In this document: one piece after another, positions 1 to 64,000 of the stretch
Layout of the letters: every line of letters begins with the position of its first letter
Position numbering within the stretch: position 1 is the first letter of the stretch
Origin: Ferroplasma acidiphilum
GTDB lineage: Archaea; Thermoplasmatota; Thermoplasmata; Thermoplasmatales; Thermoplasmataceae
Length of the DNA: 64,000 nucleotides
Reading direction: 5' to 3'
Assembly: GCF_002078355.1 (NCBI RefSeq)
Contig: NZ_CP015363.1
Coordinates: forward strand, 558,001 to 622,000
The notes under the pieces: generated by a model
Told to the model about the DNA's origin: nothing
What the model saw: the letters and a program-made list of their open reading frames with translations, nothing else
Databases searched by the model: none
Position numbers and translations under genes: made by a program

Positions 1-124
1 CTTCCTTTACTTCGTTAATAGTGCAAAGTTTTTCTATGCTCGCCGTAATTGCTACCCTTAAATCTTTTAAATTTACATCAACAGATTCGGGAAGAATTCT
101 TAACTGAACCATTACATCTCCCAT
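1..124 (-). CDS. ef1b: Elongation factor 1-beta (aEF-1beta), N-terminal part
   Basis: Only the first 41 codons are in the window; the gene runs off the left edge. The protein begins MGDVMVQLRILPESVDVNL, which matches the start of archaeal aEF-1beta, the nucleotide exchange factor that recharges aEF-1alpha with GTP during translation elongation. The family is about 90 residues long, so a little under half is visible. The ATG at 124-122 lies a few bases downstream of the stop of a zinc-ribbon gene on the same strand. These two genes are commonly adjacent in archaea, which supports both calls and suggests one transcript. Confidence 0.85.
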   Translation of the reverse strand, partial: MGDVMVQLRILPESVDVNLKDLRVAITASIEKLCTINEVKE

Positions 125-128
125 GATA

Positions 129-305
129 TCACGGTCCTATAAATCCACACTTCTGGCACTCATATTTTGTTGAATGCTCTCTGCATTGCTTGCATCTTCC
201 AATCATCTCTTCCCCACACTGGGGGCATTCGAATATTGAATATCCTACCTCCACCAGTCCAATGCCACAGGAAGTACATGTTTCTTTTGTATTTATTTTA
301 ATCAC
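129..305 (-). CDS. HVO_2753-type zinc-finger protein (58 aa)
   Basis: A 58-residue protein with four CxxC pairs at residues 10/13, 27/30, 38/41 and 50/53, ending KCGFIGP. This is the pattern of the small archaeal HVO_2753-like zinc ribbon protein that usually sits directly before aEF-1beta, as it does here with a 4-base gap. Its molecular role is not settled. The start is taken as the GTG at 305-303, because no in-frame ATG lies upstream and a TATA-like stretch (TATAAAAG, about 337-345 on this strand) lies roughly 30-35 bases upstream, allowing a leaderless or short-leader transcript. Four CxxC knuckles suggest two zinc sites. Confidence 0.75.
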
Positions 306-386
306 TCTCTTGGACTTTATTAAATAAACCTATTTAACTTTTATATCTCCTTTGATTTTTTTTCTTTCCATTATTCAACGGTATGA

Positions 387-554
387 GGGAATATCGATAA
401 ATTATCAACGGCATCTCGCAATCCATATCTGGATAAAAAAATCCATGAGCGGTTAAAAGAAGTAAAAGATAGGACAGGAAGTCCCGGATGGAAGATGGTG
501 GGCATAAGGGAGCCAAATAAACTGATACAGGATAATGTTATTTATAAATTATAG
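387..554 (+). pseudogene. Possible gene relic, C-terminal 55 codons
   Basis: An open frame of 55 codons without an ATG, GTG or TTG start reads like real protein, including NPYLDKKIHERLKEVKDRTG and GWKMVGIREPNKL. The frame is closed upstream by TGA at 384-386. An ATG at 383-385 in the neighbouring frame gives only MREYR before a stop; a single-base shift near 398 would join it to the open frame. I read this as a degraded small gene or the tail of a removed one. The family is not recognised. The rest of the 309-base interval 306-614 shows nothing else I can support. Confidence 0.3.
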
Positions 555-614
555 AAAGCAGGATAAAGCATCCAGTATGGCATAAACTAATCTAATAGTT
601 GTTTATTACCCTGC

Positions 615-857
615 ATGGAAATATTATACAGTAATAAGAAAGCAGAATTTGGTGAAAAGGAATATTTTATAGCTTCACACGAACCTCTTTATTATGGTTT
701 AATAATAAGCCCCTCATCCGATCTATGGAGTTACATGGTTGAATCAGGAAAAGTCGAATGTAAAATTGAAAATGAAATCAGAAAATACTTAATTCCATAC
801 AGAATTGATGTTGGGGAAAATAGCATATTTTTTATTACAGCTGATCCGGAAGATTAG
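615..857 (+). CDS. Hypothetical small protein (80 aa)
   Basis: An 80-residue soluble protein starting MEILYSNKKAEF and ending ITADPED, mixed in composition and without cysteines or membrane segments. No family is recognised. The predicted pattern of alternating hydrophobic residues near the C-terminus suggests a small beta-rich domain. Its stop overlaps by 4 bases the 3' end of the convergent site-2 protease gene. No ribosome site precedes the ATG, as expected for a leaderless gene. It is kept as a gene because of its normal composition and snug fit between neighbours, but a spurious frame is possible. Confidence 0.5.
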   Translation: MEILYSNKKAEFGEKEYFIASHEPLYYGLIISPSSDLWSYMVESGKVECKIENEIRKYLIPYRIDVGENSIFFITADPED

Positions 858-1468
858 ATTCCTAATATAGCCGGAAGGAACCCATCTACTATATTTAATA
901 TTATAGCCAGCAAGAATACACCTGCAAAGATTTTGCTGTTCCAGTAAAATACTTTGCTCCCATCAAGTGGAGGAAATGGTATCAAATTAAACAGGGCAAA
1001 CCAGAGATTTAACCATGCCACCCATATTAAGATTGTTGATGCCACGCCGGTAATGCCAGAAAATGTTACTGCCAGGAAAGCAATTACTCCGATTATTATG
1101 TTCGTACCCGGTCCCGCCAGTGCTATTTTTCCCTCACTATCCCTGTCATACAGCCCTGCAAACTGGACTGCACCCGGGGCAGCAAAGATAAATCCGAACA
1201 CCGATGTTATCAGTGCAAGAAGGATCCCTACAGGCCATAACTTGAAAAATGCAACTGCACCGAGCCTTCTGGCAACTTCCCTGTGGGCCATTTCATGCAT
1301 AAGGAAAGCGGTTACAGTTACGGAGAACCCTATAAGTACTTCGATTTCCAGTGTTTTTATGTCCGGTACCCCACGAAGTCCACCATTGATCATAAGGGTG
1401 AAAGCTATAGTTAAAACGATTACTGCTATTATAATATCATTTCCTTCGTTATTCCTGTTGTACATCAT
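854..1468 (-). CDS. Site-2 protease family intramembrane metalloprotease (M50)
   Basis: A 204-residue membrane protein with the two hallmarks of site-2 proteases: HEMAH (His58, Glu59, His62), the zinc-binding HExxH motif inside a membrane helix, and FNLIPFPPLDGSK (about 160-172) with the third zinc ligand Asp169. About five or six hydrophobic segments are visible. Such enzymes cut membrane-spanning proteins, often in signalling. There is no PDZ or CBS domain, so this is a minimal member. Its ATG shares one base with the TAA of the large helical-repeat gene upstream (TAATG), so the two are co-transcribed and probably translationally coupled. Confidence 0.85.
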   Translation of the reverse strand: MMYNRNNEGNDIIIAVIVLTIAFTLMINGGLRGVPDIKTLEIEVLIGFSVTVTAFLMHEMAHREVARRLGAVAFFKLWPVGILLALITSVFGFIFAAPGAVQFAGLYDRDSEGKIALAGPGTNIIIGVIAFLAVTFSGITGVASTILIWVAWLNLWFALFNLIPFPPLDGSKVFYWNSKIFAGVFLLAIILNIVDGFLPAILGI

Positions 1469-4400
1469 TAATTTAACATCCCATTTTTCATTTTTCCTGC
1501 AATGTATATTGCATCCATTAGTCCGACATTGTATTTCGTTATTATCTTAATAATATCAGGTTCATTGCCCATATCACCACTATTAATGGAACCCCCATTT
1601 TCAGACAATTTCTCTATTTTATAATACCCTTCCATGCATCTCTTTATGAAAATATAGAAATTCTTTGATTTTATTACATTCCCGGTTACCTTATAAATGT
1701 GGTATATTTTTATATCCCTTATATCTGAAATACCAATTGTGTTTAGTCTGCCAATAATATTTACGGATTCGTTATTATATTCCTTGGCATCAATATAAGA
1801 ATACGGTTCCTTGTTAGTAATGAATTCATAGACATCATTTGCAAGGTATGCAGGTACCATGGCACTTAGTTCGGCAGGTTGTGAAACTTTTTGATCCACG
1901 TACTCCGTATCAAATACTTTTTTAGTGACTTCCACTATCATTCTTGTTCTATAGGAAGATCTGAGTTTTGAATTTATGCTTTCACTGGTATCTACATTGA
2001 TAATACCGTGATAATCATGCATTAATGCTCTCGTTGCCGCGTAGTTAAATAATTTAATCTGTGAATATATCCAGTATTTTATGTTCTCTGCATTTACAAA
2101 TTCCCTGTTGTTATTAAATATGTTTGCCAGCGAACTATAATCCCTCAGGTCATAGAAAATATGCACCATTCTATTAAATGATGAAATATCCTTTTTCTCA
2201 TGGAAGCGATCATAAGTGGTTTCGAGAGCCTCGTTTAAATTCCCATTCTGAATTAAAGAATTTATAAGGCGTTCAAAAAGTATGTTTTCATCCGGATAAT
2301 AGCTGATAAGTGTTTTCAGGATGTCTATCTCATCCTCATATAGTTCCAGTTCATCGAATTTGTTTGCAAGCAATTCACCCAGAATTTTGTCATGGCTTTT
2401 ATTGAAAAGACCAACCATAAAGGTCTTTACCGGCATGTTTTCCCATGCACGTGTTATAAGGAACTCCGGTATTTTGATATTATTGTAATGATATTGCGTG
2501 ATTTCCCTTACTTTTCCAAATTCTTTCCTGTTGTAATAATAGACCATCAAATGAAACCATTCCCCTGTGGATTCCATTGCATTAATAATGGCACTGGACA
2601 ATGGGACACCCATAAAAAGTTCCTGAAAAAGTGGGTTTTTCACTGCAATACTATTTCTTACATATGCCAGGTTGAAGTATTCCAGAGATTTTTTTAATAT
2701 CCTTTTGCTGTAATAGTAACTTGAAAGTATTATGTAACCTTCATAATACTTATTTTTATAATGTTCCAGAAAATATACGGCAGTCAGCTCATTATCCTTT
2801 TTCAGGATAGAATAATGATTTACCACATCCTCAGAATTTCCCCCATATAGAAGTGAAAGGGCAGAGTATTTAAGGACAGATTTATAGTCCCTCAAACAAT
2901 AGCTTTTTAGCCTGTACAAATATACGTTTTTAATATCAATCTTTTCCAGATATTCCCGGAATTCCTCACTAACATCTATATTTCTGCTTACCACAAAATT
3001 GTAAATCATGCCAAAAATATCGGTAAAGCCTAAATCTATAGCAGATTTTGTGTAGGTTTCTGCATTTGTATTTTTTGCCAGAGCAATATTAATCCGCAAT
3101 GCAAGGAAATCGACATTATCTAAAACAGAGATAGCTTCCTCAACATGCTTTATGGCATCCCCAAAATTTGAATCCTGAAATTCGATATACGCCCTGAAAT
3201 AATAATAAAATGCATCAGGGTCTTTGCTATACAAAGAATCCAGAATTGTTGAAGCTTCATGGTAACGTTTTGTTTTTATAAGTGCTTTAGTAATGGGATA
3301 TAAAAAATATCTTGAATCGTTCATGTCGCCAATATCCTCTCCATTCTTTATGGATTCGATATTGGAAAGTATTGATGATATTATCTGATACCTGTCAATG
3401 TCAAGAAGGTTCCTTATGTAACGCCTGTCAAAAAAATTGTCCTTTCTGGTAGATGTGGCAAGTATATAGATTCCGGCCAGTGACCCGGCATTTTTTACTT
3501 TTCCGGCATATTTCATATAATCAAAATTTTTCCGCCCCTGCATATATGAGATTACCATTTCAAGAATTGTGCCCTGCTTATTTATACTATTAAACTTCCT
3601 GATATTTTCATTAGTTTTTATTTTTTCAAAGATACCATCAACTACCCTACCGGAATCAAGTAAAGATCGCTCTGTCGTTATAATCTCAATGGCATCTTCA
3701 ATTCTGTTTAAATATATAAGTGAACTGCAATATTCAGGTTTAAACTCATTAATCAGGTTCTTTTCAGTTACGTATGAAAGAATCTTGCTGTACTCCTGAT
3801 TTTCATACAGGTAATTGACAATAATTCTATAATTTTCATGATCTGTATTTCCCTTTTCTATCAATTGTATTGCAATTTTATATAACATTTCCTGATTGTC
3901 TACCGCTCTGAAATATTTAGCAAATAACTCCAGTACTTCAGTATCATCGCCAAAATTTGACCGGTACCTGTTTAAATCCAATTCAGCTTCACTATATAAA
4001 TCAAGTACAATTTCACTCTCAATTTTATAAAGCAACAATTTTTTATTTGTTCCCAGATTTTTTTCTATTAAGTTTATATAATTGATAAGGGAATAATAAT
4101 CTTTAATTGCATAAGTAATATCTATAATTCGCTCAAGAACATTTTTATCTTCGTTATAATAAATATACTTATAAATTTTTAAAGCATTTTCATAATAGCC
4201 GAGGTGATAATATGCATCAGCCAATAATGCATTATCCGGTTCATTAACATCGGAAAATTCTACAACTTTTTCGTATTCTCCAAGATATGAATAGTATTTT
4301 CTGATATCTATATTATTATAATGAATACGGTTTTTAAGGATATCATGCAGCAACTCTTTGAGTTTATCCTTCTGGTTAAATTCTACATAAATATCTGCCA

Positions 4401-4977
4401 GGGAAAAATAACAGGTTGAATAAGGTATTTTTGAAATACATATAGAAAGAATTTTCTCAAGGTCATTGATACTGCCGTTTGTTTGAAAAAGTGCAGTTAA
4501 TCGCCGGATTTCCTGCTCACCCGGCATTGTGGCAAAATATTCTTTGAATATTCCTTCATCAAATACTCCTGCAATAGATAGGTATTCTACAGCCTTTTCC
4601 GGCTGTGATTTATTTATCAATTCATCAAAATCTTTTTTAACATTGGCCAGGCTTAAAATATCTATATTAGATGTAACAAAATGAATGAAATCGTCAATCT
4701 TTCCATCAGAATATAATTTTAAAGCTTTATATTCCAGTATCAGAGGGCTTTTATCATCTATATATGTAAGGGCACTGTAAAGGTCAGCTGATATTTCAGC
4801 ATCCCTGAGTGCATTTAACAATATATCAGAAATCTGTGTGTCATATACCTCCCTGATAGCATTTTTTTCTTTAATAATGAAACCGGTAAATATATCAATG
4901 TTGTTCTTTTCTATAGATTTCTTCAACATTGTCTTTAATTTCTTTCTTACCATTAGACGCTCTACGGCGATCATCAA
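1468..4977 (-). CDS. Giant helical-repeat (TPR-like) protein, 1,169 aa
   Basis: A 1,169-residue protein built almost entirely of amphipathic helix pairs with aromatic-rich TPR-like units (for example AYYHLGYYENALKIY, DAFYYYFRAYIEFQDSNFGDAI, EAISVLDN). No enzymatic motif, signal peptide or membrane segment is visible, so it is probably a cytoplasmic scaffold. The last 60 residues contain a helical tail. The family is not recognised beyond the repeat. It is the upstream partner of a site-2 protease with a one-base overlap. The start at 4977 has in-frame alternatives (Met2, or Met9 in MVRKKLK). The function is unknown; a role in presenting substrates to the protease is only a hypothesis. Confidence 0.75.
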   Translation of the reverse strand: MMIAVERLMVRKKLKTMLKKSIEKNNIDIFTGFIIKEKNAIREVYDTQISDILLNALRDAEISADLYSALTYIDDKSPLILEYKALKLYSDGKIDDFIHFVTSNIDILSLANVKKDFDELINKSQPEKAVEYLSIAGVFDEGIFKEYFATMPGEQEIRRLTALFQTNGSINDLEKILSICISKIPYSTCYFSLADIYVEFNQKDKLKELLHDILKNRIHYNNIDIRKYYSYLGEYEKVVEFSDVNEPDNALLADAYYHLGYYENALKIYKYIYYNEDKNVLERIIDITYAIKDYYSLINYINLIEKNLGTNKKLLLYKIESEIVLDLYSEAELDLNRYRSNFGDDTEVLELFAKYFRAVDNQEMLYKIAIQLIEKGNTDHENYRIIVNYLYENQEYSKILSYVTEKNLINEFKPEYCSSLIYLNRIEDAIEIITTERSLLDSGRVVDGIFEKIKTNENIRKFNSINKQGTILEMVISYMQGRKNFDYMKYAGKVKNAGSLAGIYILATSTRKDNFFDRRYIRNLLDIDRYQIISSILSNIESIKNGEDIGDMNDSRYFLYPITKALIKTKRYHEASTILDSLYSKDPDAFYYYFRAYIEFQDSNFGDAIKHVEEAISVLDNVDFLALRINIALAKNTNAETYTKSAIDLGFTDIFGMIYNFVVSRNIDVSEEFREYLEKIDIKNVYLYRLKSYCLRDYKSVLKYSALSLLYGGNSEDVVNHYSILKKDNELTAVYFLEHYKNKYYEGYIILSSYYYSKRILKKSLEYFNLAYVRNSIAVKNPLFQELFMGVPLSSAIINAMESTGEWFHLMVYYYNRKEFGKVREITQYHYNNIKIPEFLITRAWENMPVKTFMVGLFNKSHDKILGELLANKFDELELYEDEIDILKTLISYYPDENILFERLINSLIQNGNLNEALETTYDRFHEKKDISSFNRMVHIFYDLRDYSSLANIFNNNREFVNAENIKYWIYSQIKLFNYAATRALMHDYHGIINVDTSESINSKLRSSYRTRMIVEVTKKVFDTEYVDQKVSQPAELSAMVPAYLANDVYEFITNKEPYSYIDAKEYNNESVNIIGRLNTIGISDIRDIKIYHIYKVTGNVIKSKNFYIFIKRCMEGYYKIEKLSENGGSINSGDMGNEPDIIKIITKYNVGLMDAIYIAGKMKNGMLN

Positions 4978-5309
4978 TAGTGTAGTTTCACGATGGTATA
5001 TTAGTTTATTGCAATTCTGAGCCTATTAAAATTTTAGAAGGTTTTCATTTACTATTCTATTCCATTTTTAATATGTCGCAGCACGCTATCTTCCTGCATT
5101 TAGTTGCCGTTGAATCAGCATCCCGGACTCTCTGGAATTGCTTAACTTCTTTCCCACGTTAAACATTTATTAAGATTACATTTTAGGTACAAAGAAAAAT
5201 TTCATTATATATTCCCAATACTTATTTACAGGACACACAATCTTTTGAATTAGTTCAATGAAAACTTATGCACGAATTCATATATGCGCAGACAAGAAAA
5301 AATTCTAAA
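4978..5309. other. Intergenic region, possible gene relic inside
   Basis: This 332-base stretch lies upstream of the helical-repeat gene and downstream of the methyltransferase gene. Most of it is AT-rich and shows no gene. The block at about 5070-5170 is richer in G and C and carries short open frames on the minus strand, one beginning MFNVGKKLSNSRESG and another with ATKCRKIACCDILKM. Each is about 25-33 codons and lacks a plausible start or partner. It may be the remains of a lost gene; no family is recognised. Confidence 0.3.
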
Positions 5310-6008
5310 TTATTTAATGACTTCTGTATCCTTTTTAGTACCAATAAAAATGTATACCGATCCAAAGGCTTTCTCCTCAAATGTTACCACATCCATATAT
5401 TTTTTAATTATCTCACGAATTGATGAGTTTGGTGTCAGCCTTTTATATATGTAATAAATGAATCTATAATCTTTTGATTTCTCCCCCGTTAATTTTGCAA
5501 TATAAGGTTGAAAATATTTTAAATAAAATCCGGTGATAAAACTGTAAAATTTATTATCTGATTTTCCCATTGCTATAACTCCCACTGTGCCATTAGAAAC
5601 ACGGACCATTTCCCTGATAACATCTTCTATATTATCCGCAGCATGCAGGGCAAACGTACTCATAACTGAATCAAAAGAATTGTCACGGAAGGGCAAATTG
5701 TTAAATGATGCAAGGACTCTTGTGGAGTCAACTATCGACATGTTCAACATATTTTCTGAATAATCGGTCATTACTACATATGTTTCCTTAATCTGTTTTA
5801 TAATATATGTCAATTCACCCTTTCCGCTTGCAACATCAAGAATTTTTTCCGGCTGTGAAATGTGGAATATTCCATCTACAAGTCTGGTTCTCCACTTTAC
5901 ATCCTGAAAAAATGAGATTAATGCGTTGGCTCTGTCATATGATTTCGGAATTTTATTATAAACATCCCTTAAATCTTTGTCATCAGACATAAACCTATTT
6001 TCTTTCAT
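5310..6008 (-). CDS. SAM-dependent methyltransferase, UbiE/MenG-like
   Basis: A 232-residue class I methyltransferase. Motif I is ILDVASGKGELTY (about 56-68), the acidic loop is MTDYSENML (about 75-83), and the segment PFRDNSFDSVMSTFALH is the post-II/motif IV region. The N-terminal YDRANALISFFQDVKWR closely resembles the UbiE/COQ5/MenG signature, so methylation of a demethylmenaquinone-type quinone is the leading guess. Met7 (MSDDK) is an alternative start. Fifty-two bases upstream on the same strand lies a Trm112-like zinc protein, a family that activates methyltransferases. It could therefore instead be a Trm112-dependent enzyme acting on RNA or protein. Confidence 0.75.
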   Translation of the reverse strand: MKENRFMSDDKDLRDVYNKIPKSYDRANALISFFQDVKWRTRLVDGIFHISQPEKILDVASGKGELTYIIKQIKETYVVMTDYSENMLNMSIVDSTRVLASFNNLPFRDNSFDSVMSTFALHAADNIEDVIREMVRVSNGTVGVIAMGKSDNKFYSFITGFYLKYFQPYIAKLTGEKSKDYRFIYYIYKRLTPNSSIREIIKKYMDVVTFEEKAFGSVYIFIGTKKDTEVIK

Positions 6009-6060
6009 TTAAAATCCACTTCTTTTTAAATATATGTCACAGCATATCATATTCATGATT

Positions 6061-6414
6061 CTATGTTTTTTCGAGTACCTTAATATTAAATGGTTTTCCA
6101 TTGTTTATTACAATATCAGGCAGATCACTTTTATATTTTGTAAGAAATTCCATATCTTTCTTTTCATCCCTGTAGGTATCAGGCAGCAATATGTGTATGC
6201 TATTGATTATGGGATACCATCTTCCACAGGTATTGCATAGCAATATGCCGTTTTTCATATCATGATTCGCTCCGTCGTTGTTAGAATCTGTATACGTGTG
6301 CTCCCCGTGCCCTGGAATTATAACATTATCACCTTCTTCTCTAATTACTGATTTAGAAAATGAATTGCCCCTGCACATAGGGCATGCAATCAGGTCTATT
6401 AAATCATATTGCAT
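6061..6414 (-). CDS. Trm112-like zinc-binding protein
   Basis: A 117-residue protein with CPMC (Cys11, Cys14) near the start and LLCNTCGRWYPI (Cys60, Cys63) followed by ILLPD, the layout of the Trm112 family (small zinc proteins that bind, stabilise and activate several methyltransferases in archaea and eukaryotes). It has a longer insert between the cysteine pairs (about residues 20-55) than the shortest family members. It precedes the methyltransferase gene on the same strand with a 52-base gap. Another possibility is a generic zinc ribbon, but the GRWYPI...LLPD stretch argues for Trm112. Confidence 0.75.
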   Translation of the reverse strand: MQYDLIDLIACPMCRGNSFSKSVIREEGDNVIIPGHGEHTYTDSNNDGANHDMKNGILLCNTCGRWYPIINSIHILLPDTYRDEKKDMEFLTKYKSDLPDIVINNGKPFNIKVLEKT

Positions 6415-6535
6415 TTAAACATCTACTATCTTTAACCGGATTCCATATATATGTTTTTTTATATGCTAATTATATAAATTATAAAAATATAAAACATATA
6501 AAATCTAAATACCCGGTAAAAAATATATAATATGC

Positions 6536-7099
6536 CTACGGTGGTGCCTGCAAATGCCCATATATGGCTTCATATCCAATGAACAGTGCAATTAGGGCGG
6601 TAAGCGCAAGCAATATGAACGCAACATAATAAAGGTACTTCCTGTCTTTTTCCGGCTTTGCAAATAAAACAACCGAGTAGACCGCAGATATGCCACTCAT
6701 TATATAGAGCCCCATTGCAGCAAACAAATTATCGCCGCTTTCCAGCTTAAAATTAACCATTGCTGCACTTTCAATAAATAGGTACACTCCTAACATTACT
6801 CCGGGAATTGAAAGAGTCCTTAAATTATACCCTTTGTAGATCATTATGGAACCTGCAATAAGCAGCATTCCAAGTATCATAATAGGGTCTCCAAATAGCA
6901 TATTGTATGAACCGGGCAATGGCCAGAACTCAGACATTTCAAACCCGGACATAAAATCAAAACCACCAAAGATAAAGGCTGGAACTACTAACTCTTTCAC
7001 ATCTCTACCCTTTGCGACTTGATAAAAAAACGCGGAAATCAAGCCTGCACTTACACCCAAACTTAATAGCATCACAGCTAACGGGTCAACAAATCCCAT
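6536..7099 (-). CDS. Six-helix membrane protein, DUF981-like
   Basis: A 187-residue integral membrane protein with about six hydrophobic segments, starting MGFVDPLAVMLLSLG. The stretch FIFGGFDFMSGFEMSEFWPLPGSYNMLFGDP between helices 2 and 3 looks like that of the archaeal DUF981 membrane family, whose function is not known. The call to DUF981 is from memory of the family and is tentative. No charged catalytic cluster is visible. The gene stands alone between the Trm112-like gene and another small membrane-protein gene on the same strand. Confidence 0.6.
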   Translation of the reverse strand: MGFVDPLAVMLLSLGVSAGLISAFFYQVAKGRDVKELVVPAFIFGGFDFMSGFEMSEFWPLPGSYNMLFGDPIMILGMLLIAGSIMIYKGYNLRTLSIPGVMLGVYLFIESAAMVNFKLESGDNLFAAMGLYIMSGISAVYSVVLFAKPEKDRKYLYYVAFILLALTALIALFIGYEAIYGHLQAPP

Positions 7100-7206
7100 A
7101 TAAAATCACAACAATTTATTTCATATCTTTATTTATATATTTCCTATTTTATGAATATATTCACATAATTAATATTATGGAATGCCAGTTCCGGGATTTA
7201 TAAGAA

Positions 7207-7545
7207 TTAAACCAGCATAGTCAGCATTGCGTGTGATATCAATATTAAAGTCGACAACATGTTAAACCCGGTAAACTCAAACAGTGCTATTCCTATACCC
7301 GCTCCAAGAAACATTGAGGAAATAAGGTATGCAAGTGTCCTTATGCCAAAAAATAAAATTATGCCTGTAACCAGTGCAATAATTGGAGCATAGACACTTT
7401 GCGAAATGGTTATGCCCGCGGTGGAATAATGCAACAGATATGGATATAAAAATGCAACAAATTTTGCACCAAATACAAATCCAATTATTATTCCTATTAC
7501 AGTTTCAATATCGTTTTTCAACCTGATATATTTTTTAATGTCCAT
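7207..7545 (-). CDS. Small membrane protein (112 aa), unknown
   Basis: A 112-residue protein with three or four hydrophobic segments (about residues 14-36, 46-70, 72-92 and 94-112) and a short charged N-terminus MDIKKYIRLKNDIE. The Gly-rich segment FLGAGIGIALFEF is typical of packed membrane helices. No family is recognised. It is on the same strand as the DUF981-like gene, 107 bases upstream, and divergent from the permease at 7678, with which it shares a 132-base AT-rich promoter region. Confidence 0.55.
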   Translation of the reverse strand: MDIKKYIRLKNDIETVIGIIIGFVFGAKFVAFLYPYLLHYSTAGITISQSVYAPIIALVTGIILFFGIRTLAYLISSMFLGAGIGIALFEFTGFNMLSTLILISHAMLTMLV

Positions 7546-7677
7546 TAAAGCTTATAAATAAATTCGCTGTTTAAATATTTCGATTTTGCTGTTTTAATTT
7601 TCTATATATATACATATATATTATACTTTAATGTATAGTTTAGCTTATTTTTATATATAATAAAATGATACGGGCAT

Positions 7678-9054
7678 ATGGAAAATCAATTAAAATCAAA
7701 CGCCATATCACTTCATGGATTAATTTTTCAGGGCATGGGGCAATTATCTCCATTATTTACATTTGACGGAATCATAAGTGTTGCAGCATTTGCTGAGGGG
7801 GCAAGCCCATTAGCTTTCCTTATAGGGTTAATTGCATCACTCCTCACCGGAAATACTCTTTACCAGTTTTCTAAAAGAACTGCAAGTGCAAGGGGTTATT
7901 ATGGATATTCCGGATACTCATTGGGGAACCACGCAGGATTCATTACCAGTTACCTGTACCTTATATACCAGCTGGCAAATCTCATATTCATTCTATCATT
8001 TTTTATAATGATATTCAATCCAGCTATCCTATATCTTACCGGTGTAAATGTACCATATTATTATGGAATTATACTGGTAATCGCTATCAGCATACCTTCA
8101 TTTTATGCAATTTACAAAGGTATTGTCCCATCGTTTAAATCACAGATAATTATAAATGTGGTGGAGATAATATTTGTTGTTTCAATTTCTATTATAATTA
8201 TAGTGACATCCAGGGACAATACCCTTTCTGTGTTTACACCTATATCAGGATATAAGAACCTGTTCCTCGGGTTCATAACAGGAAGTTTTCTTGCATATAC
8301 TGGATATGGTTCTATTGTACCACTTGGCGAAGAGGCACAGGCCCCGAGAAAAAATATAGGTATAGCAATAGTAGCTATGCTGTTGATCATCGGTGTGCTT
8401 GACCTTCTAATTTCCTATGCACTGGTAGTAGGATTCGGCCTTAGCAACATGTCCAGTTTTTCAGACACCGTTATCCCTGCATTTATTGTCATAAAATCAC
8501 ATATAGGGCTATATACTTCCATGTTCTTCCTGGCTTTCAACTTTTTTATAATTTACACGCTGTTCAATACAATAGGCACGGCTATAACACGGAACATATA
8601 TTCTATGGCACGTGACGGTTACCTGCCACCTGCATTTTCAAAATTAAATAAGCATAACGCGCCGCAAAATGCACTTTTCCTCCTTCTCGGGATTTTTATC
8701 GCTGTAGGTGGAATTTCTACCTATATATTTTACAGTTCATTTAATGTAAATGGATTTTTGAACCAGTTCATATTCTATGCAACCATAAGCACACTTGCTA
8801 CATTAATCATCCACATGATTGTGAATTCCGGGCTATCAAAGGTTCATAAAAATTTTACCTTTGATATTTTAATCCCATCTGTCTCAACAATTATAATACT
8901 TATTGCTCTGTATTACGCCATTTCTACCCTGGCATTTCCATTCACATACGCACTTATTATTATGGCATTGTACATAATTATTGTAGTAGTTATGGACCTA
9001 TCATTAAAAGGAAAAATGAAAAATATAAACTTTAATTCAGCTGTTGATAAATAA
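7678..9054 (+). CDS. APC-family amino-acid permease
   Basis: A 458-residue protein with about 12 hydrophobic segments, of the size and architecture of amino acid-polyamine-organocation transporters. The first helix region (GLIFQGMGQLSPLFTFDG) carries the family's unwound substrate-binding segment in place of a strict GSxxGxG, and the central loop SGSFLAYTGYGSIVPLGEEAQAPRKNIG matches the consensus around helix 6 (GYxxxxxxxEEaknPrk..). The substrate is not deducible. A TATA-like TTTATATAT at 7648-7656 lies about 26 bases before the ATG, so the mRNA is probably leaderless. The gene is convergent with the isochorismatase-fold gene, with only 2 bases between their ends. Confidence 0.85.
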   Translation: MENQLKSNAISLHGLIFQGMGQLSPLFTFDGIISVAAFAEGASPLAFLIGLIASLLTGNTLYQFSKRTASARGYYGYSGYSLGNHAGFITSYLYLIYQLANLIFILSFFIMIFNPAILYLTGVNVPYYYGIILVIAISIPSFYAIYKGIVPSFKSQIIINVVEIIFVVSISIIIIVTSRDNTLSVFTPISGYKNLFLGFITGSFLAYTGYGSIVPLGEEAQAPRKNIGIAIVAMLLIIGVLDLLISYALVVGFGLSNMSSFSDTVIPAFIVIKSHIGLYTSMFFLAFNFFIIYTLFNTIGTAITRNIYSMARDGYLPPAFSKLNKHNAPQNALFLLLGIFIAVGGISTYIFYSSFNVNGFLNQFIFYATISTLATLIIHMIVNSGLSKVHKNFTFDILIPSVSTIIILIALYYAISTLAFPFTYALIIMALYIIIVVVMDLSLKGKMKNINFNSAVDK

Positions 9055-9056
9055 AA

Positions 9057-9692
9057 TTATTTTTTCTTTATTATATTTATTATAGATCCTGTATCCATTA
9101 CTGTCGTTACAGCAGACATAGATTTAAGTGAAATTTCATGCATTTCCTTGCTATGGGAAGAACATGAATCTGATGCGACTACAGTGTAATAACCATGGTT
9201 TATAGCATCTCTGACACTTGATTCCACTCCAATCTCTGTAGCAATTCCTGTGAATACCAGGGTAGTTATTCCTGCACCCTTAAGCATATTCTCAACATTG
9301 GTTCCGGTAAATACGCTGGCAGTATGTTTATTCAATACATAATCATCCTTTTCAGGAGCCAGTTCCCTGTATATTTCTGCATCTTCGGACCCGGGGGCCA
9401 TAAATACAGGAAGTTTTGACGGGTCATCAACACCGAATCTTTTCATATAGCTGTATATGTTGGAAGGGGCCATGTATTTGAATGGAAGCGGCGTTATCTT
9501 TGTATACAAAACCGCTACGCCATGTTCTCTGGATGTGGCTGTTAATTTCTTTACATTAGAAACGAATTCATCTTTGTTGAATATATTCTTTACCAGCCCG
9601 TTCTGAATATCCCAGTTCACAAGCATGGTATGTGCAGGGTCAAGTATCTCCTCCATATTCTCATAGATCTGTTTATTTCCTATAGTTTTCAT
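9057..9692 (-). CDS. Isochorismatase-fold hydrolase with Gly in place of the catalytic Cys
   Basis: A 211-residue protein of the isochorismatase/cysteine hydrolase superfamily. The expected Asp (Asp28 in NWDIQNGL) and Lys (Lys122 in LNKHTASVF) are present. The third residue, usually Cys in a motif like TDxCVxxTxRDA, is Gly155 in ATEIGVESSVRDA. Amidase members need that Cys. True isochorismatases such as EntB and PhzD also lack it and work without a thiol. This protein could therefore be a vinyl-ether hydrolase or an enzyme with other chemistry, rather than a nicotinamidase. It is 4 bases upstream of nothing essential: the precorrin-2 dehydrogenase gene ends 4 bases before its start, so the two may share a transcript. 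Confidence 0.75.
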   Translation of the reverse strand: MKTIGNKQIYENMEEILDPAHTMLVNWDIQNGLVKNIFNKDEFVSNVKKLTATSREHGVAVLYTKITPLPFKYMAPSNIYSYMKRFGVDDPSKLPVFMAPGSEDAEIYRELAPEKDDYVLNKHTASVFTGTNVENMLKGAGITTLVFTGIATEIGVESSVRDAINHGYYTVVASDSCSSHSKEMHEISLKSMSAVTTVMDTGSIINIIKKK

Positions 9693-9696
9693 GCAT

Positions 9697-10191
9697 CTAC
9701 ATTTTTTTATTATATATTGTTTTTATGTCTTCTTCAAAATTATTGCTATTGTGTATTAAGTCCTCCTCCAGTTCAGTTTTCAACCGCCTGGCGATGGCCG
9801 GAGCCATTCCATCTGTGCTTATAGATAATGTTAGATTGCCAATTATGGTACTGGCCACCATCATTATATCTGAATTCCTATGGTTGCTGAGATCATCATG
9901 CAAAATTCCTAATTTCCTGCACTCTATTGATATCTTCCTGTTTAATCCCTGATTACTGGTGGCACATATGACAAGAAAATAGTTCTCTGTAATATCATCA
10001 ATTCTTATTTCCCTTTCAATGATATTTATCTTCCCCCCTTTGCCCAGGGTTCTTATATACTCTGTCACTTCCGGTGCAATTACAGAAATTTCCGGAGATT
10101 CTTTTATAAGTTTTTTTATTTTCGCTTCTGCAATTTTTCCACCTCCTGCAAATAATACCTTTTTCCCAGTAATTTTAATATTGAATATCAT
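9697..10191 (-). CDS. Precorrin-2 dehydrogenase / siroheme synthase N-domain
   Basis: A 164-residue protein with an N-terminal Rossmann fold, KKVLFAGGGKIAEAKIKKL (about 10-28), and the later segment GNLTLSISTDGMAPAIARRLK (about 118-138), characteristic of the NAD-dependent precorrin-2 dehydrogenase found as CysG N-terminus, Met8p or SirC. It oxidises precorrin-2 to sirohydrochlorin on the route to siroheme and, in many archaea, haem. There is no fused methyltransferase domain, as usual in archaea. Other tetrapyrrole genes are not in the window. The next gene downstream (isochorismatase-fold) starts 4 bases later on the same strand. Confidence 0.85.
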   Translation of the reverse strand: MIFNIKITGKKVLFAGGGKIAEAKIKKLIKESPEISVIAPEVTEYIRTLGKGGKINIIEREIRIDDITENYFLVICATSNQGLNRKISIECRKLGILHDDLSNHRNSDIMMVASTIIGNLTLSISTDGMAPAIARRLKTELEEDLIHNSNNFEEDIKTIYNKKM

Positions 10192-10535
10192 GAACAGGTA
10201 TGGATAAGTTGCAATTGAAATTAACTATTGTTATCCACTTATTATAAGGCATGGCGGAAGTACATACTTGCTATACACCCTGTAATCGCAGAAAGTTAAT
10301 GGTTGAAGATATAACATCCCCTTCCTGAAGTCATAAATACCCGGGTGATGAAGGAAGACAATATGGGCTTTCATATAACTACATATGCTGAGTTAATGTA
10401 ATCTTTGTCTTTAAAGAATTTGAATTTTATATAGTTATGTGCGCTCAGATTTATTAAATGAGAATGAACCACCTGCCATAGCATTCTTATAGGTTGCAAT
10501 AAGAAAAGTATTATTATTAAACATTATTCAGTTAT
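10192..10535. other. Intergenic region without a convincing gene
   Basis: This 344-base stretch separates divergent genes, so it must hold promoters for the precorrin-2 dehydrogenase and acyl-CoA dehydrogenase genes. A 25-codon frame starting at ATG 10250 (MAEVHTCYTPCNRRKLMVED) is too short and isolated to call. No stem-loop, repeat or RNA gene was recognised. No clear TATA element stands 26 bases before the acyl-CoA dehydrogenase ATG. Confidence 0.4.
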
Positions 10536-11669
10536 ATGCTTAATGAAAATGAAACAAATGTTTTGAAATATGTCCGGGAACTTGCAGAAACAAAAATCAA
10601 GCCAAGAGCCCGGGAAATAGACGAAAAAATGGAAGTTCCCGAAGATATTATACAGGCCATGAGGGATATGGGACTGTTTGCATCATATATACCTGAAAAA
10701 TACGGTGGATACGGCCTTAGCTTTCCATTCCTTGTCAATGTTATTGAAACAATATCTGAAGCATGCCCCAGTACTGCCCTTGTCCTTGACGGAGCCCTGA
10801 CCCTATTTGCAGAACCACTGATAATGTTTGGAAGCGAGGAGCTGAATAAAAAATATTTAACAGAGATAGCAAAGGGTGCAGTTGGCGGCCTTGCAATAAC
10901 AGAACCCGGGTCTGGAAGCGATGCAGCATCCATATCTACAAGGGCTGAAAAATGTGAAGGCGGGTATAAAATTACCGGAACCAAGACCTTTATTTCCAAT
11001 GGCAGGATAGCAAAATTCTTTGTGATGGATGCTTCTACAGATAAATCAAAGGGATACAAAGGAATTACCACATTTGTTGTTGACGGCAATGCCCCTGGAT
11101 TAGAAATTAGCAGGGATATACATAAGATGGGTATCAGGGGTTCCAGTACCGTTGAGTTGAATTTCCATGAAGTTTTTGTTCCTGAATCAAATATTGTAGG
11201 CGAATATAATAAGGGTTTTTCAGTAATAATGGACACACTGGATGCGGGAAGGATAGGAATAGCAGCCCAGGCACTGGGAATAGCCAGATCTGCATTCCAC
11301 GAAGCACTTGAATATATAAACACAAGAAAACAGTTCAACAAAAAAATCATTGATTTCCAGGGCATCCAGTTTATGATAGCAGAAATGGAAAGCAGGATAA
11401 AGGCTTCTGATCTGCTTATCAGGGAAGCTGCAGAGAAATGGCAGAACCATGAGGATACCGTGGAGCTCTCATCCATTGCAAAGATGTATGCCTCTGATAC
11501 CGCAGTATATGTGGCAGAAAGGTCACTGCAGCTATTCGGTGGATATGGTTATACTACAGATTTCAATGCTGAAAGGCATATGCGTGATGCAAAAATTACA
11601 CAGATATATGAAGGAACCAACGAAATTCAGAAAATAATTATATCCCGGGAAATAATGAAAAATTTATAA
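10536..11669 (+). CDS. Acyl-CoA dehydrogenase
   Basis: A 377-residue FAD enzyme of normal length for the family, which introduces the alpha-beta double bond into acyl-CoA esters in beta-oxidation or branched-chain amino acid breakdown. The FAD/substrate signature GLAITEPGSGSDA lies at about 118-130, and the C-terminal signature QLFGGYGYT...IYEGTNEIQ contains the likely catalytic base Glu359. The exact acyl chain is not deducible. It stands on the same strand as gatD, 31 bases upstream of it, although gatD has a TATA-like element of its own. A long antisense frame over this gene is a codon-bias shadow. Confidence 0.9.
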   Translation: MLNENETNVLKYVRELAETKIKPRAREIDEKMEVPEDIIQAMRDMGLFASYIPEKYGGYGLSFPFLVNVIETISEACPSTALVLDGALTLFAEPLIMFGSEELNKKYLTEIAKGAVGGLAITEPGSGSDAASISTRAEKCEGGYKITGTKTFISNGRIAKFFVMDASTDKSKGYKGITTFVVDGNAPGLEISRDIHKMGIRGSSTVELNFHEVFVPESNIVGEYNKGFSVIMDTLDAGRIGIAAQALGIARSAFHEALEYINTRKQFNKKIIDFQGIQFMIAEMESRIKASDLLIREAAEKWQNHEDTVELSSIAKMYASDTAVYVAERSLQLFGGYGYTTDFNAERHMRDAKITQIYEGTNEIQKIIISREIMKNL

Positions 11670-11700
11670 AGTTTTTATATGTCAGAAACATTGAAGGATA

Positions 11701-12909
11701 ATGTTAATCGGGCAGAAAATTATATTTTCCTATAAAGGCGAGGAATATGCCGGAACCTATATAAGTTCCGGAAAAAATACAATAACAGTTAAACTGGGAA
11801 GTGGCTACAATATTACAGTGGATGCCAGTTCAATTGAAATTAAAAAAGAATACTCCATGGAGAAAGGGGATAAACCTGGAGCTGAAACCAAAAATTCAGG
11901 TTGTGGGGAAAATGGAGTATGTATACTTACAACAGGGGGAACAATAGCAAGCTCGGTGGATTACACTACCGGAGCCGTAAAACCTGTAAAGGACATATCA
12001 TATTTATATAATTTTGTGAATAATATTAGCCAGTTCAAACTTTACCATGAAAGCATAGACAATATACTCAGTGAGAATGTTAACGCAGAAAAATGGGTAC
12101 AGTTTGCAAGGAAGGCAAGGGACGCAATGAAAAAGAGTAACTCAGTTATAGTATTCCATGGAACAGATACCATGCAGTACTCGGCTTCCGCATTATCATT
12201 TATGTTCGAGGAGCAGACCGAGCCCATTATATTTACAGGCAGCCAGAGAAGTTCTGACAGGCCAAGCAGCGATGCATTTCTTAATATAGAGGGTTCAATA
12301 CACTTTGCATCCACGGATATGGGAGAAGTTGGAATTGCAATGCATACAGATACATCTGATGATTCTATTTCCCTTTACCGTGCAACAAGGGCCAGGAAAA
12401 TGCACACAAGCAGCCGTGATGCGTTTAAATCAATAAGCGAACCGCCATTGGGGTTATACGCAGATGGAAAAGTCAAAGAAATTAAAAATATAAGGCATAA
12501 ATCGGACAGCATAATTTTAAAAGACAGGCTTGATAAAAATATAGGGCTCATATATTTCTATCCTGGCATGGCAGAAGAGGATTTTTATAACCTATCATAC
12601 AACAAAAAGGCAGTTATTATTATGGGAACCGGCCTGGGGCACACATCTACCGGAATTATAGATGTAATAAGAAAATTATCCCGGGAAACCCATTTCTTTA
12701 TGACCTCACAGTGTATTTACGGAAATGTAAATATGAATGTTTATTCCACTGGCAGGGAACTGATAGATGCAGGAGTAATCCCGCTGCAGAATATGCTTGC
12801 AGAAACTGCCATGGTTAAAGCAATGTACCTTTCTGCCAATTATCCTGATAATTTTGTTGAACTGATGCAGAAGAACCTCCGGGGAGAATTTGAAGATACG
12901 GTGAAGTGA
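11701..12909 (+). CDS. gatD: Glu-tRNA(Gln) amidotransferase subunit D
   Basis: A 402-residue protein with an N-terminal beta-barrel extension (about 1-70) and an asparaginase-like domain. The first catalytic Thr region is ILTTGGTIASS (78-84 core) and the second is HGTDTMQYSASAL (153-157 core). GatD releases ammonia from glutamine and GatE uses it to convert Glu-tRNA(Gln) to Gln-tRNA(Gln); the pair is found only in archaea. The N-terminal extension separates it from plain L-asparaginase. Its TGA overlaps the start of gatE. A TATA-like TTTTTATATG at 11673-11682 lies about 26 bases before the ATG, so it may have its own promoter. Confidence 0.93.
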   Translation: MLIGQKIIFSYKGEEYAGTYISSGKNTITVKLGSGYNITVDASSIEIKKEYSMEKGDKPGAETKNSGCGENGVCILTTGGTIASSVDYTTGAVKPVKDISYLYNFVNNISQFKLYHESIDNILSENVNAEKWVQFARKARDAMKKSNSVIVFHGTDTMQYSASALSFMFEEQTEPIIFTGSQRSSDRPSSDAFLNIEGSIHFASTDMGEVGIAMHTDTSDDSISLYRATRARKMHTSSRDAFKSISEPPLGLYADGKVKEIKNIRHKSDSIILKDRLDKNIGLIYFYPGMAEEDFYNLSYNKKAVIIMGTGLGHTSTGIIDVIRKLSRETHFFMTSQCIYGNVNMNVYSTGRELIDAGVIPLQNMLAETAMVKAMYLSANYPDNFVELMQKNLRGEFEDTVK

Positions 12910-14768
12910 TAGAAATGAAGATAGGTCTAGAAATACATTTTCAGCTGGGTGGCAATAAATTGTTCTGTTCGTGCAGTACCGAAGGCACAGAGTTAAATGA
13001 ATCATTTACCAGAAAATTAACACCGGTTATGGGGGAGCTTGGAAAACTCGATACTGCTGTAGAATATGAAACCATACGAAACAGGAATTTCTTATACAGG
13101 GCAAGCTCAAATTCATGCCTTGTAGAAAAGGATGAAGAACCACCCCATCCTGTAAATCCGGATGCATTAAAAACTACTATTGCAATTTCAAAGGCTTTAC
13201 ACTGTAAAGTTCTGGATTACACATCATTTATGAGGAAAATAGTGGTTGATGGTTCAAACACATCAGGCTTTCAGAGAACCGGCATTGTGGGCATGGACGG
13301 CTACGTAAAAACTTCCAGGGGGAATGTTAGGATATCTACAATAACACTTGAGGAGGATGCGTGCAGAAAGCTTTCTGAAAAAGAGGGTGTTGTGGAATAT
13401 TCCCTTGACAGGCTGGGAATACCGCTTATTGAAATTTCAACAGAACCGGATATAATAGACCCGGACCACGCACTGGAAACTGCAAAGGCCATAGGGCATT
13501 ATGTCATGTCAATGCAGAATTTCAGGGGAGAAGTAGACTCCATAAGGCAGGATGTCAATTTTTCCATGGGCTTCGGAAGGGTAGAAATAAAGGGAGTTTC
13601 GAAACTATCCTTTATAAAAGATACCATAGAATATGAAATTAAAAGGCAGAGTTCGCTCGAAGCCATATCACGGATACTGGCTGAAAAGCCCCATGAAATT
13701 GGAAACTTCATTGATATCACAGGAATGTTCACGAATACGGATTCATCAATGATTAAAAAATCAATAGCTTCTGGAAAATCTGTAATGTGCGCCAGAGTAT
13801 CTGCATGCAATGGATTGATGAAACACGGAAATTATAAACTTGGAAGGGAATTTGCAGATGTTGCTAAGAATATGGGCCTGGGGGGATTAATGCACTCGGA
13901 TGAGTTTCCGGCATATGGCCTTTCAGACGAAGAGCTCCACAGTATATATTCCACTGCTGGGAAGGGCGATAATGATGCTGTAGTAGTGGTACTGGGAGAA
14001 AAATCACGTATTGAAAAGTTAAAGCCATTGCTTGATGAAAGGTTCGATAAAATACTGAAAATGCAGCTGGAGGAAACACGGTCAGCAACACCATCCGGGG
14101 AGACCCGGTATCTAAGGCCACTGGCAGGCAAGGAAAGGATGTATCCTGAGACAGACATTCCAGCTGTAAAAATAACAGAAGCAATAATGGAAAGCATAGA
14201 AAAACTGGTACCAAAATCACTCGAGGAAACCATGAATGAACTTACAAAGAAATTCAAGCTCTCACAGGTTGAAGCTGAGTCTTTAATAAATAATAATTTG
14301 CTTTCTCTATTTAAAGCACTGGCTGGCAATTTCGATAATCCACACATCTTATCCCGTATTCTGTTGCAAACCATTCCAGAATTGGAAAACAAAAAGGGCA
14401 AGAAACTTTCACAGGTGCAGATGGTTGATATATTTGGAAATCAGTATTTAGAAGCCAGGCAATTGCCGCAGTATCATAACACTGATAGCATACTGGAATT
14501 GTCCAGGAGAGAAAAATGGGATCGCAATACCTTTGAAACGGCTTTATCGCTTTACATAATAGATAATATACCTGTATCAGAACTGGAAAAACGGGAAGAA
14601 CTAAAAATGTTAAATGATAATGAGATTAAAAAAATCCTGGACGAGCTGGTAAAGGATGGTAATGTCACACAGAAAAATGTAATTCCACTGTTCAGGGGGA
14701 AAACAAAACAATCTTTTAACCCATCTGATGTTATCAAAATATTTGTAACCATGCAAAATCAAAAATAA
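12906..14768 (+). CDS. gatE: Glu-tRNA(Gln) amidotransferase subunit E
   Basis: A 620-residue protein, the normal GatE length, starting KIGLEIHFQLGGNKLFCSCS and carrying the GatB/GatE kinase core with EISTEPDIIDPDHA and GEVDSIRQDVNFS. An AspRS-like insertion domain lies in the middle (about 280-410, region SATPSGETRYLRPLAG). The C-terminal helical domain (about 470-620) binds the tRNA. The GTG at 12906 overlaps the gatD stop (GTGA); an in-frame ATG at 12915 is the alternative, which would give MKIGLEIH. It forms a complex with GatD, and the coupled genes favour equal production. Confidence 0.95.
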   Translation: MIEMKIGLEIHFQLGGNKLFCSCSTEGTELNESFTRKLTPVMGELGKLDTAVEYETIRNRNFLYRASSNSCLVEKDEEPPHPVNPDALKTTIAISKALHCKVLDYTSFMRKIVVDGSNTSGFQRTGIVGMDGYVKTSRGNVRISTITLEEDACRKLSEKEGVVEYSLDRLGIPLIEISTEPDIIDPDHALETAKAIGHYVMSMQNFRGEVDSIRQDVNFSMGFGRVEIKGVSKLSFIKDTIEYEIKRQSSLEAISRILAEKPHEIGNFIDITGMFTNTDSSMIKKSIASGKSVMCARVSACNGLMKHGNYKLGREFADVAKNMGLGGLMHSDEFPAYGLSDEELHSIYSTAGKGDNDAVVVVLGEKSRIEKLKPLLDERFDKILKMQLEETRSATPSGETRYLRPLAGKERMYPETDIPAVKITEAIMESIEKLVPKSLEETMNELTKKFKLSQVEAESLINNNLLSLFKALAGNFDNPHILSRILLQTIPELENKKGKKLSQVQMVDIFGNQYLEARQLPQYHNTDSILELSRREKWDRNTFETALSLYIIDNIPVSELEKREELKMLNDNEIKKILDELVKDGNVTQKNVIPLFRGKTKQSFNPSDVIKIFVTMQNQK

Positions 14769-14829
14769 AAATTGTCATTTTTGTAGTGGTAAATGTTACT
14801 AATTAAAGAATTAAAAAGTAACTTTAACG

Positions 14830-14849
14830 ATTTCAGAAATGCCTGAAAT
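14830..14849. repeat. Inverted repeat upstream of the nuo promoter
   Basis: ATTTCAG and CTGAAAT form a perfect 7-base inverted repeat with a 6-base spacer, centred about 37 bases before the nuo TATA-like box and 60 bases after the gatE stop. It could be an operator for the nuo operon or a weak stem after gatE; a T-run does not follow, which makes a terminator less likely. Confidence 0.35.
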
Positions 14850-14870
14850 TACATATTTTCTTACCATTCG

Positions 14871-14883
14871 ATATAATTAAATA
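14871..14883 (+). promoter_or_regulatory. TATA-like box of the nuo operon
   Basis: ATATAATTAAATA is centred about 27 bases before the nuoA ATG at 14905, the distance expected for an archaeal TATA box driving a leaderless mRNA. No separate ribosome site at useful spacing precedes nuoA, whereas nearly every later gene of the operon has one. Confidence 0.5.
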
Positions 14884-14904
14884 GGCTGTAAAAATATAAG
14901 AGGG

Positions 14905-15339
14905 ATGATATTAGGATATGCTTCCATTGTAATAACGATAATTATTCTGGTACTGGCTTTATACCTACTATTTAAAGTCCTTCCAACCATCGGTGGGAAC
15001 AGGTATAAAAAAGGGGGAATAAAATTCAACAGGAAGGAAATAGCTAGAAACATTTCCCTGGAGGATAATCCTCCGGCCGAAGATGATTCCTATCTTCAAC
15101 CATATGAAAGTGGTGAAGTTGCGGTGGAGTATGCAGAAGGGCATATTACTGTACAGTATTATGTTATAATATTCCTTTTTATCTTATTTGACATTGATAT
15201 GCTTTTATTATTTCCATGGGCTTTTGATTTCTATGCCCTCGGCATAATACCATTCATTGAAACATTGATATTCATGGCTATGCCCCTGTTTGTTGTATTT
15301 TATGCATATAAAAAAGGTTACATGAGGTGGATGAAATGA
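14905..15339 (+). CDS. nuoA: Complex I-like oxidoreductase subunit A
   Basis: A 144-residue membrane protein with three helices (about 5-25, 88-110, 112-135). Its conserved loop carries YESGE (about 66-70) and the second helix [19 protein letters not shown] has the acidic residues typical of NuoA. It is the first gene of an eleven-subunit operon and helps to join the membrane arm to the quinone-reducing module. A hydrophilic insert around [20 protein letters not shown] is longer than in bacterial NuoA. It probably has a leaderless start from the TATA box at 14871. Its stop overlaps nuoB by ATGA. Confidence 0.93.
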
Positions 15340-15800
15340 AAACAGGAGATCTTGGAGTTAAAACTACCACTCTTGAAAAGGCTCTGCAATGGGGGAGGTC
15401 AAACTCATTATGGCCTTTGACTATGGGTCTTGCCTGCTGTGCTATAGAGATGATGGCAACACAGGCAGCTGACCTGGATATGGCAAGGTTCGGAAGTGAG
15501 ATATTCAGGAACTCGCCAAGGCAATCAGACCTTATGATTGTAGCAGGTACAACTACAAAAAGAATGGCACCAAGGGTAAAAAGGATATATGAAGAAATGC
15601 CTTATCCAAAATATGTTATAGCAATGGGCGTGTGTGTTATACAGGGTGGCCCATATGTAGACGGTTATTCAGTTGTGCTCGGCGTAGATAAAGTTATTCC
15701 GGTAGATGTTTATGTTCCGGGCTGCCCTCCTTCTCCACAGGCACTTACCTACGGTTTGATTACCCTGCAGAAAAAGATTAGAAATGAGACTGATAGGTGA
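15336..15800 (+). CDS. nuoB: Complex I-like oxidoreductase subunit B
   Basis: A 154-residue Fe-S subunit holding the terminal N2 cluster. From the ATG at 15336 the ligands are Cys34 and Cys35 ([10 protein letters not shown]), Cys100 (GVCVIQGG) and Cys130 ([11 protein letters not shown]). It passes electrons to quinone at the interface with NuoD. The start is set at 15336, because GAGGTG lies six bases upstream and the ATG overlaps the nuoA stop (ATGA); an in-frame GTG at 15327 is part of that ribosome site. The length is shorter than bacterial NuoB and similar to archaeal FpoB. Confidence 0.95.
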
Positions 15801-15805
15801 AAAAA

Positions 15806-16261
15806 ATGTATAAAATCTTATCTGAGGAAACTGACAAATCTGGAATGAAGGTATTGAATATTGACAAATCTGACCTAGTTGAACTAATGGAAGATTATAA
15901 AGGCAAAGGTTACTATCTTTCATCGATCACTGGCATAGATATGAAAGACCACCTTGAAGTTGTTTACCATATACATAATTTTGACCAGAATGATTATATC
16001 TGTGTAAAGGTGGCAACAGATGATGAAAAAGTTCCATCTTTAGTTAAACTATGGAAAGCTGCTGACTGGGATGAAAGGGAACAATACGACCTTATGGGCG
16101 TGATTTTTGAAGGCCATGAAAATCTAAGGAGGATACTGTTGCCTGAGGAATGGGTTGGCCATCCGCTCAGGAAGGATTACGACCTCAAAAAAGTTCAGTA
16201 CGTTAGCATGGATAAGAGTGGAGCAGAGCACGTAAGCTTCGATGAAAAGGAGGGATGGTAG
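15806..16261 (+). CDS. nuoC: Complex I-like oxidoreductase subunit C (30 kDa)
   Basis: A 151-residue hydrophilic subunit. The family signature is ADWDEREQYDLMGVIFEGH...RRILLPEEWVGHPLRKDY in the C-terminal half. It stabilises the quinone module together with NuoD; here the two are separate genes, not fused as in E. coli. The ATG at 15806 follows AGGTGA with a five-base gap and is preferred to the GTG at 15797 that overlaps the nuoB stop. It carries no cofactor. Confidence 0.93.
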   Translation: MYKILSEETDKSGMKVLNIDKSDLVELMEDYKGKGYYLSSITGIDMKDHLEVVYHIHNFDQNDYICVKVATDDEKVPSLVKLWKAADWDEREQYDLMGVIFEGHENLRRILLPEEWVGHPLRKDYDLKKVQYVSMDKSGAEHVSFDEKEGW

Positions 16262-17364
16262 TGTCCCACTGGATAGAATTGAATGTGGGGCCTGTCCATC
16301 CATCTACACATGGCATATACAGATTCAGGGTAAAGTTAAATGAAGAAACTGTGGAAGATGTGGATATAACTATCGGGTATCTCCACAGAAATGCAGAAAA
16401 AATATGCGAATTAAGTTATTATGCAAATAATACAATATATTTTGACAGGATGGATTACATTGACGCAATGAACATGGAACTTGCCTATCTCAGGGCTGCT
16501 GAAACTCTGATGGGCATGGAAGTCCCTGAAAGGGCCCAGTGGATCAGAATGATCATGGCTGAATTGAGCCGTATTGCGGCGAGGATGGTCGGCATAGGCG
16601 CACTTGGATTAGATCTTGGAATGCTTACGCCGTTCTTCCACACATTCCATGAAAGGGAAAAAATCCAGAATATTTTTGTAGAAGCTTCAGGGGGCAGGCA
16701 GGAAGTAAACTACATGAGCATAGGCGGAGTTTACCAGGATTTTAACGATACAATTATTGAAGAAATCAAAGAATTTATTTCAGGGTTCAAGGGTAAGCTT
16801 GAAGAAATAGTAAAAATGTACCTGGACAGTGAAGTATTCTGGCAGAGGAACCAGGGAACAGGCATACTTGAACCTGAAGTCGCACTTGATTATGGTGTTA
16901 CTGGACCAATGCTAAGGGCATCCGGAATAGCATACGACGTCAGGAAAGATTCACCATATTTATTTTACGATAACGTGAATTTCGATGTTCCCGTAACAAA
17001 TACCAAGGATAATTTAGGAAGATTTCTCCTTAAGGCTGAGGAATTAAGACAGTCGATTAAAATAATTGAACAATGCCTTGCTAAACTGCCAGACGGCCCA
17101 TTTTTCAACCCGAAGGCCAAAAAATCAGCAATGCTTCTACTAAAAGGGCAGGGCGATGTTTTTACGCGGGTTGAATCAGAAAGTGGAGAATACGGCGTGT
17201 TCATACGTGGAGATGGTGGATTAAAACCATACAGGATTCACGCCAGAAGCCCATCTTTTAAGAATCTGGCAGTTGTCCCTGTAATGGCACGCGGCGGCCT
17301 TATTGCAGACCTGATCGCTACTATTGCTTCAACAGATGCTGTAGCCGGTGAGGTGGATAGATGA
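16261..17364 (+). CDS. nuoD: Complex I-like oxidoreductase subunit D (49 kDa)
   Basis: A protein of about 367 residues, homologous to NiFe-hydrogenase large subunits, that lines the quinone pocket. It begins SHWIELNVGPVHPSTHGIYRF, with the conserved HPSTHG loop, and has GYLHRNAEKI and a C-terminal RIHARSPSFKNL. The hydrogenase cysteines are absent, as expected. The start is taken as the GTG at 16261, sharing one base with the nuoC stop, because GGAGGG lies six bases before it; the ATG at 16255 abuts that site with no spacer. Confidence 0.93.
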   Translation: MSHWIELNVGPVHPSTHGIYRFRVKLNEETVEDVDITIGYLHRNAEKICELSYYANNTIYFDRMDYIDAMNMELAYLRAAETLMGMEVPERAQWIRMIMAELSRIAARMVGIGALGLDLGMLTPFFHTFHEREKIQNIFVEASGGRQEVNYMSIGGVYQDFNDTIIEEIKEFISGFKGKLEEIVKMYLDSEVFWQRNQGTGILEPEVALDYGVTGPMLRASGIAYDVRKDSPYLFYDNVNFDVPVTNTKDNLGRFLLKAEELRQSIKIIEQCLAKLPDGPFFNPKAKKSAMLLLKGQGDVFTRVESESGEYGVFIRGDGGLKPYRIHARSPSFKNLAVVPVMARGGLIADLIATIASTDAVAGEVDR

Positions 17365-18416
17365 GCTTACTATTAAGGATACATCAATGGCTTTCGTTTC
17401 TGGGCTATGATGCATCATTTGGATTAGCATACCTGATCCAGACTATAGTCGTTATAGTTTTTGTTGGTATTTCCTTTGTTGCCTTAATTTACATATTCAG
17501 AAAATACATGGCAAGAATACAGAGGAGGGTAGGCCCAAACAGGGTTGGTAAATTCGGGCTGCTGCAGTTAATCGCAGATTTATTTAAACTGCTTGGCAAG
17601 GAATCTATAATGCCTGCAAAGAGGGATGACCTTGCATATAAGCTGGCTCCAGCAATAGTAATTATTGGAACAATACTGGCTTTCATCCTGCTGCCATACG
17701 GCGACCTTGCCTATTTCGGGTCTATTGCAGTTACACATTCCAGAGTTACACTTATACTCATGTTCGGGCTGCTATCTATTTTGCCTATCGGTGAGATACT
17801 TGCAGGAATAAGCACAAAAAGCAACTATGCACTTTTAGGAACTATGAGGGGCGTGGCTAAAGATATATCATTTGAAATTCCCATGATGATAAGCGTACTG
17901 GCAATAGTTATGATAACATCAAGGTCATATGTTACCGGAACAGCCATAACCGGCGGATTAAGCCTCTCCGGAATCGTTTCAAATGAAGTTATACCATATG
18001 GTATAATTGAACCTCTGGGATTGCTGATTTTCTACATATCCATGGTAGCAAGGGCATCAATGTCCCCATTCGATATGGGAGAAAGCGACAGCGAACTAAT
18101 TTCAGGGTATACAACTGAATATTCTGGCATGAGATTCGGATTATTCTATGTTGGATTATTCGGAATGGTTTACCTTACATCATTCATTATATCAATTCTC
18201 TATCTCGGCGGTGCCAATGGCCCATATGAATCCTACGTCGGATTTTTCTACCTGTTAATAAAAACAGTTATACTGGTATTGATAGCATTCGTGGTATGGG
18301 TTACCCTTCCCAGAATAAGGATAGACAGGTTTGTCAATCTCGGGTGGAAATATCTGCTTCCACTTTCCATGGCCAATCTGGTCTATGCAGGGTTATTTGT
18401 GTTATATATTAGGTGA
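17361..18416 (+). CDS. nuoH: Complex I-like oxidoreductase subunit H
   Basis: A 351-residue membrane protein with about eight helices. It is the subunit that shapes the quinone channel with NuoB and NuoD. Conserved loops include RVGPNRVGKFGLLQLIADLFKLLGKE (about 55-80) and a helix-6 region SPFDMGESDSELISGYTTEYSGM (about 220-245), both NuoH signatures with the acidic residues linked to coupling. GAGGTGGATAG precedes the ATG, which overlaps the nuoD stop (ATGA). Confidence 0.95.
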   Translation: MSLLLRIHQWLSFLGYDASFGLAYLIQTIVVIVFVGISFVALIYIFRKYMARIQRRVGPNRVGKFGLLQLIADLFKLLGKESIMPAKRDDLAYKLAPAIVIIGTILAFILLPYGDLAYFGSIAVTHSRVTLILMFGLLSILPIGEILAGISTKSNYALLGTMRGVAKDISFEIPMMISVLAIVMITSRSYVTGTAITGGLSLSGIVSNEVIPYGIIEPLGLLIFYISMVARASMSPFDMGESDSELISGYTTEYSGMRFGLFYVGLFGMVYLTSFIISILYLGGANGPYESYVGFFYLLIKTVILVLIAFVVWVTLPRIRIDRFVNLGWKYLLPLSMANLVYAGLFVLYIR

Positions 18417-18421
18417 TAAAT

Positions 18422-18919
18422 ATGGTTGCAACAGTTAAAGAAATAAAAATGCCGAAAAAGCCGATACCGGTAGTTGGTTCCCTTAAATCCATGTTAAGCA
18501 TGGGTAAATATGTGTTCACGAAGCCAGTTACCACTCAATACCCGGAAGACAAAGGCAAAATTCCAGAAAGATTCCGTTTCCGTATATTCCTTGTACCGGA
18601 AGCATGTGTGGGATGTACATTATGTTCAAAAATATGCCCTAACCATAGCATAAAAATGGAGCACTGGGATCTTGACAGAACCGGGTTAGAAGATAACGTT
18701 GTCCAGACAGCCAGGGGAGACAGAAAAAATTTGCAGAATAAAAGGAACATATATCCTGATGTAAATTTCGGAACATGCACAGTATGCAGGCAATGTGAGG
18801 AAATATGCCCCACAGATGCCATATATCTGACACACCAGTTTGAGGATGCAAGGACAAGGAACAGCTTTACATATTCACCGGAAGAATTAACAATGCAGGA
18901 GGAGGATGTTATAAAATGA
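18422..18919 (+). CDS. nuoI: Complex I-like oxidoreductase subunit I (2x[4Fe-4S])
   Basis: A 165-residue ferredoxin-like subunit. Two CxxCxxCxxxC motifs (Cys62-65-68-72 and Cys119-122-125-129) hold clusters N6a and N6b. The ATG at 18422 follows AGGTGA by five bases and is preferred to GTG 18413. Without NuoE, NuoF and NuoG in the operon, NuoI is the outermost cluster subunit and the likely docking site for the unknown electron donor, as proposed for other archaeal eleven-subunit complexes. Confidence 0.95.
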   Translation: MVATVKEIKMPKKPIPVVGSLKSMLSMGKYVFTKPVTTQYPEDKGKIPERFRFRIFLVPEACVGCTLCSKICPNHSIKMEHWDLDRTGLEDNVVQTARGDRKNLQNKRNIYPDVNFGTCTVCRQCEEICPTDAIYLTHQFEDARTRNSFTYSPEELTMQEEDVIK

Positions 18920-19167
18920 TAGATACCATCATATTCTTCATCCTGGCTGCCATAGCTGTAATAATGGCATTAAGTGCCATAAGCACAAAGAACCTCATAC
19001 ATTCATCAATATTCCTTCTTATACTCCTGTTAATGTTTTCAATAATATTCATCTTTCTGGGTCTGAGTTTTGTCGGGAGTATAGAATTGCTGGTATATGC
19101 AGGTGCTGTAGTCATGTTAATTGTTTTCGTTTTAATGCTGACCGGAGGTAAGGACGTTGAAGAATAA
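18916..19167 (+). CDS. nuoJ1: Complex I-like subunit J, N-terminal half
   Basis: An 83-residue membrane protein with three helices, corresponding to the first half of NuoJ; the GSIELLVYAGAVVMLIVFVLML segment is the conserved third helix. The ATG overlaps the nuoI stop and follows GGAGGAGG. NuoJ belongs to the small-subunit hub beside the quinone channel. The second half is a separate gene that overlaps by 11 bases in another frame. Each half has a ribosome site, so I read this as a natural split, as known for fpoJ in Methanosarcina. Confidence 0.85.
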   Translation: MIDTIIFFILAAIAVIMALSAISTKNLIHSSIFLLILLLMFSIIFIFLGLSFVGSIELLVYAGAVVMLIVFVLMLTGGKDVEE

Positions 19168-19378
19168 GGCACAGAAAATTGCTGCAATCGTGTTTATCAT
19201 TGTAATTGGAATTAATCTGCTCACCATTAACAAAAGCTTTGCCATAAAGCCACAGGATATAACAGACATAGGCACACTCTTATTTTCTACCTACATAGTG
19301 CCATTTGAATTGCTTTCTGTCCTGCTGGTTGCATCAATAATTGGAGTAATGTATATAGTCGAGGATGATGAAAAATGA
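19157..19378 (+). CDS. nuoJ2: Complex I-like subunit J, C-terminal half
   Basis: A 73-residue protein with two hydrophobic segments (about 8-27 and 44-66) and the loop DIGTLLFSTYIVPFELLSVLLV, which matches the second half of NuoJ. The start is TTG at 19157, seven bases after GGAGGT; no other start fits. It ends with the stop overlapped by nuoK (ATGA). It must assemble with the N-terminal half to make a full NuoJ. Confidence 0.83.
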   Translation: MKNKAQKIAAIVFIIVIGINLLTINKSFAIKPQDITDIGTLLFSTYIVPFELLSVLLVASIIGVMYIVEDDEK

Positions 19379-19674
19379 ATATAATTTACATACTATTTCT
19401 TTCAATGATACTGTTTACCATAGGAATCTATGGAGTTACCACCTCGAAGGTTGGAATGAAGGTTATCATATCGCTGGAGATTGTCTTAAACGCGGCCCTT
19501 CTGGATGTTGTTGGTGTAGCCACCCTATATTATTCAACATCTGTGGTGGTATTTGCACTATTCGTAATCGCAATAGGAGTCATAGAAAGCACAGTTGGCA
19601 TAGCTATATTTACTTTAATCTCTAAAAAATACGGGAAAATCAATATTTCATTGTTGAGGGATATCAAATGGTAA
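19375..19674 (+). CDS. nuoK: Complex I-like oxidoreductase subunit K
   Basis: A 99-residue protein with three helices, the normal size of NuoK (MrpC-like). The conserved acidic positions within the membrane are at Glu35 (SLEIVLNAA) and Glu69 (GVIESTVGIAI), in the right places for proton translocation. It overlaps nuoJ2 (ATGA) and ends inside the first codons of nuoL. The segment SLEIVLNAALLDVV fits the family consensus LEIMLNAVNL. Confidence 0.92.
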   Translation: MNIIYILFLSMILFTIGIYGVTTSKVGMKVIISLEIVLNAALLDVVGVATLYYSTSVVVFALFVIAIGVIESTVGIAIFTLISKKYGKINISLLRDIKW

Positions 19675-21551
19675 GCATATACTACTTCATATTCCTTCTT
19701 CCATTATTCGGATTTCCACTTGAATATATTATAGGAAAATACAGGCTTAAATATTCTGGAATTTTCAGCAGCGTGATGGTTCTTGGCTCGCTCATACTGG
19801 TTATTCTCGCATATTTATACCTGCTGCACCATAATTTTATTTATTCACACTATACGTGGTTTTATAATATAGATGTGGGTATTTATATAAGCCATCTTAC
19901 GGTAATAATGGCAATGATGGTGGCTTTCATGTCGCTTATGATTACATTATTTGCCATGTTCTACATGAAGGACGATCCCAGGAAAAATATATACTTTTCA
20001 GAAACGTCACTTTTTATAGCGGGAATGCTTGGCCTGGTTGTTTCATCAAACCTCGTCCTCTTTTTCCTGTTCTGGGAAATAGTTGGATTATGTTCTTACC
20101 TCCTTATTGGCTTCTGGTTTTTCAAGCCCAATGCCGCCGCAGCTGCGAAGAAAGCATTTATTGTCACACGTGTCGGCGATCTTCTATTTATTATTGGCAT
20201 GGGTGTACTATTTGCAAAACTGGTAAATATAGTGCCAGCAGGAACAAGCCCCCTGAGTATACCATATCTAATTGACAATGCACAATCTATAGCATCAGCC
20301 ATAGGGCCAGATGTACTTGCACTTGCAACAATATTATTCCTTGCAGGGGCAGTTGCCAAATCAGCGCAATTTCCATTGCATGTCTGGCTGCCAGATTCTA
20401 TGGAAGGCCCAACCACCGTCTCAGCATTAATACATGCTGCTACAATGGTAACTGCTGGAGTTTATCTGGTTGCAAGGCTATTTCCACTATTCTACTATTC
20501 TGCATCCTTTTCATTATATGCAGTTGCTATAATAGGATCATTCACTGCATTCTACGCAGGAATACTGGCAATAGTTGTAAACGACATCAAAAGAGTTATT
20601 GCATATTCAACTATCAGCGAGCTTGGCTATATGATGGCTGCTATTGGATTGGGCGGCGTAATTGGATATTCCGGAGTAACATTCGGAATGTACCATCTTG
20701 TAGTCCACGCCGTATTCAAGGCATTGCTGTTCATGTCAGCGGGCGTTATACTGGTAATGTTGATGGAATTAAGGAATATAAAAGACATGGGAGGCCTGTT
20801 CAGGAAAATGCCGGTTACTGCTATATTGATGCTCATCGGTGTAGTGACACTTGCGGCTATTCCACCCACAGCAGGATACTTCTCAAGGGACCAGATAATC
20901 TCCGGTGCATATGAATACTTTGTAAATTCAGGGAACATAATACCATGGCTTTTACTGGTGTTCGGTGAAATTCTTACCGCAATATATGCATTCAGGCTGT
21001 ACTTCCTGGTGTTCGCCGGGAAACCAAGATCAAAACTGGCGGAAAAGGCGCACGATCCAAAACTAATATATTTAGTTCCATTGATGGTTTTAGCCTTCCT
21101 TTCACTGACACTTGGAATCATCCAGAAGCCATTCTATACATTCCTGGATAGTTCGGTTAAGATTTACTCCCCGCCATTTATAATAGCTGCAATACCTGTG
21201 ATATTTTCTTTTCTTGGAATAGCTATAGCATATGCAATATACCGTTACAATGTAAAAGGATATACAAATATAACTAAAAACCCGCTTTATAAAATAATTA
21301 AGAATAAATTCTATTTTGACTGGCTTTACACGGAAATTATTTCCGAGCGGATTATATTGCCAATTTCATACCTGATCGGTGTTGCAGAGAGAAAATTTAA
21401 TGACAGGATAGATTCAGCAGGGAAGGATATATCTGACATAGGCACAGACTTCAGGAAAATAGAAACAGGTGATATTCCATTCTATGTGGCTTTCCTGATA
21501 ATCGGCATGATAGTTATTTTCGCCATAATAGAACTCATAGGGGTGATCTAA
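19668..21551 (+). CDS. nuoL: Complex I-like antiporter subunit L
   Basis: A 627-residue membrane protein with about 16 hydrophobic segments, the MrpA/NuoL class of proton-pumping subunits. The core signature has LFLFWEIVGLCSYLLIGFW (about 125-143) with the key Glu, and AKSAQFPLHVWLPDSMEGPTTVSALIHAATMV (about 225-256) with the key Lys and the HxxTM loop. The long C-terminus (about 520-627) includes the region that becomes the lateral helix in NuoL. The start overlaps the nuoK stop. Confidence 0.95.
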   Translation: MVSIYYFIFLLPLFGFPLEYIIGKYRLKYSGIFSSVMVLGSLILVILAYLYLLHHNFIYSHYTWFYNIDVGIYISHLTVIMAMMVAFMSLMITLFAMFYMKDDPRKNIYFSETSLFIAGMLGLVVSSNLVLFFLFWEIVGLCSYLLIGFWFFKPNAAAAAKKAFIVTRVGDLLFIIGMGVLFAKLVNIVPAGTSPLSIPYLIDNAQSIASAIGPDVLALATILFLAGAVAKSAQFPLHVWLPDSMEGPTTVSALIHAATMVTAGVYLVARLFPLFYYSASFSLYAVAIIGSFTAFYAGILAIVVNDIKRVIAYSTISELGYMMAAIGLGGVIGYSGVTFGMYHLVVHAVFKALLFMSAGVILVMLMELRNIKDMGGLFRKMPVTAILMLIGVVTLAAIPPTAGYFSRDQIISGAYEYFVNSGNIIPWLLLVFGEILTAIYAFRLYFLVFAGKPRSKLAEKAHDPKLIYLVPLMVLAFLSLTLGIIQKPFYTFLDSSVKIYSPPFIIAAIPVIFSFLGIAIAYAIYRYNVKGYTNITKNPLYKIIKNKFYFDWLYTEIISERIILPISYLIGVAERKFNDRIDSAGKDISDIGTDFRKIETGDIPFYVAFLIIGMIVIFAIIELIGVI

Positions 21552-23048
21552 ATGATACTACTTTATTTCTTTATACTATTCTTTATACTAACCGGCTTAA
21601 GCTTCTTCGCAGGAAAGCATTCAAAATCAGTTTCACTGGTTTCACTGGGCATACTCACAGTGTTTTTCATTATATATTCAATATTCGATTTCAGGAATTA
21701 TACCGGAGGAGTAATATCATATTATAATGTGCTATTAACGAGTTTCAGCACCAGCGGAATCACTATCAATATTAATTTCTCCCTTGGATTAACCGGATTC
21801 TCTGATCTCCTTGTCATCATTGCACTGTTAATTACTATGTTCTCGATCCTAATGGGAAGCAAATCACACGGAGCTTATTTCTACGGCCTTTTCATGGCAG
21901 CAGGGTTCGGACTGGCAGGACTATTCATGGTACGCAATTTCCTGTTCTTCTATATTTTCTGGGAAGTTGTCCTGATACCGGTATTCTTCATTATAGGGAA
22001 GTATGGTACAGGAAATAAGGAGAAAAGTTCGTTGAAATTCTTCATATATACGCATATTGGTTCACTGTTTCTGCTGCTCTCTATTTTTACCCTTTCTACT
22101 TACTACTTCCTGAAAACCAGCATATTTACATTTCAGATTGGTGACCTTATGAATGTGGCTTTCATAATTGGCATTCCAACATATGCTTTCTATTTTATAC
22201 TATTCGGGTTTCTTCTGGCTTTCCTGATAAAATTGCCAACGTTCCCGCTGCATGTATGGCTTCCAGATGCATATTACGATGCACCCTATTCCGGAACTAT
22301 AATGCTTTCTGGAGGGCTTGTGGCAATGGGTGGATATGGCCTGCTGGGCATATTATACCCTATAGCCGGGCTCTTCCCAAAATATCTCGTATATTTTATA
22401 ATATTTCTGGGGCTTATAAGCATAATATACTTCGCATTTTCTGCCCTGTTCCAGCCAGACCTTAAAAGGATGGCAGCCTATGGAAGCGCTGCGGAGATGT
22501 CGTTTATAACTATTGCATTTGGAACTGCTTTGCTGTCAACTGGCTATGTGAGAACGCTTGATCTGGCTGGTGGAATGTACCAGATAATTGCACATACATT
22601 CGTTGCGGCACTTATTTTTGCCTCACTTTCACTGGTTTATAAAAGGACAGGAACATCGAGGATCTATGAGCTCGGAGGCCTGAATAGGGAACTGCCAATC
22701 CTATCATCTTTCCTGCTGGTCGGTATGCTGGCATCGCTTGGACTACCTTCTCTTGCAGGCTTTATCGGGGAATTTTCAGTTACCATATCCGCATTCCAGA
22801 GCATAGGCCTTTATACTCTGTTTATTGTACTTGGGCTTATTGTCATTGCAGCATTTCTCATATGGGCAGCACAGAGAACCATATTTGGATATTTCAACGA
22901 GAGGCTTGGGCGGCTCAGGGATGTAAATAAACAGGAGTTTCTCATACTGTTTTTCATTATGGTATGTACCATCTTCCTCGGCGTATATCCAACACTATTC
23001 TTTAAGATACTGACGGCATATGCTTCTCATCTGGGGGGATTAATATGA
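21552..23048 (+). CDS. nuoM: Complex I-like antiporter subunit M
   Basis: A 498-residue membrane protein with about 14 helices. FFYIFWEVVLIPVFFIIGKYG (about 135-155) and FLIKLPTFPLHVWLPDAYYDAP (about 222-243) are the NuoM versions of the helix-5 Glu and helix-7 Lys regions. It is a proton channel between NuoL and NuoN. The ATG directly follows the nuoL stop, with GGGGTGAT as ribosome site. The protein is slightly shorter at the N-terminus than nuoM of bacteria. Confidence 0.94.
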   Translation: MILLYFFILFFILTGLSFFAGKHSKSVSLVSLGILTVFFIIYSIFDFRNYTGGVISYYNVLLTSFSTSGITININFSLGLTGFSDLLVIIALLITMFSILMGSKSHGAYFYGLFMAAGFGLAGLFMVRNFLFFYIFWEVVLIPVFFIIGKYGTGNKEKSSLKFFIYTHIGSLFLLLSIFTLSTYYFLKTSIFTFQIGDLMNVAFIIGIPTYAFYFILFGFLLAFLIKLPTFPLHVWLPDAYYDAPYSGTIMLSGGLVAMGGYGLLGILYPIAGLFPKYLVYFIIFLGLISIIYFAFSALFQPDLKRMAAYGSAAEMSFITIAFGTALLSTGYVRTLDLAGGMYQIIAHTFVAALIFASLSLVYKRTGTSRIYELGGLNRELPILSSFLLVGMLASLGLPSLAGFIGEFSVTISAFQSIGLYTLFIVLGLIVIAAFLIWAAQRTIFGYFNERLGRLRDVNKQEFLILFFIMVCTIFLGVYPTLFFKILTAYASHLGGLI

Positions 23049-24451
23049 ATTATGAATACCTTTACGCACTAATTTTACTGGGGCTTGCGGGCTTTATAAC
23101 ACTGGCAGCTGGCATTAAAACGGATAATAAAAAAATACTCGGCGGGTTTACATTTATAATAATGATAGTTGCATTTTTTATAATACTGTTCCAGGTTAAA
23201 AATTACAGCATATCATCGCTGAACATATCATCATTCGATTCATACTGGGCTTTAATATTCCTGGTATCTATAATGGTTATAATTATACCATCAATGAACG
23301 ATATTAAGAAGAGATTTGATGTTTATTATGCTATATTGCTATTCACAGCACTATCAATGATCATAGCTGCATTCACCTACAATCTTATAATACTGTTCAT
23401 TTCATTCGAAGGAGTAAGCATTGCAACATACATCTTAACGGCATACAACAAGACAAAAAGGAATCTTGAAGCATCATTAAAATATTTCATGGTTAGCACA
23501 GTTGGGACATCTTTCAATATTATGGGTATCGCATTTTTCTATCTTTCTACAAGAACTTTCAACCTCAACGCTATTACCACAATAGATTTTAACAGGTCTC
23601 TTTTGCTTGCACTGGTTTTTATAACTATAGGATTTGGATTCAAAATTGCCATATTCCCAATGCAACAGTGGGCAATAGATACATACGATGGGGCACCCAA
23701 TTCCGTTTCTGCTTTTCTTTCCACAGGAGGCAAGTTAGTTGCATATATGATACTATTAAAATTCCTCTTCCTTGGTTTTATACCTGATTACAATTATGTG
23801 TTCTTCTTCTTCGCAATACTTGCAATACTTACAATGACATACGGCAATCTGGCAGCCCTGATGGAAAACAATCTTAAACGTATACTGGCATATTCAAGTA
23901 TAGCGCAGGCGGGGTATATGATACTGGTATTTGCCCTGATTGGATATTCATATTATCCTGCTGTGCTTGTATCAAAGGAGATATTTGTGAAGTTTGCAAT
24001 AGCATCGGCAATGTTCTACGCCTTAGCATATATATTCATGAAGGCAGGGCCATTCATAGCAATGAGCCTGTTTAAAAATGATAAGGTGATGATAGGCGAT
24101 ATTGCAGGGCTGGCAAAAAAATCCAGATATACTGCCCTATTCCTGGCAATAATGCTTCTGTCACTGGCTGGTGTACCGCTTACCGGTGGTTTTATTGCGA
24201 AATATTTCCTGTTCTTCACACTGATTATCGGAAATCTGTGGTGGCTCGCTGTAATAGCTATAATTAACAGCGCAATTTCCATATTCTATTATTTCAGGAT
24301 AATCATATATTCATACAGGAAGGAAGGGGACAATGATTTCAATATGGCCCCTGGAATCAAGTATAGTGTAATTATAATGGGGCTGGCTACACTGGGGCTG
24401 GGTGTTTCATTTGCACTGTATACATACCTTGTTGGAATAGCTATAATATGA
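23045..24451 (+). CDS. nuoN: Complex I-like antiporter subunit N
   Basis: A 468-residue membrane protein with about 14 helices. The Glu-containing helix FISFEGVSIATYILTAYNK (about 119-137) and the segment FKIAIFPMQQWAIDTYDGAPNSVSAFLSTGGK (about 199-230) match NuoN, with Lys where the family has it. It is the last recognised subunit gene. Start overlaps the nuoM stop (ATGA) after a G-rich ribosome site. Two small unknown genes follow with only 9 bases between. Confidence 0.93.
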   Translation: MNYEYLYALILLGLAGFITLAAGIKTDNKKILGGFTFIIMIVAFFIILFQVKNYSISSLNISSFDSYWALIFLVSIMVIIIPSMNDIKKRFDVYYAILLFTALSMIIAAFTYNLIILFISFEGVSIATYILTAYNKTKRNLEASLKYFMVSTVGTSFNIMGIAFFYLSTRTFNLNAITTIDFNRSLLLALVFITIGFGFKIAIFPMQQWAIDTYDGAPNSVSAFLSTGGKLVAYMILLKFLFLGFIPDYNYVFFFFAILAILTMTYGNLAALMENNLKRILAYSSIAQAGYMILVFALIGYSYYPAVLVSKEIFVKFAIASAMFYALAYIFMKAGPFIAMSLFKNDKVMIGDIAGLAKKSRYTALFLAIMLLSLAGVPLTGGFIAKYFLFFTLIIGNLWWLAVIAIINSAISIFYYFRIIIYSYRKEGDNDFNMAPGIKYSVIIMGLATLGLGVSFALYTYLVGIAII

Positions 24452-24460
24452 GGTGATAGG

Positions 24461-24799
24461 ATGAACACAGAAGATGTAATAGAAATATTTAAGACATCAC
24501 TGGTAAACGGTGATGTAAATAATGCTTATAAGATAGTGGAGAGAAACAGGAAGATATACACCAAAAGGGGGTTAAAAACCGCTGAAGAATTCATGCAGTA
24601 CCTTATCGATGCCTTAAAGGGAGACAAAACTCCAGATGATTTATATAACATTTTTTCCGATGAGAAATACAATATATTTCCGTATATACACGATTATAAG
24701 GGATATGTATTCAACCTGGTTGATACTATATTGTATTCTATAAATAGGTACAATATAAAATATCCATCCTTCGATGGGAAGAGGTGCGGTGACATATGA
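24461..24799 (+). CDS. Unknown protein at the end of the nuo operon (112 aa)
   Basis: A 112-residue soluble, helix-rich protein starting MNTEDVIEIFKTSLVNGDV, with segments YKIVERNRKIYTKRG and EEFMQYLIDALKGD. No known family or cofactor motif is seen. It begins 9 bases after nuoN with an ideal GAGGTGATAGG ribosome site, so it is surely in the operon. A role as accessory or assembly factor, or as regulator of the complex, is inferred from position only. Confidence 0.75.
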   Translation: MNTEDVIEIFKTSLVNGDVNNAYKIVERNRKIYTKRGLKTAEEFMQYLIDALKGDKTPDDLYNIFSDEKYNIFPYIHDYKGYVFNLVDTILYSINRYNIKYPSFDGKRCGDI

Positions 24800-25041
24800 A
24801 TTATCTGAATTGCTTTAACAATATAAATACTGCAGATGAAGCCGCGGAGGCCATACATTGCATCCAGAAATGCGGGGAAACGGTACTATATAATGATAAG
24901 GAAAAACGCCTGGTGTTATGGCGGGAAGCCTATGATAAAAGCCCGGAAGAACATATGATAAAGATCAGCAAATTGCTAAAAATAGATTCAAGGGAAAGCT
25001 ATGAGGCTGCAGATAAAACATATAATTTAACAATGTATTAA
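24796..25041 (+). CDS. Unknown protein, last gene of the nuo operon (81 aa)
   Basis: An 81-residue acidic soluble protein, MNYLNCFNNINTADEAAEAI..., with three cysteines (residue 6 and the pair in IHCIQKCGE). No family is recognised; the cysteine spacing does not match a known Fe-S motif. Its ATG overlaps the stop of the preceding unknown gene (ATGA), which ties it to the nuo transcript. Its stop overlaps the end of a convergent gene by 4 bases. Confidence 0.7.
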   Translation: MNYLNCFNNINTADEAAEAIHCIQKCGETVLYNDKEKRLVLWREAYDKSPEEHMIKISKLLKIDSRESYEAADKTYNLTMY

Positions 25042-25373
25042 CTGTATTCTACCTCAGTTTTATACCCCATGTTTTTGTATTTCTCCAGAATTTCATCCAG
25101 CTTTTTTTCATCAAAATATTTCTCGCTAAAGTTAAGGGATGCTACCTTCTTTTCCTTATTTATTATGACAAAGCCTATAGTTTTGTCTTCCGGCATAATT
25201 TCGTCTGTCCTTGCATAGCTTTCAATAAATTCTTCAAGGCTTTCATCGGGCAATGGCGAGGTAAGGACCTCTATCAAGTCCTCGAAGGAATCTTCAAATT
25301 TCGAAGCAAGAACGCAAATCGTCGAAGGGTGTGTTTCACTCATTTTCAGGTTATACATCACGCAGGTTACCAT
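25038..25373 (-). CDS. Hypothetical protein (111 aa)
   Basis: A 111-residue acidic soluble protein with MSETHPSTICVLASKFEDSFEDLIEVLTS near the N-terminus and two predicted helices at the end (KYFDEKKLDEILEKYKNMG). No family is recognised. The upstream ATG at 25373 is about 30 bases downstream of a TATA-like AAATATAAAG, which supports a leaderless start; Met6 or Met11 are alternatives. Its 3' end overlaps the nuo operon's last gene tail to tail by 4 bases, so the two transcripts must stop inside each other's coding ends. Confidence 0.6.
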   Translation of the reverse strand: MVTCVMYNLKMSETHPSTICVLASKFEDSFEDLIEVLTSPLPDESLEEFIESYARTDEIMPEDKTIGFVIINKEKKVASLNFSEKYFDEKKLDEILEKYKNMGYKTEVEYS

Positions 25374-25508
25374 AATTATCGGTATGTAATTGTATTACTT
25401 TATATTTTGATTTTGTTTTCTTAATTCTGACACACGGCATAATAGCACTTGCCTACATATTTATAAAGAAAAAAGATATTTTAAAAATACAGATAAAGGA
25501 GGATTTAT

Positions 25509-26627
25509 ATGAATAAGGAAAAAATAAGAGAATTATTTTATAATCTGGATAATGTCAACCATCTTGCAGCCTGCTCTAAATCACCTATGCTTAAGACTGT
25601 TAAGTCCAGCATGGAAAATTATATGAAAGATGTAATAGAGTTGGGGAACCCGTGGAATTTATGGACTGAAAAAGTGGAGAAAGCCCGCGAACTCTTTGCA
25701 CAGCTCATCCACGCAGATAAAAAAGACATCGCTGCACTGTATTCCGTATCATCGGCGTTGAATTCAATTATGGGTTCCATGGAATTCTCAAACCGCAATG
25801 AAATTGTAACTTCTGACATGGAATTCCCAACAACGAATTTTGCGTTGTATGGATATTCGAAATACGGCGCTGAAATAAAAACCATAAAGAGCAGTGGCAA
25901 TACAATTGACATAGATAATTATAATGGCGCTATTAATAAAAATACATTGATGACAACGGCCATACACGTATCATCCCTTAACGGGTTCAGGCAGGATGTA
26001 GGAAAAATAGCCAGCATTGCACATGAGAATGGCTCATATATCTATGTGGACGATTATCAATCTCTTGGTGGTGTAAATATAGATGTCAAAAAATCAAAGA
26101 TAGATTTTCTTGCATCCGGGAACCTCAAATGGCTTCTCGGTGTATCCGGTGTTGCATTTCTATATGTCAATCCGGAGATAGTTGAAACGTTGAAACCTGC
26201 AAACATTGGATGGTTTTCCCAGAAAAATCCATTTGAGTTTGGTGCTGAATCCTTGAATTATGCTGAAGGAGCGAGGAGATTTGAAAATGGAACATGGGCA
26301 ATTCCTTCCATATATGCATCAATTGAAGGGATGAAAGCAATACTTGATTATTATGATTACATAGAAAAAGAAGACAGGAAGTTGTTTCAGCATGCAATTG
26401 ATTCGCTGGAGAGGAATGGAATACCAACTATAACACCGGATGAAGCTGCAAATATAATAGCCATACCGATGAAAAATCCCGGCGATGCAGAAGCAATGTT
26501 AAAGAAAAAATACAAAATTATAACATCTGCAAGGGGTGATTCGCTCAGGATCGCACCTCACTTTTATAACACAGAGGAAGAGATAAGTGAAGCCATAGAA
26601 AAAATAAAATTCGAGTTTTTTAAATGA
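25509..26627 (+). CDS. Class V aminotransferase-fold PLP enzyme
   Basis: A 372-residue PLP-dependent enzyme of the aminotransferase class V/cysteine desulfurase fold. The cofactor Asp lies in GSYIYVDDYQSLGG and the Schiff-base Lys in ASGNLKWLLGVSGVAFLYV. The family normally has His before this Lys (HKW or HKF); here it is Leu. The C-terminal RGDSLRIAPHFYNTEEEI is typical. No active-site Cys loop for sulfur transfer is obvious, so an aminotransferase or lyase role is more likely than cysteine desulfurase. AAGGAGGATTTAT precedes the ATG and a TATA-like box lies near 25456. The substrate is unknown. Confidence 0.8.
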   Translation: MNKEKIRELFYNLDNVNHLAACSKSPMLKTVKSSMENYMKDVIELGNPWNLWTEKVEKARELFAQLIHADKKDIAALYSVSSALNSIMGSMEFSNRNEIVTSDMEFPTTNFALYGYSKYGAEIKTIKSSGNTIDIDNYNGAINKNTLMTTAIHVSSLNGFRQDVGKIASIAHENGSYIYVDDYQSLGGVNIDVKKSKIDFLASGNLKWLLGVSGVAFLYVNPEIVETLKPANIGWFSQKNPFEFGAESLNYAEGARRFENGTWAIPSIYASIEGMKAILDYYDYIEKEDRKLFQHAIDSLERNGIPTITPDEAANIIAIPMKNPGDAEAMLKKKYKIITSARGDSLRIAPHFYNTEEEISEAIEKIKFEFFK

Positions 26628-26654
26628 TTGCATTTTTATATGCAATTAGTTTTT
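26627..26654 (+). terminator. Stem-loop with T-run after the PLP enzyme gene
   Basis: ATTGCAT and ATGCAAT (26627-26633 and 26640-26646) can form a 7-base stem with a 6-base loop, followed by TAGTTTTT. It starts on the last base of the stop codon. T-runs end transcription in archaea, with or without a stem, so this is a reasonable terminator. Confidence 0.4.
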
Positions 26655-26757
26655 AATATAGTTATACAGACAAGTTGCATGCCAGCCCATGAAAGCGAAT
26701 TGGATCTTAAAAACAACTAAAATTATGCATAAAAAATTTTAACAGCCAGAATCTGTT

Positions 26758-27690
26758 TTACAAGAAATTGATTATATGTTCAGACAGGGGAGTGGCTATA
26801 TCAATGGCAACATCGTTTCTATTTATTTCAGCTATAGACGTGTTAAAAAGTATCTGCATGTATTCAATTGTTCGAATTTTCGGGATAAATTGTGTAATGA
26901 CAAGATGTTTTTTCTCTATCTGAAAATAAGTGGTATCAATGTATATTCCACGTGACCCGGCCTTTTCCATTACCTTTCCCAGAATAGGATTATTTATTGT
27001 AATCCAGTAAAAATTCCCATCCCCGGGAATTTTCTCTATGCCAGGAAGCAATTCTAAGGGTTTCTCAGATATAACTGCCATCCTGAATTGCTTTTTATCA
27101 ATATAATCTGTTACGAGCCTGCCTATTGATCCTGATGATTCCAGATTATCCATTAATTTTCTATCATCATGCGCATCCCTGTGTATTCTGAATCTAATTA
27201 CACTTAAAGGGCGTATTTTAGAGAAATTAAGTAAAGTTGCCAGGGCACCGCTGGAAGGGTGAATCGATACATCAGCTACCAGTTTACTTCCAGAAGTTAC
27301 CGGAATAAAGGCATCGGTAACATTTTTTGAATACCTGTGCATATAGGAAAAAACTATATTCAACATGCCGTCGGATAAGTATGGACGGTGCATCATAACA
27401 GTAGGGATTGAATTTAAACTGGAAATGAATTCAAAAATTATGGGGAATTTCAATTTTTCCGTTATTGAGAAATAATTATCTATTTGCTGGAAAGCATCCG
27501 GATTAGGAACAAGCATGTGTTCAAAGGATTTATCTACAAATGTTTTTATGTATACATCATCTCCTTCTTTCCTGAAGAACAGTGTATAATCCTTGCCAAG
27601 GAGCTTAAGGTTCTGTGCCATAAACGAGTCAATATTTAGCTTAATGTGGCATTCCATATCATTTATACCGGTGGTTTCTGAAATCAACAT
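26758..27690 (-). CDS. Orphan protein (310 aa), unknown
   Basis: A 310-residue soluble protein beginning MLISETTGINDMECHIKLNIDSF. Stretches such as FPIIFEFISSLNSIPTVMMHRPYL, SGSKLVADVSIHPSSGALATLL and GSRGIYIDTTYFQIEKKHLVITQFIP suggest a mixed alpha/beta protein, perhaps two or three ligand-binding domains. No helix-turn-helix or enzymatic motif is certain. A Met at residue 12 is an alternative start, but a TATA-like TTTTTATAG about 28 bases before 27690 supports the longer form. It neighbours the acyl-CoA synthetase on the same strand, 102 bases downstream from it in the reading direction, and may be separate. Confidence 0.6.
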   Translation of the reverse strand: MLISETTGINDMECHIKLNIDSFMAQNLKLLGKDYTLFFRKEGDDVYIKTFVDKSFEHMLVPNPDAFQQIDNYFSITEKLKFPIIFEFISSLNSIPTVMMHRPYLSDGMLNIVFSYMHRYSKNVTDAFIPVTSGSKLVADVSIHPSSGALATLLNFSKIRPLSVIRFRIHRDAHDDRKLMDNLESSGSIGRLVTDYIDKKQFRMAVISEKPLELLPGIEKIPGDGNFYWITINNPILGKVMEKAGSRGIYIDTTYFQIEKKHLVITQFIPKIRTIEYMQILFNTSIAEINRNDVAIDIATPLSEHIINFL

Positions 27691-27792
27691 AATAAAGTAT
27701 TATATAATTCTATAAAAATATTTCATATGAAATTATATAATACATCACATAATTATATCAATACAATTATGAAATTATTAATTTTAGTAGTT

Positions 27793-29472
27793 TTAGAAAT
27801 CATATGTATAATTATCTTTAACTCCGTTATTTGCCCTTTCCAGTTCCAATTGTTTTAATTCCTTCCGCTTTATTTTGCCACTGATAGTTTTAGGCAATTC
27901 ATCTGTGAATTCTATTACTCTCGGGCACTTGTAGGCTGGAAGAAGAGTTTTTACTGTACTATGTATAGATTTCGCTGTTTCTTCACTTTTTACATATCCA
28001 TCTTTTAATATTACAAAGGCTTTGATCTTTTCGTATTTCATAGAATCTGGAATACCGATTACAGCAGACTCTAGAACAGCCTCATTTTTTATTATTGCAC
28101 TTTCCACTTCAAATGGGCCTACCCTGTAATCGGACGTTTTGATCACATCATCTGTCCTGCTAATAAAGTAGAAATATCCATTATCGTCAAAATATGCCTT
28201 GTCACCTGTTAAATAATAGCCATTCACGAAAACCGATGCATCCTTTTCCCTGTCCGAATATCCAAGGAAAAGGCCATATGTTCCCGAGTAATCGCCCACA
28301 GCTATATTTCCTATGTTTAACGGGTGGGTTATCAAATTCATATCATCATCCACAAGCACTAGGTTGTAAGATTTTAAAGGTTTTCCCATTGAACCCGGTA
28401 CCGGTTCTTCTCCTGCCAGGTTGGCAACCATAGCTGTTGATTCACTCTGCCCGTAAAAATCCCTTATTACAGTTCCATAGCGTTCTTTCCACTTGTTTAT
28501 TACTTCGCCATTGAGTGGCTCACCCGCACTCACGGTTTCCTTTAAATGCTTCAGTTCAATATTTAAATTTTTTAATGAGATGAACTGCCTCCATGCAGTA
28601 GGCGGTGCACAGAATGTGTTAACCTTATATCTGTCTATCAATTCCAGATACCTGGAAGAATTCAACCTGCCCCTGTAATCTATGGAAAGTACAGTGGCAC
28701 CTGCACACAGTGGCGCAAAAAAAGAACTCCATGCGAATTTTGCCCATCCGGGAGAACTGAGATTGTTGTGAATATACTCTGGCCTTATTCCTATTGCAGT
28801 AACGGTGCTTAACTGGCCTATGGGGTATAAAATCGAGCTATGCCTTACTGCCTTTGGCATGCCTGTAGTACCTGAGGTAAAATACTTAATGAATAAATCA
28901 TCCTTTCCAAGTTCCGCGGGTTCAGCATTTATCTCCATTTTGTATATTTCATCAAAGCTTATCCAGCCCTCCCTATTTCCTATTACCAGTTTTAAAGCTT
29001 CTGTGTTAAGTACATGTTCCAATTTTTCAGCGCTTGCCTCATCTGATATTATTACATCCGGGCTATCCTGGGAAAACCTGTAATTCAGCTCATACTCGGT
29101 TAAATTCGCTGCCGTCGGGATAACAATGAAGCCGGCTTTCAGTGCCCCCATCATTACAACCCACTGTTCAGGGATAGAGCCTGCCATAATGTATACACTT
29201 GAACCCTTATTTATGCCCTCTGCCCTGAGAAAATTAATAAACTGGTTATAGCTTTCATATAGTTTTCTGTATGATATTCTTCTCTCCTCGCCTGTGCCCT
29301 CATTAATATATATTATTGCATCTTTATCATTTCCGGCAAATAATTTTTCAAAAATTTCCGATACCCAGTTAAATGGTTCGTTAATTTTCAGGGATTTTAA
29401 TTCTCCCAGCATTGTATTCCTCCCTTTTGAATTGGAAAAAATAAATTTCTTATAAAAATCAATAAACTCCAT
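27793..29472 (-). CDS. AMP-forming acyl-CoA synthetase
   Basis: A 559-residue member of the ANL superfamily, close in layout to medium-chain acyl-CoA synthetases. The P-loop is YFTSGTTGMPKAVR (197-210), followed by RDFYGQSEST (A5), YLTGDKAYFDDNGY (A7), the hinge ISRTDDVIKTSDYRVGPFEVES (A8) and the catalytic Lys in PKTISGKIKRKEL (A10). It activates a fatty or organic acid with ATP and CoA. A TATA-like box centred near 29497 places the mRNA start at the ATG 29472. A second ATG at 29412 has a strong GGGAGG site six bases upstream, so either start, or both, may be used. Confidence 0.9.
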   Translation of the reverse strand: MEFIDFYKKFIFSNSKGRNTMLGELKSLKINEPFNWVSEIFEKLFAGNDKDAIIYINEGTGEERRISYRKLYESYNQFINFLRAEGINKGSSVYIMAGSIPEQWVVMMGALKAGFIVIPTAANLTEYELNYRFSQDSPDVIISDEASAEKLEHVLNTEALKLVIGNREGWISFDEIYKMEINAEPAELGKDDLFIKYFTSGTTGMPKAVRHSSILYPIGQLSTVTAIGIRPEYIHNNLSSPGWAKFAWSSFFAPLCAGATVLSIDYRGRLNSSRYLELIDRYKVNTFCAPPTAWRQFISLKNLNIELKHLKETVSAGEPLNGEVINKWKERYGTVIRDFYGQSESTAMVANLAGEEPVPGSMGKPLKSYNLVLVDDDMNLITHPLNIGNIAVGDYSGTYGLFLGYSDREKDASVFVNGYYLTGDKAYFDDNGYFYFISRTDDVIKTSDYRVGPFEVESAIIKNEAVLESAVIGIPDSMKYEKIKAFVILKDGYVKSEETAKSIHSTVKTLLPAYKCPRVIEFTDELPKTISGKIKRKELKQLELERANNGVKDNYTYDF

Positions 29473-29534
29473 AAATATGTAACATGCAAAAAAATATAAA
29501 TTTTATTATTGTTGTGAATAATATCAATATTTGC

Positions 29535-31271
29535 TTATTCGTCTGTCACCCCGCCTGTTGACTGGTATTCTTTTAATTTGTCCGTATGGTACCCTGTATT
29601 TATGGCTATAAAATAGATTGTAAGGCTCATTATGGCCATTATTATATAGTCATAGGGGAATGGTATTGCATTGATGCCAAGGGAACCATAATATGACATT
29701 ATTCCCAGTATAATACTGTAAACTACAATCCAGATTGAAGCCCTTATGTGTATGGATGCGGTTCTTCCAGACATCCTGTAAAGCAGATAGGGAGTCACTA
29801 AAATGGTAGCTGAAAAGAGCGCAAAATACTCTTCAAATGGCAATAATGAGAGGGCATAAATAATCCCTATAAATATGAAAATTACCCAGTATATAGCAGA
29901 AAATAGGGATGCTGATCTCATGTTAATATGGAAAGTCTCCCTCCCATAACGGCTAAGCAGGAATATTGGCAGCCCGCCATCGACTATTAATAAAAGAAGT
30001 GCCACCGTGCTCCATCCTGAAAAATAGACAAGCATTGAGGCTATTACGAATGCCAGAGGTGCCATAACTGTAAGGAAGGGAGTTTTAAATGGCCTTTCCA
30101 TTTCCGGTGCCGTTTTTCTTAACGAGGTGTTGGTAATTCCGGCAGCCAGATAGGCAAAAACTGTAAATGACGAATTAATTCCCACAAGGGCGTACCAGCT
30201 TGGGAAAGGAAGTAAAAACATGGCCCCTATTATGAAAGTTACAACCAGCGAAATCCATGGAGTCCTGAATCTTGGATGGATCTTCCCGAAAAATGCCGGG
30301 ATATAATTCATTTTTGCCATTCCATATAATGACCTGGCTGAAGATCCAACATATACTCCAAGAGTGGAAGCCGATGATACAACAGCTACTATAATAAGGA
30401 ATATGGAAAATCCTATAAGAAGGGTCTCATCGGTAGAATGGAAAGCATAGAAGAACGGGTTTGCAGACCATGTTGATGACAATAAGCCGCTCCAATCGCC
30501 TACAGGAACGCCTGCTGCTTTCCAGTTTACTGCACCGATAAATACAATCTGCAGCATAATATATGTCGCCATAGCAGCCAGCATGGCACTTATCATGCCA
30601 AGTGGAACAGACCTTTTTGGATTTTTGGTCTCCCCTGCATAGTCAAGCCCCTGCCTGAAACCTTCATAGGAGAATATAACTCCGGCTGGAACCATGGCAG
30701 CGAATACTGAGGATGGGCCATATGGAAGAAAGCCATGGGACAGTGCAAAAAAGTTCCTTGCATGGAATATGAATGCAAATACAAATATTATTGTCAGAAT
30801 AATAGCAGCCATTTTAAACCATGTCATTACAGCATTAGATTTCCCAAAGACGTTGACACCAGCATACTGAACTATAATAAATAATCCCAGAAGTGCCAGG
30901 GCAACTATTACGCCGAGTGGAGTTAGCAGGGCAACAGATGAGTTATAAATTCCCGGAACATAACTGCTGATAAATCCTGTAAGCGCAGCTGCTTCAACCG
31001 GTGGAGTAGCTATGGCACCGATCATATATGCCCAGCCAAGGTAGAAATTGCTCACAGGGCCATGGGAGAATTCGTTGAACCTTACCAGTGAACCGCTGTA
31101 AGGGAATAAAGTCCCCAGCTCACTGAATACAAGTGCCAGAATTATAAAGAATACTCCGGCTACAACCCATGTTAGTATTGATGCCGGGCCGGCATATGCA
31201 GGGCCAGCAAGAACTCCAAGCAGCCATCCGGATCCGACCATTCCACTGAAACTGATAAGAAATATGTCCAC
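29535..31271 (-). CDS. APC-family permease with a damaged start
   Basis: A 578-residue permease with about 13-14 hydrophobic segments. Helix 1 has SFSGMVGSGWLLG, the APC substrate-binding break, and YEGFRQGLDYAGETKNPKRSVP matches the helix-6 consensus. The first usable in-frame codon is the GTG at 31271, directly at the edge of helix 1. However, coding sequence clearly continues upstream in the same frame to about 31320 (reading SSVKLKKSLSSVDIF), without a start. A GTG at 31330, at the right distance from a TATA box, is in frame only if one base is added to the T4 run at 31322-31325. The gene may be frameshifted or use another start. Confidence 0.8.
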   Translation of the reverse strand: MDIFLISFSGMVGSGWLLGVLAGPAYAGPASILTWVVAGVFFIILALVFSELGTLFPYSGSLVRFNEFSHGPVSNFYLGWAYMIGAIATPPVEAAALTGFISSYVPGIYNSSVALLTPLGVIVALALLGLFIIVQYAGVNVFGKSNAVMTWFKMAAIILTIIFVFAFIFHARNFFALSHGFLPYGPSSVFAAMVPAGVIFSYEGFRQGLDYAGETKNPKRSVPLGMISAMLAAMATYIMLQIVFIGAVNWKAAGVPVGDWSGLLSSTWSANPFFYAFHSTDETLLIGFSIFLIIVAVVSSASTLGVYVGSSARSLYGMAKMNYIPAFFGKIHPRFRTPWISLVVTFIIGAMFLLPFPSWYALVGINSSFTVFAYLAAGITNTSLRKTAPEMERPFKTPFLTVMAPLAFVIASMLVYFSGWSTVALLLLIVDGGLPIFLLSRYGRETFHINMRSASLFSAIYWVIFIFIGIIYALSLLPFEEYFALFSATILVTPYLLYRMSGRTASIHIRASIWIVVYSIILGIMSYYGSLGINAIPFPYDYIIMAIMSLTIYFIAINTGYHTDKLKEYQSTGGVTDE

Positions 31272-31354
31272 AGAGGATAGGGATTTCTTTAATTTTACTG
31301 AACTATTTCCGTTATTCGTTATTTTATCACACCTTTTCGGATATTAAATCATGG

Positions 31355-31364
31355 ATATATAAAT
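31355..31364 (-). promoter_or_regulatory. TATA box of the second permease gene
   Basis: On the minus strand this reads ATTTATATAT. It is centred 29 bases before the GTG at 31330 and 88 bases before the GTG at 31271, so it fits a leaderless start at 31330 and not one at 31271. Confidence 0.45.
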
Positions 31365-31420
31365 ATGTTGCTTCCCTTCATGGACATTTTGTACATATTT
31401 ATCAATGAAACCGGCATTTA

Positions 31421-32686
31421 TCAACTCATTTTATAACCAGCAAGCATGGATTCTAAACCGTCATGCCCCTTTGTCAAAATTTCTCTATCTCCTTCAAGAA
31501 CCAGTTCTGCAGGGCGTGATAGGAGATTGTAGTTAGATGCCATGGAAGCCACATAGGCTCCTGCATCTGCAATGACCACGATATCTCCAACAGCTGGTTC
31601 AGGGATACTTATATCCTTTGCAATATAATCGGTGTTTTCACATACCTGCCCCACTATATCAAATCTGGAAGAGGATGTGTTCTCCCCATGCCCGGATAAT
31701 AATATGCCATGGCGTGCCCCATAAAGTGGAATCCTGATAAGTGTATTCATGCTTGCGTCTATTCCGATTAATTCCCTATCTGAATGTTTTATGGATGTCA
31801 CTTTAGAAAGCAATATTGCCGAATCAGCAACTATATACCTCCCCGGTTCAATTATCAAACGCGAATCTTTAAAATACCCCCGGTTATTTGAGGCCCTAAA
31901 ATTATCTGATATGTAACCTGCCGTTTTACCAATATCCAGTGCATGCTCATCTGATGTATATGGAACCCCGAAACCCCCTCCTATGTCAATGAAATCAAAG
32001 TCGATCCCTGTCCTGTCTGAAATTGTTTCCGCGATTTTAAAGAATAATCCACTAGATTCATTGAAAAATTCCGGTTCAAGTACATTGGAGCCTGTCATCA
32101 TATGAATACCAAAGTGTTTCACTCCTGCCTTTATTGCCGCAGAATAAGCTGATATTGCATCATCTACGGATATACCGAATTTAACGTTTTTGCCACCTGT
32201 TGTAATTCCAGGGAATTCACCCTTTCCTATTCCTGGATTAATCCTGAATGATACGGTTTCAGGAAGACTTCCCTTTAACAGACCCATCTGCCCTTCATGG
32301 TCAAAATTTATTGCTACTCCTTCCTCCTTTATCGTTCTCAGTTCCGTGCCTGAAAGGTTGTTAGGTGTCGCAATAATATCACGGCTTCCCAGTCCACACA
32401 TTATTGCCAGCTTCACTTCATTATAATTTGCCGCATCTATGCCAGTGCCTTCTTTGATTATCTGTGAAACTATGTATGGATTATAATTGGATTTTACTGC
32501 AAAATGAACTTTTATGTTAATACCATTGAAAGCATCCCTGATCCTGCGTATATTTTCCCTTACCCTTGCCATATTGTAGACAATAACAGGTGTCCCGTAG
32601 GCATCAGATATATTCTTTATGCTTTTTCCAGCAAATTCTGATACATCTGGAGACAATCCAGGATATAATTTTTTTATATTAACCAT
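31421..32686 (-). CDS. lysA: Diaminopimelate decarboxylase
   Basis: A 421-residue fold-type III PLP enzyme that makes L-lysine from meso-diaminopimelate. The PLP lysine is Lys65 in HFAVKSNYNP. The glycine-rich loop FIDIGGGFGVPY (about 213-224), EPGRYIVADSAILL and VCENTDYIA with IADAGAYVASMASNYN complete the signature, the Cys belonging to the active site across the dimer. The length is normal. No other lysine genes are in the window. It is divergent from the broken DsrE-like gene, with 285 bases between, where only a doubtful short frame is seen. Confidence 0.9.
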   Translation of the reverse strand: MVNIKKLYPGLSPDVSEFAGKSIKNISDAYGTPVIVYNMARVRENIRRIRDAFNGINIKVHFAVKSNYNPYIVSQIIKEGTGIDAANYNEVKLAIMCGLGSRDIIATPNNLSGTELRTIKEEGVAINFDHEGQMGLLKGSLPETVSFRINPGIGKGEFPGITTGGKNVKFGISVDDAISAYSAAIKAGVKHFGIHMMTGSNVLEPEFFNESSGLFFKIAETISDRTGIDFDFIDIGGGFGVPYTSDEHALDIGKTAGYISDNFRASNNRGYFKDSRLIIEPGRYIVADSAILLSKVTSIKHSDRELIGIDASMNTLIRIPLYGARHGILLSGHGENTSSSRFDIVGQVCENTDYIAKDISIPEPAVGDIVVIADAGAYVASMASNYNLLSRPAELVLEGDREILTKGHDGLESMLAGYKMS

Positions 32687-32989
32687 TATTTATGAAATGC
32701 ATACAGGTTTTTAAGGTTATTTTATCAGGCATATGCACGCCAACTGGAAAGCTGGAACTGCTTATTTCCCGGTTAACTCATAGTGGGCCCATTCAACCGG
32801 CCATCAGCATTACTATTATAGCCACGATAAATAACTATTCAGGTAAATTTTTTTCTGATAAGCCATAAATACACTTCCATAATTTCCTGTGCGATTTATA
32901 CGTTTGAATATGTATTTTTTGTTTCTTAAACGTTTAGTAGAGAATTATATAGGTGTGAATAATCACTCTCTATGGCAGAAAAGATGCTT

Positions 32990-32994
32990 ATAAT
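32990..32994. repeat. Target-site duplication, left copy
   Basis: ATAAT directly precedes the left end of the element; the same five bases follow its right end at 34245-34249. The interrupted coding sequence contains ATAAT once at this point. Confidence 0.85.
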
Positions 32995-33009
32995 AACTCG
33001 AGTTTTGCG
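32995..33009. repeat. IS left terminal inverted repeat
   Basis: AACTCGAGTTTTGCG, identical to the inverse complement of 34230-34244. Similarity continues weakly for about four bases (ATTT against TTTT). The repeat contains the palindrome CTCGAG. Confidence 0.9.
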
Positions 33010-33011
33010 AT

Positions 33012-34190
33012 TTAACTATTAATTGCACCTCCATAAATATTTCTTGTTGACCTGTATGGCTCTTCAATTGACTTCAGTATAGCATCCAGGAATGATCTCC
33101 CTTTATTCTCTATTGCTTTGAACAGATCTGTTAAAATGCTTATAGCCACTTGCTTATGCCTGGGTTCAGGTGTTCCTTTCCTGATTTTTAAATGGTTCCC
33201 CATGGAATTGATTGCAGAGATTTCGAGAAGCAGCTCACCCAGAAGGCTCATCTTCGCCGTACCAAGCAAAGTGGCATGTTTCCTCTGATAGAGATGCTTT
33301 AGCCCGTCCTGCTTTAATTCCTCATGGAATACTTCTATGTCCCATCTTCTCAGGTATTTCCCTATTATTGTTTTAACTTTCCAGTCTGTCCTGTTCGTAA
33401 CAAAGAACTTTAAAGAGTTTATTCTCCTTGATACTATTACTTTTACAATACCTGCATTTTTCATTCTGGTGGTTATTGCCTTCATGAAATATGTTTTTCC
33501 ATTTACTGTGTATGATTTCATAGATTTCAGATCAAGTGTATTTGCATAATCCCTCAGCCTGATCCATTTCCCATCAATGCATACTGTCCTGTTTGACTTT
33601 GCTTCACTTACGTAATCTTTTCCCATACTTTCAAGGAATTTTACCAGTTTTGATGAAAAGTACCAGGAATCAAATACAACTGTACTAAACCTCAATCCTG
33701 CACCCATAGCTTTTTTTATTGTATTTATCTGCAGGTCTATCTTCGAATCATCTGTTTTAAGTTCCATGGATAATGGGAATATCCCTTCATTGCCTGATAT
33801 TACAGAGGTAGTGTATTGCATACCATATACAGTTTTTCCCTGTGAATGGTCGTAGATCCACTGTGCTCCATCTATATGCTTTCCATTCCTCTGGAGTATT
33901 GTGTCATCCAGGGAGAGAACAGGACCAGAACAATTCCTGTTGATTAAGGAACATGATATATTGAATATGCCATCAGCAGGTATATTCCTTAAAAACCTGT
34001 TAAGGTTTGACTGGTTTGTATGTTCTACAAATATTCCATTTAAATGTGCTGATGACCTTGTTGAAGATGCTATTCCAGAGACTATGTACCTGCAGAATTG
34101 CCTGAACTGCCTCCTGCCAAATAATGGCCTGAATTCTAAAAGGAGTCTATTCAATACATCAGGTGAATCTACAACAGGTATATCGATCAT
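33012..34190 (-). CDS. IS4-superfamily DDE transposase
   Basis: A 392-residue transposase. The catalytic residues are Asp95 or Asp96 (LSLDDTILQ), Asp174 (VVFDSWYFSS) and Glu286. The last lies in a perfect YREK signature of the IS4 family, Tyr279-(2)-Arg282-(3)-Glu286-(6)-Lys293 in KYLRRWDIEVFHEELK. All motifs are intact and there is no frameshift, so the enzyme could be active. Only 2 bases separate its stop from the left inverted repeat, and about 40 bases lie before its start at the right end. Confidence 0.92.
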   Translation of the reverse strand: MIDIPVVDSPDVLNRLLLEFRPLFGRRQFRQFCRYIVSGIASSTRSSAHLNGIFVEHTNQSNLNRFLRNIPADGIFNISCSLINRNCSGPVLSLDDTILQRNGKHIDGAQWIYDHSQGKTVYGMQYTTSVISGNEGIFPLSMELKTDDSKIDLQINTIKKAMGAGLRFSTVVFDSWYFSSKLVKFLESMGKDYVSEAKSNRTVCIDGKWIRLRDYANTLDLKSMKSYTVNGKTYFMKAITTRMKNAGIVKVIVSRRINSLKFFVTNRTDWKVKTIIGKYLRRWDIEVFHEELKQDGLKHLYQRKHATLLGTAKMSLLGELLLEISAINSMGNHLKIRKGTPEPRHKQVAISILTDLFKAIENKGRSFLDAILKSIEEPYRSTRNIYGGAINS

Positions 34191-34229
34191 AATATTAAAT
34201 AGTGAAAATATAGATAAAATTTACCAAAA

Positions 34230-34244
34230 CGCAAAACTCGAGTT
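34230..34244. repeat. IS right terminal inverted repeat
   Basis: CGCAAAACTCGAGTT, the perfect inverse complement of the left end. Confidence 0.9.
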
Positions 34245-34249
34245 ATAAT
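34245..34249. repeat. Target-site duplication, right copy
   Basis: ATAAT, matching 32990-32994. The interrupted reading frame resumes at 34250. Confidence 0.85.
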
Positions 34250-34557
34250 AATCATATCTGGCGAGAAAGACAAGACGAAGGCAATGATAGGCCTTAACCT
34301 GGCAAATCACCTTAATGATGAGACAAGGGTAATACTATTCGGAGAGAGCGAAAAGCTTGCTGCATCAGGGGATGCTGACGTTACTGGATTGATCAAAAAA
34401 CTTCAGGAAAAGGGAGTTATACCCATTGCATGCAGTGGTTATGCAGAAAATAATTAAATAGATGGTATCCTGAAAGAAATGAAACTGGAAATTAAACCAA
34501 TATCCTCAGTAATAGCAGATTACGTTAAAAATGGATATACGCCAATTACTTTTTAAA

Positions 34558-34770
34558 TTAAATATCTATTGAAAAAATTTTTTTTCTTGATTTTTGCCCT
34601 GAAATTAGTTTTATTTTATAAAATTCAACATTATAATATGTTGCCAGCTGTTTCATGATATCATAGTTGGCCTTATTATTCTCCCTCGGGGCAGATGTAT
34701 ATATTTTTAATCTGTCGCCTTCAGACTCTATTCTATGTTTTCCGTTTACAACTATCACGTGAATTATCAA
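34558..34770 (-). CDS. DUF167 (YggU-type) protein, 70 aa
   Basis: A 70-residue protein matching the DUF167/YggU pattern: an initial strand with a basic patch, LKIYTSAPRENNKANYDIMKQLATYYNV (family consensus: ..P..GkAN..l...lA..l.v) and LISGQKSRKKIFSID (sG..sr.K...i). The family is widespread with no settled function. The start is a TTG at 34770, with a TATA-like TTATAAATA about 26 bases before it; an in-frame GTG at 34758 is the alternative. The gene is convergent with the dead DsrE-like gene, ending 1 base from it. Confidence 0.75.
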   Translation of the reverse strand: MIIHVIVVNGKHRIESEGDRLKIYTSAPRENNKANYDIMKQLATYYNVEFYKIKLISGQKSRKKIFSIDI

Positions 34771-34865
34771 TCAATAGAAATCATTTAATTATTTATAACA
34801 TTAACTTTGCCTGAATATATTCAACATAATAGCCAAAGATTAATATAAATACCAATTTCCCCTGT

Positions 34866-35246
34866 ATGTGTAGTGCAATATCTTTAGGTTACAGTGATTT
34901 AATTGATAGTTTCCGTGGCGGGAATCTCGATGGCGTTTATCTGGTAGTCGCAACCGTCATGTCATATACCGGCATAATCAGGGCAGTGGACAGCGATTCA
35001 ATAATAATGGATATCCCGCTCAAGTTTTACGCCGGGGACAACGTAATGTATACTCCCGTAATAATTGGAAGGGACGAAGTTCTTGAAATAAAGGAAGTAC
35101 CTATCAGCGGATACATAAAAATAAAAACAAAAAATGATGGAGAATTCGCAGGAGAAATTGAAACTGCCTTTTCAAACAGAATGGTGATTGACTCCAATGG
35201 GAAAAATATAATAGTGTACTACCAGGATTTTGTAAATATAGAATAA
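34866..35246 (+). CDS. Hypothetical beta-rich protein (126 aa)
   Basis: A 126-residue protein of alternating strands (VYLVVATVMSYTGIIRAV, SIIMDIPLKFYAGDNVMYT, YIKIKTKNDGEFAGEIETA), probably a small beta barrel or tandem of two. No family is recognised with confidence. It starts at an ATG about 25 bases after a TATA-like TTAATATAAATA, so it is leaderless. It is convergent with the PLD-family gene, 3 bases apart. Confidence 0.6.
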   Translation: MCSAISLGYSDLIDSFRGGNLDGVYLVVATVMSYTGIIRAVDSDSIIMDIPLKFYAGDNVMYTPVIIGRDEVLEIKEVPISGYIKIKTKNDGEFAGEIETAFSNRMVIDSNGKNIIVYYQDFVNIE

Positions 35247-35249
35247 ATC

Positions 35250-36206
35250 TTATTTGGCGGCCTTCTTAACTCCATACCTCTTATTTTTTGATGATGTGGT
35301 TGCCCTCGCCAGTTTCAGGCTTTTTCTGGCTTTTCTCCAGTCAGAGGCAAATGTATTTTTCAATCTTGAGGTTTTTAGCAATCCCGATAGAATAATCCCG
35401 GTTTCCCTGTTCCTGTTAAGGCTTGACCTTGTAAAATTTTCAGACCCTATGAAAATCTTTTTGCCCGCGATCATTTTCGCATGCATATATAATTTATTTG
35501 CAGGCATATATTTAACCTTAACTCCGTGTTTTTTAAGCTGCTTTATATCGTCTATATCTGTGGAAGATATGGAACTGGGAACGATGAGTTTTACTTTCCT
35601 CCCCTTATCCATTAAAACTTTTAGAATTTCTTTGTCATCACCCATTTCTTCCGTTTCTATCAATAACTTTCTTTCCCTTGAAATAAAATCGCCCAGGGCT
35701 TTCTCTGACCCGGGTGAAACAATCAGGTATTTTCTGGGCATCTCGCCTGCGGCTTTATTCTCGAAATCAGCAAGAAAAATTGTTTTAAGGGATTTTATAA
35801 TTTTTTTATCAGAGGTAATTGTAAAATATTCCCTGTTGGATGAGAATGCTGCTTCAGTAAAATTAGGTGTTCCCACTTCAGCCTGCCTTTCGGATACCAT
35901 ATATTTTGCATGGTCAAAAACATTAGGCTTTTCAAATCTTTCAGGGGCAACTTTTACTTTAGCACCGGTTTTTCTCAGGTTATCTATCTCTGCGTGTGTG
36001 CCATCGCTCCCGTTAATACCATACGGTCTGCCATCAACCATTAAACGTGTATCAACCTTCCTTTTTACAGCATCAGAAATTGCTTTAAGGATTTCAGGCT
36101 CATCAAGCAGGTATGAATTAATATAAACGAACCGCCTGGCTTTTTTTATTAAATTTACAAATGGCTTTACACCATCGTCTGGTTCAACATATACCTTGTA
36201 TGACAT
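35250..36206 (-). CDS. Phospholipase D-superfamily protein
   Basis: A 318-residue protein with two PLD half-sites: HAK at 99-101 (FDHAKYMVS...GTPNFTEAAF) and HAK at 242-244 (MHAKMIAGKKIFIGSENFTRSSLNRNRE). Together they would form one active site with two His that attack phosphodiesters. Members include nucleases, lipid-transferring enzymes and cardiolipin synthases. No membrane segment or signal peptide is visible and the C-terminus is very basic (RKARKSLKLARATTSSKNKR), which favours a nucleic-acid-acting enzyme. The Asp after HxK is not conserved in the classical form, as in many family members. Confidence 0.8.
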   Translation of the reverse strand: MSYKVYVEPDDGVKPFVNLIKKARRFVYINSYLLDEPEILKAISDAVKRKVDTRLMVDGRPYGINGSDGTHAEIDNLRKTGAKVKVAPERFEKPNVFDHAKYMVSERQAEVGTPNFTEAAFSSNREYFTITSDKKIIKSLKTIFLADFENKAAGEMPRKYLIVSPGSEKALGDFISRERKLLIETEEMGDDKEILKVLMDKGRKVKLIVPSSISSTDIDDIKQLKKHGVKVKYMPANKLYMHAKMIAGKKIFIGSENFTRSSLNRNRETGIILSGLLKTSRLKNTFASDWRKARKSLKLARATTSSKNKRYGVKKAAK

Positions 36207-36453
36207 ATGTCATCATTGAAAATCCTCTTTATTAATATTTGCCTTAAAACAGTGTAAAGCTATGGATAATGCAATGTTTTTTCCATGTTATGTATAGAAT
36301 ATTTTACATGGTTTTTATTTGTGCATATATATTATGAAAGATAGTGTGCAATATAAGCCACTTATTTGTGCCTAAGATATTTATTACAATAACCCGGTTT
36401 GCCTCTAATGTTTCTTTTTCCTGCAATAAGTCTATAATAACATAAGTATATGT

Positions 36454-37617
36454 ATGATAATGGAAACAGCTAGAATTATTGACGAGTATGATAAATACCG
36501 TAATAGCACATTGAATTTGCAGGCATCTGAAAATGTCCTGAGCCCTGATGCCAGAAAGGCTTTGTCCTCCGACATGGCTTCCAGATATTCACTCAGTATT
36601 GGAGACTACAACGCCTATGGTGGAACGGTATACTTCGACCGCATACTTGACCTACTTAAAGATAATACCTGCAGGCTGTTCGGCAGCAAATACTGTGATC
36701 CAAGGCCCTTGAGCGGGCACGTGGCAGCAGAAATGTCGTTATTGTCTGTACTTGGAACGAATAAAAATGTTATGGCAATTTCAGAAGAAGATGGTGGATA
36801 CCCGGGATACTCCGGTGGGCATCTTGACCGTGTTCTTGGCTATAAATTCTATGAAGCTCCATATTCCAACTTTGACCTGGAGTATGACCTTGTGGAAGAA
36901 AAAATAAAGGCAAACAATATAGGAACTATAATACTTGGCCAATCCATGTTTATAAAGCCATACGACATGAAAAGAATCAGTGAAATATGTGAAAAACATG
37001 GAACAAAAATCCTGTATGATGCATCACACGTTATGGGACTGCTTGCTGGAAAAGCATTCCAGCCAGATGCATTGAAATATTCAAATATAGTTTACGGATC
37101 TACACATAAAACATTTTTCGGGCCACAGGGAGGAATAATACTTACAGATGAAGAAGACATCTATAATCAAATCGAAGACAATGCAATATTCAATACAATG
37201 GACAATATTAACCTGTCCAGAATCGCATCGTTATCTATAGCAGTGGAAGAAATGCTTAAGTTTGGAAAAGTATACGCCGGAAGTGTTGTAAAAAATACTG
37301 CAAATCTCTCCCATAGCCTCATTGAAAATGGATTCGGGCTTTTGCCAGGTTCGGAGAACAGTGAAACACACCAGATTTTAATTGACCCTGAATATTTAAA
37401 AGGCAAGGGTTTCGGCTATCACTCGTTTTCAACGCAACTTGAGAAAAACAGGATTATAATTGACCGGTTCGGAAGGATAGGAACCCAGGAAATTACAAGG
37501 TGGGGAATATCAGATATGGAATCGCTTTCGGATATAATTACAGGTATATGCAATAAATTAAATAGGGCTGTAGAGATTAATGATATGATAGGCGCAAAAG
37601 CGCTTAAATTCTGGTGA
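36454..37617 (+). CDS. Serine hydroxymethyltransferase-like PLP enzyme
   Basis: A 387-residue fold-type I PLP enzyme. The N-terminal LQASENVLSPDARKAL resembles the SHMT motif LIASENfxS, Asp189 and His192 in ILYDASHVMG bind PLP, and the Schiff-base Lys is Lys219 in YGSTHKTFFGPQGGIIL, as in SHMT. It is shorter than standard SHMT (about 420) and may act on another amino acid, for example as an aldolase. The four-CBS gene begins 4 bases after its stop, so the two form an operon. I give no gene symbol, as true GlyA activity is not proved by these motifs. Confidence 0.8.
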   Translation: MIMETARIIDEYDKYRNSTLNLQASENVLSPDARKALSSDMASRYSLSIGDYNAYGGTVYFDRILDLLKDNTCRLFGSKYCDPRPLSGHVAAEMSLLSVLGTNKNVMAISEEDGGYPGYSGGHLDRVLGYKFYEAPYSNFDLEYDLVEEKIKANNIGTIILGQSMFIKPYDMKRISEICEKHGTKILYDASHVMGLLAGKAFQPDALKYSNIVYGSTHKTFFGPQGGIILTDEEDIYNQIEDNAIFNTMDNINLSRIASLSIAVEEMLKFGKVYAGSVVKNTANLSHSLIENGFGLLPGSENSETHQILIDPEYLKGKGFGYHSFSTQLEKNRIIIDRFGRIGTQEITRWGISDMESLSDIITGICNKLNRAVEINDMIGAKALKFW

Positions 37618-37621
37618 TATA

Positions 37622-38701
37622 ATGAATGTTGGAGAAATCATGAAAAAGGATCCTATTACTATTGACAGCAATGCAAAAATTTCAGAAGCAATATCTAAAA
37701 TGAGGGAGAACGATATACAGCAGCTTCCGGTTCTTTCAGAGGAAAAATACATAGGCATGCTTACCTATAAAAATATTTTAAGAAGGGGAAGTGTAAGGAC
37801 AAACTCAAAAGCTTATAATTTCTCTATAATTGCACCCAGAATCAACGAAAACTCAAATGTAATGGAAGCAGTTAAATTATTAGTGGAAAGTGGGCTAAAT
37901 TCAATACCTGTATTCCAGAAAGAGAAACTCGTGGGCATAGTTACCAGACTGGACATAATCAGGAATCTCTCAGATATTTATCCAGATGCAGCAAGAACCA
38001 AAAATTATGAAATAATGACAGCAGATGTTGTAACTGTAGATGCAAACGATGAAATCGAAGCTTCCTCACAGAAGATCAGGACACTGGACGAATTCGAAAT
38101 CCCTGTTACCAACAATGGAAAACTTGCAGGCATTTTAAGACTGAAGGATATAATTAACAACATATTAATGGATAAGCAAAAAATAAGCTACGGGCAGTAT
38201 ACTTCTGGCAAATCAAAGGTAGAGATAGTTGCCTCCTCACTTATGGACAATCCTATCAACAGCACAGAGGATAACACTATTGTAGACACGGCCACCCTGA
38301 TGGTGAAAAATCATCTTCACATAATTCCTATAACCGGAAAAGATTCAAAATTAACCGGTGTAGTAGGTATCACAGATATACTGAACTCGCTGGAAACCGG
38401 CACCGAAGAAGGATTTTACATTGAGATTTCCGGACTGGAGGAACAGGACAGGGACCTTTATGATATCACCTACTTTATGGCAGATAAATTTATAACCAAT
38501 ATATCAAGGATTATCGGGAACAATGGAAAGTTGCTTTTCAATATAAGGAAATATAAAACAGAGGGAAAGGGGAAATATTCTATCAGGACAAAACTTATTA
38601 CCCCTAAATTTAGCATGGAAGACGATGGTTCAGGATATAACTATGGCAAGTGCATAAGAGATGTTCTAAACAATTATGAAACCAGGTTAAAAAATAAATA
38701 A
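37622..38701 (+). CDS. Four-CBS-domain protein
   Basis: A 359-residue protein with four CBS domains at about 6-55, 66-115, 135-180 and 205-257, each with the pattern x-P-x-x-(I/V)-P-V-...-G-(I/M/V)-(L/V/I)-T. Two such pairs make Bateman modules that bind adenosyl ligands. The C-terminal 100 residues form an extra alpha/beta domain (YFMADKFITNISRIIGNNGKLLFNIRK). It is co-transcribed with the SHMT-like gene, 4 bases upstream, suggesting that it senses a related metabolite; this is an inference. Confidence 0.82.
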   Translation: MNVGEIMKKDPITIDSNAKISEAISKMRENDIQQLPVLSEEKYIGMLTYKNILRRGSVRTNSKAYNFSIIAPRINENSNVMEAVKLLVESGLNSIPVFQKEKLVGIVTRLDIIRNLSDIYPDAARTKNYEIMTADVVTVDANDEIEASSQKIRTLDEFEIPVTNNGKLAGILRLKDIINNILMDKQKISYGQYTSGKSKVEIVASSLMDNPINSTEDNTIVDTATLMVKNHLHIIPITGKDSKLTGVVGITDILNSLETGTEEGFYIEISGLEEQDRDLYDITYFMADKFITNISRIIGNNGKLLFNIRKYKTEGKGKYSIRTKLITPKFSMEDDGSGYNYGKCIRDVLNNYETRLKNK

Positions 38702-38722
38702 CCATATAGCCATATTTGGCCG

Positions 38723-38749
38723 CACCGGAAATATTAATTTTTCCCGGTG
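38723..38749. terminator. Stem-loop between convergent genes
   Basis: CACCGG (38723-38728) and CCGGTG (38744-38749) pair across a 15-base AT-rich loop containing an A-run and T-run on either strand. It lies between the stops of the CBS gene and the aminopeptidase gene, so it could end transcription in both directions. Confidence 0.35.
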
Positions 38750-38818
38750 TTATGTAATTTACATTAAAATTTATTAAACTAAATATTTATGAAATAAAAA
38801 TATATCAGAAAATCTCCA

Positions 38819-41206
38819 TTAATTTTTCAATCTTTCAACCAGGTCATGGTTTATGTTAAGGTATTCCATCCCCTTCTTTATGCCCCTGCTTATTTCCTGT
38901 ATATTTATTTTTGCTAGTTTTCCCTCTATCTCTTCCATGTGGTTTAATCCGATAAATGGAACTACCATTTCTATAACCCTTGAAGAGTAACCGGAACCGG
39001 CAAATATTGCCTGGATTTTCTCCATGATATTTTCCAGGTTATTGTAAATATATTCCTTTGCACCGGGATTTGCAGCTGCCAGCATATAATACCTCAACGA
39101 GTCCTGTGCCTTTATTTTCCTCTCAGATATAGCCTTCTCCACGGCATCGAAATTATTGTCTCCGGTAAGCATAGCCATTGCCTGTATTGTTTTAACCTTA
39201 TCTTCATCCTGTTTAAACTTTGAAAGCATATCAAGCATTTTTTCTGCATCGTTGTGTACTATAGCATATGATGTGAGAACCGCAAGGCGCATATCAGGGT
39301 CAACCTGATCCAGAGACCCGGCAAATTTTGAGAGCTCTTCCGCATATCCCCTGTTTATTGTAGCAAATCTGTTTGCAACTATGCCTCTTGCAAGGGAAAC
39401 GTTAATATTTTCTGATTTTTGCTTATCGCCAAGAATTTTGAGTTTATCAGCAAGATATTCCATATTTGCCCCAAGTATTTCTGAATTTTCAGGGTCAACA
39501 AGGTATAATGAGAACAGCTCATTGGATACCTCCCTGATTATTAAGGAATCATTCAATTCCATAAACTTACTTATCCTGGAAAGGTATTCTTTCAAAGTCA
39601 ATTTGCCCGCCATCAGGAATGCATGCGAATCATTTAACAGCCCGAATATGTCTTTATTATCCAGTATGGCTATATTTTTGATTATATTTTCATACAGTGA
39701 ATCAGAATAAAGGACACGGTAGAACCCAGTTTCACTGTCATTGAGTTTTATGAATCCCTGCAAATCAATTTCCATAGACTCCGAATCGAAAAGTATGCTC
39801 TTTACCTCTCCTGCATATTTGGCCGTTAGCGGTATCTTCCACTGGACATTTTGCTTTTTGCCATTTAACAGGAACCTGTATTGTGTAAGCTTTATCTTTC
39901 CACCCTCTTCCTTTGCCTCAATGATAGGATATCCCACATTCTGTATGAAAGATTCCATTACCTTCCTGACAGGGCGGTCAGAAACCTTGGCTATAAATTC
40001 CCACAGGTCTGACCCTGATGCATTTTTATACTTAAAATTTTCAAGATAAAGATGAAGCCCCTTTTTAAACACATCGTCGGTAACAAAGGCATTTATCATT
40101 CTTAATATGCTACCGCCTTTGCCATAGCTGATCTCATCAAAAATCTGTGAAATATCGTCCGGATGTTTTACCTCAACCTCAATAGGATGGGAATTAACCA
40201 GTGAATCCCCTTCCAGGGCTCCTGCAGTTTCGCTCACAAGGAAATCAGCAAACATGTCATAATCCACTTCAAGCTTATTCATTGCTTTATATGACATAAA
40301 GGTAGCAAAACTTTCATTTAGCCAGAGATCATCCCACCAGTTCATAGTAACAAGGTCGCCGAACCACTGGTGTGCAAGTTCATGTGCTATTACTTCTCCC
40401 ACAGCTTTTTTGACAGAAGATCCTGTGGATGAAGAAATATTAAGGTATATTTCCCTGAATGTTATGGCACCCCAGTTTTCCATCGCACCTGCGGCAAATT
40501 CCGGTACTGATATGAGGTGTTCCTTTGGCAACGGATAATCTATCCCAAAATAATCCTGGTAGAATTCTATAGCTTTCTTTCCAATTTCCAGAGGGTAATT
40601 AGATTCTGTTAAATGGCCTTTCTGTGCAGCAAGAATTAATTTTTTGTTTCCGTTAAATTCCAGAGAACGCTCATCAAATTTTCCAATGCCCAGATAAAGA
40701 AGATATGTTGACATCACCGGAGTCTGCATAAATTTTATAACAGTCTTTCCATCCACATTTTCCTTTGTCTCCACAGGCATATTTGAAATGGCTTCCAGAC
40801 CCTCATCTACCCTTACTGTAATATCAAAGGCAGCTTTGTATGATGGGTTGTCTATGCACGGGAAGAAACGCCTTGCGCCTGTTGATTCGAACTGGGTGGT
40901 GAACATATCGCCTTCCTCTGTGTGTGCCCTGTAGAATCCCTGGAGCTCCTCAGGTATTTCTCCGGAAAAATCGATTTCGGCAACTGAATCTTTGGTGATT
41001 ATGCCGTCAACAACTATCTCCTGGTTTTTTATAAATTCTTTAAAATTTTTAATGCTATTATTTACCTTAATCCTTTTAATTTTCAGATTTACAGAGTTCA
41101 GAATTAATTTTTCTTCATTTCCATTGAACTTTATGGTTTCATGGCACGTATACGTATAATTTTTGCTGTTTATGTCAAGATCCAAACTATAATTATAAAT
41201 CTGCAT
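38819..41206 (-). CDS. Tricorn-interacting-factor-type aminopeptidase (M1)
   Basis: A 795-residue zinc aminopeptidase of the M1 family. GAMENWG at 240-246 binds the peptide N-terminus, HELAH (275-279) with Glu298 forms the zinc site, and the long C-terminal helical domain completes the fold. In Thermoplasma, F2 and F3 of this family take up peptides of 2-4 residues from tricorn protease and release amino acids; both are about 780 residues. The sequence alone does not tell me if this is F2 or F3. The gene is single, with its own start, 213 bases before the divergent sua5 gene. Confidence 0.9.
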   Translation of the reverse strand: MQIYNYSLDLDINSKNYTYTCHETIKFNGNEEKLILNSVNLKIKRIKVNNSIKNFKEFIKNQEIVVDGIITKDSVAEIDFSGEIPEELQGFYRAHTEEGDMFTTQFESTGARRFFPCIDNPSYKAAFDITVRVDEGLEAISNMPVETKENVDGKTVIKFMQTPVMSTYLLYLGIGKFDERSLEFNGNKKLILAAQKGHLTESNYPLEIGKKAIEFYQDYFGIDYPLPKEHLISVPEFAAGAMENWGAITFREIYLNISSSTGSSVKKAVGEVIAHELAHQWFGDLVTMNWWDDLWLNESFATFMSYKAMNKLEVDYDMFADFLVSETAGALEGDSLVNSHPIEVEVKHPDDISQIFDEISYGKGGSILRMINAFVTDDVFKKGLHLYLENFKYKNASGSDLWEFIAKVSDRPVRKVMESFIQNVGYPIIEAKEEGGKIKLTQYRFLLNGKKQNVQWKIPLTAKYAGEVKSILFDSESMEIDLQGFIKLNDSETGFYRVLYSDSLYENIIKNIAILDNKDIFGLLNDSHAFLMAGKLTLKEYLSRISKFMELNDSLIIREVSNELFSLYLVDPENSEILGANMEYLADKLKILGDKQKSENINVSLARGIVANRFATINRGYAEELSKFAGSLDQVDPDMRLAVLTSYAIVHNDAEKMLDMLSKFKQDEDKVKTIQAMAMLTGDNNFDAVEKAISERKIKAQDSLRYYMLAAANPGAKEYIYNNLENIMEKIQAIFAGSGYSSRVIEMVVPFIGLNHMEEIEGKLAKINIQEISRGIKKGMEYLNINHDLVERLKN

Positions 41207-41419
41207 ATGGCTATATCAGATTGTTGCTTATAATTTTTGCCAATAAAATTAATCAATACATTGTAAATTAGAATCCCGGGCACTATTTTAAGGATATTAA
41301 ATGCTCAGGTTTTCCCGGTTATATATATTATTACCATTATCCACATATTTCCTGAAATATGTCATAAAACATGCAACGGGAGTAAAATGGTTATATAATC
41401 ATTTGGAATTTCCATAAAC

Positions 41420-42466
41420 ATGACCAGAATAATACATATAAACAATCAAAACGAAAATTACGCCATTAAGGTATGTGCGGGGATTATTAAAAATGGTGGA
41501 ACCGTTGTATTTCCAACAGAAACTGTTTATGGCCTCGGGGCAGATGCATTCAATCCCGGGGCATGCTCAAAAATATTTATTGCAAAAAACAGGCCTGCAG
41601 ACAACCCGCTGATAGTACATATATCAAACATGAAGATGCTTGATCAGGTGGCATACATTGATGATGGGCTAAGGAAAAAAATGGAGAATATATGGCCATC
41701 TCCACTTACACTGCTCCTGAAAAAGAAAGAGTCTATACCTGATATTGTCAGTGCTGGCTTAGATACAGTATGTGTCCGCTTTCCAGACAATAAGATAGCG
41801 CTGGAGCTTATAGACGCCTCAGGGCCAATAGCTGCACCCAGTGCCAACATTTCAACAAGGCCAAGCATAGTTGATTCTGAAACTGCAGTGGAGGAACTTG
41901 ATGGAAGGGTTGACGCAATAATAGACGCAGGAAGGGTAAGGTACGGCGTGGAGTCCACAATCCTTGACTGCACAGCAGAGCCATACAGGCTGCTGAGGGC
42001 CGGGGCATTTAGCGTTGAAGATATAGAGTCAATTATAGGAAAAATATATGTAGACCCACTGGCAAAGGGCTATAACCAGTCAGATGTTGCACTTACCCCT
42101 GGATTAAAATACCGGCATTATGCCCCATCAAAGAAATTATTTCTTATTGAGAACGAAGAAGAATTCAAAAAATTCATATCCTCAGAAGTTTCTAAAGATT
42201 TCATGGTCCTGTGCTCTAAAGAAAACGAAAAATACGCTTCCGGCGAATCAATTGTACTGGGTGGCGATATATATGAAATTGCCCATAATTTATTTTATGA
42301 TTTCAGATATCTGGATAATTCTGGAAAACTATACGGTGTTATACAGGCATTTCCTGAAACAGGCATCGGGCTCGCAGTTATGAACAGGATAAGGAAAGCA
42401 AGTTTTATGATTGTAAAGGATAAAGAAAATATAGATAAAATATATAGGGTAATAAATGAAGCTTGA
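41420..42466 (+). CDS. sua5: Threonylcarbamoyl-AMP synthase, Sua5 type
   Basis: A 348-residue protein. The N-terminal YrdC domain has VVFPTETVYGLGADAF, KIFIAKNRPADNPLIVHI and APSANISTRPS, and the C-terminal Sua5 domain begins after the linker LTPGLKYRHYAPSKKLFL. It makes threonylcarbamoyl-AMP for the t6A37 modification of tRNAs reading ANN codons, later transferred by the KEOPS complex. The length is that of full Sua5 and not of the short TsaC. A GNAT gene overlaps its end by 11 bases. Confidence 0.92.
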   Translation: MTRIIHINNQNENYAIKVCAGIIKNGGTVVFPTETVYGLGADAFNPGACSKIFIAKNRPADNPLIVHISNMKMLDQVAYIDDGLRKKMENIWPSPLTLLLKKKESIPDIVSAGLDTVCVRFPDNKIALELIDASGPIAAPSANISTRPSIVDSETAVEELDGRVDAIIDAGRVRYGVESTILDCTAEPYRLLRAGAFSVEDIESIIGKIYVDPLAKGYNQSDVALTPGLKYRHYAPSKKLFLIENEEEFKKFISSEVSKDFMVLCSKENEKYASGESIVLGGDIYEIAHNLFYDFRYLDNSGKLYGVIQAFPETGIGLAVMNRIRKASFMIVKDKENIDKIYRVINEA

Positions 42467-43373
42467 CAATTACAGGTTAAACTGGGAGGTTATCCTGAAA
42501 AAGGAGATAGATTTCCTATCAAAAAAATACCCTGATTTAGACATAAAGGGCAGCTATTCCAGTGTAATTGAATTATTAAACGAAAATAAAATCAGATACA
42601 GAATTATCATGCATAAAAACGAGCTTGTAGGGTATGCCTATATTATGGATTCTACAGATAAATCAGATAGGCTTTATGCCGATATTGGCTTTACATCTCC
42701 TAAAAAAATAACCGAAGACCGGTTAAAGGAAATTTTTGAATGGCTTACAGGAATCGCTTCAAAGGAAAAGAAAAAATTAATGTTAAATCCAATTATTAAT
42801 GGAAATGAGACAAGTGAAAAGTACCTTACAGACTCAGGATTCAAAACTATTGTAAGAAAGAGAATGGTGATGGACCTCAATGACTATAAATATAATAAAC
42901 TGGATGAAAAATACGACATTTCAGGAATAGACGATATTAACATGGATTTATATTCTGACGCAGAGTATGAGGCATTCAAGTACACATCTGACAAATTTCT
43001 TTTCAGCAATAAAAGGGAGGATCGCCTTCAGACTGTAGTTAACCTTTTTAAAGGAGAATATGGGGAGATAATTAAGGAGGTTACAGTTATTATAAAAAAC
43101 AAGGGCAGAATAAGTGGCGCAGTGGTGTCATCACGGCTTGGATTTGACAGGGCATTTATAGTATCAATTTTTGTCAAGCGTGCGTACAGGAAAACGGGCA
43201 TGGGAAAATATTTGCTCTTTACTGCATTGAACAGGCTTAAGGCACTCTCGTACCATTACGTCTTTCTCTGGGTCAATGCAGAAAATTTCGCGAAGGATTT
43301 CTATTTGCACTACGGCTTCAAATATGATGATTATCCCGATGAGGTTATATATTACCTTCCAAATGGGAAATAA
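42456..43373 (+). CDS. GNAT acetyltransferase, possibly tandem
   Basis: A 305-residue protein. The C-terminal half (about 200-300) has the GNAT acetyl-CoA motif in VKRAYRKTGMGKYLLFTAL (a form of R-x-x-G-x-G/A) and a typical C-terminal strand with FYLHYGFKYDD. The N-terminal half (about 40-140, RIIMHKNELVGYAYIMDS... YLTDSGFKTIVRKRMVM) also resembles a GNAT half, so the protein may hold two GNAT domains. Its start overlaps the sua5 end by 11 bases, so they are co-transcribed. The substrate is not known. Confidence 0.75.
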   Translation: MKLDNYRLNWEVILKKEIDFLSKKYPDLDIKGSYSSVIELLNENKIRYRIIMHKNELVGYAYIMDSTDKSDRLYADIGFTSPKKITEDRLKEIFEWLTGIASKEKKKLMLNPIINGNETSEKYLTDSGFKTIVRKRMVMDLNDYKYNKLDEKYDISGIDDINMDLYSDAEYEAFKYTSDKFLFSNKREDRLQTVVNLFKGEYGEIIKEVTVIIKNKGRISGAVVSSRLGFDRAFIVSIFVKRAYRKTGMGKYLLFTALNRLKALSYHYVFLWVNAENFAKDFYLHYGFKYDDYPDEVIYYLPNGK

Positions 43374-43442
43374 TTATTGATTGCCGTGGCTATAATATAA
43401 GCCCTAACAAAAATTTAAGTCTAACGGTTAAATTAGAGGTAC

Positions 43443-44387
43443 ATGGAGTTATTCAATTTTGCATATTTAGCGGTCTTCATAATCGCTGTTTCATATATAC
43501 TCATAAAAAATAGGGAAACATTTCTTATAAAAATTCTTGTTTCAATTCCTATAATGGTCGGGCTTGTATACTTTTCAGGTTCATTCTTTGTTCTTCCGGT
43601 ATACCTTTTTTCTATGATAGTCAGCACGTATCTATACACTGTATTCTTTTACTTCCCATTTGCCGTAGATTTTGTCCTTATTATCCTATCCATATTTGGC
43701 AATTTCGTTCCTGTCAGGTTTGTTTTTGCCTCCATATCAATTTCCATACTCCTTTCAATGTTCCTGGATAAGAATATGAGAAAATATGATGTAACAAATA
43801 ACGAAAATAAGGGCAAGGATATACAACGGGAAACATCCCGTGATTATTTCCAGATTTCTACAGGTGTCATTACAATTGCAATATTTGCTTTGGATGGAAT
43901 AAAAGGCAGGATTCTCATACTGCTTGCAATACTTTTAATTTATCTTGGTGGCAATATACTTTATTTAAATAACAGGAACAGGCTGGCAGACCTGGTTTAC
44001 ATGATGGAAAGGAAGGACACGAAGTTGGGGCTTGGATCCATGTATCTTGCAGCCGGATTCCTTTTTGTGCTTTCATTTACCCGATCACTTCAGCTCATAT
44101 ACATCTCAGCATTTTTGATAATGATTGGAGATTCCCTGGCAACTATAATTGGAATGAAAATAAGGAGCAGGAAGCTCTTCTATAATAGAAGAAAGTCCAT
44201 GGCAGGATTCCTGGGCATGCTTATCCCATCATTTCTGTTTGGCTTATTCTTCTTTGTTTACTTTATTTCAGCATTTTACGCAATCGGCGGGACATTTGCA
44301 GAATCCATATCAAACAAAATTGCAGATGATAATATCACTATACCTGTATCAATAGTTATTATACACTTTATAATATCAATGGTGTAG
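43443..44387 (+). CDS. Polytopic membrane protein, dolichol/phytol-kinase-like
   Basis: A 314-residue membrane protein with about eight to nine hydrophobic segments. IGDSLATIIGMKIRSRKL with FYNRRKSMAGFLGML resembles the CTP-binding motif (GDxxAs..G...g..k...kks.eGs) of dolichol kinase, phytol kinase and phosphatidate cytidylyltransferase-like proteins. An archaeal role in lipid phosphorylation, for example of isoprenoid alcohols, is plausible but unproved. GAGGTAC lies before the ATG. A tRNA gene follows 54 bases after the stop. Confidence 0.6.
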   Translation: MELFNFAYLAVFIIAVSYILIKNRETFLIKILVSIPIMVGLVYFSGSFFVLPVYLFSMIVSTYLYTVFFYFPFAVDFVLIILSIFGNFVPVRFVFASISISILLSMFLDKNMRKYDVTNNENKGKDIQRETSRDYFQISTGVITIAIFALDGIKGRILILLAILLIYLGGNILYLNNRNRLADLVYMMERKDTKLGLGSMYLAAGFLFVLSFTRSLQLIYISAFLIMIGDSLATIIGMKIRSRKLFYNRRKSMAGFLGMLIPSFLFGLFFFVYFISAFYAIGGTFAESISNKIADDNITIPVSIVIIHFIISMV

Positions 44388-44440
44388 GTTATAGTGGACT
44401 ATGTCAAAATATATATACCGTGTTGCGTTTTGGAAATAAT

Positions 44441-44513
44441 GCGAGTGTGGTGTAGCCTGGCAACACGCGAGCTTGCCAAGCTCGTGCCCCGGGTCCAAAT
44501 CCCGGCACTCGCA
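44441..44513 (+). tRNA. tRNA-Gly (anticodon GCC)
   Basis: A complete cloverleaf is visible. The acceptor stem GCGAGTG pairs with CACTCGC (44506-44512), with discriminator A at 44513. The anticodon stem CGAGC/GCTCG encloses the loop TTGCCAA, with the anticodon GCC at 44475-44477. The T arm is CCGGG-TCCAAAT-CCCGG. No intron and no encoded CCA are present. A TATA-like ATATATATA lies at 44409-44417, about 28 bases upstream. No integrase remnant is seen at this tRNA. Confidence 0.96.
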
Positions 44514-44684
44514 TTCTACTGAACTTTTAGAATATTTATTAGATTTTTAAATTCAATTATAATGTTTAGCACATTGCCAGTTTTTAAATGGAAATATAAT
44601 GCCAGAGTACCGGGCAAAACTTTTTTCTGAATAGCAGGGGTAGAATTGTTTATATACCTGAATTTATATAATTAAGGGATAAAT

Positions 44685-45020
44685 ATGGAATCGAAACCTT
44701 TATGCAAAACTACAGAGATAGAAGAAGGAAAAAGCAGGGAATTTGAAGTTGGAAACAAAAAGATTCTGGTTTCAAATGTTGGAGGAAAATTTTATGCCAT
44801 AGATGCTTTGTGCTCACACATGGGAGGCGATCTGGGCAAAGGAAAATCTGAAGGCCACGATGTAATATGCCCTAAACACCATGCAAGGTTCAACGTTCAG
44901 ACAGGAAAAGTGGATAAAAACATAAATGGTTTTTTTAAGGCTATGACCAGGAAGGAAGCAACGGACCTTAAATCATACGAAGTAAAGGAAAACGATGGAG
45001 AACTCTCTGTGGAGCTCTAA
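44685..45020 (+). CDS. Rieske-type [2Fe-2S] protein
   Basis: A 111-residue soluble protein with the Rieske pattern Cys43-x-His45 (ALCSHMGGDLGKG) and Cys62-xx-His65 (ICPKHHARFNVQTGKV). It lacks an N-terminal anchor and the disulfide cysteines of cytochrome bc1 Rieske proteins, so it is a soluble ferredoxin-type Rieske protein like those serving oxygenases or nitrite reductases. It stands 226 bases before the molybdenum hydroxylase genes but has separate promoter space. It is therefore not clear if it works with them. Confidence 0.88.
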   Translation: MESKPLCKTTEIEEGKSREFEVGNKKILVSNVGGKFYAIDALCSHMGGDLGKGKSEGHDVICPKHHARFNVQTGKVDKNINGFFKAMTRKEATDLKSYEVKENDGELSVEL

Positions 45021-45245
45021 TTTCTTTATGCCAGCAGATATAAAACTGCATATATGGCGTATTTAGCCAGGATTGTACTGATAATGTCAGAAATAAGCAT
45101 AATACTTCTATAAATTCACAAGTTTATACATTATTCTATTAAAAAATAATAATGAATGCTGAACAGGCATTCCTGCGTATAGGGAACGACATAAAAAATT
45201 TAGAACTATTAGCAACATTTTTATACAATTCTCTATTATATAACT

Positions 45246-46100
45246 ATGTTTCCCGAGAAATTTGAATACTATGCTCCAGAAAGCATAGAGGAAGCCACGA
45301 AATTTTTGAATGGACACGAAGATGCCAAGGTACTGGCAGGCGGCCAGAGCCTTATACCGCTGTTGAAACTGAGGTTTACATCGATTCCACAGCTGGTGGA
45401 TATTGGCAGGCTAAAAGGCATGGATAGCATCTCATTCCAGGGAAACACCCTGAGAATAGGCCCCATGGCTAGAACCCACTCTATTGCAGAGGATCCACAG
45501 ATAAGGAAGAAATTCCCCATACTCAGTGAAGCTGCCGGGCTTATAGCCGACCCGCTTGTGAGAAACATGGGCACTATCGGGGGCGATATATGCCATGGTG
45601 ACCCTGCAAACGATTTTCCTGCTGTTATGCTGGCTCTCAACGCCACCTTTGAAGTAACATCCGCTAAGGGAAAAAGGACAATAAAGGCACAGGATTTCTT
45701 CACCGATACTTTTACCACTGCACTGAACCCTGGAGAAATACTTACAGGAATAACGATAGAGGACAGAAATTCATCAGGCAGATATATGAAATACAAAAAA
45801 TATGCAGGAGATTTTTCCATCCTTGGCATAGCTGTCAACCTGTCAATGGATTCAGGCAAAATAAAGGAAGCCGGAATAGGATTGACAAACTGTGGCGCAA
45901 CAGCATTAAAAGCTACAGAGGCAGAAAAATTCCTGGTGGGGAAGGAGGTTACAGATGACAATATTGCAAAAGCCGGTGATTTGCTCCTGAAAGCTGCAGA
46001 CTTCATGGATGATGACAATGGAAGTGTAAAATTCAAGGAAAAATTGCTTAAATACCTTTTTACAAAGGCTGTTAAAGGAATAGGAGGTGTACCGAAATGA
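45246..46100 (+). CDS. Molybdenum hydroxylase, FAD subunit (CoxM-like)
   Basis: A 284-residue subunit with the two FAD motifs of the xanthine dehydrogenase family, LAGGQSLIPLLKLRF (about 31-45) and RNMGTIGGDICHGDPANDFP (about 103-122). It accepts electrons from the Fe-S subunit. TTTTTATAC lies about 26 bases before the ATG, so the mRNA is leaderless. The gene order medium-small-large and the overlaps (ATGA) between all three genes indicate one operon for one enzyme. Confidence 0.9.
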   Translation: MFPEKFEYYAPESIEEATKFLNGHEDAKVLAGGQSLIPLLKLRFTSIPQLVDIGRLKGMDSISFQGNTLRIGPMARTHSIAEDPQIRKKFPILSEAAGLIADPLVRNMGTIGGDICHGDPANDFPAVMLALNATFEVTSAKGKRTIKAQDFFTDTFTTALNPGEILTGITIEDRNSSGRYMKYKKYAGDFSILGIAVNLSMDSGKIKEAGIGLTNCGATALKATEAEKFLVGKEVTDDNIAKAGDLLLKAADFMDDDNGSVKFKEKLLKYLFTKAVKGIGGVPK

Positions 46101-46576
46101 TCGTTAATATAAAAGTAAATGGAGAAGAATACAAAAAGGATGTTGAACCGAGAACCCTGCTTGCCACCTTTATAAGGGATGACCTTAAACTCACAGGCAC
46201 ACACATAGGATGCGATACAACGAATTGTGGAGCATGCACTGTGCTTATGGACGGCAGGGCAGTGAAATCATGTACTGTACTGGCTGCACAGGCAGACGGG
46301 CATGAGATAGAGACCATAGAAAATGAAAAAGACGCAGACCTTAAGAAAATTAAGGAAAGCTTTGTTGAGGAAAATGGATTACAGTGCGGATTCTGCACAC
46401 CGGGGATGATAATGACCTCGCTTTACATGCTGAGGAACAATAAAAAACCCGACGACGACTATATCAAAAGCAACCTGGCTGGAAATCTGTGCAGATGCAC
46501 TGGCTATGTCTCAATAATAAATTCAATAAAGAAAGCCAGTGAAAAAATAAATACTGAAAAGGTGAGGGTACCATGA
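46097..46576 (+). CDS. Molybdenum hydroxylase, 2x[2Fe-2S] subunit (CoxS-like)
   Basis: A 159-residue subunit. The plant-type [2Fe-2S] motif uses Cys39, Cys44, Cys47 and Cys59 (GCDTTNCGACTVLMDGRAVKSC). The second, family-specific cluster uses Cys97, Cys100, Cys132 and Cys134 (LQCGFCTPG and LCRCTGY). All eight ligands are intact. GGAGGTG precedes its ATG, which overlaps the coxM-like stop. Confidence 0.94.
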   Translation: MIVNIKVNGEEYKKDVEPRTLLATFIRDDLKLTGTHIGCDTTNCGACTVLMDGRAVKSCTVLAAQADGHEIETIENEKDADLKKIKESFVEENGLQCGFCTPGMIMTSLYMLRNNKKPDDDYIKSNLAGNLCRCTGYVSIINSIKKASEKINTEKVRVP

Positions 46577-48579
46577 CCTATCAGGAGAGATTTGTAAACG
46601 GAAAAGGGAGATACCTTGATGATATAGACCTTGACGGAATGCTTTACATGTCCCTGGTAAGAAGCCCCTATGCAAGGGCAAAGGTAAAGAAAGTTGAGGG
46701 GGGATTGACCTCAAAGGACCTTAAGGCTTATTATGCGCTTGCAGAAGGTGACCATAAGGAGCCTGTTCTGGCCATAGACGAGGTAAACTACCAGGGCCAG
46801 GCTGTAGCTGCAGTATTCGGGAAAAACAGGTATGAGAGCGAAGACCTGCTTTCCACAGTAAACGTTGAATACGAACCTATGGATGCAATACACAGCATCG
46901 ATGATGCCAAAACCAAGCCACCTATGTATAAAGATACAGCAGGCAACGTGCTTTCCCAGGAAGATATTGGTGTCAAATTCAATGAAAAGGATATACAGTA
47001 CGATGTAAAGGTAACAGATACAATACTCCTTGACAGGGTTTCCGCAAATCCAATGGAAACAAGGGGCATAGTTGCAGATTACCGTGATGGCATACTTAAT
47101 GTATACCTGCCTTCTCAATCCATTGTAAGGTCAAAGTCCGGAATCGTGAACTCCCTCGGCCTTCCGCCGGAGAAAGTAAGGGTATTCCTTATAGACAATG
47201 GGGGAGCATTCGGTGTAAAGGCCCTATTCTATCCTGAATATATCATAGCATGCTATGCTTCAATGAAGTATGGAAAGCCTGTGAAGTGGCAGGAAACCAG
47301 AACAGAGCATCTGCAGGCATGCCACGCAGGCAGGGGAGTAGAAGGCACGCTAACACTCTATGCAAAAAAGGACGGCACAATTACCGGCCTTGACGGGGAA
47401 GTCCTTCTGGACAACGGCCCCTATTTTGTGGATGCTGCTTCAGTGGATCTAGGAAACGTTATCCACGAGATTACCGGGCCATATTTCATTGAAAAAGCCC
47501 ATATAGTGGGGAAATACATGCTTACAAACAAGGCTCCCAATGGTTATTACCGTGGAGCAGGCAAACCGGAAGCATCCATATTAATGGAAAGGATGATGGA
47601 CCTGCTGGCAGATAAACTGAATATGGATATTGCCGATGTAAGGCTTAAAAATGCACTTGAAAAGCCATTTAAATCCCCTCTGGGGCTTGATGTAAATTAC
47701 CCTACAAAGCCTTTCCTTGAGGACGCATTGAAATATTTCAATTACCGTGAATTATCAAAGAAGGAACATGTGGGCATATCCTTGTTCATACTGGACGAGG
47801 ATACTGCACCTGGAGAGAGTGCAAGAATCATAGTGAAGGACGGCAAGGTGCATACTTACATGGGAGGCAACGTATCCGGCCAGGGCCATGAAATGTTTGT
47901 CAAAAGCATACTCAGTGATGAACTGTCTGTAGAGCAGGATTTAATATCCCTGGATTTGCAGGATACAGAAACCCTTTCAACAGGAGTTGGAACATGGGGT
48001 TCAAAATCTGCAATGACACATGGTTCTGTATTAATGCAGGCTGCAGAGGAACTTAAACAGCAGGTAAAAGAAAAATACGGCAAATATTCACCGGAAATAC
48101 TACTGAAGCATGACTTCGACCAGACGTCATTCTATAAATTCGATTATAACGATAACCAGGTTAATTTCAATCTGGTTACATCAAAGATCAACGAAGCCGG
48201 CGATATAGAATCCCTGAAAGTAGGCTGCTATTACGATCTTGGCAAAGTCCTGAACATGACAAATGTTATGGGGCAGACAGAAGGAGGGGCATTGCAGGCT
48301 ATCGGCGAGGTACTGTCTGAGACACTAAGGTATTCAGAGGAAGGCCAGCTAATGACCACAAGCATAACAGATGCCGGTGTTCTTACTGCTGAACATACGC
48401 CTGAATTTGATATAAAAATAGTGGAAAACCCCTCGGTACTGAAAGACGGTGCCAAGGGGCTTGGAGAATCTCCAATGATAGGAATACCTGAAGGCCTTGC
48501 ACGGTCTCTTGAGACACAGCTACATACAAGAATAAATGTAATGCCTATTACCCGTGAATTTCTATCCAGGAACCTTTAG
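46573..48579 (+). CDS. Molybdenum hydroxylase, large Mo-cofactor subunit
   Basis: A 668-residue subunit that binds the molybdopterin-cytosine (or similar) cofactor, with GGAFGVKALFYPEY (about 213-226), NGYYRGAGKPEASILMERMMD and, near the C-terminus, the catalytic Glu in GAKGLGESPMIGIPEGL. It is about 100 residues shorter than typical CoxL, although both ends look intact. The CO dehydrogenase form I loop (AYxCSFR) was not seen, so an aldehyde, purine or related substrate is more likely than CO. The start overlaps the small-subunit stop after GGTGAGG. Confidence 0.85.
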   Translation: MTYQERFVNGKGRYLDDIDLDGMLYMSLVRSPYARAKVKKVEGGLTSKDLKAYYALAEGDHKEPVLAIDEVNYQGQAVAAVFGKNRYESEDLLSTVNVEYEPMDAIHSIDDAKTKPPMYKDTAGNVLSQEDIGVKFNEKDIQYDVKVTDTILLDRVSANPMETRGIVADYRDGILNVYLPSQSIVRSKSGIVNSLGLPPEKVRVFLIDNGGAFGVKALFYPEYIIACYASMKYGKPVKWQETRTEHLQACHAGRGVEGTLTLYAKKDGTITGLDGEVLLDNGPYFVDAASVDLGNVIHEITGPYFIEKAHIVGKYMLTNKAPNGYYRGAGKPEASILMERMMDLLADKLNMDIADVRLKNALEKPFKSPLGLDVNYPTKPFLEDALKYFNYRELSKKEHVGISLFILDEDTAPGESARIIVKDGKVHTYMGGNVSGQGHEMFVKSILSDELSVEQDLISLDLQDTETLSTGVGTWGSKSAMTHGSVLMQAAEELKQQVKEKYGKYSPEILLKHDFDQTSFYKFDYNDNQVNFNLVTSKINEAGDIESLKVGCYYDLGKVLNMTNVMGQTEGGALQAIGEVLSETLRYSEEGQLMTTSITDAGVLTAEHTPEFDIKIVENPSVLKDGAKGLGESPMIGIPEGLARSLETQLHTRINVMPITREFLSRNL

Positions 48580-48711
48580 GCACTTATAAATTTTTTAATT
48601 TATCCTGATATTATTTTTTATAACGGCATATATCCGGAATCTTTATGTTTCATATATTTTCTATAGATAAAGGCTATATAGAATTATGAATTACCTTACA
48701 GATTATCGCAA

Positions 48712-51700
48712 ATGATATACAATAATCAATTTAAGGTAGAAGAGACATTGCCTTTTCTAGATGACATTGTAGCGCAATGGTTTAATACAAAATATAGCGA
48801 ATTAAGCGAACCGCAGAAAAAGGCAATACCATTAATCCACCAGAAAAAGAACGTACTGGTATCATCACCCACGGGAACAGGCAAAACGCTCACAGGCTTC
48901 CTTTCAATAATAAATGAACTTTTTAAAAAGGCGAGAAATAACGAACTTGAAGATAAAATATACTGTGTTTACATTTCACCATTAAAAGCACTGGCAAATG
49001 ATATAAATAAAAATCTTAATGAGCCCCTTTCAGAGATATATACCCTGGCCAGGGAAAAAGGGCTTGATATACCGGAAATCAAGGTGGCAGTGAGATCCGG
49101 AGATACCGCACAGAGTGATAGAAATAAAATGCTTCGGAAACCGCCACACATAATAATAACAACTCCAGAATCATTCTCGCTTGCAATAACCGCAACAAAG
49201 TTCAAGGAAAAATTTTCCAGCGTTGAATATGTAATACTGGATGAGATACATGAGGTTTCATCAACGAAAAGAGGGTCATTGCTATCATTTAACCTTGAAA
49301 GGCTTGAAAATCTCTCGCCGGGATTTGTACGCATAGGATTATCTGCAACACAGGCGCCATTAGACCTCATAGGTTCTTATCTTTGTGGCTATAATGGTGA
49401 ACACAAAAGGGATTTTGAGATAATTGAGGTAAATACAAATAAATATCTTGATCTGAGCATAATTACCCCGGTTAAGGATTTAACAATGGTAAGCTATGAG
49501 GTTGCCAATGAAAAAATGTACGATATATTAGTTGACCTGGTTAACAGCCATAAAACAACACTTATATTTACAAATACAAGGAGTTCCACAGAGCATGTGG
49601 CGATGCGACTCAAAGCCCGTGGAATAGAGAATATAGAAGCACATCATTCTTCACTGGGCAAACAGACCAGGATTGAGGTTGAGAACAGGTTAAAGAATGG
49701 AGAATTGAAATGTGTCATAACTTCAACATCACTTGAACTCGGAATAGATATCGGATACATAGATATGGTTATACAGATAGGAAGTCCTAAATCTGTATCA
49801 AGGGCATTGCAGCGTATCGGCAGATCAGGCCATGGAGTGAAAGACCTTTCACTGGGGCGGTTTATAGTATTTGACCTGGATGACCTCATGGAATGTGCTG
49901 TGATGACTAAAGCTGCATACGACCACGAAATTGATAAGGTTACGGTACCGGAAAATCCCCTTGATGTGTTATCACAGGGAATAATAAGCATGTCACTGGA
50001 AAAGAACTGGGACGTTGATGTGGCATATAATGTTATCCGGAACTCATTTTCATTTCACACACTGGAATATGGCGATTATATATCTACCCTGCAATACCTT
50101 TCCGGGAAAATAGAAGGGAATACATTATTTTCCAAAATCTGGTACGATGAGGATGAAAAGGTATTCGGAAAGAAGGCCAGTACCAGGATGATTTACTTCA
50201 TGAACGTTGGAACTATACCTGAAGAAGCCAATTACAACGTTGTTAATGAAAAGGGCAGGATGATAGGGCAATTAAGCGATAAATTTGTTGAAAGGCTAAA
50301 GAACGGGGATATCTTTGTTTTAGGCGCCAAAACATACATGTTTCTGAAAGCATCAAAAAATAATATAACGGTTAAAGTGGCAACAGGAATGAAGCCCACT
50401 GTCCCATCATGGACAGGCGAATTGTTGCCAAGGAGCTATGATCTTGGCATACTGATAGGGGAATTCAGGAAAACCCTCTATGAAAGAATAAAGAACGGCG
50501 AGGAGACAGAGAAGTGGCTTATGGAAAATTACCGTGTTGATTCATTCGGCGCCCGGAGCCTAATATCATATGTAAAAACCCAGGGGAATTTCACCATTCC
50601 TACTGAAGATTTGCTCTATATTGAAGGGTATATAGATAATGACCTCTATAGCATTATATTCCATATACCACTTGGCAGGAGGGTAAACGATGCATTATCA
50701 AGGGCTTATGGATTGGCTGTTTCAAATAAATACGGTGCCAATACCAGAATAAGTGTTAATGACAATGGATTTACATTAACACTTAACAGAAAAGTCCCTA
50801 TAAAGGACGTCGTAGGGCTTTTAACACCATCAAACTTCCGGGATCTTGTTGACAGGTCAATCATCAATACTGAATTATTCAAACAGCGTTTCAGGTACTG
50901 CGCCACAAGATCATTGATGGTTTTAAGGAAGTACAAACAAACCGATATATCTGTTGCAAGGCAGCAACTGCGCAGTGACAGATTACTCAGAATACTGGAG
51001 TCCATGGATAATTTTCCGGTGATAAAAGAAGCATTCAACGAGGTAAAATATGATGTAATGGATGTTGAGCGTGCAGCATGGTTTGTGAACGATGTAATAT
51101 CAAAGAAACATTACAAAATAAAGGATTATTCTACAGAAACAAGCCCATTTTCATACAACCTTATACTCTCAGGGGTTTCTGATATAGTGCTCATGGAGGA
51201 CAGGTCAAAACTATTAAAAGAACTCAGGAGCAAACTTCTGGATAAAATATATGGAACAGAGGGCATAGAATTTCTTATAAAGGACTCAAAGCTGGTTGAG
51301 AACTACTTCAAAAATAAGCTCCCGGCAATTCAGGATATTGAGAGTTATAGAGAATTTCTGGAGCATTTCCTTTACGTTGACCCTTTCAGGAAAAAATTCG
51401 ACTCACCGCTGGAATATGCTACGGTTGATCTGGATGAAATGACTGAACAGCTTATAAATTCTGGAGAACTTATGTACTGTTTTATACGATCGGATCAGTG
51501 GGTATCCAGGGAATATTATCCGGTGGTGTACCATCTCTTCAGAAGGGAAATTGAACTGAATAGCAAAGATACAGAAGTTTACAATCATATAGACAATTCA
51601 AGTTTTAACGAATTGAAAAAAACAGGAATGCTGGAACAGGATCTGAAGGATAGCCTGATAAAACTTGAATCGGGCTACCGTATCAGAAAAATTATAAAAA

Positions 51701-53808
51701 ACGGAAACCAGTATTACATAAGGAACCAGGAAATGCCTGAAAAACCGGCTAATGCAATGAAACAGGCAGTATCGCTCATTCTTTCATCGTACGGGCCACT
51801 TTCTTTCGATGAATTGTTGATCAGGCTCCCTGTTGATAATGGAGAACTGGAAACAACGCTCAGGGAAATGGAGAGAAGTGGATCTTTAATTTTCGATTAC
51901 ATTACCCCGATTTTCATGAAACAGTATATGATGAAGCAGGATTTCGATGCCATTGTCAACAGTACATCATACGACGTGTCAAGAAAGAGGATATCAAATT
52001 TCTCCACAGATGTTGCCAGCATTGAGGACTATTTTGAGAAATACGGTTTTGCCTTCGATGTATATGATATAAAGGTAAGGACATCGCATTTCCGCCTGGA
52101 ATTGCTGGAGAAAGCTATAAAGAATGGAACGGTATTCTATACCAGGGCTATAAAAAATAAACATGTTTACATTGCTAAATGGCTCATGGACATCCTCTAT
52201 AACTTAAGGGCAGAAAAGAATGGGCCGGAAGAGGCTAAAATACTTGATTATATTGAAAAAGGCGTAGATACAGAAGAAAAACTTTCTGAAATAACAGGAT
52301 TCGATATAAAGATAGTAAAGGCAGTAATTAAGAATTTGCAGTTTAAAATACAGGTGGTAAATGGGCCTGGTGGAGACATCCAGGTTTACAACCCTGAGAC
52401 AGGGATAGATGTAAATAACATAATCGAAAAATTCGGCCCTATTACAGCAAGGGAACTTGCAAGATTTTTCTGGATTAATCCTGGAAAAATAGATTATTCC
52501 AGGTTTGCTCCCATTTACTTCAGAAATGAAATTTATTACGGGGAGCTTCCTGACGCACCTGAAAATACATCTATAATTGTAAGAAAAAATGACCCACTCA
52601 GCCTGTATCTCGGGAAATATGTAAGGAATGACGATTATAACGCACGGTTTATTTACCATGGTTCTGAAGAAACAATGTTTTACATGGAAGAGAAAGAACC
52701 CGGGTTATGGATTGAGAACCTTGATTTCGAAAGCGGAAAAAACACCGGATTTCTTGAGACTATTCAAAAAGCCGCAGAACGTACAGGAATGGATTCTATA
52801 ATAATTGACAGTGCAGATCAGGGCCTTCTGGATACTGCAAGTGGCTATGGTTACAGGGTTTCAGGCAATTATATCTATAAAGGGGATTTCGAAGTTATAA
52901 ATATGGACATGGAGGGGCTATTATCTATGGCCGTAAATCTTTATGGATCAAGAAAAGGAACAATGAATTATAACGAACTCACCCGAATATTCTTTGGATT
53001 CAGGACAGATATGGAAGCATATTATTCCGGCATCAGGAATGTGGAACTGGAAAATTACTATAGTTCCATGCTTATATATACATTTGACGGGCCATTCAAC
53101 GTGCAGGCATATGGCACAAAAAATGTCATAGCCCTTTATAAAGCTATCAGGAAACGTGAACTTACAGAGGAAGAAGAGACTGTGTATAAATACCTGATAT
53201 CAAGGAATGCCACGGAAAACGAATTGGTTAAATCACTAAAAATGAACTCTTTTAAGGTTAAAGAAACTATAAAATCACTGTATAGCATGAATGCTATTGC
53301 AAAGGACAAGTCAAAGAAATATATAACAATAAATGATGAATACACAAGGATAGAAGCAATAGAAATCCTGTTAAGGGAACTGGTAAAGAGAATTGGGTTC
53401 TTTGATATAAAAATATACAGGAACATGGTAGGAATTTACACTGATGTAGAATATAAGCTGGTTGTTTCGAAACTTCTGCATGAACATACAATAAGGGAAG
53501 TACTGGTACCGGGAGAAAACCGGCTTATCTACATAGGCATAGATTTGCCAGGAAAGGCCATTAAGCATAAAATCTCAAGGATAATCCCTCCGAAGGACAT
53601 TATAGCTTTAATATTCCCGGATTTCATCAAGCTAAAGTTCCATACGGTGAATAGCTACCTGTTCTTTATGGAGGATTCAATTAAACTTTCTTTCTCTGTT
53701 AAAAAAAGTGGCAGGTACCTTGGCATTAAGAATATTGTAGGGGATACCAGCTATAGGGATATGGCGAGAATCGAATTTAACAATACTGGATATATACTGT
53801 CAAATTAA
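48712..53808 (+). CDS. Giant Lhr-type superfamily 2 helicase (1,698 aa)
   Basis: The N-terminal 400 residues are an SF2 helicase core: Walker A SSPTGTGKT (51-59), Walker B DEIH (177-180), SAT (211-213), ELGIDIG (342-348) and QRIGRSGHG (368-376), as in Lhr. Archaeal Lhr proteins are usually 850-950 residues. The following 400 residues contain the winged-helix and beta-sheet parts of the Lhr core. Another roughly 800 residues follow, with repeated small winged-helix-like units (for example KILDYIEKGVDTEEKLSEITGF, EETVYKYLISRNATENELVKSL). Bacterial long Lhr is about 1,540. The gene stands alone. It probably acts on DNA or RNA in repair; I cannot say which. Confidence 0.88.
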   Translation: MIYNNQFKVEETLPFLDDIVAQWFNTKYSELSEPQKKAIPLIHQKKNVLVSSPTGTGKTLTGFLSIINELFKKARNNELEDKIYCVYISPLKALANDINKNLNEPLSEIYTLAREKGLDIPEIKVAVRSGDTAQSDRNKMLRKPPHIIITTPESFSLAITATKFKEKFSSVEYVILDEIHEVSSTKRGSLLSFNLERLENLSPGFVRIGLSATQAPLDLIGSYLCGYNGEHKRDFEIIEVNTNKYLDLSIITPVKDLTMVSYEVANEKMYDILVDLVNSHKTTLIFTNTRSSTEHVAMRLKARGIENIEAHHSSLGKQTRIEVENRLKNGELKCVITSTSLELGIDIGYIDMVIQIGSPKSVSRALQRIGRSGHGVKDLSLGRFIVFDLDDLMECAVMTKAAYDHEIDKVTVPENPLDVLSQGIISMSLEKNWDVDVAYNVIRNSFSFHTLEYGDYISTLQYLSGKIEGNTLFSKIWYDEDEKVFGKKASTRMIYFMNVGTIPEEANYNVVNEKGRMIGQLSDKFVERLKNGDIFVLGAKTYMFLKASKNNITVKVATGMKPTVPSWTGELLPRSYDLGILIGEFRKTLYERIKNGEETEKWLMENYRVDSFGARSLISYVKTQGNFTIPTEDLLYIEGYIDNDLYSIIFHIPLGRRVNDALSRAYGLAVSNKYGANTRISVNDNGFTLTLNRKVPIKDVVGLLTPSNFRDLVDRSIINTELFKQRFRYCATRSLMVLRKYKQTDISVARQQLRSDRLLRILESMDNFPVIKEAFNEVKYDVMDVERAAWFVNDVISKKHYKIKDYSTETSPFSYNLILSGVSDIVLMEDRSKLLKELRSKLLDKIYGTEGIEFLIKDSKLVENYFKNKLPAIQDIESYREFLEHFLYVDPFRKKFDSPLEYATVDLDEMTEQLINSGELMYCFIRSDQWVSREYYPVVYHLFRREIELNSKDTEVYNHIDNSSFNELKKTGMLEQDLKDSLIKLESGYRIRKIIKNGNQYYIRNQEMPEKPANAMKQAVSLILSSYGPLSFDELLIRLPVDNGELETTLREMERSGSLIFDYITPIFMKQYMMKQDFDAIVNSTSYDVSRKRISNFSTDVASIEDYFEKYGFAFDVYDIKVRTSHFRLELLEKAIKNGTVFYTRAIKNKHVYIAKWLMDILYNLRAEKNGPEEAKILDYIEKGVDTEEKLSEITGFDIKIVKAVIKNLQFKIQVVNGPGGDIQVYNPETGIDVNNIIEKFGPITARELARFFWINPGKIDYSRFAPIYFRNEIYYGELPDAPENTSIIVRKNDPLSLYLGKYVRNDDYNARFIYHGSEETMFYMEEKEPGLWIENLDFESGKNTGFLETIQKAAERTGMDSIIIDSADQGLLDTASGYGYRVSGNYIYKGDFEVINMDMEGLLSMAVNLYGSRKGTMNYNELTRIFFGFRTDMEAYYSGIRNVELENYYSSMLIYTFDGPFNVQAYGTKNVIALYKAIRKRELTEEEETVYKYLISRNATENELVKSLKMNSFKVKETIKSLYSMNAIAKDKSKKYITINDEYTRIEAIEILLRELVKRIGFFDIKIYRNMVGIYTDVEYKLVVSKLLHEHTIREVLVPGENRLIYIGIDLPGKAIKHKISRIIPPKDIIALIFPDFIKLKFHTVNSYLFFMEDSIKLSFSVKKSGRYLGIKNIVGDTSYRDMARIEFNNTGYILSN

Positions 53809-54070
53809 TAAAATTAAAATACCAACTCTATAAGCGTTCTACATGAATGAAATTTGGAAAAATAGCAGTTTATAACTACTTAAAGGAAAGATGAATATCA
53901 TTACAGGTATGTTATATATATTCCCCGGATTAGAGATCGAAATACGATTTAATATTAACGTCTATATATTTATAACGTGGTATATGTGAGCATTAATAAT
54001 ATTAAATTGGGTAGTATATAAACAAGTATATAAATAATGGAAAATAATGTTTAAAAAGAGATAAGAATTA

Positions 54071-54084
54071 ATTATCGCGATAAT
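54071..54084. promoter_or_regulatory. Perfect 14-base palindrome, candidate operator
   Basis: ATTATCGCGATAAT is perfectly self-complementary. It is about 200 bases before the ATG and may be a binding site for a dimeric regulator; no partner gene for it is near. Confidence 0.3.
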
Positions 54085-54214
54085 ATAAATAACTTAATCT
54101 TAGTTATTACATGCGAACAAAAGCTACACGAACTCTGAATTAAATGCAGAAATTAAATGGGTATTAGCAATAATATATTGCTTTATTAATGATTGATTTA
54201 TTATTTAGTAGTTA

Positions 54215-54230
54215 ACCTTTTCTAAAAGGT
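54215..54230. promoter_or_regulatory. Inverted repeat just upstream of the promoter, candidate operator
   Basis: ACCTTTT and AAAAGGT are perfectly complementary across a CT spacer. It ends 22 bases before the TATA-like box at 54253, a common place for activator sites in archaea. Confidence 0.35.
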
Positions 54231-54252
54231 ATCCGGTAAATATAGGGCAAAA

Positions 54253-54260
54253 TTTAAATA
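54253..54260 (+). promoter_or_regulatory. TATA-like box of the solute-binding protein gene
   Basis: TTTAAATA is centred 26 bases before the ATG at 54282, so the mRNA starts at or next to the start codon. Confidence 0.45.
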
Positions 54261-54281
54261 CATTTATAAATTATCTAACTA

Positions 54282-56312
54282 ATGAAAAAAGGATTGAAAA
54301 TTATAATAGTAGTTGTGGTTGCAATAATCCTGGTCAGTACAGCTTTTTTGGTACTGTATCATCCGACGCATGCATTCACAGACACATCGCAGACAGCCGC
54401 CCCAGAACAATTGGACCCTGCTACAGGATTTTTTACCACTAATGGGCCTCTATTCTCGGCAGTGTTTCAAACTCTTGTAGAATATAATGGCAGCTCCACA
54501 AATGTGACACCGGTACTGGCTAGCCATGTTACGAATTTAAATGATACACATTACATATTCACAATGAGAAGTGGTGCCAATTTTAGCAATGGCCAGCCTT
54601 TAAACGCAACATCTGCATGGTTCTCATTTGCAAGAGGTATAGTAATGGGTCAGGGGCCCTACGCAGCTGATTACTCTGGAACATTGTTCAATGGAACTAT
54701 GGCTGGAATAACCGGAGTGTACCTTCCTGTTGGCATAATACCTGCACTTATAAATGCAGGTTATCACATATCAAACACAACGTATAAGGTAAATAAAACT
54801 GTTACTATGAATACTTACAATTACACAATTGCAGGAAACGACCTTGCAAGCATACTATCTCATTTTAACTACAATGCAACTGAAATGAAAGTAATGAACT
54901 ATGCTAACCAGTCACTTGTCGTAAACAGTAATGGGACATTCCAGATAAACACTGAACATAAATACGCTTTTCTGCTATCTGCTATAGCGGGATGGTGGGG
55001 AGACATAGTAGAGCCAAGTTATGTTGATGCACATGACGGCGTTCAGGTGAATACGCCCAATTCTTATTTAGATGCTAATGGTGTAATAGGTTCCGGCCCA
55101 TACGAAATATCAAGCGTGGGAAAAGGTTTTTCGACAATAGTGCTTAAAGCTAACCCTAACTACTGGGTAACAAGTGCAATGGTTAATAACGGCAGTATAA
55201 GTGCAATAGCCAAGCCAGCAAGCATAAAAACTGTAGTTATAGACTATGGATTATCCCACGCAGACAGGCTTGAAGATTTCGATAGGGGAATATCGCAGAT
55301 ATCGACAGTCTCACCATCATCGTTTAAACAGATGATAAATGGATTCCATAATAAAACAGAAAGAACAGGCGCTCTTGTTAAATCATATAATGAAATAGGT
55401 GTATTCTATATTTCAATGAACACTCAGAGGTCCTATACAAACAACACTCATTTCAGGGAAGCATTGTACAACGCTATGAATTACACTGCACAATTAAAAG
55501 TATATAACAATAACTATAACGGCACACCTGAAGCTTACACAGAACTAGGACCGTTATCCCCTGTATTTGGGAAAGCATACTATAATCCAAACAACTACCC
55601 CTTGCCTAAACAAAACCTTACAGCCGCAATAGCAAACATTACTACAGCTGGTAAAGAGATGGGCTTTTATGTTACATTGCCCAATGGTTCAAAAGTTGGT
55701 GATACAAGTGGAACAGATCTATCGCATCATACATTCGCTATAACCGGAATTAGTCCCGCAACAAGTATAGAAACAGCTTCCATGTCAGCCGCAATAAGTT
55801 CATTTACCCACATTGGACTAACATTCAAAACTTCACTCGTTACAGAATCAACAGTGAGTGGTTGGACCAATGCTTCAGCAACTCCGCATTTTGTTGACCT
55901 TGGCTGGCTTCCCGATTATCTTGATCCTATTGGACAGCAGTTGATAGATGTATACAGTCCAGCGGCAGGAGGAGCATTCGGTGGAAATGATGCATGGGTA
56001 GATAACACATCTCTAAACGCCAACTTTACAAATTTGGATTTCAAAAACATATCCGATCAAAAACAGGCTATGTACAATGTACAGAATCTTACATATAACC
56101 AGTATGCATATATGTGGACACCAATGCCAGATGCAGTATATTTCGTTGCACCAAATGTTCATGGATTCGTTTACAATAATATAACTTCCTCCTACTTTTA
56201 CAACATGATGACATTTACAGGAAAGTTGACAAGTAGTGTTGGATTCATGACATTATACACACTAGTAGCTGATATCGAAATGGCATTTACAAATGCCGCC
56301 CCAAAATTTTAA
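54282..56312 (+). CDS. Oligopeptide-type extracellular solute-binding protein
   Basis: A 676-residue protein of the SBP_bac_5 (peptide/nickel-binding) family. It begins with a basic start and a hydrophobic helix (MKKGLKIIIVVVVAIILVSTAF), followed by the mature domain, with TLVEYNGSS..., ARGIVMGQGPYAADY and ANPNYWVTSA matching the family. There is no lipobox Cys, so the N-terminal helix is either cleaved or an anchor. More than twenty N-x-S/T sites point to a heavily glycosylated surface protein. It delivers peptides or similar compounds to a permease, most likely the one coded at 57645-61515, which is on the opposite strand. Confidence 0.88.
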   Translation: MKKGLKIIIVVVVAIILVSTAFLVLYHPTHAFTDTSQTAAPEQLDPATGFFTTNGPLFSAVFQTLVEYNGSSTNVTPVLASHVTNLNDTHYIFTMRSGANFSNGQPLNATSAWFSFARGIVMGQGPYAADYSGTLFNGTMAGITGVYLPVGIIPALINAGYHISNTTYKVNKTVTMNTYNYTIAGNDLASILSHFNYNATEMKVMNYANQSLVVNSNGTFQINTEHKYAFLLSAIAGWWGDIVEPSYVDAHDGVQVNTPNSYLDANGVIGSGPYEISSVGKGFSTIVLKANPNYWVTSAMVNNGSISAIAKPASIKTVVIDYGLSHADRLEDFDRGISQISTVSPSSFKQMINGFHNKTERTGALVKSYNEIGVFYISMNTQRSYTNNTHFREALYNAMNYTAQLKVYNNNYNGTPEAYTELGPLSPVFGKAYYNPNNYPLPKQNLTAAIANITTAGKEMGFYVTLPNGSKVGDTSGTDLSHHTFAITGISPATSIETASMSAAISSFTHIGLTFKTSLVTESTVSGWTNASATPHFVDLGWLPDYLDPIGQQLIDVYSPAAGGAFGGNDAWVDNTSLNANFTNLDFKNISDQKQAMYNVQNLTYNQYAYMWTPMPDAVYFVAPNVHGFVYNNITSSYFYNMMTFTGKLTSSVGFMTLYTLVADIEMAFTNAAPKF

Positions 56313-57240
56313 TTTTTAAATAATTTTATCTATTAATTTTAAATAATTTTTCAAACCATATTTTTTCAATGATTTTTAATTGATTATTCTAAATAATGTA
56401 CAATCACGCAGGCAACTATCCGAATTATGTTAATATAAAAAATAAAAGGTGTAGACAGTGATCATTTATGAATAAACTGTATGTTTTCTATAAACCTCAA
56501 TTTTCAATACATGTATGGATAGATATGATTATGATTTACACCTAAAATAATTATTTTTCAGTTGAACTGTGAATATTTCCAAATCTATTTCATAGGTTTT
56601 CCCAGGTTGACTTTAATGTACATGGGGGTTATATCAAAGGCACATTGAATTTCTATTTAGATATTTTTCAATGAAATATCTGTATCAACGCGATCGGATC
56701 ATGCCTTGTAATCATGTTTTTATAGTCTACCCATGTGTTTTTTGCTTGTTTCTCATAGCAATTAATTTACATGAATGAATATCTGGAGATATAGTTAATC
56801 AGGTATTTAAATTTAGGCCTATTATAATTGCGAACATATATTAAAATCTTAAACGCCTTAATAGTGTAAATACTATAATAGAGATTGTAAACAGATATAT
56901 GGAAATATAAATTAGTACTTCTCAGAACCTATTTTACACGATAGATCAGCGAAAATCACTTTGGTATAAAATAAATTGGAATATAGGGGTTTGCCCATGT
57001 AGACATGGTGAAATAAAAATTTCAAAAATCTAACTGGATCGTTTGATATGCTCTAATTCAAATGTTGCGCACTATGCACAATATTTTCATACGTATATAT
57101 GAAAAGAGAGACATATACTAACTTTACTCAATAAAACCACAAAATGGCCACTGGGTTCGCTTATCATTGTCATAATTTAATTATGATTAAATATTGTACA
57201 GGTACTCAATATGCATATTAATATTGCAGAATAACCCTGG
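56313..57240. other. 928-base interval without a recognised gene
   Basis: The region lies between the 3' ends of the solute-binding protein gene and the small PH-like gene, so it need hold no promoter. It begins with a T-rich stretch (TTTTAAATAATTTT twice), suited to termination. On the minus strand around 56650-56780 a 32-codon frame reads KNTWVDYKNMITRHDPIAL, which looks like protein but has no start and is stopped on both sides, so it may be a gene relic. No repeat or RNA gene is recognised. Confidence 0.4.
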
Positions 57241-57639
57241 TTATCCCTGCTTAATCCCGATATTGTTGTTATTTAATTGTATCTGGATATCATCATGAAT
57301 TTTTTCTGCATCTGGAAGATCCTTTAAAAGATAATTTTTTGTTTTGGTAATTATATATATAGAATGTAAACCAAATTTCCTTTGAAGATAACCCTCTGTA
57401 ATAAAAAAATCTTTTATATTCTGATACTTTACTATGTGTGATGCAAAAAAATTTTTTATGTATAAATGGTCTTCGTATATCTCTACTTTATAACTCATTT
57501 TGTAGAGGATGTAAAGAATACTTACAAGATAAACAACACCAAGAAAGATGAGATAATTTAAAATGGTTTTATTGTTGATTCTAAGAAAAACAGAAAAAAT
57601 TACAACAAGAATTGTTATTTTAATCAGTGTTTTTTCCAT
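57241..57639 (-). CDS. Small membrane protein with a PH-like (bPH2/DUF304) domain
   Basis: A 132-residue protein from ATG 57639. Two hydrophobic segments (about 5-20 and 25-45) are followed by a beta-rich domain, YKVEIYEDHLYIKNFFASHIVKYQNI with GYLQRKFGLHSIYIITKTKNY, which fits the bacterial PH-domain family known as DUF304 (usual pattern: ip...Iq.v.i.q..lqr..Gl..v.i.t). It starts 5 bases after the stop of the ATPase gene with a GGGGG site; a longer form from ATG 57663, overlapping the ATPase gene, is less likely. It is the last gene of the peptide transporter operon; its role there is unknown. Confidence 0.65.
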   Translation of the reverse strand: MEKTLIKITILVVIFSVFLRINNKTILNYLIFLGVVYLVSILYILYKMSYKVEIYEDHLYIKNFFASHIVKYQNIKDFFITEGYLQRKFGLHSIYIITKTKNYLLKDLPDAEKIHDDIQIQLNNNNIGIKQG

Positions 57640-57644
57640 CCCCC

Positions 57645-58586
57645 TTATCCATACAGCCAGCATAAAACCTTAACACCATCTACATCTCTAAATTCAGGTT
57701 CTGTTTTTTTACATATATCCATAACTTTAGGGCAACGATTGCTAAATTTACAACCCGGAGGAACATTAATAAGGCTAGGCACATCTCCTACCGGTGACGC
57801 TAATTCTTTCTTTTCAAAATCCGGAACGGACGCAATTAAAAGCTGTGTATACGGGTGCTTTGGGCTCTCAATAATTTTCTTTGTATCTCCGTATTCAAAT
57901 ATCTTCCCTGCATATGTCACGGCCATTTTATCGGTTAAATACTTGGCCACTCCTATATTATGAGTGATAAATAAATATGTAAGGTTATACTGTGCCTGGA
58001 TATCAAGCAGCAGATCCAGTATCTGTGCCTGTATAGACTCGTCCAGAGCAGAAGTAGGTTCATCTAAAATTAATAGGTCTGGCGCTTTTATCAGGGCCCT
58101 TGCAATGGCTATTCTCTGTATCTGGCCACCAGACATTTCTTTAGGTTCCTTGTTTTTAATTTCATCATAATCTAATCCAACCAGAGACAAAACTTCTTTC
58201 ACCTTTTCAGGATCGAACTTGCCAAGAGGCTCAGAAACCAGGCTTTTAATTTTCATTCTCGGGTTTACCGATGTATAGGGATTCTGAAATACCATTGAAG
58301 TATGTTTTCTCACTAGAGATAAATTCTTTTTTGTGATTTTATCTTCTTCAAAAAACATTTCACCTTCTGTAGGCATTTCTATTGTTGAAATGAGTTTTCC
58401 CAGAGTTGTTTTCCCGGAACCCGATTCTCCAACAACACCCAGTATCTTACCTTTTTCTATCTCTATCGATACATTGTCCAATGCTTTAACGTATACAGGC
58501 TTACGCCTGAATATAACATCCAGCAATTGCATTTCCTGTGTTAGATAGTATTTTTTTATATTGTTTAATGTAATTATATTACTCAA
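57645..58586 (-). CDS. dppF: Peptide ABC transporter ATPase (DppF/OppF type)
   Basis: A 313-residue ABC ATPase. Walker A is GESGSGKTT (53-61), the signature is EMSGGQIQRIAIARA, Walker B is LLILDEPTSALD, and the H-loop is ITHN. The C-terminal oligopeptide/dipeptide extension ends with GCKFSNRCPKVMDIC and VLCW, four Cys in a row of the type that binds an Fe-S cluster in a bacterial DppD. The start is TTG 58586, overlapping dppD by 8 bases after GAGGTG. Confidence 0.92.
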   Translation of the reverse strand: MSNIITLNNIKKYYLTQEMQLLDVIFRRKPVYVKALDNVSIEIEKGKILGVVGESGSGKTTLGKLISTIEMPTEGEMFFEEDKITKKNLSLVRKHTSMVFQNPYTSVNPRMKIKSLVSEPLGKFDPEKVKEVLSLVGLDYDEIKNKEPKEMSGGQIQRIAIARALIKAPDLLILDEPTSALDESIQAQILDLLLDIQAQYNLTYLFITHNIGVAKYLTDKMAVTYAGKIFEYGDTKKIIESPKHPYTQLLIASVPDFEKKELASPVGDVPSLINVPPGCKFSNRCPKVMDICKKTEPEFRDVDGVKVLCWLYG

Positions 58587-59547
58587 AGAGCCAGCACCTC
58601 ACTTTATAGTCTCCGCCAATAGATATAAGCGGAGGTTCTTCCACTTCGCACTTTCCAAATACCTTCTCGCATCTTGTGTGAAATCTGCAACCCCGTGGTA
58701 AATTAAAAAAAGAAGGAGGCGCGCCTTTCAGATAATACAGTTTAGAATTCGTTTTATAATCGGTAGGCACACTTTTTAATAAAGCTATAGTGTAAGGATG
58801 TCTTGGATTTTTAACCAGAAGATCTGAACCATTAAATTCCATAATGGTTCCCGCATACATCACCATAATTTTATTCGATATCACGTATGCCAGGCTAAGG
58901 TCGTGTGTGATAAAAATAATTGACATACCATAATCTCTATTCATTTCCTTTAATAGATTTATAACCTGTGCCTGTATTGTTACATCAAGTGCGGTAGTTG
59001 GTTCATCTGCTATCAGTAATTTGGGCCTTAAAATCAAAGCCATTGAAATTACAACTCTCTGTACCTGCCCACCTGATAATTCGTGCGGAAATCTTTTGAT
59101 AATCTGTTCTGGATCCGGTAGCCTGACAGACTTGAGAGCTTGAATGATAACATTATTGAGATGTTCTTCAGTAGCATCACTTTTGTCCCTTTCAGCCTTA
59201 ATTTTAGCAGCTTCAATTAATTGATAACCAACAGTCTTGACTGGGTTTAAACTGTTTAATGGATTCTGAAAAATCATAAATATTTCAGTACCTCTGATCA
59301 ACGTCATTTCATCTTCGCTTAATTTTAACAGATCTTTGCCATCAAGAACTATTTCACCAGACTCCTCCCCTGATGGTGGAAGCAAACGTGTAATTGCACC
59401 ACCAAGGGTACTTTTTCCAGATCCCGATTCACCTACTATGGATATGGAATCACCTTTATCCAGGTTCAAAGCGAAGTTATTTAGTACTGTTGACTTTCCA
59501 TTCACTGTTTTGTATGATACTTTTAAATCTTTAATTTCAAGAAACAA
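58579..59547 (-). CDS. dppD: Peptide ABC transporter ATPase (DppD/OppD type)
   Basis: A 322-residue ABC ATPase. Walker A is GESGSGKST, the signature is ELSGGQVQRVVISMAL, Walker B is LLIADEPTTALD and the H-loop is ITHDLSLA. The C-terminus has GCRFHTRCEKVFGKC and VRCW, the same four-Cys pattern as its partner. The start is taken as TTG 59547, six bases after GAGGTG; a GTG at 59556 lies within that site. It pairs with DppF as a heterodimer. Confidence 0.92.
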   Translation of the reverse strand: MFLEIKDLKVSYKTVNGKSTVLNNFALNLDKGDSISIVGESGSGKSTLGGAITRLLPPSGEESGEIVLDGKDLLKLSEDEMTLIRGTEIFMIFQNPLNSLNPVKTVGYQLIEAAKIKAERDKSDATEEHLNNVIIQALKSVRLPDPEQIIKRFPHELSGGQVQRVVISMALILRPKLLIADEPTTALDVTIQAQVINLLKEMNRDYGMSIIFITHDLSLAYVISNKIMVMYAGTIMEFNGSDLLVKNPRHPYTIALLKSVPTDYKTNSKLYYLKGAPPSFFNLPRGCRFHTRCEKVFGKCEVEEPPLISIGGDYKVRCWLFE

Positions 59548-59557
59548 TTTTTGCACC

Positions 59558-60487
59558 TCAGTAATCTATCCTGTTGTTAATTATATCCTGATACCTATCA
59601 CCAACGAGTACGAATCCAGCAACTATGATAAGTATGCTAACACTTGGAAATACAGAATACCACCAATCTGCTGGTAGGTATCCGAGACCATTGGAAGCCA
59701 TTGCACCAAGTTCTGGTATCGGTATTGTTAACCCGATTCCAAGAAAGGCAAGTGTGGCATATGTAAGTATCACATTTCCAAAATCCAGTGCAGCGTATGC
59801 TATAACCGGATCAATACTGTTCAAAAATAGATATCTAAAGAAAAGGCTGATCTTCTTTACGCCATTAATTTTAGCAGCCTGCATATAGTCCATATTTTTG
59901 ATCTTTAATGTTTGCCCTCTGAAAAACCTAGCGTAAGTAGGCCACCATACTATGGATAATGATATAATAACAGCATCAAATCCGGCCTTTAAAGGAATAG
60001 AAATAGCAATAACCAGAATCAACGCAGGTATTGATAGAAAAGAATCAGTCAATCTCATTATAATGTTCTCTATCCAGCCCCCTTTCCACCCTGATATTAT
60101 TCCCAGCAGTGAACCAATTATTATAGCAGAGAATACTACTATTACAGCAACAAGTGCATCTCTTGGCATTGAGTATAGCATCCTTGAAAGTATAGATTCG
60201 CCATCGAAATTTGTACCGAAGATTAAAGCTAATGAATGCGTTGAAGGGCCTTCCAGAGAGGCTGCATAATTGATCTTAAAGGGGTTAGACGGTAATAGTA
60301 GATATCCAAGTTTTGAATCACTTGTATAAGAAGCTATATCTTCTAATAGTCCCTGTATTAATGACCATACAAAAAACCATCCTACTATTATAATACCTAT
60401 AATGGCAGACTTATCTTTGATAAACTGACTAAAATAACCTGCCTTTTTAAACGTAGTAGTTTTTTCAAATGTATTCTCATCTATCAT
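59558..60487 (-). CDS. dppC: Peptide ABC transporter permease (DppC/OppC type)
   Basis: A 309-residue permease with about six membrane helices and the cytoplasmic coupling-loop consensus EAA-like segment YMQAAKINGVKKISLFFRYLF. The charged N-terminal tail (DENTFEKTTTFKK) and a long first periplasmic loop are typical of DppC. The start overlaps the dppB stop by 4 bases. Confidence 0.9.
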   Translation of the reverse strand: MIDENTFEKTTTFKKAGYFSQFIKDKSAIIGIIIVGWFFVWSLIQGLLEDIASYTSDSKLGYLLLPSNPFKINYAASLEGPSTHSLALIFGTNFDGESILSRMLYSMPRDALVAVIVVFSAIIIGSLLGIISGWKGGWIENIIMRLTDSFLSIPALILVIAISIPLKAGFDAVIISLSIVWWPTYARFFRGQTLKIKNMDYMQAAKINGVKKISLFFRYLFLNSIDPVIAYAALDFGNVILTYATLAFLGIGLTIPIPELGAMASNGLGYLPADWWYSVFPSVSILIIVAGFVLVGDRYQDIINNRIDY

Positions 60488-61515
60488 CTAACTCTCACCC
60501 GTGGATCTATTACTCCATAAAGTATGTCTGCTGCTAAATTAGCTATAATAATTGATATTGCAATTATAACAGTGGTTGATAATATCGCAATATAATCAAG
60601 TGTGTATATGGAATGAACTATAAACCAGCCCATACCATGATAGTCAAAAATATCTTCAACAACCACGGCGCCAGCAACTGCATAACCGAACGTCAAAGCC
60701 AGCAATGTAATTATAGGTATTGAGGCATTTCTCAAAGCCGCCCCATATACTGCGCTTTTTCTGCTTATTCCTTTCATTAACTCCAATTTAAAATAATCTG
60801 ATTCCATAGAATCAAGCATAGATGATCTAGTTATCCTGGTAATAACTCCAAAACTCAGAAGTGCTATTGCCAGAACTGGCAAAATCATATGCTGTATCAG
60901 GCTGAAAAAGTAGGGCAAGTCACCTGCTATTATTGCATTTAATAGTGGGAATGCTGCCACATCTGGTGGAGCAATAAGAGTTGGGCTAACCATCCCTGTG
61001 GATGGCAAAAGTCCGAGATCATATGCGAGGAATAATTGTATAACAATCGCTATAAAAAATGGTGGTGAAGCCCATGTTACAAGGTAAACACCCTTAACTC
61101 CCTGATCCTGTATTTTTCTTCTATGGGAAGCACCAAATGCACCAGTGTATAGCCCAAGTAAGGTGGAGATTATTATAGCAGGTATAACCAGTTCAAGTGT
61201 CCTTGGAAGGAATGTTCCTATAAGGGTAATTTCAGGTACGTGATAAACTGGATCATAACCTAAATTACCCCTAAACACATTACCTATATACAATAATACC
61301 TGTGTATACAACGGAGCGTTAAGATGATATTTTATGATTATGGCATTTATCTCAGCTCTGGTATGGTGCCCTGAACCAGCATATATACCAGCTAGAGCAT
61401 CTGGCGTAGGCGCAATTAAGTGTATTAAAAAGTATACTATTACGATAATAAAGATTAACGTAACAACTGCATAAATTGCCCTTCTTACAATATACAGAAT
61501 TAAATTTGTATTCAT
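60484..61515 (-). CDS. dppB: Peptide ABC transporter permease (DppB/OppB type)
   Basis: A 343-residue permease with about six helices; the start IVRRAIYAVVTLIFIIVIVYFLIHLIAP and the coupling loop YFKLELMKGISRKSAVYGAALRNASIPI fit the DppB family. It is the first gene of the operon dppB-dppC-dppD-dppF-PH-like gene. The TATA-like ATATAATATTTA about 25 bases before the ATG suggests a leaderless mRNA. Confidence 0.9.
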   Translation of the reverse strand: MNTNLILYIVRRAIYAVVTLIFIIVIVYFLIHLIAPTPDALAGIYAGSGHHTRAEINAIIIKYHLNAPLYTQVLLYIGNVFRGNLGYDPVYHVPEITLIGTFLPRTLELVIPAIIISTLLGLYTGAFGASHRRKIQDQGVKGVYLVTWASPPFFIAIVIQLFLAYDLGLLPSTGMVSPTLIAPPDVAAFPLLNAIIAGDLPYFFSLIQHMILPVLAIALLSFGVITRITRSSMLDSMESDYFKLELMKGISRKSAVYGAALRNASIPIITLLALTFGYAVAGAVVVEDIFDYHGMGWFIVHSIYTLDYIAILSTTVIIAISIIIANLAADILYGVIDPRVRVR

Positions 61516-61991
61516 GCAATTGACAAATTAAGATATAATATTTAACATTTGTGTTGAAGAAAATGTCAAAATTGTTATTTGATAAAATCTCTTAAAGTAA
61601 ATGTTTATAAATTATATATAATAATTGAGCATTAAAATTCAACACTAATTCTGAATAATGGTCGTTAATCATTTGAAATTGTGCTATGATTATTATGCAA
61701 TAAAAATAAAGACATACCACAGATCACAAAACTTTAACATACTATAGCAGATAAGATTGGGGAGTTATATTTCTGTAAAATTTATACTCTTTTAGTTGAT
61801 ATATTATTTTCATTTTAACATTTATATATTTAAATATAACTTTATACTTTTATATATAATTCTTGGTATTAAATAGTTCGCGGGTATATTGCCGCTAAAG
61901 TTTAAGAACTTTCCAGGGAATACAACGCTTCATTGGAAGACAAATCATAAGGTATATTTATAACGTTTTAAAATTAATTTGCCTGGATTGA
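61516..61991. other. Intergenic region, boundary between transporter operon and mobile element
   Basis: A 476-base AT-rich interval with the dppB promoter at its left end. At 61875-61960 the plus strand has a 28-codon frame reading FAGILPLKFKNFPGN and TTLHWKTNHKVYL, flanked by stops, perhaps a gene relic. TATA-like runs precede it. No attachment site or tRNA gene is visible. Confidence 0.4.
61532..61544 (-). promoter_or_regulatory. TATA-like box of the peptide transporter operon
   Basis: The minus strand reads TAAATATTATATC here, centred about 24 bases before the dppB ATG at 61515, as expected for a leaderless archaeal transcript. ACATTT and AAATGT around 61547-61568 form a 6-base inverted repeat with a 10-base spacer just upstream of it, a candidate operator. 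Confidence 0.45.
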
Positions 61992-62276
61992 TGTATTATC
62001 GAACTGCTAAAGTCCAGGATTGACATATATTTTGTTGTCAGGCTTTTAGGCCATGAGGATCTTTCTTCCACAGAAATCTATCTCCACCCTACCCAGGATG
62101 ACGCAATAAATGCACCTAGAAAATTAAAAGAACAAACAGTCCAAAACTCAGTGGGACTGAACGGTGTGGACTCAAGGGGATTGAAATGGAGTTATACACT
62201 TTTCCGGGGGTTTACACATGGCATCTTATGTAAATTCGAGATGTTATTACAATTTGAGAAAAAGATTTGGCCATAG
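61992..62276 (+). pseudogene. Truncated tyrosine recombinase (integrase), C-terminal part
   Basis: A frame open from 61992 to TAG 62274-62276 reads IELLKSRIDIYFVVRLLGH, EDLSSTEIYLHPTQDDAI near its start, the C-terminal part of a tyrosine recombinase with the last active-site His in LLGHEDLSSTEIY and the Tyr. The upstream catalytic domain (Arg, His-x-x-Arg) is missing and the frame starts directly after a TGA, so the gene is a fragment. After about 62130 the tail does not look like the family. It marks an old integration event; the remainder may have been lost by recombination. Confidence 0.7.
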
Positions 62277-62382
62277 CATTGCCGGAACCATTATGAATTA
62301 CTGGTATTATTACAATGTAGACCCTCCAGAAGACCAGGATATAGCATTAGAATATTTTATTCTTAAAAGGGATGTTAAATGA
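62218..62382 (+). CDS. Small basic protein of the mobile region (54 aa)
   Basis: A 54-residue protein, MASYVNSRCYYNLRKRFGHSI then MNYWYYYNVDPPEDQDIALEYFI, rich in Tyr. The ATG at 62218 overlaps the tail of the integrase fragment in another frame. Its TGA overlaps the next ATG (ATGA), which supports it as a gene. No family is recognised. Confidence 0.4.
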   Translation: MASYVNSRCYYNLRKRFGHSIAGTIMNYWYYYNVDPPEDQDIALEYFILKRDVK

Positions 62383-62615
62383 TTTTTAGAATCAATGTAA
62401 AAAATGAAAATTCGTTTCTTCAAGTCATATTATATGAGAATGGAAGTAAATACCTTGTTTTTCCGAAGTTAATTTTAATTCATAATTTTTTAGCCCAAAG
62501 TGGAAGCAGTACAGAGAAGTTCCTATTTATAAAGGTTTTACATCAATTTATAGACAGTTTCTCATGCAAATATGGAAGCAGTAAAGTGGAAGCACATGTG
62601 AGGTTGCATATATGA
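62379..62615 (+). CDS. Hypothetical protein of the mobile region (78 aa)
   Basis: A 78-residue protein starting MIFRINVKNENSFLQV. No family is seen. It overlaps its neighbours on both sides by ATGA, consistent with an operon. Three copies of the short repeat TGGAAGCA lie inside it, so part of the sequence may be under DNA-level selection. The frame may be a chance one. Confidence 0.4.
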   Translation: MIFRINVKNENSFLQVILYENGSKYLVFPKLILIHNFLAQSGSSTEKFLFIKVLHQFIDSFSCKYGSSKVEAHVRLHI

Positions 62616-62878
62616 GGATATTTAATCCTGGACCTGAATATTCCCAGATCATTTCTTATCTATTAACAGGCAAATCAGCAAGGGAAATTGGAAGGATTAT
62701 GGGATACAAGTCGGGAGGTACAGTATCCAAGAAAATTAAAAGGCTTATCAACCATGGATATTTAATAAACCATACGGGTCCTGACAACCGGTTTTATTCA
62801 ATAACACTGAAAGGCTATTCTATAATAGGCAATAAAAGGGAAGATAACTCCCCCACACAGTCAGGCAAAGTGGAAGCA
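62497..62878. repeat. Iteron-like short direct repeats (TGGAAGCA)
   Basis: TGGAAGCA occurs at 62501-62508, 62573-62580, 62587-62594 and 62871-62878. Three of the four are preceded by AAAG, giving AAAGTGGAAGCA at 62497, 62583 and 62867, and the last two of these extend to a 13-base identity. They fall in different codon phases, so the protein alone does not explain the first. Repeats of this kind near a plasmid replication or regulatory gene can be binding sites; this is a guess. Confidence 0.35.
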
Positions 62879-63679
62879 CTTACAGAAAACTCTGATAAGT
62901 TCTACCGGCTCCATGCACTTCAAATTAAGTACTGGCTAAAAACACCACTTCCGGCAGAGAATATACACATAATTTCATTCAAGGACCATCCAACGCATTT
63001 AAGGAATCTAAGAAACCATTCCGATTTAATAGTCGAATTTAAGGATTTCAACGTAACTGTTTCCACAAGGGCAATAAAGTTTACAAACCTCGAGGTAAGG
63101 ATGCCCTATAAAGAGGTTAACGATCCTCAAATCCTGTTAACAAAAGCCATGGCTCTAATTGAACCGGAAGTTGAGCATATAGAGTCACTTCTGTCAAAGC
63201 ACATTCCAGGATTAAAATTACAAAGGCTGGCAAACAATGTCCTTGATGCTGTAGTAACCAGGGGTGAAATAGCAATTGAAAACGATGAACTGGCCATTAA
63301 TGTGGGCAAAATCCAGAAAGATACCGGGGAAAAGTTAAGAATTTATGATCCGGATGATGGCAAAATTTCCGAAATAGTTGACTTCAGCAAAGGCCCGGCA
63401 GAGTTTGAATCAGTACATCCAAAGAAATTAATTGAAAATCTGGAAATATATAAGCAATTTTTAGATGATTTGAATTCCGGAAAATTCTATGACAGAATCA
63501 ATAAGATAGTAGAGGTGCAGGAGAAAACGATGCAAATCCAGGAAAAGCAGGAAGAAATCCAGAAGAACGCTTTTAGCCAGTTTGACGAAAGGATAAATGA
63601 GCACTTGAATTTAGTGAACAATTTAGCAACCCAATTTTTCCATGCACTGGACGAATTAAAAAATTATATGATGAGGTGA
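62612..63679 (+). CDS. Winged-helix protein with C-terminal coiled coil (355 aa)
   Basis: The N-terminal 60 residues form a winged helix: LTGKSAREIGRIMGYKSGGTVSKKIKRLINHGYLINHTGPDNRFYSIT. A central alpha/beta region (about 85-270) follows, and the C-terminal 70 residues are coiled coil (VQEKTMQIQEKQEEIQKNAFSQFDERIN). The architecture suits a plasmid or element regulator, or a protein that binds the repeats inside it. It overlaps the preceding gene (ATGA) and is followed by a serine recombinase 4 bases later. The family is not recognised. Confidence 0.6.
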   Translation: MRIFNPGPEYSQIISYLLTGKSAREIGRIMGYKSGGTVSKKIKRLINHGYLINHTGPDNRFYSITLKGYSIIGNKREDNSPTQSGKVEALTENSDKFYRLHALQIKYWLKTPLPAENIHIISFKDHPTHLRNLRNHSDLIVEFKDFNVTVSTRAIKFTNLEVRMPYKEVNDPQILLTKAMALIEPEVEHIESLLSKHIPGLKLQRLANNVLDAVVTRGEIAIENDELAINVGKIQKDTGEKLRIYDPDDGKISEIVDFSKGPAEFESVHPKKLIENLEIYKQFLDDLNSGKFYDRINKIVEVQEKTMQIQEKQEEIQKNAFSQFDERINEHLNLVNNLATQFFHALDELKNYMMR

Positions 63680-63683
63680 AGAT

Positions 63684-64000
63684 ATGATTGTAGGTTTATA
63701 TGCAAGGGTAAGCACAAAGGATAAGGAGCAGAATCCTGAAAACCAGCTGATCAGGTTAAGGGAATACTGCAATGCAAGGAAATGGAATTATAAAGAATAT
63801 ATCGATTTTGCATCCGGTTCAAAGAAAGACAGGCCAGGATTAAAGCAAATACTGGATGATCTGGACAAGCTTGATGGGATACTGGTTTTAAGATTGGATC
63901 GATTCGGAAGGTCCTTGCAAAACCTGCTTGAATGCTTCAATATTATTAGATCTCAAGGAAAGTTCTTTGAAGCCATCGACCAGGGATTGAAAATCTCGGA
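63684..64000 (+). CDS. Serine recombinase (resolvase family), N-terminal part
   Basis: The first 105 codons of a serine recombinase, running off the right edge. MIVGLYARVSTKDKEQNPENQ has the catalytic Ser10, and LVLRLDRFGRS has the Arg cluster of the resolvase fold; KKDRPGLKQILDDL follows the family. GAGGTGAAGAT gives its ribosome site. Such enzymes move or resolve plasmids, transposons (IS607 type) and integrative elements. Which kind cannot be told without the C-terminus. Confidence 0.9.
   Translation, partial: MIVGLYARVSTKDKEQNPENQLIRLREYCNARKWNYKEYIDFASGSKKDRPGLKQILDDLDKLDGILVLRLDRFGRSLQNLLECFNIIRSQGKFFEAIDQGLKIS

Follow-up and report, generated by a model that had tools for sequence, protein, structure and literature searches.

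Genes at the 3′ End of the nuo Operon

The window analyzed here, a 64,000-nt stretch of the Ferroplasma acidiphilum genome, contains a complex I operon with the gene order nuoA-B-C-D-H-I-J1-J2-K-L-M-N (positions 14905–24451, plus strand), which was delineated from open reading frames and recurs in the same order in relatives. The encoded complex is of the 11-subunit type, with nuoJ split in two and without NuoEFG; matches to Pfam or NCBIfam models within the operon fall on NuoA, NuoI, NuoJ2, and NuoN. The lack of NuoEFG, already recognized in the initial annotation of this DNA, is in line with a search of the organism's own genome, where no NuoF-type NADH_4Fe-4S domain (PF10589) was found. That domain does occur in 28 genomes of family f1 of the order, mostly in a frame of near 500 codons that lies away from the nuo operon.

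The final recognized subunit gene is nuoN (23045–24451, plus strand; NCBIfam NF004445, above cut-off, E = 8.8e-128). Two small genes follow it on the same strand, here called p112 and p81 after the lengths of their products, and each is backed by an open reading frame, by homologues, and by a fold prediction. The p112 gene (24461–24799, plus strand; 112 residues) is preceded by the ribosome-binding site GAGGTGAT (24450–24457, plus strand), and the p81 gene (24796–25041, plus strand; 81 residues, three of them cysteines) by AGGTG (24782–24786, plus strand), which lies inside the p112 codons Arg108-Cys109. The coordinates, frames, lengths, and cysteine count of the initial annotation are exact. 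It had also described both genes as joined by ATGA coupling; this is true of p112 and p81, where start and stop codons overlap at 24796–24799 (plus strand), but nuoN and p112 are separated by 9 nt from stop to start, with the nuoN stop codon sharing bases with the ribosome-binding site instead. The 4-nt overlap of p112 and p81 is found at 57 of 78 distinct junctions (63 of 78 after correcting six mis-chosen starts), and most of the 78 carry the motif AGGTGY.

Both flanks of the operon hold further genes. A gene of the TA0956 family (PF11513; 25038–25373, minus strand) is convergent with p81, the stop codons overlapping; in several other genera it lies approximately 1.4–4 kb off, beside a peroxiredoxin-like gene, and tatA/tatC-like genes stand between it and p81 in those other genera that were looked at. 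Directly 5′ of nuoA in family f1 is a gatE-like gene, itself preceded by a gatD-like asparaginase-type gene (window positions 11701–14768; loci L091–L128), a gatE-like gene not being detected directly 5′ of nuoA in genomes of families f2 and f5. The names gatE- and gatD-like come from reading the sequence.

Two Families Restricted to Thermoplasmatales

Of 117 genomes in the order Thermoplasmatales, 94 gave p112 homologues (some of these, a small number, being weak matches within longer unrelated frames) and 92 gave p81 homologues. For unsaturated pairs, dN/dS is approximately 0.07–0.09 for p112 and 0.01–0.1 for p81, and at the codon level both genes are under strong purifying selection. They are real genes: homologues in most genomes of the order, a fixed place behind nuoN, and low dN/dS put them far beyond chance.

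The claim of the initial annotation that neither protein has a recognized family applies to the families as a whole. No Pfam or NCBIfam family was assigned to the window proteins or, convincingly, to the 71 p112 and 62 p81 homologues scanned; there were only scattered weak matches in one or two members. One member among the 71 matched Mesd (E = 0.0026) and one matched DJ-1 (E = 0.0021); both matches were judged to be due to chance, as was a kinesin light chain match (E = 0.0011) with no stretch passing. Profiles of the two families gave no convincing match to PDB sequences, and homology to a known complex I accessory subunit or assembly factor was not convincingly found in Pfam, NCBIfam, or PDB sequences, nor did a fold search return a significant match. 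A relationship between p112 and p81 themselves was rejected (hhalign probability 0.2%). When a p81 profile built from a subset of the homologues was searched against genome contigs, it recovered 35 loci, labeled Thermoplasmata, Thermoplasmatota, Thermoplasmatales, Ferroplasma, or Thermoplasma, with the exception of one “uncultured archaeon.” A literature search on Ta0957 and Ta0958 (numbering inferred) found nothing relevant. By these comparisons, p112 and p81 are two new families restricted to Thermoplasmatales.

Within the order, the distribution of both families was compared with that of NuoN, whose orthologs (E < 1e-60) are present in 92 of the 117 genomes. In 26 genera from three families, p112 and p81 occur almost exactly where the NuoN ortholog does. 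When 400 genomes of the class were searched with profiles, both proteins were confined to families f1, f2, and f5, while f3, f4, and f6 have neither this type of NuoN nor p112 or p81. The few weak p112 matches elsewhere in the class, nearly all within longer frames, were judged to be chance; a phylum sample of 313 genomes yielded no credible p81 match, only one of 46 residues in a 336-codon frame. In a NuoN search of 44 further genomes from the class, 29 encode a NuoN-like protein, and the genes behind it are other reading frames.

Gene position is equally constant. The initial annotation had proposed looking for the pair beside nuoN in other Thermoplasmatales, and had named a location mostly away from nuo genes as the outcome that would speak against its view. 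That outcome did not occur: p81 lies on the same contig and strand as nuoN in 89 genomes, and in all 89 it begins 26–464 nt downstream (median 400, which is the room that one p112 takes up). In two genomes (G111, G032) nuoN and p81 are on separate contigs, and in another (G095) p81 accompanies a mere fragment of nuoN. The single absence of p81 (G072) is apparent, as the contig stops 112 nt past the nuoN match; a supposed absence of p112 (G096) was dismissed when a profile found it; and a 583-codon open frame suggesting a nuoN-p112 fusion (G109, locus L090) arises from an assembly gap, a run of N between the genes that joins their frames. Gene linkage and co-occurrence across the lineage, as expected of accessory or assembly proteins of complex I, were both found, and an association of p112 and p81 with this complex is very likely.

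Separation of the Two Genes in a Picrophilus-Like Genus

The initial annotation described p112 and p81 as a locked pair. They do adjoin behind nuoN in most genomes, but they are separate in a Picrophilus-like genus, each with a different part of nuo. The operon of one genome of this genus (G094, locus L091) reads nuoA-B-C-D-H-I-J-J-K-N-p81 and is without nuoL, nuoM, and p112, p81 keeping its place behind nuoN. The cluster nuoL-nuoM-p112 is instead present twice, on two other contigs (L092 on C3 and L093 on C1); at L092 the nuoM stop and the p112 start share an ATGA, and at L093 a GGTGAT site comes after the stop codon of nuoM. In the second genome of the genus (G095), nuoL-nuoM-p112 is likewise apart from nuoN-p81. 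From this separation, p112 goes with the distal NuoL/NuoM pump module and p81 with the core, as far as gene arrangement indicates, the link between p112 and nuoLM coming from one genus and perhaps from one rearrangement.

The two p112 copies of G094 have only 26% identity, yet share an identical SRYNIRYP, and therefore each pump module has kept its own p112. Trees for the duplication of nuoLM-p112 differ by gene: that of nuoL groups both G094 copies, that of nuoM does not, and that of p112 is without resolution and has long branches. Two nuoLM pump modules for one core complex are unusual in themselves.

Predicted Folds, C-Terminal Tails, and Cysteines

No 19-residue Kyte-Doolittle window exceeds 1.14 in either family; by this measure neither has membrane helices, and both proteins are predicted to be soluble. 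The predicted fold of p112 is all-helical, with five helices (pLDDT 90.7), and that of p81 is a small alpha/beta domain (pLDDT 93.2). A fold search at E ≤ 0.001 returned no match for either; the best for p112 was an HPt four-helix bundle (E = 0.56, TM 0.41), and there was nothing for p81.

Conservation is concentrated at the C-termini. Residues 91–112 of p112 are its most conserved stretch, yet prediction confidence drops there (87, 67, and 54 by block), as would be expected if this tail becomes ordered on a partner. Its pattern is R-Y-N-x-x-Y-P-x-[FY]-[DN]-x-K-R-C-x-D, and all 71 sequences have R96, Y97, P102, and R108. The tail of p81 reads Y/F-N-L-T-M-Y; N77, T79, and Y81 are invariant, and the protein always stops at the same residue. 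Small soluble proteins that dock on a partner would be expected to have conserved tails of this kind.

The three cysteines of p81 had been singled out in the initial annotation, a feature that does not extend to the family: 18 of the 62 homologues contain no cysteine at all, and Cys26 of the window protein is not at a conserved cysteine position. Candidate roles as cluster ligands were rejected on these alignments, and a cluster or metal function for p81 is unlikely because its three cysteines are not conserved. Cysteine ligands conserved as in an iron-sulfur or metal electron carrier were found neither in p81 nor in p112, whose Cys109 is kept in 65 of 71 sequences, the other six having Ser, Ala, or Ile at this position. 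The Cys109 codon forms part of the p81 ribosome-binding site (AGGTGY) in most genomes. Those p112 copies of G094 and G095 that lack a following p81 carry Ala or Ile here, and some genomes with AGGAGT or AGAAGT carry Ser. The cysteine is still kept by a few genomes whose p81 begins 17–21 nt further on, so that constraints from the ribosome-binding site and from the protein may both act on it.

Candidate Roles in Complex I

On the evidence of gene order, conservation, and predicted folds, we consider p112 and p81 to be probably overlooked parts or builders of complex I. The proposal of the initial annotation that they are accessory or assembly factors is the best reading of genes whose presence tracks the NuoN ortholog so widely. 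More specifically, they are likely to be lineage-specific accessory proteins of the Thermoplasmatales complex, candidates for small peripheral subunits on its cytoplasmic face. Each would fold as a small independent domain and dock on the complex via its C-terminal tail. As part of the membrane arm, p112 would act at the distal pump module (NuoL/NuoM), stabilizing or assembling it, and p81 would act with the NuoN-side core; coupled translation would deliver both while synthesis of the last membrane subunits is under way.

Sequence alone cannot separate a subunit from an assembly factor, and the close alternative, for which we see a smaller but real chance, is that one or both proteins are dedicated assembly factors that bind NuoL, NuoM, NuoN, or biogenesis intermediates and are absent from the mature complex. 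Small size, solubility, and translation in last place fit such factors, as does faster evolution than NuoN (66–72% identity for p112 vs. 90–92% for nuoN in the same genome pairs), and a private p112 for each nuoLM copy would suit a client-specific chaperone equally well. However, strict co-retention and a near single-copy, 1:1 relation with the structural genes also fit stoichiometric subunits. A more particular form of the accessory reading, which we regard as doubtful, has p112 tune or gate the distal proton pumps as a partner specific to the NuoL/NuoM antiporter module, for instance by limiting proton back-flow in cells that live near pH 1; the Picrophilus-like genus would then have two pump modules as alternatives, each with a p112 of its own, and these could replace one another on a single complex I core.

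The initial annotation had also raised docking at the electron input, and proteins at the hydrophilic arm that bind ferredoxin or a different donor in place of NuoEFG would find a place in a genome without a NuoF-type domain. In its statements on the group, the literature describes NuoEF as missing in all Thermoplasmatales then known and the electron route as unknown (PMC5155288), and lists the complex as NuoABCDHIJKLMN (PMC3750248). That p81 remains with the core would also suit a docking role. This is nonetheless the weaker idea and an improbable one, because p112 goes with nuoLM rather than nuoBCDI, NuoL and NuoM forming the membrane-arm end that is remote from the redox sites, and because the other class members with NuoN-like proteins do without both. 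The variable p81 cysteines count against it as well, as does a proposal for Methanosaeta in which ferredoxin is the direct donor to FpoF-less complexes (as set out in PMC4153887). No flavin-, NAD-, or [4Fe-4S]-binding domain of the kind expected in a replacement for NuoE/F/G was found in p112 or p81 by Pfam and NCBIfam scans. Even less probable is a co-transcribed regulator, or another unrelated function, that stands at the operon end by accident. Operon-end genes can share regulation without belonging to a complex, and neither protein has homologues of known function; but the position is conserved in 89 of 89 comparable genomes, p112 and p81 segregate with nuoLM and nuoN, respectively, with no random scatter, and both are absent from genomes without this complex.

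Comparison With Known Complexes and Significance

Accessory proteins of this kind would have counterparts elsewhere. Supernumerary complex I subunits include A12, S4, and S6 in Paracoccus and A9 in Mycobacterium (summarized in PMC12361115). Like these, p112 and p81 are small lineage-specific proteins that would be added to a conserved core; unlike these, they belong with a complex that has no NADH module and are encoded within its operon, and profile searches of Pfam, NCBIfam, and PDB gave no similarity to them. Among archaea, the fpoO gene of Methanosarcina is also located at an operon end, behind fpoN. FpoO is an extra subunit of the Fpo complex (F420H2 dehydrogenase), described as missing from the related complex of Methanomassiliicoccales (in the part of PMC4153887 that treats these enzymes), and thus parallels the present case as an addition in one lineage. 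No FpoO-named model was among the NCBIfam matches of p112 and p81, a comparison by model name only. The Thermoplasmatales complex is otherwise of the same kind and gene order as other archaeal 11-subunit complexes without NuoEFG (PMC4153887; PMC3750248; PMC5155288), but the passages on Thermoplasmatales in these papers give only nuoABCDHIJKLMN, without the two extra genes.

If this reading is correct, the complex I of Thermoplasmatales has so far been defined incompletely, with two order-wide proteins overlooked. Both p112 and p81, as proteins to tag for purification or as targets for deletion, would offer handles for isolating the complex and for finding its electron donor, and the way p112 stays with nuoLM points to a distal pump module capable of moving as one unit together with a soluble partner of its own.
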